Below the pieces are notes generated by a model. That model had not been told where the DNA came from, searched no databases, and saw only the letters and a program-made list of their open reading frames with translations. The position numbers and the translations under genes were made by a program. A stretch of 22,603 bases of DNA from positions 1-22,603 of the IMG/VR virus record IMGVR_UViG_3300042562_003143; one strand, written 5' to 3'. This document shows positions 1 through 22,603 of the stretch, piece by piece (the stretch's first letter is position 1; each line of letters starts with the position of its first letter). The DNA is from a virus.

Positions 1-125
1 GTCAACCGCCAGCTATCTGGGGAGCGCGGCTGACTGGCCGCCGCCTCGTAGCGCGCGTCATGCCCAAACCCAAAGTGGCCTACTTTTGCGCCGCCCAATG
101 GCCGACTTTTACTCCGCCGTTGACA
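1..125. mobile_element. Terminal segment of an IS21-family-like insertion sequence (runs off left edge)
   Basis: The sequence ending at base 125 reads ...CCGCCGTTGACA. On the minus strand this begins TGTCAACGGCGG, with the 5'-TG...CA-3' termini and subterminal 20-bp repeats typical of IS21-family elements. The capsid gene reading frame enters this sequence and stops within a few codons, which places an insertion junction at about 125/126. No istA or istB coding sequence can be recognised in the 125 bases present, so the family assignment rests on the end structure only. The other end lies outside the window. Confidence 0.6.
76..118. repeat. Two subterminal direct repeats of the IS end
   Basis: Two 20-bp copies lie at 76-95 and 99-118 with a 23-bp period. 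Both read TGGCC(T/G)ACTTTT(G/A)C(G/T)CCGCC, that is 17 of 20 identical positions. Multiple terminal repeats of about 20 bp containing an A/T run are a hallmark of IS21-family ends, where they bind the IstA transposase. Confidence 0.7.
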
Positions 126-1944
126 GTTTGGCACCCGAGGCGGGCAGCAGGCGCGCTTCCTCAATGATCTCAAGCCGGTTGGCGAAGGCGTTCACCCCAG
201 CGACCGCCGCGGGGGTGGTCTGGGTGATGTTCTTGCGCGCTTCGACCGCGCGCGTGCCGGGCGGGACGATGATGTAGCGCGGCTGGATCGAGATCAGGCG
301 GCCTTCCAGACCCTTCTGCTTGGCGTAGAGTTCGTAGGCCTCGGTCAACGAGGTTTCCGAGATAATGCCCGCGGTGCCGACGTTGCCATGGGTCGCAAGG
401 TTGAAAAGTGCGACGGCATCGTTCATCACCGGGTTGCCGGTCAGGATCGAATAGACCAGATCAGATTCCAGATCGGCCGCCGAGGCACCGAAAGCCGCGG
501 GGATACGTGCAAAGGCGTTCAGGTCGTCGTTGATGATCGTCTGGCGGGTGATGCCGATGATCCGGCCGTAGGTTGCCAGCGAATAGACTTCTTTGCCTTC
601 GCCAATCGTGCCGTAGGTGAATTCACCGGATTCCGGCACCTTCACCAGATCGGGCGCGCCGCCCAACTGGGTGCGCTGGACCTGTTTGAAATCAGGGATC
701 GACACCTGCCGCGCCCAGGACGTGAAAGTGCGCGGGGTGGATTCGTAGCCTTGCCGCAGAGTTTTGTTGGCGATGTTGGCCAGGATCGACGGGAAGTCCG
801 AGGTCGAATGGAAGCCGGTATCGGCCCGCAGAGTCAGTGCCAGCCCGGCCAGTTCCATTTTCGACATGCCACGGGTGTTGACGCCGCGCCGCTCCATGGT
901 GGCGCGGGCCATTTCCATCAGCGTCATGCCGCGGAATTCGCGGGCGTTGCCGTCCATGGGGTGCTGCGCCGGGGCGTAGCGGTGCATCAGAGCGGCCGTC
1001 ACCGCGTCGCGGAACGACAGATCGGTGGCCGAGGGACCGCCCGCTTGGGCGGGCACCGTCTCCGCACCGCGCGTGGTGGGGTTCTGGGCGGCCAAGCGGT
1101 CAAGGATGGCACCACGGGCGGCGTCCAGGCTGACGCCGCGGGCGATCAGGTCGCCGCTGAAATCGGCGGGCAGACCATGGCGCTGCGACAGGGTCAAGAT
1201 ATCGGCGGTCCGGCGGCGTTCTTCGGCGCGGACGGCTTCAAACTGCTCCGGGCCGGGGTTGGCGGGCGGGGTGGCGATTGCCTCGGCAGCTGCCGTGGCG
1301 GCGAGGGTTTCGGGGTCCATGGGGGTTCCTTTCGGGTTTGCCGCACGATTGGCGGGCGATGGTTGGAGGCGTCCCTGCACGACGCAGGGGGCGAGGCGAG
1401 TTTGGGTCGCAGGGTCGGAGCGGATCATCGCGCCGGGATCGGCGGGCATAGCGACGGCGGAAACCTCCATCGGCTCCCAATCGACGGCCCGCCAAAGTTC
1501 GCGCTGGCCTTCGATCTTGGTGATTTCATAACGGTGGACCCGGTAGCCGACCGAGACAAAGCGGACCGACTTTTCGAGGATGCGTTGCACCAGATCGGCC
1601 ACGTCCGCCGCCGCGGTCAGCTGGATGGTGGCCGTGCCTTCGCCGCTTGCGATCCTGGCCGAGCCGGGTACGACGGAGCCCAGAACCGATCCCAGCGACC
1701 AACCGTTGTGGCTGTCGAGAAACGGCGCGCCGTCGTTCATCCGGCCCATACGGACCGCATTCGGCGAGACGACGAGTTCTTCGTCGTATTCGACCACATC
1801 GGACCAGCCCTCCCAGCGTTGCCGCTGGACGGTGGCGCCGGTGGTCCAGACGATTTCGATGGTGCGGGTTTGCGGATTGACGCTGTCGGCGCGCACCGAC
1901 GCCGCCCGCCCGATCAGGGGCAGGGTAAGGATTTCGGGGTCCAT
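109..1944 (-). CDS. Prohead protease / major capsid fusion protein, 3' end truncated by the IS
   Basis: Fusion of an HK97-type prohead maturation protease (N-terminal third) with a Mu-like major capsid domain (C-terminal half). The protease part shows the expected His (in DSHNGWSLG, near residue 79) and Ser (in RFVSVGY, near residue 131). The capsid part carries the TFTSWARQVSIPDFK, GEGKEVYSLATYGRIIGITR and NDDLNAFARIPAAFG regions typical of Mu-like capsids. I start at the ATG at 1944, which has AGGAG eight bases upstream; a GTG at 1953 is also possible. The frame runs into the IS end at about 125, and the last four residues and the TAA come from the IS. Homologues normally continue for several dozen residues after the LPASGAK region, so the product probably cannot form a normal shell. 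The portal stop lies 5 bases upstream of the start. Confidence 0.9.
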   Translation of the reverse strand: MDPEILTLPLIGRAASVRADSVNPQTRTIEIVWTTGATVQRQRWEGWSDVVEYDEELVVSPNAVRMGRMNDGAPFLDSHNGWSLGSVLGSVVPGSARIASGEGTATIQLTAAADVADLVQRILEKSVRFVSVGYRVHRYEITKIEGQRELWRAVDWEPMEVSAVAMPADPGAMIRSDPATQTRLAPCVVQGRLQPSPANRAANPKGTPMDPETLAATAAAEAIATPPANPGPEQFEAVRAEERRRTADILTLSQRHGLPADFSGDLIARGVSLDAARGAILDRLAAQNPTTRGAETVPAQAGGPSATDLSFRDAVTAALMHRYAPAQHPMDGNAREFRGMTLMEMARATMERRGVNTRGMSKMELAGLALTLRADTGFHSTSDFPSILANIANKTLRQGYESTPRTFTSWARQVSIPDFKQVQRTQLGGAPDLVKVPESGEFTYGTIGEGKEVYSLATYGRIIGITRQTIINDDLNAFARIPAAFGASAADLESDLVYSILTGNPVMNDAVALFNLATHGNVGTAGIISETSLTEAYELYAKQKGLEGRLISIQPRYIIVPPGTRAVEARKNITQTTPAAVAGVNAFANRLEIIEEARLLPASGAKLSTAE

Positions 1945-1949
1945 CGGGA

Positions 1950-3482
1950 TCACTCCTGTTGCGGCGGCGGGGTTGCCTGGCCCGGATCGGCGGGTTGGAC
2001 GTTTCCGCCCTTCGACACTTTTCTCGGGTCGGAATCGAAAATCAGGCCCAGCGCATCGGTCTCAGCGGCATGGGCCGCCCATTCTTCGATCACCCCACGC
2101 GGATCGTAGCCGCGCTTCGCGATCATCTGTTGCGGCGAGGCAAAGCCCGCCCGGGTTTCCAGAAGATCGGCCTGCACATCCTGCAAGGGATTGATCATCT
2201 CAAAACGTGGCGGCGCCCATTCGGCGGGCACTATGGCATCGACCGGGATCTGACCCGCCAATTGGCAGGCCTCGATGAACCAACCCCAGACCGGATCGCA
2301 GAACATGGGAATGACCATCTGCCATTGCAGTTGTTCGACCATCCGGCGGAATTCGTTCAGGCCGACCCGGCTGGACGAGAAGTTGTTCTGGCTCAGATCG
2401 CCGGTCATCAGCGCATAGGGCACTCGAAAGCCCGCCGCGATCATCTGCATCTGCACCCGGTTCCACTCGGCAATCCCGGCGGTGGAGGCGGGCTGGTTGA
2501 ACTTGATGTCCTTACCGCCGCGAGCGTAGGCGATGAGACCCGGCTCGAATTGTTCCACCTGATTTCCGTCGCCGTCCTGCACAACGGGGGCGACGGAATT
2601 TTGGGTTTCGTCGTCGCCAAAGACGATCCCAACAAGGCAAGCCTCCGTCTTTTTGCGGACGAGTTCGGCCTGCTGCCAGTCGCCCAGATCGCGCAGCGCC
2701 AGCATGGCGGGCGAAGCCCAGGGCACGCCTCGGTTCTGCACCCGCTGACGCTCGAACATGTGCAGGACGCAGTCGGCCCCGATCCGTTCAGATTGAAACC
2801 GCGCCCGAAACACCATCCGGTTGCCGCCCGGGTGCTCGGGGAACATCCAGTAGCCGGTGCGCCGCCCGGCGGCGTCGTATTCAAGCCCTTGGTCGGTATA
2901 TCCGCCAGATGGGGTCATCATCACCCGCGAGGAATCGAGGTGGTCGATCTCTCGCAGCTGCAACTTCAATGGCACCGCAGCCGACCGATCGGTGATCTTG
3001 AGGCCGAGGATATCCCCGGCCTCAATCATTTCGCGGACGGCCAGGTTTTGCAGGCCGTAGAAGTCGGTCAGACCATAGAAATCGCAATTCCGCGCGAAGG
3101 CGGTCCAGAGCTTGTCCACCTTGCGGTTGAGCGCCCGGTTTCCGGACGCCGCACGGGGGCGGATGCCGGGGCCGACGATATTATTGACCAGCACCTGCAC
3201 CGCCTGCGCGGCAAGGGCATTGTTCCGCACCAGTTCTCGCGACCGCGACCGGAGCGGTCCCGAGGCCGCAGCGATTTCGGCGTCGGCCGAGGCGTTGGTC
3301 GAAGACCAGTTGCCGGTGGTCCGCCCTGTCTTGCCGCCTTCATAGCCGCGCCGCAGATTGGCGATAGCCACCCTTGCCGCATAGCGCCGCGCGGCCGAGG
3401 CCGGCGAAACCGCCGCCAGCGCGCGGTCCATAATGCCCCAAGGCACGCCGGGGGCAGACGAGGGCGGGCGCCGATCCATCAT
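1950..3482 (-). CDS. Phage portal protein, lambda gpB family
   Basis: About 510 aa, the usual length for lambda-type portals. Portals form the dodecameric ring at the capsid vertex through which DNA enters and leaves. Family features visible are the N-terminal SRELVRNNALAAQAVQVLV and NNIVGPGIRPR segments, the central EAGDILGLK strand, the DSSRV turn and the FSSSRVGLNEFRRMVEQ helix. The C-terminus is Pro/Gln-rich and probably disordered. The ATG overlaps the stop of the upstream gpW-like gene by ATGA, so translation is probably coupled. Gene order terminase, gpW, portal, protease/capsid is the standard lambda-type head module. No truncation is seen. Confidence 0.93.
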   Translation of the reverse strand: MMDRRPPSSAPGVPWGIMDRALAAVSPASAARRYAARVAIANLRRGYEGGKTGRTTGNWSSTNASADAEIAAASGPLRSRSRELVRNNALAAQAVQVLVNNIVGPGIRPRAASGNRALNRKVDKLWTAFARNCDFYGLTDFYGLQNLAVREMIEAGDILGLKITDRSAAVPLKLQLREIDHLDSSRVMMTPSGGYTDQGLEYDAAGRRTGYWMFPEHPGGNRMVFRARFQSERIGADCVLHMFERQRVQNRGVPWASPAMLALRDLGDWQQAELVRKKTEACLVGIVFGDDETQNSVAPVVQDGDGNQVEQFEPGLIAYARGGKDIKFNQPASTAGIAEWNRVQMQMIAAGFRVPYALMTGDLSQNNFSSSRVGLNEFRRMVEQLQWQMVIPMFCDPVWGWFIEACQLAGQIPVDAIVPAEWAPPRFEMINPLQDVQADLLETRAGFASPQQMIAKRGYDPRGVIEEWAAHAAETDALGLIFDSDPRKVSKGGNVQPADPGQATPPPQQE

Positions 3483-3688
3483 CCCCTCCGGAAGGTTGCA
3501 AAGCGCCCAACGGGCGCGGGTTGGCCTGCGGCCGCTGCCGCCAGATCGGCTTCGACCACGCGGATGCGGCGGAGCAGATCATCGCCGCTTGGATAGCGCA
3601 CCTCGCGCCCGTCGGGCATTCGGACGAGCAGCGTGCCGGTGGCATAGGCCTCCTTCAAGGCGTCGAGATCGGCTTGCGTCCATGCCAT
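3479..3688 (-). CDS. gpW-like head-tail joining protein
   Basis: A 69-residue protein beginning MAWTQADLDALKEAYATG, with the helix-hairpin-helix pattern of the gpW/head-tail joining family (MPDGREVRYPS hairpin, then a DLLRRIRVVEADLAAA helix). Lambda gpW is 68 aa and stops DNA leaking from the filled head before tail attachment. Start chosen at 3688 because it gives the family length and leaves one base after the large terminase stop. The stop overlaps the portal ATG by four bases. Position between terminase and portal matches the lambda gene order. Confidence 0.85.
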   Translation of the reverse strand: MAWTQADLDALKEAYATGTLLVRMPDGREVRYPSGDDLLRRIRVVEADLAAAAAGQPAPVGRFATFRRG

Positions 3689-3689
3689 C

Positions 3690-5696
3690 CTAGAACCGCT
3701 TTCCGCGCCTTGGGCCCATCCATCCGGACGGCTTCGGCGCCTGTTGCGTGCTGCGCGGCGGGGCCGCATTGGGCCGACCCGCCAATTCAATTTCTTCCAC
3801 CCCCGGCTTGGGCGTCGGATCAAGCTGCAATTCCATCTGTTCCCAGCGCGGCTCGTCCCAGCGGTCAAGACCCATCAGCCAGGCGGCCGCACGGGCATAG
3901 ACCCGGTTGTCGAGCGCCTCGTTCCGGTCCCTGATTTTCTGCCATTCCAGCTTTGGAAAGCCGTGCCGGGTCTTGATCGTTACCAACTGCTCGGCCGTCA
4001 GCTGGCGCACCCATTCCGAGGTAATCCCGCGCGGGATGTGGACGAAGCCGGACGGCCAGGCACCACCTGCCGCCACCTCTTCGTCCGTTGGCGGTGCCAG
4101 TCGCAGGTAGCGGTAGGTCTCAGATTTGAAGACCGAAACCGCCACTTTCCAAAGCTGGACGCCGCGGCGGATTTTATGGCCGCGCTCGGTGACCTCGACA
4201 AATGTCGGCCCATCGACCGGGCTGGACCGGTCAAACCCGCCTACGCCCTTGACCGCGATCACCTGACCTCTGCCTTGCGCCCGCACCCAGGAATAGACGG
4301 CGTCGGTCGTCACCCCGTCACCAGTGTCGATCGCCAGGCGCGCGAGGCCCATCCGTTGGCCGCCAGCATGTGGCCACGTCTGGCTCAGGATCGCCGTCAC
4401 CTGATCCCAGGTCGCGGGATTGGCGATTTCACCCTCGACGACGATATGATCGACGAGCCACGACCGCAGATTGCGGCCCCAGCCCCAGACATCGACCTCG
4501 ATCCGCCCCTCGCGCTGGACATCCGCCCCGGCGGTCAGAACCAGAACACCCTCCGGCACTTGTCCCAACTGCCATGGCTCGCGCCGCTCATAGACCCTCT
4601 GCCAATCCGGTGCCTCGCCGCGCTCCTGCCACGTCTCCCCCAGAACCGTGTTTTTCAGCGTCTTCAGGGCGGCATCATTGCCTTGGGCGGCCTCCCAACC
4701 CCGGGCAATTTCCTCCCAGGACAACCAGCCGAGCGGCGAATAGAGCCCGGAAATGTGGAAGCCCACGATCCCCGCCGCTTTCGCCGTCATCACTTGTTCG
4801 GGCGATGCCGTCGGCATCCAGTCGGCCCCGTTGGCCTCGGCCATCATCCACGGCTTGTGGCGTTCCTCGATTGGTTCGTCGCAAGCCTCGCAGACATAGT
4901 GGGTGCGGTCGGGAAGGCCTTTCGGCCAATGCAGCCTCTCAAATTTCAGCCATTGCAGGGTGCCGCAATGCGGGCAGGGGACGTGATAGCGCTGCTGATC
5001 GGACGCCTCATACTCCCTTTCGATGCGGCTCACTCCTTTGATGGTCGGCGTAGAGGCCAGAAATAGTTTTGAGCGGTGGCCGAAGCTGATGGTCCGTGCT
5101 TCGGCCAGGGCAATCGGATCACCCTCGCCGTCGACATCGCCCGGATAGGCGTCGACCTCGTCCAGAAACACCCAGCGCGCGGGCATCGACCGCAGGCCGA
5201 CGGCGGAATTGGCGCCGGTCAGGATCAACTGGCCGCCGGGAAAGCGCTTTCCCAAAACCGTGTTCCCAGCGTCTCGCGACCGCGACGGCAAGACCAGCGC
5301 GCGCAGATCCGGGCTTTCCTCAATCAGCGGGTCAATCCGCTGCTGCGACAGGCGTTTGGCCAGATCGACAGTCGGCTGCACCGCCAGAAACGGACCCGGC
5401 GCCCGGTGCATGCAGAACCCGATCCAGTTGTTTCCGGCCTCGGTGGCACCAACCTGCGCCGCCTTCATGAACACCACGCGCTGCGCCGGGTTGCGGGGCG
5501 ACAGGGCGTCCATCACGGCTTTCATGTAGGGCGTCCGCGCAGTGCGATAGGGCCCGGCCTCCGACGCCGCTCGCGACGACAAGACGCGATGCCGGTCGGC
5601 CCATTGCGAAACGGTCAGCGAAGGATCAGGGGCGAGCCCCGCCATCCAAGCGCGCCGGACCTCTTCGGCGCCATCGAAGGTTTCAACGGAGCTCAA
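3690..5696 (-). CDS. Phage terminase large subunit, GpA family
   Basis: 668-residue DNA-packaging motor and nuclease of the lambda gpA type. Visible parts in order: an N-terminal segment with YMKAVMDAL; a deviant Walker A region FMKAAQVGATEAG near residues 76-87; Walker B VFLDEVDAYPGD near 176-187; motif III LASTPT near 213-218; a four-Cys zinc ribbon (CPHC near 241-244, CEAC near 269-272); and a C-terminal nuclease domain with acidic residues in AGADVQ (near 392) and IDTGDG (near 457). The start is a TTG at 5696 overlapping the small-subunit stop by 14 bases; a later start would remove N-terminal sequence. No frameshift is seen, so packaging genes look intact although the capsid is not. Confidence 0.93.
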   Translation of the reverse strand: MSSVETFDGAEEVRRAWMAGLAPDPSLTVSQWADRHRVLSSRAASEAGPYRTARTPYMKAVMDALSPRNPAQRVVFMKAAQVGATEAGNNWIGFCMHRAPGPFLAVQPTVDLAKRLSQQRIDPLIEESPDLRALVLPSRSRDAGNTVLGKRFPGGQLILTGANSAVGLRSMPARWVFLDEVDAYPGDVDGEGDPIALAEARTISFGHRSKLFLASTPTIKGVSRIEREYEASDQQRYHVPCPHCGTLQWLKFERLHWPKGLPDRTHYVCEACDEPIEERHKPWMMAEANGADWMPTASPEQVMTAKAAGIVGFHISGLYSPLGWLSWEEIARGWEAAQGNDAALKTLKNTVLGETWQERGEAPDWQRVYERREPWQLGQVPEGVLVLTAGADVQREGRIEVDVWGWGRNLRSWLVDHIVVEGEIANPATWDQVTAILSQTWPHAGGQRMGLARLAIDTGDGVTTDAVYSWVRAQGRGQVIAVKGVGGFDRSSPVDGPTFVEVTERGHKIRRGVQLWKVAVSVFKSETYRYLRLAPPTDEEVAAGGAWPSGFVHIPRGITSEWVRQLTAEQLVTIKTRHGFPKLEWQKIRDRNEALDNRVYARAAAWLMGLDRWDEPRWEQMELQLDPTPKPGVEEIELAGRPNAAPPRSTQQAPKPSGWMGPRRGKRF

Positions 5697-6294
5697 TCTT
5701 GACCTCCGCCATATCCGTCAGATGCGCACGCAGATACATGTCCAAAACCTGCTCCATACGATGGGCATCGACGCCCAGTTCTGCTGCCATGTTGGCCGCC
5801 ACCCGAGGTGGCCAGTTCAGCCAGGCATCGCGCTCGCGCCGGGCCAGATCGAACACCATCGCCGTGGCCCGGGCCCGGTCGATCACCTCGGCCTTCATCT
5901 TTTCCAGCCGGACCTTGGCGGTCTGGGCTTTCAGAACTTCATTGGCCATCCGGGCGCGAAGGAATGACACTTCACCGCCGGTCGCTTCGCCCGGGCCGGG
6001 TTCGGTTCCGGCATCGCGCAAGGTGTCTGCCACGGCTTTCAGCGCCGCTTGGGGCACTGGCTTGGTGGCCGCCGCCGCCCTGGTCGTTCCTGCCGCCGTC
6101 TCAAGTGCCATCAGGCGGGCCTGTTGGCCGCGCTGTTTTGCCGGATCGGTCTGGGCACCCCATTCGGAATCCGCCGTTGCCGGATCAATCGTGCCGTCCG
6201 GCAGCGTGGTGATCCGCCCGGTTGCAATGGCTTTGCGCACCGCCGCCTCGGAGACGCCGCGCTGCGCGGCATAGCTTCGCCGGGACACTCCCAT
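5683..6294 (-). CDS. Phage terminase small subunit (Nu1-like)
   Basis: 203 aa. The N-terminus MGVSRRSYAAQRGVSEAAVRKAIATG is a helix-turn-helix that would read the packaging site. A long Ala-rich linker follows, then a helical C-terminal region (FLRARMANEVLKAQTAKVRLEK and RRERDAWLNWPPRVAANMAAELG) that is typical of small terminases in alphaproteobacterial prophages and would oligomerise and contact the large subunit. It is first in the minus-strand head operon and divergent from the small genes starting at 6389. The ATG at 6294 is preceded by GAGG about eleven bases away. Confidence 0.85.
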   Translation of the reverse strand: MGVSRRSYAAQRGVSEAAVRKAIATGRITTLPDGTIDPATADSEWGAQTDPAKQRGQQARLMALETAAGTTRAAAATKPVPQAALKAVADTLRDAGTEPGPGEATGGEVSFLRARMANEVLKAQTAKVRLEKMKAEVIDRARATAMVFDLARRERDAWLNWPPRVAANMAAELGVDAHRMEQVLDMYLRAHLTDMAEVKIELR

Positions 6295-6388
6295 TCTGAC
6301 CGAAACCTCATTTATTCAGTGACTTAGGAGTTGCTCTCTTTTGGTCTCGTGCGCTGTCTGCACCCATCGCAACGCAACGGAGGCCCCC

Positions 6389-6598
6389 ATGAAACCCCTG
6401 ACGACCCACGAAGAATTCTGCCTGAAGAACGCCGCCCACTTTGTCGCCGCCCGCGGCCGGACGCCCTCCACCCGCACCCGGCAGCAATTCGCTACCTTGC
6501 CCGAGGCGCAGGCCTTTGGGGCCAGCATCGGCGACGGCCGCACCATGATCTACGCGGTCACCTCCCTCGGCCATTCGGCCCACATCATCAACGCTTGA
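6389..6598 (+). CDS. Small conserved-type hypothetical protein
   Basis: 69 aa, starting MKPLTTHEEFCLKNAAHFVAA and ending in GHSAHIINA. ATG at 6389 is preceded by GGAGG. The central part (RQQFATLPEAQAFGASIGDGRTMIYAVTS) looks like a small alpha/beta fold. No transmembrane segment or signal peptide is visible. It is first of three closely spaced plus-strand genes (12-base gap to the next) diverging from the terminase operon. Function not recognised; the low-complexity-free sequence and good ribosome site support a real gene. Confidence 0.7.
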   Translation: MKPLTTHEEFCLKNAAHFVAARGRTPSTRTRQQFATLPEAQAFGASIGDGRTMIYAVTSLGHSAHIINA

Positions 6599-6610
6599 AG
6601 GACGAAGCCC

Positions 6611-7159
6611 ATGAAAACCAAATCCCTCACCGCCGCGCAGATCGACACGCTCGCCCAGCACCTTTGCGAGGCGCCGATCGTGCCCAGCGCCAGCGCCAAG
6701 AAGGCGGGCGACAATCTGGCGCAACTCTTGGTCGCCGGGATCGGCGAAGAGCGCGCAGCCCTCACTTTCACCTCGATCATGACGGCCGACACCTTCGATC
6801 AGGCGGAGGCGCGGCTGATCTTGGTCCTGAAATACGGCAACACCGATGCGGCTATCGTCGCCACCCCGGCGGTTGCCGAAGAACCGAAGGCCGTAAATGC
6901 CCCGGTGATCGGCAAGCGCCAAGCCATCTTAGATCAGGCTCAGACCGGCGCCTTGCCAGAGCCGCCAGATTTCTCCAAGCCTACCCACGCCCGGTTCCGC
7001 ACCAAGCTGGCGCAGATCGTGGCTTTGGCCGAAGCGGGCGACATCGCCGGTTTGCAGGCTTTCGAGATCAACCCGGTCTCGTCCAGCCCGAAAGCCATGG
7101 CGCGCTACCGCGACCTTTGCGTTATCGCCATCACCGCCCGCGACCGGGTGGAGGCATGA
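6611..7159 (+). CDS. Hypothetical protein with conserved C-terminal helical region
   Basis: 182 aa. The N-terminal half (LTAAQIDTLAQHLCEAPIVP, then AKKAGDNLAQLLV) is helical. A variable Ala/Pro-rich linker follows at about 80-105, and then a second region, FRTKLAQIVALAEAGDIAGLQAFEI, ending with MARYRDLCVIAITARDR. The second region resembles C-terminal segments found in plasmid- and phage-borne hypothetical proteins of Rhizobiales and Rhodobacterales. AAGGA stands nine bases before the ATG. The stop overlaps the next ATG by four bases. Function not recognised. Confidence 0.7.
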   Translation: MKTKSLTAAQIDTLAQHLCEAPIVPSASAKKAGDNLAQLLVAGIGEERAALTFTSIMTADTFDQAEARLILVLKYGNTDAAIVATPAVAEEPKAVNAPVIGKRQAILDQAQTGALPEPPDFSKPTHARFRTKLAQIVALAEAGDIAGLQAFEINPVSSSPKAMARYRDLCVIAITARDRVEA

Positions 7160-7491
7160 AGATCACCCGCGAATTCTGCCCCGGCGACCGCTACACCTAC
7201 GATTTCGGGCTTTGCAGCTACGAGAACGGCTGGGCGCAGGTCGATACGGCCCAAGATGCGTCATACTTCGGCACTTGGGCCAACCCAACCCGCCTGATGA
7301 TCTTCAGCTATTGCGAGGGCGACACGACCTTGAAGGTGGCCGCGTCGCCCGAGGAGTTCGCCGCAGAGCTGCGGGATATCGATGCTTGGAACCGGGCACA
7401 CGGCTATGGACCGGCGAGGATCGATCCGGGGTTTAATCCTGCGATGAAGGCAACGTTTGAGGCGATTGGGCTGGCGGATATGCTGCACTAG
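7156..7491 (+). CDS. Hypothetical protein
   Basis: 111 aa, soluble, rich in aromatic residues (TYDFGLCSYENGWAQVDT, SYFGTWANPTRLMIFSYCEGD). The C-terminal half is helical and ends in FEAIGLADMLH. It begins inside the stop codon of the preceding gene (ATGA), so it is translationally coupled to it. It looks like the third gene of a small co-expressed unit with 6389-6598 and 6611-7159. No catalytic motif is recognised. Confidence 0.7.
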   Translation: MKITREFCPGDRYTYDFGLCSYENGWAQVDTAQDASYFGTWANPTRLMIFSYCEGDTTLKVAASPEEFAAELRDIDAWNRAHGYGPARIDPGFNPAMKATFEAIGLADMLH

Positions 7492-7612
7492 AAAGCAACC
7501 GCTAAGGCAGAAAGGAAAAGCCTTCGCAAAATCCCTTTCTGTTCCTGCAGTTGCGGTTTCCAACACCAAGTGCAATTGAATGCTCTGGTAACCCCTGATC
7601 AGAGAGACTGCC

Positions 7613-7942
7613 ATGACCAGCAAGACCCAAGACGGCATAAGCGTCCGAGCAACGCAGCGAGTCAACACGGACGAAACGGTTACGAGCAAGGTAGTTGACA
7701 TTGGTCCTGGTACGTCCGGCCTTCGGATCGTCGTTGAAGTTGGTGGCGGCAAAGGGTTCAACGTCACCATCACTGTGACCCCAGAGGAAATCACGGCTTG
7801 GTTGCCGGAAATCATCGACCAAAGGGTCAGGCAGCGCGTTGCGGACAGTGAAAAGGCAATGCGTGCTTTAGCAGCGCAAGAAGCGCGCACGTTGGGCTTT
7901 ACGCTACCTTACCTTCCGGGCCTCTTGGAAAAAGGGCGATAA
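7613..7942 (+). CDS. Hypothetical protein
   Basis: 109 aa. The N-terminal half is predicted beta-rich (VTSKVVDIGPGTSGLRIVVEV, FNVTITVTPEEI) and the C-terminal half is helical and charged (IIDQRVRQRVADSEKAMRALAAQEARTLG). Codon use is less GC-biased than the flanking phage genes, suggesting a later arrival. A 121-base spacer containing an imperfect hairpin (stem 7508-7515/7534-7541) separates it from the upstream trio, so it may have its own promoter. It is convergent with the PLP-enzyme-like gene. Function not recognised. Confidence 0.6.
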   Translation: MTSKTQDGISVRATQRVNTDETVTSKVVDIGPGTSGLRIVVEVGGGKGFNVTITVTPEEITAWLPEIIDQRVRQRVADSEKAMRALAAQEARTLGFTLPYLPGLLEKGR

Positions 7943-7991
7943 GCATAGACATTCGATGGTGGCGTTCCCGTCGCAGCTGGACCCTCTAGCG

Positions 7992-8696
7992 CTAGGGCCG
8001 CGGCAAGGGCGCAACATTCCAGAACAACACCTGCCCAGAGCCCCGCATCGCAACGCACAACTCCCACGCCTTCGCGTCGTAATGCGGGTCTGCCGGGAAG
8101 GGCGCTCCCATGATCGCCGCTTGCCCAAACGCCCGCGGATAAACGTGGATGTGGGCTCCGGTGACATCCTTCGGCACCAGTTCCCGCCCGATTTGCACGA
8201 CGTGCCGCCGGGCTTTCGGCCAAGCCAGCGCTAAACCGCGCGCCAGCACGCCAGAACCTGCGGCGCACCAAACCTCGTCCGGCTCAAGACCGGTCAACCG
8301 AGCCGCCGCAGCGATTGCATCGATGCCACCAGGGATGTCTGCTCCAAAAGGGATCAGCGATGCTCCGGTGTCGCGGCAGTATTGCTTCGCTCGGCTTTGC
8401 ACGACGGTGAGATAGCCGGGCGACACCGGCACGACCTTGGCGCCGAGGCGCGCGGCTTCTAGAGTTCGGGCATGTGGTTTGGTGCGTTGAGCCACGAAGA
8501 TCGTCGCCTTCTTGCCCAGTGCCCGGGCGACATGGGCCAAGGCGGTCTGGGCGCCACCCTCAGGCGGGCTGGCGTAGACGGCTTCCTGCACACCATCGAA
8601 CACCTTGCCGATGAACCGGGCTTTGGTGCCGCCGGGGTGCAGGTCATCGCGGACCACCCAGATCCCGGAATAGGTTTGAACAATGGGCGCGGTCAT
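7992..8696 (-). CDS. PLP-dependent enzyme-like protein (fold-type II, ACC-deaminase/threonine-synthase-like), short phage version
   Basis: 234 aa. The segment RDDLHPGGTKARFI near residues 16-29 corresponds to the GG(N/T)K-x-R site of fold-type II PLP enzymes, with Lys25 the likely cofactor lysine. SPPEGGAQTALAHVARALGK replaces the usual substrate loop, IPFGADIPGGIDAI matches the iP-G-s segment, and WCAAGSGVLARGLALAWP matches the phosphate-cup region. Known members are usually about 320-340 aa, so this is a reduced form. Its ATG overlaps the methyltransferase stop by four bases, making it the third gene of a ParB-methyltransferase-PLP unit. Substrate unknown; a role in modifying DNA or a metabolite during phage growth is inference. 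It could also be a degenerate non-catalytic relative. Confidence 0.65.
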   Translation of the reverse strand: MTAPIVQTYSGIWVVRDDLHPGGTKARFIGKVFDGVQEAVYASPPEGGAQTALAHVARALGKKATIFVAQRTKPHARTLEAARLGAKVVPVSPGYLTVVQSRAKQYCRDTGASLIPFGADIPGGIDAIAAAARLTGLEPDEVWCAAGSGVLARGLALAWPKARRHVVQIGRELVPKDVTGAHIHVYPRAFGQAAIMGAPFPADPHYDAKAWELCVAMRGSGQVLFWNVAPLPRP

Positions 8697-9646
8697 TCTT
8701 GCGGTGCCTCGTCGGTGGTGCCGTCGGTCTCGTCAATCTCACCGAATTCCACCTGCCCGATCGCCTCGGTGGCCCGCTTTGGGTCGCCCTTGCAGAAGAC
8801 AAGCACATTCTGATGGGTGCGGCCCAGTTTCCGCGAGGCTTCGAATTGTCGCCCGGCGCGGATTGGAAGCGACCCGACGGCTGTGACGAGGATCGCATCG
8901 TTGTAGAACCGGGCACCTGCGGCCTCGAAGGCCTCCACCGTTTTGCCGGGTAAGTTCACGAGGAAACCGCCCGCGTCCCGCACATCGCCTATCACCCAGA
9001 CGGCGAAGCGATCGTTGCGCAGACGGGATACCGCCCCGGCGATGATCTGGGTGTAGGCGTCGAAGAAGGCGTCCTTGCCCAGAGTGGAAAGGTCGGCCGG
9101 GTCGTCGGAATAGACCTCAAGATTCCAGTAAGGCGGGCAACTGAAGATCAGGTCGGCATCCACAGACTTCGCCAGCGTGGCGATGTCGCGACTGTCGCCG
9201 GTGATCCATTGCGGGGCGGGGCCCGAGCCCAGCGCGGCCTGGGCCCGATTGGCGGCGACCTGTTCGGCGCGGAGTTCGATGCCGACGTAGTCACGGCCCA
9301 GTTGGGACGCGACAATACCGCGCACGGAACCGCCCGCGAAGGGATCGAGGACCGTGCCGCCTTGGGGGCAGAACCACCGATAGGCGATTTCGCAAAGGAC
9401 CGGATCGAAGATCGATGTGCCGGAGGCCGTGGCTGCGTCAGAGGCTTGGTAATGATCGGCAAGGAAAGTTTCGGTGGTCAATTCGTGACCCAGTTCGGCC
9501 TCTTTGGCGCGCTTTTTGGCGTAGAAGCTCGGATCGCCCGACGAATGCGATGGCATCAAGACGCCGCCATTGGTCTTTTCGCCGCCGACCACATGCTCGC
9601 CGCGCATCAGGTCCTGGCCGAAAGTGCGGGCGGGAGACTTAACCAT
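8693..9646 (-). CDS. DNA methyltransferase, N6-adenine/N4-cytosine class (phage orphan)
   Basis: 317 aa. S-adenosylmethionine-binding motif I is DPFAGGSVRG near residues 111-120, with the acidic motif II in VGIEL near 131-135. The catalytic motif IV is SCPPYW near 179-184, where classical enzymes have (D/N/S)PPY. Motif I precedes motif IV directly. The C-terminus ends QNVLVFCKGDP. It starts at the ATG at 9646, preceded by AAAAGGAGG, and overlaps the ParB-like gene by eight bases. In many alphaproteobacterial prophages the ParB-like and methylase parts are one polypeptide; here they are separate but coupled. No restriction endonuclease is nearby, so it probably protects phage DNA or acts in regulation. 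Confidence 0.88.
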   Translation of the reverse strand: MVKSPARTFGQDLMRGEHVVGGEKTNGGVLMPSHSSGDPSFYAKKRAKEAELGHELTTETFLADHYQASDAATASGTSIFDPVLCEIAYRWFCPQGGTVLDPFAGGSVRGIVASQLGRDYVGIELRAEQVAANRAQAALGSGPAPQWITGDSRDIATLAKSVDADLIFSCPPYWNLEVYSDDPADLSTLGKDAFFDAYTQIIAGAVSRLRNDRFAVWVIGDVRDAGGFLVNLPGKTVEAFEAAGARFYNDAILVTAVGSLPIRAGRQFEASRKLGRTHQNVLVFCKGDPKRATEAIGQVEFGEIDETDGTTDEAPQE

Positions 9647-10430
9647 GAGCGGCCTCCTTTTTTTGGCGGCGGGCGGTTGCGGCTTTGGCGACCTGATCGG
9701 CCAGACCGCCACCGCCGAGGACCGCGCCGTCGTTGAAAGCCTTTGCCGCGCCGGGCTTGTAACCCTTGCGCGAGCCATTGCCGGGCATAGGGCTGCCGCC
9801 TGGGCAGGCGCGATCACCCTCGCCACGGCCAAGTTCGGAACGGATGCCGATGTCCAGCCAGGCGCGCTTGCGATCCTGCCACCAGCCTTTGCGGGCATCG
9901 AGGATTGAGAAGGGCGGGATGCCAAAGCGGGCGGCCAGACTGCCGGACGACGAAGCGCTTGGTGGGGCGTCACCTTCGCCAGCCCCACCGCCCTGACCGT
10001 CGCCGCCCAGCGCACCCGCATCGCCAAATTCAAACCCCGCCAGCAATTCCTCCAGTTCAGCTTCGTCAAAGCCGATCATGTCCAGATCGAAGTTTTCGTC
10101 GCGCAGCGCCGCCAGTTCCGAGGCCAGCAACGCGTTGTCCCATCCGGCGTTCTCGGCAATTCGGTTGTCGGCCAAGATCAGGGCCCGGCGCTGGGCCTCG
10201 GACAAATGGTCCAGGATGATCACCGGCACTTCGGTCAGGCCGAGGCTCTGCGCCGCCAGAAGCCGCCCGTGCCCGGCGATGATAACGTCGTCCTCGCCGA
10301 TCAGGATCGGATTGGTGAAACCAAACTCCGCCATCGAGGCCGCAATCTGCGCCACTTGATCTGCGGAATGGGTGCGGGCATTGCGGATGTAGGGCACCAG
10401 CCGGACGGTTTGCATCATGTCGATCTGCAA
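9639..10430 (-). CDS. ParB/Sulfiredoxin-like N-terminal domain protein
   Basis: 263 aa from a TTG at 10430 that has AGGAG eight bases upstream; ATGs at 10418 and 10415 are alternatives. The ParB-like domain spans roughly 1-95: LVPYIRNARTHSADQVAQIAA, then NPILIGEDDVIIAGHGRLLAAQ with the GHGR motif, then LSEAQRRALILADNRIAENAGWD. A C-terminal part (RFGIPPFSILDARKGWWQDRKRAW, then Gly-rich) is the linker that in other phages leads directly into the methylase domain. This suggests the pair derives from a single ParB-methylase fusion. Such proteins in prophages accompany orphan methylases; exact role is unclear and chromosome partition is unlikely. Confidence 0.85.
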   Translation of the reverse strand: MQIDMMQTVRLVPYIRNARTHSADQVAQIAASMAEFGFTNPILIGEDDVIIAGHGRLLAAQSLGLTEVPVIILDHLSEAQRRALILADNRIAENAGWDNALLASELAALRDENFDLDMIGFDEAELEELLAGFEFGDAGALGGDGQGGGAGEGDAPPSASSSGSLAARFGIPPFSILDARKGWWQDRKRAWLDIGIRSELGRGEGDRACPGGSPMPGNGSRKGYKPGAAKAFNDGAVLGGGGLADQVAKAATARRQKKEAAHG

Positions 10431-10453
10431 GGGGCGATCTCCTGAAAGGAAAA

Positions 10454-10476
10454 GGCCCGGTGACAAACACCGGGCC
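10454..10476 (-). terminator. Rho-independent terminator-like hairpin upstream of the ParB-like gene
   Basis: A perfect 9-bp stem, GGCCCGGTG/CACCGGGCC, with a 5-base loop. In the minus direction it is followed by TTTTCCTTT. It would end transcripts coming from the DUF6362/AlpA/HTH operon, or act as an attenuator, because the ribosome site of the ParB-like gene (AGGAG, about 10439-10443) follows immediately. Confidence 0.75.
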
Positions 10477-10533
10477 AGTTGAGACGGCAGGGAGGCGGGC
10501 GGAAGCGGCGGGTTGCGAAGTGCGTGCGTACCT

Positions 10534-10569
10534 GCGAACCCAATAGTGCGAACCCAGGGCGCGAACCCA
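10534..10569. repeat. Three direct repeats GCGAACCCA
   Basis: Identical 9-mers begin at 10534, 10548 and 10561, spaced 14 and 13 bases. They lie just upstream, in the minus direction, of the terminator hairpin before the ParB-like gene. Spacing slightly above one helical turn would suit a DNA-binding protein site, but no function can be assigned. Confidence 0.6.
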
Positions 10570-10828
10570 GAAAAAATGTGTGACGCTAGAGGCTTAGCGC
10601 GCACTTGCCCCCCGCATACGCTGGGTTCCGGGGTGGAACCAAAGGGGGGAGGGGGTGGGCGTTGGCCCGGCGCGCCCGATCCTCGGAGGCCGATGCCGAG
10701 CGGTCGATCCCGCTGCATGCACCCCTCGCCGAGGATATCCAATTTCTACGCCGGGATGCCCGAAAATGTCTCGCACGATGTTCGGCGAGTTTGTGGGCTG
10801 GTGTGGGGATATGACCGCCCATGTGGTG

Positions 10829-11263
10829 TCAGCGTCCCGCGACCGAATTGGAGGGCACGCGCTTTTTCGGTTGCTCTTTCAAGTGGTTGCGGACGGTCAA
10901 GATTGCCGCCACCCACCGCCGCCACGCTGTTTGGCGCACGCATCCGATTTTTATGCAGACCTGCCGCCACCGCTGACCCTCGGCCCGATACCAAATCAGT
11001 TTGGCATCGTCGGGCGACAGCCACCGCAGCCAGTCGATGCATTCCTCCATCGCCTGGATATCGGCGGCGGTCGGGATGATCCGGATGCGGAAGCTGTCGT
11101 AGCCATAGGCGTGCTGGGCCTCGTGGATGTATTCGGGCCAACTCTGGCCATACCCCTTCGGCCCCGATCCATTCGGGTTGGGCAGGCGCCGCAGGGTAAG
11201 CGCCGCCTCCTCGAAGCGGTCCTCGATCTCGCGTGGGGACAGGTCGATGGAGAACGCCTTCAT
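10829..11263 (-). CDS. DUF6362-like helix-turn-helix protein
   Basis: 144 aa. The pattern AALTLRRLP, GYGQSWPEYIHEAQHAYGYD, MEECIDWLRWLSPDDAKLIWYRAEGQRWRQVC, then TAWRRWVAAILTVRNHL matches the DUF6362 family, whose C-terminal half resembles a sigma-like helix-turn-helix ending in TxWRRW. The start is the ATG at 11263 with GGAG upstream; it overlaps the AlpA-like gene stop by ATGA. Probably a DNA-binding regulator or a phage late-function protein; the family has no established function that I know. Confidence 0.65.
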   Translation of the reverse strand: MKAFSIDLSPREIEDRFEEAALTLRRLPNPNGSGPKGYGQSWPEYIHEAQHAYGYDSFRIRIIPTAADIQAMEECIDWLRWLSPDDAKLIWYRAEGQRWRQVCIKIGCVRQTAWRRWVAAILTVRNHLKEQPKKRVPSNSVAGR

Positions 11264-11469
11264 TTTGCACTCCCTTTCGCCTTGCGCTCTCGGGCGCGCA
11301 GCCAGGCATTGACTGCGGTGGCGCGGTAAAGCACCCGGCGGCCCACGCGGATCGAGGGCGGCCCATCGCCCTCGGTTTCCCAACGGCGCAGGGTTTCGAC
11401 CGAAAGGCCCAGCTTTTGCGCCAGGTCTTGGCGGGACACCATCCCATCCAGCAGATCAGCGGCTGCCAT
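11260..11469 (-). CDS. AlpA/excisionase-like (MerR-type) winged helix DNA-binding protein
   Basis: 69 aa. LVSRQDLAQKLGLSVETLRRWE-type helix-turn-helix followed by GPPSIRVGRRVLYRATAVNAWL wing is the classic AlpA/Xis-like HTH_17 architecture. I choose the ATG at 11469 because GGGGGA then stands seven bases upstream; an ATG at 11475 would touch the ribosome site. It overlaps the DUF6362-like gene by four bases. Such proteins act as excisionases or activate integrase genes. Here the integrase lies 3.5 kb away on the other strand, so the link to excision is inferred. Confidence 0.82.
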   Translation of the reverse strand: MAAADLLDGMVSRQDLAQKLGLSVETLRRWETEGDGPPSIRVGRRVLYRATAVNAWLRARERKAKGSAK

Positions 11470-11503
11470 CGTCATTCCCCCTTTTTCATGGATTTGCTCG
11501 CCC

Positions 11504-12517
11504 TCAGCGCACACCCCTAAGCCGAAGGCGTTCGGCGGTGACCAAGCCCATCCCAAGCATGGCATCGCGGATCGAATTGCTGATTGACGACGTCGGCAGA
11601 TATCCGTCGCCATTCACGATTTTGGCGTAAAAGGCCGCCAATTCCTCGGTGCTGGGCCGAACCGTCAAGCCGCTCGATTTTGGCCGCGTGGCCGAGGGGC
11701 CGCCGCAGCTGCGTTCGGTGGCTTTCGCCGCTCGATCCAGCATTTGCCGGTGGGCCCGCGCCATCGGCGCGTCCAGCGCCTTCGGCCCATCCGGTGGTTC
11801 GGGTTTGGCTCGGCGGGTCAACCGTGCGATTTCGATGATCCTGGCGTGCCCGAACCCGAAATCGGCCATCCATCGCCGGACGTGCTGCCTTGCATGCCAG
11901 CCTTGCCACCAGCCGGGCAATTGCCCGTCCGGATCGTGCCCGATTGCTCTCAGCAATTCTTCGAAAAAGGCCTCGAAGGCCTGATCTTCGCTCGGCGAAA
12001 CCCCGGCGCCGGAGTCGGGCGGAGGCTTGGCGACGGACTCACAGGCAGGTGCTTGCGCACGCACACCCTCCTCCTCCTTCTTTCTATTTACAGGGTTTAT
12101 ATTCGAGTCCGGATTCCAGACTCGGCTTTTTCCGGAACCGTGTCCGGTTTCCAGACGCGGCTCGTCGGAAAACTCACCCTTCTCGGGCTCAAAGCCGTGT
12201 CCGGTTTCCGGACTCGGATCGGCGTCCAGCTGGCGCCCGAAATCCTTCTCGAAAGCGAGCAGATACCGCGTCCGCAATTGCCGCTTGGTCTGCGGGTCAA
12301 CCCGTCGCAGCCGCTGGATCAGGCCCAAATCCTCCAACTCGGCGAGGTGGACGTTCAATTGCGACCGCGAAACCTCGGCGTCGTAGGCAAGCTGATCCTG
12401 GCTGGGAAAGCACCCGATATCCGGATTGTGCCGGTCGCAAAGATGCCAAAGGACGAGCTTGGTTGCGGGCTTCAACCCGCGCTGCAAGATCGCCCAATTC
12501 GTGCCTCTATGGCTCAT
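11504..12517 (-). CDS. Helix-turn-helix replication-type protein
   Basis: 337 aa. An N-terminal winged helix (KLVLWHLCDRHN, CFPSQDQLAYDAEVSRSQLNVHLAELEDLGLIQRL) is followed by a Glu/Pro/Gly-rich linker at about 100-165 encoded by repeated DNA, and a C-terminal domain with GWWQGWHARQHVRRWM and FGHARIIEIARLTRRA. Proteins of this layout are common in the early regions of Rhodobacterales prophages and resemble phage replication initiators. Replication function is inference from architecture, position and the internal repeats. ATG at 12517 overlaps the probable end of the upstream small gene as ATGA. Confidence 0.75.
   Translation of the reverse strand: MSHRGTNWAILQRGLKPATKLVLWHLCDRHNPDIGCFPSQDQLAYDAEVSRSQLNVHLAELEDLGLIQRLRRVDPQTKRQLRTRYLLAFEKDFGRQLDADPSPETGHGFEPEKGEFSDEPRLETGHGSGKSRVWNPDSNINPVNRKKEEEGVRAQAPACESVAKPPPDSGAGVSPSEDQAFEAFFEELLRAIGHDPDGQLPGWWQGWHARQHVRRWMADFGFGHARIIEIARLTRRAKPEPPDGPKALDAPMARAHRQMLDRAAKATERSCGGPSATRPKSSGLTVRPSTEELAAFYAKIVNGDGYLPTSSISNSIRDAMLGMGLVTAERLRLRGVR
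12105..12217. repeat. Three 21-bp dyad repeats inside the replication-type gene (possible origin iterons)
   Basis: Copies at 12105-12125, 12140-12160 and 12197-12217. Each reads G(T/A)GTCCGG, three bases (WTT), then CC(A/G)GAC(T/G)CGG, so each is itself an inverted repeat of GTCCGG around a 3-base centre. They encode the linker peptides WNPDS, ETGHG and ETGHG. Phage initiator genes, such as lambda O, often carry origin iterons in the linker between the DNA-binding and C-terminal domains, which is where these lie. Confidence 0.6.
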
Positions 12518-12764
12518 ATGCCGCCCCCGTCGCCCTTACTTCCCAGGCAGCGCCGCGGCGCCGCCAATTCGTCTTGCAGGGCAAGGATCGCCACTTGCTG
12601 CGCGGGCCAGCGCCCCGGGGCAGCGCGGCCCTTCGCCGGAATGCGGTTTCGATCCGATCAAGGCGGGCGTTGATCCGGCGGAGGCGCGCGCGGATCGCCA
12701 CGCCCGCGTTGATCCCCAAAGTCCCGCCGTCTTCGCCCGGATGGTAGTGAGCGGACGGAATCAT
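12507..12764 (-). CDS. Small early protein with an apparent internal frameshift
   Basis: The open frame from ATG 12764 (GAGG upstream) gives 85 aa: a helical N-terminal half (VAIRARLRRINARLDRIETAF) then an Arg/Trp-rich tail that looks non-native. Reading one base out of phase after the CCCCGGGG run at 12613-12620 gives AQQVAILALQDELAAPRRCLG, much more protein-like. That frame stops at 12514, giving a classic ATGA overlap with the next gene. The intended product is therefore probably about 83 aa with a missing base (or two extra bases) near 12615. Function unknown; possibly a small helical early phage protein. Confidence 0.55.
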   Translation of the reverse strand: MIPSAHYHPGEDGGTLGINAGVAIRARLRRINARLDRIETAFRRRAALPRGAGPRSKWRSLPCKTNWRRRGAAWEVRATGAAYEP

Positions 12765-12847
12765 ACGCTGGCCCTCAGAAAGGGCGCGACGGTGCCCGCA
12801 GACATCCTTCGGACAGGTTGAAGCTGCCAGGAGACGAGCGCTGAGTG

Positions 12848-13087
12848 TCACTGCGGCCCCTCGGTGGGGGCCGCGCCAGCCCGAAGGACCGGCTTCCAAT
12901 TGAACGCGGATAGCGGGCATTCCAGCCCACGCTCGCTCGCAAGGCGCAAAACCGATGGATACCAACTTGACGGAAAAATGCCGGTTGTCTTTGCATAGCG
13001 GATCGAGTGAACGCTCACTCCGATCAAACTTGCCAAGGCACCTTGTCCTACTTCGCGGACGATCTGATGGACGAACGGGCGATTCAT
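12848..13087 (-). CDS. Cro-like helix-turn-helix regulator
   Basis: 79 aa from ATG 13087 (MNRPFVHQIVREVGQGALASLIG). QGALASLIGVSVHSIRYAKTTGIFPSSWYPSVLRLA is a Cro/C1-type helix-turn-helix with the W-hinge seen in small phage Cro-like regulators. It is divergent from the XRE repressor gene at 13174, with two operators between them, and it is the first gene of the leftward early genes. An in-frame TTG at 13123 overlaps the likely -35 element, so I reject that start. By position it would be the lytic-side regulator; that is inference. Confidence 0.72.
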   Translation of the reverse strand: MNRPFVHQIVREVGQGALASLIGVSVHSIRYAKTTGIFPSSWYPSVLRLASERGLECPLSAFNWKPVLRAGAAPTEGPQ

Positions 13088-13099
13088 GGAGCTACGATT

Positions 13100-13157
13100 G
13101 CTAAGTTTATTAGCTATCGTCAAGACAATTAAAACCTGTTGCGCTAAGATACTTAGC
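13100..13157. promoter_or_regulatory. Divergent control region with two 15-bp operators (OA, OB)
   Basis: Two perfect inverted repeats, GCTAA-GTTTA-TTAGC (13100-13114) and GCTAA-GATAC-TTAGC (13143-13157), lie between the Cro-like and XRE genes. OB overlaps a plausible plus-strand -10 (TAAGAT, 13145-13150) that is 17 bases from AAGACA (13122-13127). OA lies just downstream of a minus-strand TTGACG (13118-13123). The layout would let the repressor control both promoters. Promoter assignments are by eye; the minus -10 is weak. Confidence 0.8.
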
Positions 13158-13173
13158 AGATCAGGTTCCCGTC

Positions 13174-13443
13174 ATGAGCGATCCTGACCGTCCTTACGCC
13201 GATATCGCGGCACGTCTGAAGTGGCACCGAGACTTAGAGGGGCTCACGCAGGACGACTACGCCGCCAAGATCGGGATGAAGCGTCCCCGCTATTCCTTGT
13301 GGGAAGCGGGCACGCACAGGCTTTCGCTTGATGGGGCGCTGGCCTTGCGCCGCAGGTTCGGATTGTCGCTGGATTTCATGTACGAAGGCATCGACGACGC
13401 GTTGCCCATGACTTTGCGCAACGCCTGGCGCGACAAGCCCTGA
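13174..13443 (+). CDS. XRE-family helix-turn-helix repressor (CI-like, short)
   Basis: 89 aa. The HTH_3 domain covers about residues 10-70: RLKWHRDLEGLTQDDYAAKIGMKRPRYSLWEAGTHRLSLDGALALRRRFGLSLDFMYEG. The G-L-T-Q and W-E-x-G signatures are typical XRE. There is no C-terminal peptidase or dimerisation domain, so it is not a LexA-like cleavable repressor. It reads away from the Cro-like gene and its promoter contains the OB operator, suggesting autoregulation and a role in maintaining lysogeny. The stop codon lies in a hairpin (AAGCCC/GGGCTT, 13435-13453) without a T tract. Confidence 0.88.
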   Translation: MSDPDRPYADIAARLKWHRDLEGLTQDDYAAKIGMKRPRYSLWEAGTHRLSLDGALALRRRFGLSLDFMYEGIDDALPMTLRNAWRDKP

Positions 13444-13588
13444 GTAAGGGCTTCCAAAAAATCTACTGTGAAACCTGATTCGTCTGCGCCCGCCCGCAGG
13501 ATGTCTATTCGGTCACGCATGTTCCTGTTCCGTTCTACTTTAGCGAGCATGTCGAAAGGCAGGACTGCGGTCAATGACAATGGGGAGT

Positions 13589-13634
13589 GCCAAGAAATTT
13601 AGCGTTACGGTCTTGCAATGCTAAGAAAGTTAGC
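13589..13634. promoter_or_regulatory. Two further operators (OC, OD) upstream of the integrase operon
   Basis: OC at 13589-13603 is GCCAA-GAAAT-TTAGC (one arm mismatch) and OD at 13620-13634 is GCTAA-GAAAG-TTAGC (perfect arms). They start 31 bases apart, about three helical turns, so proteins would sit on the same face. They share the 15-bp architecture of OA and OB and precede the plus-strand operon beginning at 13674. The same repressor probably controls integration genes and early genes. Confidence 0.75.
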
Positions 13635-13673
13635 GCAGCATCGCCCAAAGCACTTGTGCGAAGGACGAGCCCC

Positions 13674-14141
13674 ATGGATCACACGACCACGACCACGACC
13701 ACCCCGCATCCCGCGCAGGCCGTTGCCGCCCTCCTTGCCTTGCCGCGCGGGGAACAAATCCCGGCGACCTTGCGCCTTTGCCTGGAATGCGGCGGCACCT
13801 TGATCCGACCGGGGCAGGGCACTCATCTTTTCGAGATCACGATTTTGGGCATCCACGCGCGGGGCGAGGATTTGCCCGCGGCGGCTCGGAATTGGTTAAC
13901 GGTCGGGCGCAATCAGCACCCAGCCGACCCGGAGGCGACCCCGGACTGGCCCGGCGAAACCCTTTCGGAATACGCCCGCGCCCTTGCCATCCTTGCCCGC
14001 CCGGAGGGCTGGCGCGACGATAAATTGCGCGCGGCCTGCCATTCGATCTTGCGGCTTTCCGGCGATTGGATGACCTCCGACCGCGCCCGGCAGATGCTGC
14101 ACCAGCTTGACCGCGACGCGGCTTTGCGGGGGCAGGCATGA
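13674..14141 (+). CDS. Hypothetical protein, first gene of the integrase operon
   Basis: 155 aa, soluble. An N-terminal poly-Thr tract (TTTTTTT near residues 4-10) is followed by helices, then TLRLCLECGGTLIRPGQGTHLFEITILGIHARG (two Cys, possibly metal-binding but without a second pair) and a helical C-terminus with PDWPGETLSEYARALAIL. AAGGA stands nine bases before the ATG and two operators lie 40-85 bases upstream. The stop overlaps the next ATG by four bases. Function not recognised. Confidence 0.72.
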   Translation: MDHTTTTTTTPHPAQAVAALLALPRGEQIPATLRLCLECGGTLIRPGQGTHLFEITILGIHARGEDLPAAARNWLTVGRNQHPADPEATPDWPGETLSEYARALAILARPEGWRDDKLRAACHSILRLSGDWMTSDRARQMLHQLDRDAALRGQA

Positions 14142-14362
14142 TCGCCAAACCCACCCAAGGCGAAATTCGCGCAAGGCTGCAATGGGCGGCGCTTCATGCC
14201 CGCGCCGCGCAAGAGCGCCGCGCCGCCGCCGCGCGACGGATTGCCCATTGCGCCTTGGTCATCGCGGCGGGCGCGGCCGTGGGGATCATCTTGGCAAGGG
14301 CCCCGGCCAATTGCGCCGCGACGATTTTGCAGGCCGAGGAACAGGCGGGGCAGAAATGGTGA
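14138..14362 (+). CDS. Small membrane protein
   Basis: 74 aa. A cationic N-terminal helix rich in Ala and Arg (ARLQWAALHARAAQERRAAAARR) is followed by one transmembrane segment (IAHCALVIAAGAAVGIILA, about residues 35-53) and a short polar tail. The positive charges before the segment predict the N-terminus in the cytoplasm. It is coupled to its neighbours by ATGA at its start and by a seven-base overlap at its end. Function unknown. Confidence 0.65.
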   Translation: MIAKPTQGEIRARLQWAALHARAAQERRAAAARRIAHCALVIAAGAAVGIILARAPANCAATILQAEEQAGQKW

Positions 14363-14751
14363 AACCCCGCCGCCTTTCGTGCAAGCACCCAGCTTTCACC
14401 CGCCACGCCGATCACCAGCGCCTTTGGGCCTTGGTGGAGGGGGCGGTGATCGACGCCTTTCGCAACCATCCGGATTATTTGACCGACCGCGGCGCACAGC
14501 TTGCGGCGGGCAGCATCACCAAGCGCGTGGTCGGCCAATTGGTCGGCCACGCCCAACAGACCCTTGCGGGTGGTCGCCTCGGCGGCTGTCGGCCAGACAG
14601 CGGCACTAGAACCGCCAGCGGCTGCCCTCCCGTGTCCTGCGGAGAGGGCCAAGCGGGGCGCGCGCATCTTCCAGCGCGCCCCGCCGAGGCCGATCCGCCT
14701 GCACCATTCGCCACTTTCTTTTGCCCCTTGGACACGGAGGGTTCGGCATGA
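14356..14751 (+). CDS. Hypothetical protein
   Basis: 131 aa from the ATG at 14356, inside the last codons of the preceding gene. The N-terminal 70 residues (HPAFTRHADHQRLWALVEGAVIDAFRNHPDYLT, then GAQLAAGSITKRVVGQLVGHA) are helical and well ordered. The C-terminal half is Pro/Gly/Cys-rich and probably disordered. The N-terminal part resembles short phage proteins of unknown function from Rhodobacterales. Stop overlaps the next ATG. Confidence 0.65.
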   Translation: MVKPRRLSCKHPAFTRHADHQRLWALVEGAVIDAFRNHPDYLTDRGAQLAAGSITKRVVGQLVGHAQQTLAGGRLGGCRPDSGTRTASGCPPVSCGEGQAGRAHLPARPAEADPPAPFATFFCPLDTEGSA

Positions 14752-14936
14752 ACCAAGCCTTGCGACCCGCAGGAATCCGATCAACCGATATCGAAAAATC
14801 GGTCCGCGCCGTCCTTCAAGGCGGCGCGCAGGTCCATCGAGTCACGGTCAATATCGCAGAGGGCAAGATCGTGATCGACACGACAGCCGATCCCGACGGC
14901 CCGCGCAGCTTTGACGCCTTGGATTTCAAGAAATGA
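14748..14936 (+). CDS. Small hypothetical protein
   Basis: 62 aa. IRSTDIEKSVRAVLQGGAQVHRVTVNIAEGKIVIDT forms a helix followed by a beta hairpin, then an acidic loop and FDALDFKK. GGAGG stands about eight bases before the ATG. It overlaps the integrase start by four bases. Small proteins of this type are frequently the gene before a tyrosine integrase in Rhodobacterales prophages. It might influence recombination directionality, but there is no motif to prove it. Confidence 0.7.
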   Translation: MNQALRPAGIRSTDIEKSVRAVLQGGAQVHRVTVNIAEGKIVIDTTADPDGPRSFDALDFKK

Positions 14937-15937
14937 AGCGCGCCGATCTACCGCACCTCCGCAAGAAGCACGCCAAGGGCAAGGACTATTGGTATTTCGA
15001 GCGCATGGGCGAACGGATCGCCCTGCCGCCGCCCGACGCCCCGGATTTTCTTGAGCAATATCAAATCGCCAAGCGCGGCCACAAACCCGCTTTGCCGCAG
15101 GGCCGGACTTTCAAGAGATTGATCTCGGAATACCGCGCCGGGCCGCGCTGGACGCGCTTGGCCCCCCGCACCCGCAAGGATTACGAAAAGGTGCTGGAAT
15201 GGGCCGAAGCCACTGTCGGCGAATTTTCCCCGCATCGCATGGAGCGGCGGCACGTCATCCGCGCCCAGGCCGAAAACGCAGAGCGCATGCGCTTTGCCAA
15301 TTACATCGTGCAGGTCATGTCGGTGCTTTTCGAGCAGGCGATCGATCTGGGCTGGATCACCCACAACCCCGCCAAGGGAATCCGCCTGCTGAAATCCGAA
15401 GGCGAGGATCTGCACAAGCCGTGGCCGGTCGATCTGGTCGAGGCCTACACCCTTGCCGCGCCATTCGGATCGCCCGCCCGAACGACGCTTGAGCTTGCCA
15501 TCGGCACCGGCCAGCGCATTGGCGATTTGTTGAAGATGCGCTGGGATTGGATCGAAAGCGACGGGATCGCTTTGCGGCAGGGCAAGACCAAGACCGCGCT
15601 TTGGATTCCTTTCACCCCGCGCTTGAAGGACTATCTGGACAGCCTGCCGCGCAAGGCTTTGACGATCATAGCCGGGGCCGACGGCCGCCCGATGCAATAT
15701 TTCGCGGCGGCAAAGGCGGTGATGGCGATCCGCAAGAAGGTCGGGGCCGAGGCCTATACGATCCACGGCTGGCGCTACACCGCCGCCGCCGAACTTGCCG
15801 CAGCCGGGGCATCCGACGAGGAAGTGCAAGCGATCACCGGCCACAAAAGCCGCGCGATGGTGATCAAATACGCGGGCGCCCAACGCCAACGCGCCCACGC
15901 CACATCCGGGCAGGCCAAGCGGGAGCCAAAGGCATGA
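14933..15937 (+). CDS. Tyrosine recombinase / phage integrase
   Basis: 334 aa. An N-terminal arm-binding region (KKHAKGKDYWYFERMGERIALP) and a core-binding domain (about 55-150, with VQVMSVLFEQAIDLGWITHNPAKGI) precede the catalytic domain. The full catalytic set is visible: Arg195 (GTGQRIGDLLKMRW), Lys218 (RQGKTK), His278-x-x-Arg281 (HGWR), His304 (GHKS) and Tyr313 (IKYA). It catalyses site-specific integration and excision of the element. Start ATGA overlaps the upstream gene; its stop overlaps the next ATG. The nearest candidate attachment site is 5 kb away at 20943, with an orientation that does not clearly fit this element. Confidence 0.95.
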   Translation: MKRADLPHLRKKHAKGKDYWYFERMGERIALPPPDAPDFLEQYQIAKRGHKPALPQGRTFKRLISEYRAGPRWTRLAPRTRKDYEKVLEWAEATVGEFSPHRMERRHVIRAQAENAERMRFANYIVQVMSVLFEQAIDLGWITHNPAKGIRLLKSEGEDLHKPWPVDLVEAYTLAAPFGSPARTTLELAIGTGQRIGDLLKMRWDWIESDGIALRQGKTKTALWIPFTPRLKDYLDSLPRKALTIIAGADGRPMQYFAAAKAVMAIRKKVGAEAYTIHGWRYTAAAELAAAGASDEEVQAITGHKSRAMVIKYAGAQRQRAHATSGQAKREPKA

Positions 15938-16161
15938 CCGCGCCGCTTTGGTGGACCGCCTGCATCGATTGCCGCCGCAAGAACGGCGAGGACCACGCGC
16001 CCACTTGCCCGCAGGAGGAGCAAGTATCGCGCTTTGATACCTGCCAATTCGTCCCGGCGCACCCGCGCCAGGAAGCCCGAACGACGCCGGGGCCGCTGTC
16101 GCCCGCGTCCCCGCAATCCGGCCCCGAGCGGGCGGATACAACCCCAACTCATGGAGACTGA
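15934..16161 (+). CDS. Small Cys-containing hypothetical protein
   Basis: 75 aa. WWTACIDCRRKNGEDHAPTCPQEEQVSRFDTCQF contains four Cys in a CxxC...C...C arrangement over the first 40 residues, suggestive of a small metal-binding fold. The C-terminal half is Pro/Thr/Ser-rich and disordered. ATGA overlaps the integrase stop. Function unknown. Confidence 0.6.
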   Translation: MTAPLWWTACIDCRRKNGEDHAPTCPQEEQVSRFDTCQFVPAHPRQEARTTPGPLSPASPQSGPERADTTPTHGD

Positions 16162-16162
16162 A

Positions 16163-16603
16163 ATGCTTGGATTCCTGAAAGAGAAGATCGCCGGGGGCGC
16201 AAAGCGCCTGAACGGCCGCGCCGATTTGCTGGAAGCTGCCTGCGCGGCCTGCGTTCTGGTCGGCGCGGCCGACGGCAATCTTGACGATGACGAGGCAGGG
16301 GTGGCTTTGGATCGGCTGCTGAATCACGAGGCCCTTTCGAAGGCTTTCACCAGCAGCCAGATCGAATCCGCTTTCGACAAGCAGGCCAAGCGCGCGAAGG
16401 CCGGGATTTCCGGCCGGGTGGGCTTGAAGCGCGAGGTCGAAGAAGCACGGGCCAAATCCACCGCCGAGGATCTGGAAACGGTCTTTGTGATCGCCATCGA
16501 CGTGGCCGGGGCCGACGGCAGCATCGGCGACAAGGAAATGAAGGCCTTGCGCGATTTGGGCACCAGCCTGGGCGGCCTTTCCCCCGACCGCTACCTGAAC
16601 TGA
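16163..16603 (+). CDS. TerB-family (tellurite-resistance TerB-like) protein
   Basis: 146 aa. Two similar halves carry the acidic TerB signature: LVGAADGNLDDDEAGVALDRLL near residues 34-55, and AIDVAGADGSIGDKEMKALRDLG near 112-134. In TerB the acidic A-D-G-x-(L/I)-x-D/E motifs bind metal. GGAG lies seven bases before the ATG at 16163. It is part of the plus-strand integrase operon. Isolated TerB-like proteins occur in phages and near membrane-linked stress or defence genes; tellurite resistance itself is unlikely without the other ter genes. Confidence 0.8.
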   Translation: MLGFLKEKIAGGAKRLNGRADLLEAACAACVLVGAADGNLDDDEAGVALDRLLNHEALSKAFTSSQIESAFDKQAKRAKAGISGRVGLKREVEEARAKSTAEDLETVFVIAIDVAGADGSIGDKEMKALRDLGTSLGGLSPDRYLN

Positions 16604-16613
16604 GGGGCCAGCG

Positions 16614-16763
16614 ATGCTCAAGAATCTCGGGAACTGGCTGGTCATCGGCGGCATGGGCTGCGTCGCCCTAATGGCCGTCGCAAACAGCATCACCGATCTG
16701 GTCCTCGGCGCAATCATGGTCGGCCTGATCTATGCCGGCGCGAAATTGAACCAGATCCCTTGA
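16614..16763 (+). CDS. 49-aa membrane protein
   Basis: Starts MLKNLGNWLVIGGMGCVALMA and ends YAGAKLNQIP. Two hydrophobic segments (WLVIGGMGCVALMAVA and LVLGAIMVGLIYAGA) are separated by NSITD, predicting a small two-pass inner-membrane hairpin. GAGGGG stands about seven bases before the ATG and the gene lies ten bases after the TerB-like gene, so it is probably co-expressed with it. Too short for ordinary gene-length cut-offs. Function unknown; pairing with TerB is suggestive only. Confidence 0.65.
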   Translation: MLKNLGNWLVIGGMGCVALMAVANSITDLVLGAIMVGLIYAGAKLNQIP

Positions 16764-16771
16764 CCGAACCG

Positions 16772-16798
16772 GGAGGCGGGTTGTGATCCCCCGCCTCC
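16772..16798 (+). terminator. GC-rich hairpin after the 49-aa gene, no T tract
   Basis: Nine-bp stem GGAGGCGGG/CCCGCCTCC with a nine-base loop. The lack of a following T run makes it a weak intrinsic terminator; it may instead stabilise the upstream mRNA or reduce expression of the next gene, whose ribosome site begins about 15 bases downstream. Confidence 0.4.
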
Positions 16799-16826
16799 TG
16801 CCATTCTCCGCAGACAGGAGCCGCGA

Positions 16827-17111
16827 TTGGACGTCCAACGCCCCCAGAAGATCACCCCCGACCGCGTGGCTGCTTTGGCCGAAACCCACGATGACGACGA
16901 AATCGCCTCGATCCTCGGAATCTCGGAAAACTATGTCCGTTTGATGCTTACGGCATCCACCGCGACCCGCCGCCGGTGGCATATCCGCTGCAATCGCACC
17001 GGCCGCCGCATTGAGGCGCGCAGCCAGCGCGGAGCCTATCGGATGGCCTGCCTGCTGGGCCTGACCGATTGGGATTGGTGGCCTGAAGGCACCCAAGAGT
17101 GCCAAGCATGA
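16827..17111 (+). CDS. Putative helix-turn-helix protein
   Basis: 94 aa from a TTG preceded by AGGAG seven bases upstream. ITPDRVAALAETHDDDEIASILGISENYVRLML reads as a helix-turn-helix of the type that senses or binds DNA, followed by ATRRRWHIRCNRTGRRIEARSQRGAYRMACLLGLTDWDWW, a cationic Arg-rich region. No known family is identified with confidence. The stop overlaps the ATG of the broken zinc-ribbon gene by four bases. Confidence 0.6.
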   Translation: MDVQRPQKITPDRVAALAETHDDDEIASILGISENYVRLMLTASTATRRRWHIRCNRTGRRIEARSQRGAYRMACLLGLTDWDWWPEGTQECQA

Positions 17112-17279
17112 CCAAAGCGCAGGATATCAACCACATCGGCGGGGCTGTGGCGATTGCCACTTCCGCTGGATCGTCGCCTATCAGCCGATGCCGGTGGATA
17201 AATTCGTGACCATCCATGCGCCGCCCGCTGCCCGAAATGTGCGTCGGCCAAGGTCTTTGTCGCCTTGATCTCGGAATAG
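17108..17279 (+). pseudogene. Frameshifted small zinc-ribbon gene
   Basis: The ATG at 17108 overlaps the previous stop, as for the other genes of the operon, but its frame stops after 33 codons at 17209. A different frame from about 17143 reads GCGDCHFRWIVAYQPMPVDK, and a third from 17226 reads RCPKCASAKVFVALISE and ends at the TAG at 17277. Together these make a typical small phage zinc ribbon with CxxC...CxxC. Two shifts, each equivalent to one missing base, are needed: near GGGG at 17141-17144 and in the G/C run at 17220-17228. It is either decayed or affected by sequencing errors. Confidence 0.65.
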
Positions 17280-17424
17280 CGGATGCGGTTCCTGTCCGTC
17301 TGATCGCGGAGGGCCGTTTTCTGCCGCTGTTGCGCGGCGGGCCGAATTTGACCGAACAACGATCCGCCTGCAGGAAGAAGATCGTAAACCTTTCCGAGGT
17401 ATCCTATGAAGGTCACAATGTGAT

Positions 17425-17607
17425 TTGAAAGGCGGGGTCGAAGTGGTGCGGAGGAGATCATTTTGGTTGGGTCTTGCCGTAGCATCGACGACTTTTGCGG
17501 CCGTGCAGTTCTTGGCCGCAACCTTCGGCCAAGGATCAGGCTATGTGGCCGCCTTCGCCCTAATCGTCGCCGCTGCCCTCTTGCTGCTGGGGCGCAGTCA
17601 AAAATGA
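17425..17607 (+). CDS. Possible two-TM small membrane protein
   Basis: Up to 60 aa from a TTG at 17425; GTG at 17443 is an alternative. RRRSFWLGLAVASTTFAAVQFLAATF and YVAAFALIVAAALLLLGRSQK are two hydrophobic segments separated by GQGSG, giving a hairpin membrane protein with positive ends. It lies between the broken zinc-ribbon gene and the minus-strand gene, and its last 48 bases overlap the 3' end of that gene antisense. No strong ribosome site is seen, so expression is uncertain. Confidence 0.4.
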   Translation: MKGGVEVVRRRSFWLGLAVASTTFAAVQFLAATFGQGSGYVAAFALIVAAALLLLGRSQK

Positions 17608-18555
17608 CGTCTGTTCCGGGATCTCTTTGACGTCGTAAACTTTGACAACCGTTCGGGCCTTGATCACCCACGCCTCCCCTTGCTTTTCTTCTTCGATCCG
17701 CATGTCGGCAGTGAGATGGACACCCTCGACCATTTGAACCTTCGTCTTGCCTGAAAGCAGTTTCTCGACAAACTCCTTGTCGGCAACTTTCGCGCCAAAC
17801 TCCAACCCTGCAATGGAAAATCTCCATGCTTTGTTGTCGCCAAGAAGCCTAGGTTGAACCAGAAGCAGATCAACGCGGTCAATGTGATCCCGGCTCGTAG
17901 CTTCTATATCGGTAGGCGGTTCTTTTGAACGCGTGAGAAACTGCTCGCGCGGAACGATATCCTCTGGAATCTTGTCATGGCCCACCGCGATTCCGACGCC
18001 CGCGATCGCTTGGTCGCGTTGAATTTCGGCAAAGAACTTTCGGATGTGCCCCTGGCCGACCGCGTTGCGGGAAGCCCCGTCCAGAATCTTGGTGATCTGC
18101 GCCTTTTCTTGCGCTGTGGAAGGAATGATTGCGGCCGCGCCCGGCGTCCCTTCATCCGAGGCCGCTTCCTGCTGTTGTTCGAAGATTGACGCTGCCTCTG
18201 CGTCAACGAGGTCCAATATCTTGTCCCAATAGTGCCCGGCGGTGGCTTGAAGAATCCAGATGGTCGCGCCCCCGATAACCGCCTTCAGGACCAGCTTTCG
18301 GTCAGCTTCGGCTTGCGGATCGGCGGCGGGGCGAGAGCCGAAGATCAGCCGGAAAATCGTATTGAGCTTCAGGCTGCCTTCTTGTCCGTCCTGGAGCGCT
18401 ATTTGCACTTGGAGAGTAGGATCAGCGAATGCCGCCAGTTCGCGGATTGCCGCGATAAGTTCGATCGATGCGCGGGACACGATTTCCCAGTCTGCGAACT
18501 TTCCTTCTTCAAGCTTCAAGTAGATGCAGACTGGAACTTCTTCGCCAACGACCAA
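17560..18555 (-). CDS. Unknown protein with one predicted TM segment (accessory gene)
   Basis: 331 aa from a TTG at 18555, with GAGGGGG five bases upstream. The N-terminal domain (about 1-70) is IYLKLEEGKFADWEIVSRAS, IAAIRELAAFADPTLQVQIA and GQEGSLKLNTIFRLI. A hydrophobic segment at about 87-106 (LVLKAVIGGATIWILQATAG) is a probable membrane span. Next come an acidic coiled region (about 110-150), a helical region (QITKILDGASRNAVGQGHIRKFFAE) and a beta-rich C-terminal domain with AWRFSIAGLEFGAKV and HLTADMRIEEEKQGEAWVIKARTVVKVY. GC content is below that of the phage core. It is separated by about 220 non-coding bases from the three-gene cassette. No family recognised; a membrane-anchored sensor or effector is only a guess. 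Confidence 0.7.
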   Translation of the reverse strand: MVVGEEVPVCIYLKLEEGKFADWEIVSRASIELIAAIRELAAFADPTLQVQIALQDGQEGSLKLNTIFRLIFGSRPAADPQAEADRKLVLKAVIGGATIWILQATAGHYWDKILDLVDAEAASIFEQQQEAASDEGTPGAAAIIPSTAQEKAQITKILDGASRNAVGQGHIRKFFAEIQRDQAIAGVGIAVGHDKIPEDIVPREQFLTRSKEPPTDIEATSRDHIDRVDLLLVQPRLLGDNKAWRFSIAGLEFGAKVADKEFVEKLLSGKTKVQMVEGVHLTADMRIEEEKQGEAWVIKARTVVKVYDVKEIPEQTSFLTAPQQQEGSGDD

Positions 18556-18779
18556 TGCAACCCCCTCGATCTTCCAAATATTCTAAACGCAAGGTTGCAC
18601 AATCCTGGCGGGCAGAGAAGGGGACGCGAGGCTTCAAAATCATGATTCCCAAGAACAAAACAGCAATTGGGAAAGCCCAACTTCGCCGTCGACAGCGAAC
18701 TTCAGCTGATTAGGGCTTCTTGGCGCGCCGCTAGGGGCAGTAGCGACCTTCGGAACTTGATCGAGCTATTGCCCCACGA

Positions 18780-19289
18780 TCAAGTCGTTGCAGAGAAGAC
18801 CTCGACATAAGATCGGATTCGGATGGTCGTCTTAAGGATGCCGGTCCGAAGCTTATTGATGTAGCCCTCCTTTTCCTTCTTCGAGGTAGGAAGGCCGAGT
18901 CGGTTTCGAAGTCCGCAGTGACCCGGATTCGCTGGTTCGCCGTCGGGCTTGGCTTGTTCCGGTTCTGGTGTGACGCAAAGCGGGTTGCGCCCGATCGAGT
19001 CAACCAAGGCATGAAGAATCCCGCAGTTATATTCCGCAAACTTAATCTCTTCGCGCTTCAATCGCACACGGGCGTCGCCGGACTGCCAGCGATTGACGCG
19101 CCAGTCAACGCTTGACTGGCACATCATGTGGGTAAGATCGACGCTGCAATATCGCGGAAGGCCGTCTTCATCATCGTCAGGTCGAAGATCTCGCGTGTCG
19201 AATGCTGAACTCTTCAGCTCGTTAGTGTGTTCGTCAAAATCGAAGGAATGCCAAACGAGGCGATAAATATTGAGATGGTCCTCGATCAA
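18780..19289 (-). CDS. Third gene of the accessory cassette: unknown Cys/His-containing protein
   Basis: 169 aa from a TTG at 19289 that overlaps the upstream stop (TTGA), with GGGGAGG ten bases away. The N-terminus LNIYRLVWHSFDFDEHTNELKSSAF leads to a conserved-looking core: PRYCSVDLTHMMCQSSVDWRV, then KFAEYNCGILHALVDSIGRNPLCVTPEP, then NPGHCGLRNRLG. The pattern of C-G-I-L-H-A-(I/L)-x-D-x-x-G-x-x-P and N-P-x-H-C-x-(I/L)-x-N recalls a recurrent family of unknown proteins; I have no name for it. The last 30 residues are basic. Translational coupling shows it is made with the two genes upstream. Confidence 0.7.
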   Translation of the reverse strand: MIEDHLNIYRLVWHSFDFDEHTNELKSSAFDTRDLRPDDDEDGLPRYCSVDLTHMMCQSSVDWRVNRWQSGDARVRLKREEIKFAEYNCGILHALVDSIGRNPLCVTPEPEQAKPDGEPANPGHCGLRNRLGLPTSKKEKEGYINKLRTGILKTTIRIRSYVEVFSATT

Positions 19290-19945
19290 TCGTGGCCAGC
19301 CTCCCCGCCGAGAAGAACCTCAATGAAGGGCTTCGGCAAAGACCCGGCAATCGGAAGGTCACCATCTTCCGCGCTGCGATTGCCGCATTCGACATAGAAG
19401 GCAAAAGTGCCGTCGCCGCTGATCGACATGCTCCCGAACAGGCCTTCGCGGCCACCCCAGGACATGACGATTTCACCGCCAGCGTCCACGCCCAGCGCAG
19501 GGGCGACCGGGCGGGATGACGTCGCAAAAGCCGTGGCCATGGCAGAAAGGATCGAAGTGGCATCTTCGATCGCGTCTTTCGAAGGCTTAAGCGATCCAGG
19601 GCCTTTCCACCCGTCAAACAGGGTTCGAGCATAGGCAAGATCGGCCGCTGCCGCTCGCCATGCCGGGCCAGCAACTACGATTGCGGGCACCTCCGCAGGC
19701 TGATCATCTTCCATCATTTCAATTCCGCTCATGGACCTTACGGACAAGGATTCCGTGGCAGAGGTTAAGGAAAACTGACCTTTCAGAACTTTGCGCTGCG
19801 ACTTGATTTTGAAAATGCTTTTCACAGCGGTGACCCGGCCAGAATCGGTGCCACCGCGCTTGACCAGATCAAAGGCCCCATTAAGGATTCGTTGCTTCGT
19901 CGCGCTGAACGACCGCGTTTCTTCGACAATTTCCGCAAGGGCCAT
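19286..19945 (-). CDS. Second gene of the accessory cassette: unknown 'WKG/WDG'-type protein
   Basis: 219 aa from ATG 19945, chosen because AGGA then stands eight bases upstream; an in-frame TTG at 19951 overlaps the previous stop. The first 75 residues are polar and variable. The C-terminal domain reads FDGWKGPGSLKPSKDAIEDATSILSAM, then PALGVDAGGEIVMSWGG, then MSISGDGTFAFYVECG. This W-x-G...P-s...A...(dG)-E-I-x-x-x-W...dG...y layout occurs in many uncharacterised bacterial proteins. Its 3' end overlaps the third gene. Function unknown. Confidence 0.7.
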   Translation of the reverse strand: MALAEIVEETRSFSATKQRILNGAFDLVKRGGTDSGRVTAVKSIFKIKSQRKVLKGQFSLTSATESLSVRSMSGIEMMEDDQPAEVPAIVVAGPAWRAAAADLAYARTLFDGWKGPGSLKPSKDAIEDATSILSAMATAFATSSRPVAPALGVDAGGEIVMSWGGREGLFGSMSISGDGTFAFYVECGNRSAEDGDLPIAGSLPKPFIEVLLGGEAGHD

Positions 19946-19947
19946 GA

Positions 19948-20781
19948 TCAAAGTCCTATTTTTGATTGAGCTTCCGCGCTCAAGACGCCGACAAGCGTAG
20001 CCTTCGAAAGGGTGTGCATTTTTTCAAGCAAAGGGGCGATATTTGTCAGCGAAATGGACCCGTCAGCGCCCCGACGTTCGATCTTGGTCATGATCTGGAC
20101 CGTTCGTATCGGCTTGTTGTCCAAGGTCTGCCCATCCACGGCGTCAAGGTTCTGATTAACAAGGAATCGTTCCCCATCCTGCTCGCCAAACCAGCCCCGA
20201 TGAAGGTGCCAAAGTTCCTTCCCCGACTTCGCCGGATCGCCGAGAATTTGCACGAGTGTCGCATCAAGTAGATCGCCGGGCCGCCCGTCTTCCATTTCGC
20301 CCTCGAAGATAAAGCGGTCGAAATACTCCAAGGAAACGACTTGGGCGTCCGACACCGCATCAAGAGCGTCAAGGGATTTTCCTGCAAGCTTGAGAAAGTG
20401 GTCCATGAACAGCGCCCAGCGCACATAGTTGGACGTTTCGTATTGGATGCCGGACTGATCCACCTGAAGCGCCTCCGTGCCAGCGCCGGGCTCGGCAGCG
20501 TTCGTGATCTGCCACGCCACCATCTTTCGGCCGGTAAGCTTCGGACCGTCGGGGCCAATCCCCACGGCGAAATTTTCGGCATTAAGCGCAGCCCGAGGGA
20601 AGAGCCCCAATTCCGCTGCCGCTGGATCAGCCGCCTTGCCCGCCGCCTCGACTGTCTTGGAGGAAAGCTCGGGCGCAAAGGCAACGGCGATCCGAGTCCG
20701 TTCGATCGCGTGGGCTGTGGCTACGGGAATCCAAGGCACTAAATTGATTTCCTGTTTGGGCTGCGGAATTTTCTTCCACAT
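19948..20781 (-). CDS. First gene of the accessory cassette: TIGR04255-like protein
   Basis: 277 aa. IERTRIAVAFAPELSSKTV near the N-terminus, ALQVDQSGIQYETSNYVRWALFMDHFLKL in the middle, VVSLEYFDRFIFEG, LWHLHRGWF and the C-terminal LEKMHTLSKATLVGVLSAEAQSKIGL fit the TIGR04255 family of sporadically distributed proteins, whose function is not established. The sporadic pattern is typical of accessory or defence cargo. ATG at 20781 has no clear ribosome site and may be leaderless: a TTGATC/TAACTA-like promoter lies immediately upstream. The stop is followed by the ribosome-coupled second gene. Soluble, no transmembrane segment. Confidence 0.65.
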   Translation of the reverse strand: MWKKIPQPKQEINLVPWIPVATAHAIERTRIAVAFAPELSSKTVEAAGKAADPAAAELGLFPRAALNAENFAVGIGPDGPKLTGRKMVAWQITNAAEPGAGTEALQVDQSGIQYETSNYVRWALFMDHFLKLAGKSLDALDAVSDAQVVSLEYFDRFIFEGEMEDGRPGDLLDATLVQILGDPAKSGKELWHLHRGWFGEQDGERFLVNQNLDAVDGQTLDNKPIRTVQIMTKIERRGADGSISLTNIAPLLEKMHTLSKATLVGVLSAEAQSKIGL

Positions 20782-20942
20782 AGTTATGCACGATTTTGTT
20801 CAGGATCAATCGCCAGCAGCGACTCCCTTGCGCGATTTGCGGCGGATTGGAACGGAACGGGACCGAAACGGGAAACGTGAAAACCAAAGTGAAAACCGCC
20901 CGGGCAGGCGGCGGCGAAAATCGGCTAACCTATTGATTTTAG

Positions 20943-20988
20943 TGGTGCCCAGAGCCGGAATCGAACCAGCGACACGCGGATTTTCAAT
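20943..20988 (-). other. tRNA-Phe 3' fragment, probable att site core
   Basis: On the minus strand the sequence starts at the anticodon loop TTGAAAA (anticodon GAA), followed by anticodon stem TCCGC, variable loop GTGTC, T-arm GCTGG-TTCGATT-CCGGC, acceptor strand TCTGGGC, A and CCA. The matching 5' half is absent: the bases before the loop (GGATCCAAAAAGCA) do not form an anticodon stem, D-arm or acceptor. A tRNA 3' end cut at the anticodon loop is the standard product of tyrosine-recombinase integration into a tRNA gene. No complete tRNA lies in the window. Confidence 0.85.
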
Positions 20989-21170
20989 GCTTTTTGGATC
21001 GAACTAACCCGGCAGGATCATTGACTGATCTGCGCCGGAAACTGAGGTGCGGCAAAGATGTGGTTCAAGCTGTTTTGCGAAAATTGCACTCAAGCATCTG
21101 AAGTTGAACAGTAATTTAAATTGACCTGCATCAAGAACGGTCGATTTTCACCGCGTCCGTTGTCACATGA

Positions 21171-21189
21171 ATACACCATTTTGGTGTAT
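21171..21189. promoter_or_regulatory. 19-bp palindrome, possible operator
   Basis: Perfect inverted repeat ATACACCA-TTT-TGGTGTAT just downstream of the DUF6641-like stop. An eight-base arm with a 3-base centre suits a dimeric DNA-binding protein or a short hairpin. No gene of known regulator is adjacent. Confidence 0.5.
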
Positions 21190-21236
21190 CGCGCACAGCC
21201 CAGCACCTGCTTGCCGCACGTGATGGGCTGCCTTCC

Positions 21237-21692
21237 TCATGCCTTGACTGCCACAGTGTTGTTCGATTTCGCGCCACGCGATCCCATGGCTGCGGCAACT
21301 GCTGCGTCCAACTCCCCAGCCTCGACGGCTTGCATCAGCGTCTTGATAACCAGGGGCAGGTCGGCCAGCTTGGCCACTTCCACGGCAGTCTTGCCCGGCT
21401 GCAATTGCAGGGGCACCGCGCCATAACGAACACCAAACTGCGCCAAGCCGCCATCCCCAACCGTCCACCATTGCCGCAGTTTGACGGGACGTTGCACGCG
21501 ATGGCGATGGCCTTCTGCATCGGTCTCCCAAGCCGCTTTGGTGCGCTGATAGGCCATGCCACCCAAGGCCGCTTCAGCCAATTTTAATTGCTCCGTCAGT
21601 TGCCCTGCCAGTTTCTTGCGCCGTTCTTGTTCCACGGTGCCCTTCACCTGCTTGGCCAACGCCACGATCTTCAACTTGTCCAACACGCCCAT
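21237..21692 (-). CDS. DUF6641-like protein
   Basis: 151 aa from ATG 21692, preceded by GGGAGG at five bases. LDKLKIVALAKQVKGTVEQERRKKLAGQLTEQLKLAEAAL, then RPVKLRQWWTVGDGGLAQFGVRYGAVPLQLQPGKTAVEV, then TLMQAVEAGELDAAVAAA match the DUF6641 pattern (W-W ... V-R-Y-G ... G-K-x-A-(V/I)-E ... A-V-E-A-G-E-L-D). These proteins are found on plasmids and integrative elements; function unknown. It differs in base composition from the phage genes and is followed by the palindrome at 21171-21189. Confidence 0.72.
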   Translation of the reverse strand: MGVLDKLKIVALAKQVKGTVEQERRKKLAGQLTEQLKLAEAALGGMAYQRTKAAWETDAEGHRHRVQRPVKLRQWWTVGDGGLAQFGVRYGAVPLQLQPGKTAVEVAKLADLPLVIKTLMQAVEAGELDAAVAAAMGSRGAKSNNTVAVKA

Positions 21693-21808
21693 GTTTACCT
21701 CCCTCAGCATCGCATATGCCATCAGCATGTGGTCAAGCATCTGATATTCCTAGACGAAAGATGCCGTGATTGCTGTCTTTTCTGCCGTTGCTGCGGCGAA
21801 CACCATTG

Positions 21809-21835
21809 AAACATCTTCAGATTCTGAAGATGTTT
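21809..21835. terminator. 27-bp perfect palindrome between toxin and DUF6641 gene
   Basis: Arms AAACATCTTCAG and CTGAAGATGTTT with centre ATT. It lies 88 bases past the toxin stop in the direction of that operon and upstream of the DUF6641 gene. There is no T run after it, so it could be an operator for the DUF6641 promoter rather than a terminator. Confidence 0.45.
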
Positions 21836-21861
21836 GCGTCGTTTCTATGCACTGCCGTGCG

Positions 21862-21881
21862 ATGTCGGTTCGACACGACAT
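21862..21881. repeat. Second hairpin in the same gap
   Basis: Inverted repeat ATGTCG/CGACAT with an eight-base loop, 26 bases from the 27-bp palindrome. Together the two structures occupy the non-coding gap 21693-21922. Role unknown. Confidence 0.4.
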
Positions 21882-21922
21882 TGCAGAGCAATTCCCCAAA
21901 CTGGGACTAGGACGGACTTTTT

Positions 21923-22345
21923 TTAGATGTCGGACCGTTTCACCGTTTTGCTGATGCGCTCTTTCAGCACCGCAATCATGCCCTGCTGCAGCGCCTTGGT
22001 GAAAGCCGGGCTGAACACGCCGAGGTGGCTCTGGGGTTCAATGTAGAAGGAATGTTCAAATACATCCACGTTATGTTCGTCCAAGATCACCCAAAGGCCG
22101 ATGCCGGTATCCAGCCCGGCGCGACGCCTTTCAATCTCGGGAACGGAAATTGCCCGGTTGGATGAACTTGGAGGCTGGGTGGTAATCGCGCACAGGCGGA
22201 GTTCTGTGTTCCCGATTTGGTTTGTGATTGCCAAGACAACTGCACAGGGGCGTGTTTTGCGGCCTTCAGTTTCTCCGCTAGATGCTTGCCGTGCCCAAAG
22301 GTAGGGGTAGCGCAGAACGTGCCCTATGCGAGGCGTATCAGTCAT
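21923..22345 (-). CDS. PemK-like toxin of a type II toxin-antitoxin pair
   Basis: 140 aa. The N-terminal part (IGHVLRYPYLWARQASSGETEGRKTRPCAVVLAI) has the G-x-(V/I)-(L/W)...Y-x-W......G-x-x-K-x-R-P-(C/V)-x-V-(V/L) layout of PemK/MazF-like growth inhibitors; then LRLCAITTQPP and LDTGIGLWVILDEHNVDVFEH. The family acts as ribosome-independent mRNA interferases, but catalytic activity of this longer branch is inferred. The ATG overlaps the antitoxin stop by eight bases, so it is translated after the antitoxin as usual. The last 30 residues are basic and helical. Confidence 0.75.
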   Translation of the reverse strand: MTDTPRIGHVLRYPYLWARQASSGETEGRKTRPCAVVLAITNQIGNTELRLCAITTQPPSSSNRAISVPEIERRRAGLDTGIGLWVILDEHNVDVFEHSFYIEPQSHLGVFSPAFTKALQQGMIAVLKERISKTVKRSDI

Positions 22346-22580
22346 GGATTATGCTGTGCTCAAGAGCCGCGACGAGGTCTACCGCATCGCCCAAAGCCAT
22401 ATCGTCAACATGGACAGTTCGGCGTTGATCGGCACTTTTGCTTAACTTGTCGAATTGCTCCACGCTCAGGAGCACGTAGCGTGACTTGCCATGACGTTGG
22501 ATCTGAACCGGTTCCTGCGCGGCAGCAGCCAAGACGTCGCCGGTGTTGTTGGCAAGTTCAGTTGCGGTGAAGTGGCGCAT
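22338..22580 (-). CDS. Phd/YefM-type antitoxin
   Basis: 80 aa from ATG 22580 with AGGAG six bases upstream; an ATG at 22598 lies before that ribosome site and is rejected. MRHFTATELANNTGDVLAAAAQEPVQIQRHGKSRYVLLSVEQFDKL is the Phd/YefM fold that dimerises and binds its own operator. The C-terminal tail (RTVHVDDMALGDAVDLVAAL) would wrap the toxin. It precedes and overlaps the PemK-like gene. The operon promoter is at or beyond the right edge of the window. Confidence 0.82.
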   Translation of the reverse strand: MRHFTATELANNTGDVLAAAAQEPVQIQRHGKSRYVLLSVEQFDKLSKSADQRRTVHVDDMALGDAVDLVAALEHSIIHD

Positions 22581-22603
22581 GGCGTTCTCCTTTTGCATAA
22601 ATT

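Follow-up and report, generated by a model that had tools for sequence, protein, structure and literature searches.

Organization of the three-gene unit

The window, a 22.6 kb IMG/VR fragment, carries on its minus strand three overlapping genes for a ParB-like protein, a protein with a methyltransferase (MTase) fold and a PLP protein. The genes and their main features are as follows:

9639..10430 (-), ParB-like gene; TTG start at 10430 with AGGAG upstream, ATG at 10419 or 10416 also possible; TAA stop at 9639
9825..9929 (-), RFGIPPFSILDARKGWWQDRKRAWLDIGIRSELGR, the conserved segment linking ParB and MTase parts (PPFSILD...ELGR), encoded here in the ParB-like gene and present in single-chain relatives
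8693..9646 (-), MTase gene, 317 aa, class I Rossmann fold; ATG start at 9646 with AAAGGAGG upstream; TGA stop at 8693
9317..9346 (-), motif I DPFAGGSVRG (residues 101-110), the cofactor loop; D.FAGD[ST]VFG in the SpeD-linked clade
9128..9142 (-), motif IV SCPPY (residues 169-173)
7992..8696 (-), PLP gene, 234 aa, compact fold-type II; ATG start at 8696, in the MTase stop codon
8622..8624 (-), Lys25 in GGTK, the predicted Schiff-base lysine
8250..8258 (-), GSG (residues 147-149), the predicted PLP phosphate loop
8079..8081 (-), Tyr206 in DPHYDAK, the counterpart of DPVYTGK in D-cysteine desulfhydrase

The MTase start overlaps the stop of the ParB-like gene by 8 nt (ATGGTTAA) and the PLP start overlaps the MTase stop by 4 nt (ATGA), just as the original prediction had described, and its observation of a three-gene unit is confirmed. 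The ParB-like and MTase genes, which it had treated as coupled genes, are in relatives two parts of one protein. The unit is followed by a lambda-like packaging module with terminase, portal and capsid genes, and small plus-strand ORFs (6341-6598, 6611-7159 and 7613-7942) separate the PLP gene from the terminase genes. A terminator-like hairpin of 9 pairs with a T-rich tail is located at 10476-10454 (-), directly upstream of the ParB-like start, so that the unit may need its own promoter; hairpin patterns of the terminator type are not enriched in the window relative to shuffles.

The product of the ParB-like gene, presumed to be DNA-binding, matched PHROG 15396 (E 2e-91) and PHROG 498 (E 4e-56), while its match to the ParB N-terminal domain PF02195 scored 25.1 bits against a cut-off of 26.3. 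It consists of a ParB-like N-terminal domain and the segment that starts the MTase part in relatives, and it aligns with a single-chain protein of phage ZS04 (812 aa). ParB and MTase form a single chain in relatives without the PLP gene; together with the linking segment found in the ParB-like gene, this suggests that the window encodes one enzyme split over three genes.

The MTase-fold protein and its CPPY motif

The MTase scored 40.7 bits against PF01555 (DNA N6/N4 amino methyltransferases), above the cut-off of 26.7, and matched PHROG 12517 with an E value of 6e-129. Its AlphaFold2 (AF2) model has a pLDDT of 82 with a disordered N-terminus and resembles the tRNA MTase TrmN (Z 18.6); the best structural matches of the model are methylating enzymes rather than acp transferases. 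The motif IV residue that is replaced by Cys in CPPY usually contacts the target amine. The original prediction had called SCPPY non-standard: the MTase family does depart from the standard D/N/S-P-P-Y/F/W, but C-P-P-Y was kept in 358 of 359 evaluable relatives and is thus a hallmark across the family rather than a peculiarity of the window. The motif hints at an unusual target or an unusual chemistry, though it is not decisive.

The PLP protein is a compact fold-type II enzyme

The PLP protein matched PF00291 (E 2e-11; 44 bits, cut-off 35) and PHROG 7093, labelled 'threonine dehydratase' (E 1e-67). Its AF2 model (pLDDT 96.8) was compared with solved structures using Foldseek and VIA-align; the nearest were D-cysteine desulfhydrase (Z 23.4) and ACC deaminase (Z 23.1), and the alignments cover 232-234 residues, which indicates a compact but complete fold-type II enzyme. 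The predicted shortening by about 100 residues was correct, as the solved relatives have 325-341 aa compared with 234 aa here. Lys25, whose conservation had been proposed as a check, is retained by 163 of 165 evaluable homologues; only L016 and L017, two GGTR sequences nearly identical to each other, carry Arg in its place. At the phosphate loop, 166 of 169 homologues (long hits) have GSG and the other 3 have GGG, and a 67-row alignment shows no variation at Tyr206.

A longer PLP subfamily also carries a Tyr that aligns to the active-site Tyr of D-cysteine desulfhydrase (DPxYxxK). The window protein has Gly-Gly in place of the Ser-Asn of the SN-loop: the counterpart of QSNHVR in D-cysteine desulfhydrase is ASPQV in the long subfamily, and comparison by eye gives EGGAQ for the window protein. 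Therefore, the reactions of the D-cysteine desulfhydrase group should not be assumed for this protein. None of the NCBIfam models for ACC deaminase and D-cysteine desulfhydrase matched it at E <= 1, and its closest phage relatives reached 18-44 bits against cut-offs of 289-610. Identification as a plain threonine dehydratase or ACC deaminase, as the PHROG and Vincenzo record names would have it, was rejected since the NCBIfam cut-offs were missed.

Public labels of these genes vary. Gp2 of mycobacteriophage Vincenzo (L128:1406-2275), annotated 'carboxylate deaminase', belongs to the longer subfamily and overlaps its own ParB-MTase gene, and the PLP gene or fusion is labelled 'DNA modification methylase' in Microcystis phage Mae-JY30 (PP438422.1 26902-27612) and Erythrobacter phage R6L (KY006853.1). 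Three Rhodobacter MAGs (L106, L107 and L108) contain PLP-gene remnants that lack the Lys-bearing N-terminal part and have no MTase nearby.

Linkage and fusion of the PLP and MTase genes

Viral scans with the Vincenzo or Pam4 PLP protein as a single query gave almost no matches and profile queries were required. In the first scan, an MTase sequence lay beside the PLP gene in all 80 viral loci, mostly with ParB as well where the contig reached; in one locus (L075) PLP and MTase are convergent. Across viral and GTDB genomes, an MTase was found within 700 nt of the PLP gene in 104 of the 110 loci with enough flank, and the remaining six are partial hits; the survey of neighbourhoods proposed earlier thus speaks against a chance arrangement. 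The median PLP-MTase gap is 36 nt. The hosts of PLP loci include Rhodobacterales and Hyphomicrobiales; one assembly labelled Bacteroidota and one labelled Cyanobacteriota contain a locus each, and a mycobacteriophage also carries one. Downstream of PLP, 27 of the 72 nonredundant PLP loci have a gene on the opposite strand, all from one cluster.

The PLP domain is also fused to the MTase. Five records, namely Erythrobacter phages R6L and ZS04, Pseudanabaena phage Pam4, L220 and L302, have it within the ParB-MTase, with motif I in the half before it and CPPY in the half after it, and two (L219 and L291) have it at the MTase C-terminus; a separate downstream PLP gene is commoner than fusion. It is very likely that the PLP enzyme and the ParB-MTase are coupled.

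A sister clade linked to SAM decarboxylase

A search with the MTase revealed Croceibacter phage P2559S and Pseudomonas phage ZRG1; in both, the ParB-MTase gene overlaps a SAM decarboxylase (SpeD) gene. A scan with ZRG1 and further scans yielded 363 ParB-MTase loci, of which 168 have PLP and 69 have SpeD, the initial partner threshold of 600 nt having been relaxed because it undercounted PLP; none of these 237 loci has both. The catalytic Ser/His/Cys of SpeD are kept in 68 of the 69 sequences, with a gap in one. In P2559S, one AdoMet_dc gene is annotated and one was detected, SpeD being the sole AdoMet_dc seen in this genome. A search of eight records, P2559S among them, gave no spermidine synthase match. 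The P2559s enzyme complements an E. coli speD mutant for spermidine and is a true SAM decarboxylase; the paper describing it mentions neither a methyltransferase nor ParB (PMC9992855).

The two partners are associated with different cofactor loops. Among nonredundant MTases, motif I of the G/R type (DPFAGGSVRG) was found with PLP in 72 and with no partner in 85, never with SpeD, whereas the D/F type (D.FAGD[ST]VFG) was found with SpeD in 43 and with no partner in two, never with PLP; ten MTases with other residues (G/F or D/K) are all partnerless. Thus all 72 PLP-linked MTases are G/R and all 43 SpeD-linked MTases are D/F, although the SpeD members all fall in one clade and the main contrast is essentially one event. 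Inside the SpeD clade, absence of SpeD tracks the loss of D/F (Fisher p 2e-9, with kinship ignored). When independent pairs were taken from a tree built without the motif columns, SpeD loss accompanied D/F loss in 4-5 of 6 pairs and the opposite in none, with a median sign-test p of 0.0625, the limit for so few pairs, for which 0.05 is unreachable. Judged from the sequences, loss of the SAM-loop Arg and gain of Asp would fit a cofactor free of the carboxylate. Seven members of the clade without SpeD (L132, L164, L180, L192, L197, L206 and L209) show a one-residue deletion in motif I, e.g., GG-VFGY.

PLP presence has a different distribution. About half of the nonredundant G/R-type ParB-MTases (85 of 157) have no nearby PLP gene, and hence PLP is optional; its presence is scattered on the tree (20 changes under stricter calling), and none of the MTase residues was seen to follow it clearly. 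From the scatter and the lack of a tracking residue, PLP looks like an add-on that acts after, or apart from, the transfer. Terminase genes often come next after partnerless, PLP or SpeD loci, and no recurring fourth enzyme was found in any of the three. PP-loop/PAPS-reductase-like genes occur near the ParB-MTase in L205 (downstream ORF 5324-6475; its MTase is of DTYKG type) and in L083, Erythrobacter phage R6L (2374-3417).

Proposed chemistry and alternative explanations

The original prediction had suggested a role in an unusual DNA modification, and this is partly supported by the retention of the lysine, the conserved neighbourhoods and the PLP-MTase fusions. The loci are conserved, PLP and MTase are fused in several of them, the PLP active site is intact and a SpeD sister clade has a changed cofactor loop. 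The sister clade, which was absent from that prediction, points to the type of chemistry: a family that transfers the three-carbon side of SAM would give the simplest common account of the PLP and SpeD partnerships. The ParB-like domain, the Rossmann MTase-fold transferase and the fold-type II PLP enzyme would belong to the same complex, in which the MTase-fold enzyme may donate the three-carbon side of SAM and not the methyl group. In the window's branch, 3-amino-3-carboxypropyl (acp) would be moved from SAM onto a DNA base, and the PLP enzyme could then remodel this DNA-borne α-amino acid by decarboxylation, deamination or substitution. In the sister branch, SpeD would make decarboxylated SAM and the aminopropyl group would be transferred directly. 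The biological role would probably be restriction evasion.

We consider DNA modification beyond methylation likely. That its chemistry is of the acp or aminopropyl kind has about an even chance or a little less, the SpeD link being the one pointer to it, and from linkage with enzymes of the SAM side chain we infer acp on DNA. For the three genes as one phage DNA-modification enzyme, with the MTase giving the three-carbon side of SAM, PLP remodelling acp and the sister branch adding aminopropyl, we put the chance just short of even. The broader proposal, that phages naturally carry aminopropyl- or aminocarboxypropyl-DNA made by CPPY ParB-MTases with mutually exclusive partners, SpeD acting before and compact PLP after the transfer, is more tentative still. 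Several points count against the acp model: the partnerless G/R MTases, the lack of an MTase residue that clearly follows PLP, the sign test that cannot reach 0.05, the rarity of decarboxylation among fold-type II enzymes, the Arg in place of Lys25 in two homologues and the likeness of the MTase to methylating enzymes.

This likeness, together with the PF01555 score above the cut-off, would suit an ordinary methylase beside a PLP enzyme that attaches a different group to DNA or produces a free amino acid used subsequently, e.g., by β-replacement of a serine derivative, and the D-cysteine desulfhydrase relatives do perform β-elimination chemistry; the explanation is rather unlikely, since it leaves the SAM decarboxylase pairing and the altered cofactor loop of the sister clade unaccounted for. 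The PLP-fold domain might instead be non-catalytic, a DNA-recognition or structural element replacing a target-recognition domain, which α-class MTases carry between motifs I and IV. Its insertion at that position, its optional presence and the two near-identical Arg homologues are compatible with this, which we nevertheless find improbable given the near-universal Lys, GSG or GGG in all 169 homologues, the invariant Tyr206 and the usual occurrence as a separate downstream gene.

It is unlikely, too, that the PLP enzyme itself moves the SAM side chain, through a SAM aldimine, elimination of methylthioadenosine and attack of the DNA base on vinylglycine-PLP, with the ParB-MTase flipping and presenting the base. 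A PLP domain between motifs I and IV could sit near the bound base, and Mur24 offers a precedent for PLP-dependent acp transfer with a proposed vinylglycine-PLP route, but the review that describes it groups Mur24 with ACC synthase-like enzymes and not with the D-cysteine desulfhydrase group (PMC10491745); moreover, G/R MTases without PLP retain motif I and CPPY, so the MTase seems active alone. Phage SpeD is usually read as a polyamine gene (PMC9992855), and PLP and SpeD could be auxiliary metabolic genes, serving polyamine or amino-acid supply or SAM depletion, whose place beside a methylase is an accident of phage gene order. We regard this as very improbable, given that PLP and MTase are fused in some phages, that reading frames overlap, that the two partners exclude each other, that motif I is coupled to the partner and that the eight records searched gave no spermidine synthase match. 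The least credible alternative makes the ParB-like domain a serine kinase (SbnI/SerK-like) that supplies O-phosphoserine to the PLP enzyme, as SbnI does for SbnA; it draws on a weak match to the NCBIfam model SerK (E 0.009) and the fold type of the PLP enzyme, and it was rejected because ParB also occurs in SpeD-linked and partnerless relatives and because SerK scored 15 bits, far below its cut-off of 380.

Comparison with known systems

Thymidine hypermodification, found in Pseudomonas M6 and other phages, hypermodifies phage DNA and involves a PLP enzyme, but it starts from 5-hydroxymethyluracil with kinase steps and its PLP enzymes are of other families than the window's. The window PLP protein shares with D-cysteine desulfhydrase and ACC deaminase the fold, the lysine, the phosphate loop and the DPxYxxK Tyr; it differs from them in its length, in Gly-Gly for the SN-loop Ser-Asn and in its link to a DNA MTase. 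The partnerless ParB-MTase fusions of PHROG 498, such as those of Listeria B054 and Enterococcus phiFL3A, have the same ParB-MTase with the SVRG motif I and CPPY, although no adjoining PLP or SpeD gene was found in these two.

The phage DNA transferase CmoX uses carboxy-SAM to form 5-carboxymethylcytosine and its genes are often near ParBc (PMC12783734). The CmoA/CmoX/CmoY system resembles the window in combining an MTase-fold phage DNA transferase, a modified SAM from a partner, a nearby ParBc and an additional enzyme that builds on the group once it is attached to DNA. However, CmoX is a C5-MTase with carboxy-SAM, Arg350 and an SPPC motif that is absent from the window MTase, which has SCPPY and an N6_N4-type Pfam match in a family partnered by SpeD or PLP. 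In microcin C, the acp-transferring MTase MccD acts with the PLP decarboxylase domain of MccE, and an order with decarboxylated SAM is also allowed (PMC10491745). By analogy, MccD and MccE, an MTase-fold acp transferase with a PLP enzyme, may parallel the window, and the decarboxylated-SAM route the SpeD clade; unlike the window, they act on a small-molecule substrate and MccE is described as a decarboxylase, the likeness drawn here being one of function.

Implications

Our literature search, which covered sources other than subscription journals and bioRxiv, found no paper that connects a phage ParB-MTase with either SpeD or a PLP enzyme of fold type II. If the proposed chemistry is true, it would represent a new chemical class among natural DNA modifications, and the primary amines on DNA would be useful handles. 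It would also provide the acceptor enzyme for the orphan SAM decarboxylases of such phages, and the unexplained ParB-MTase proteins of many phages would become testable.
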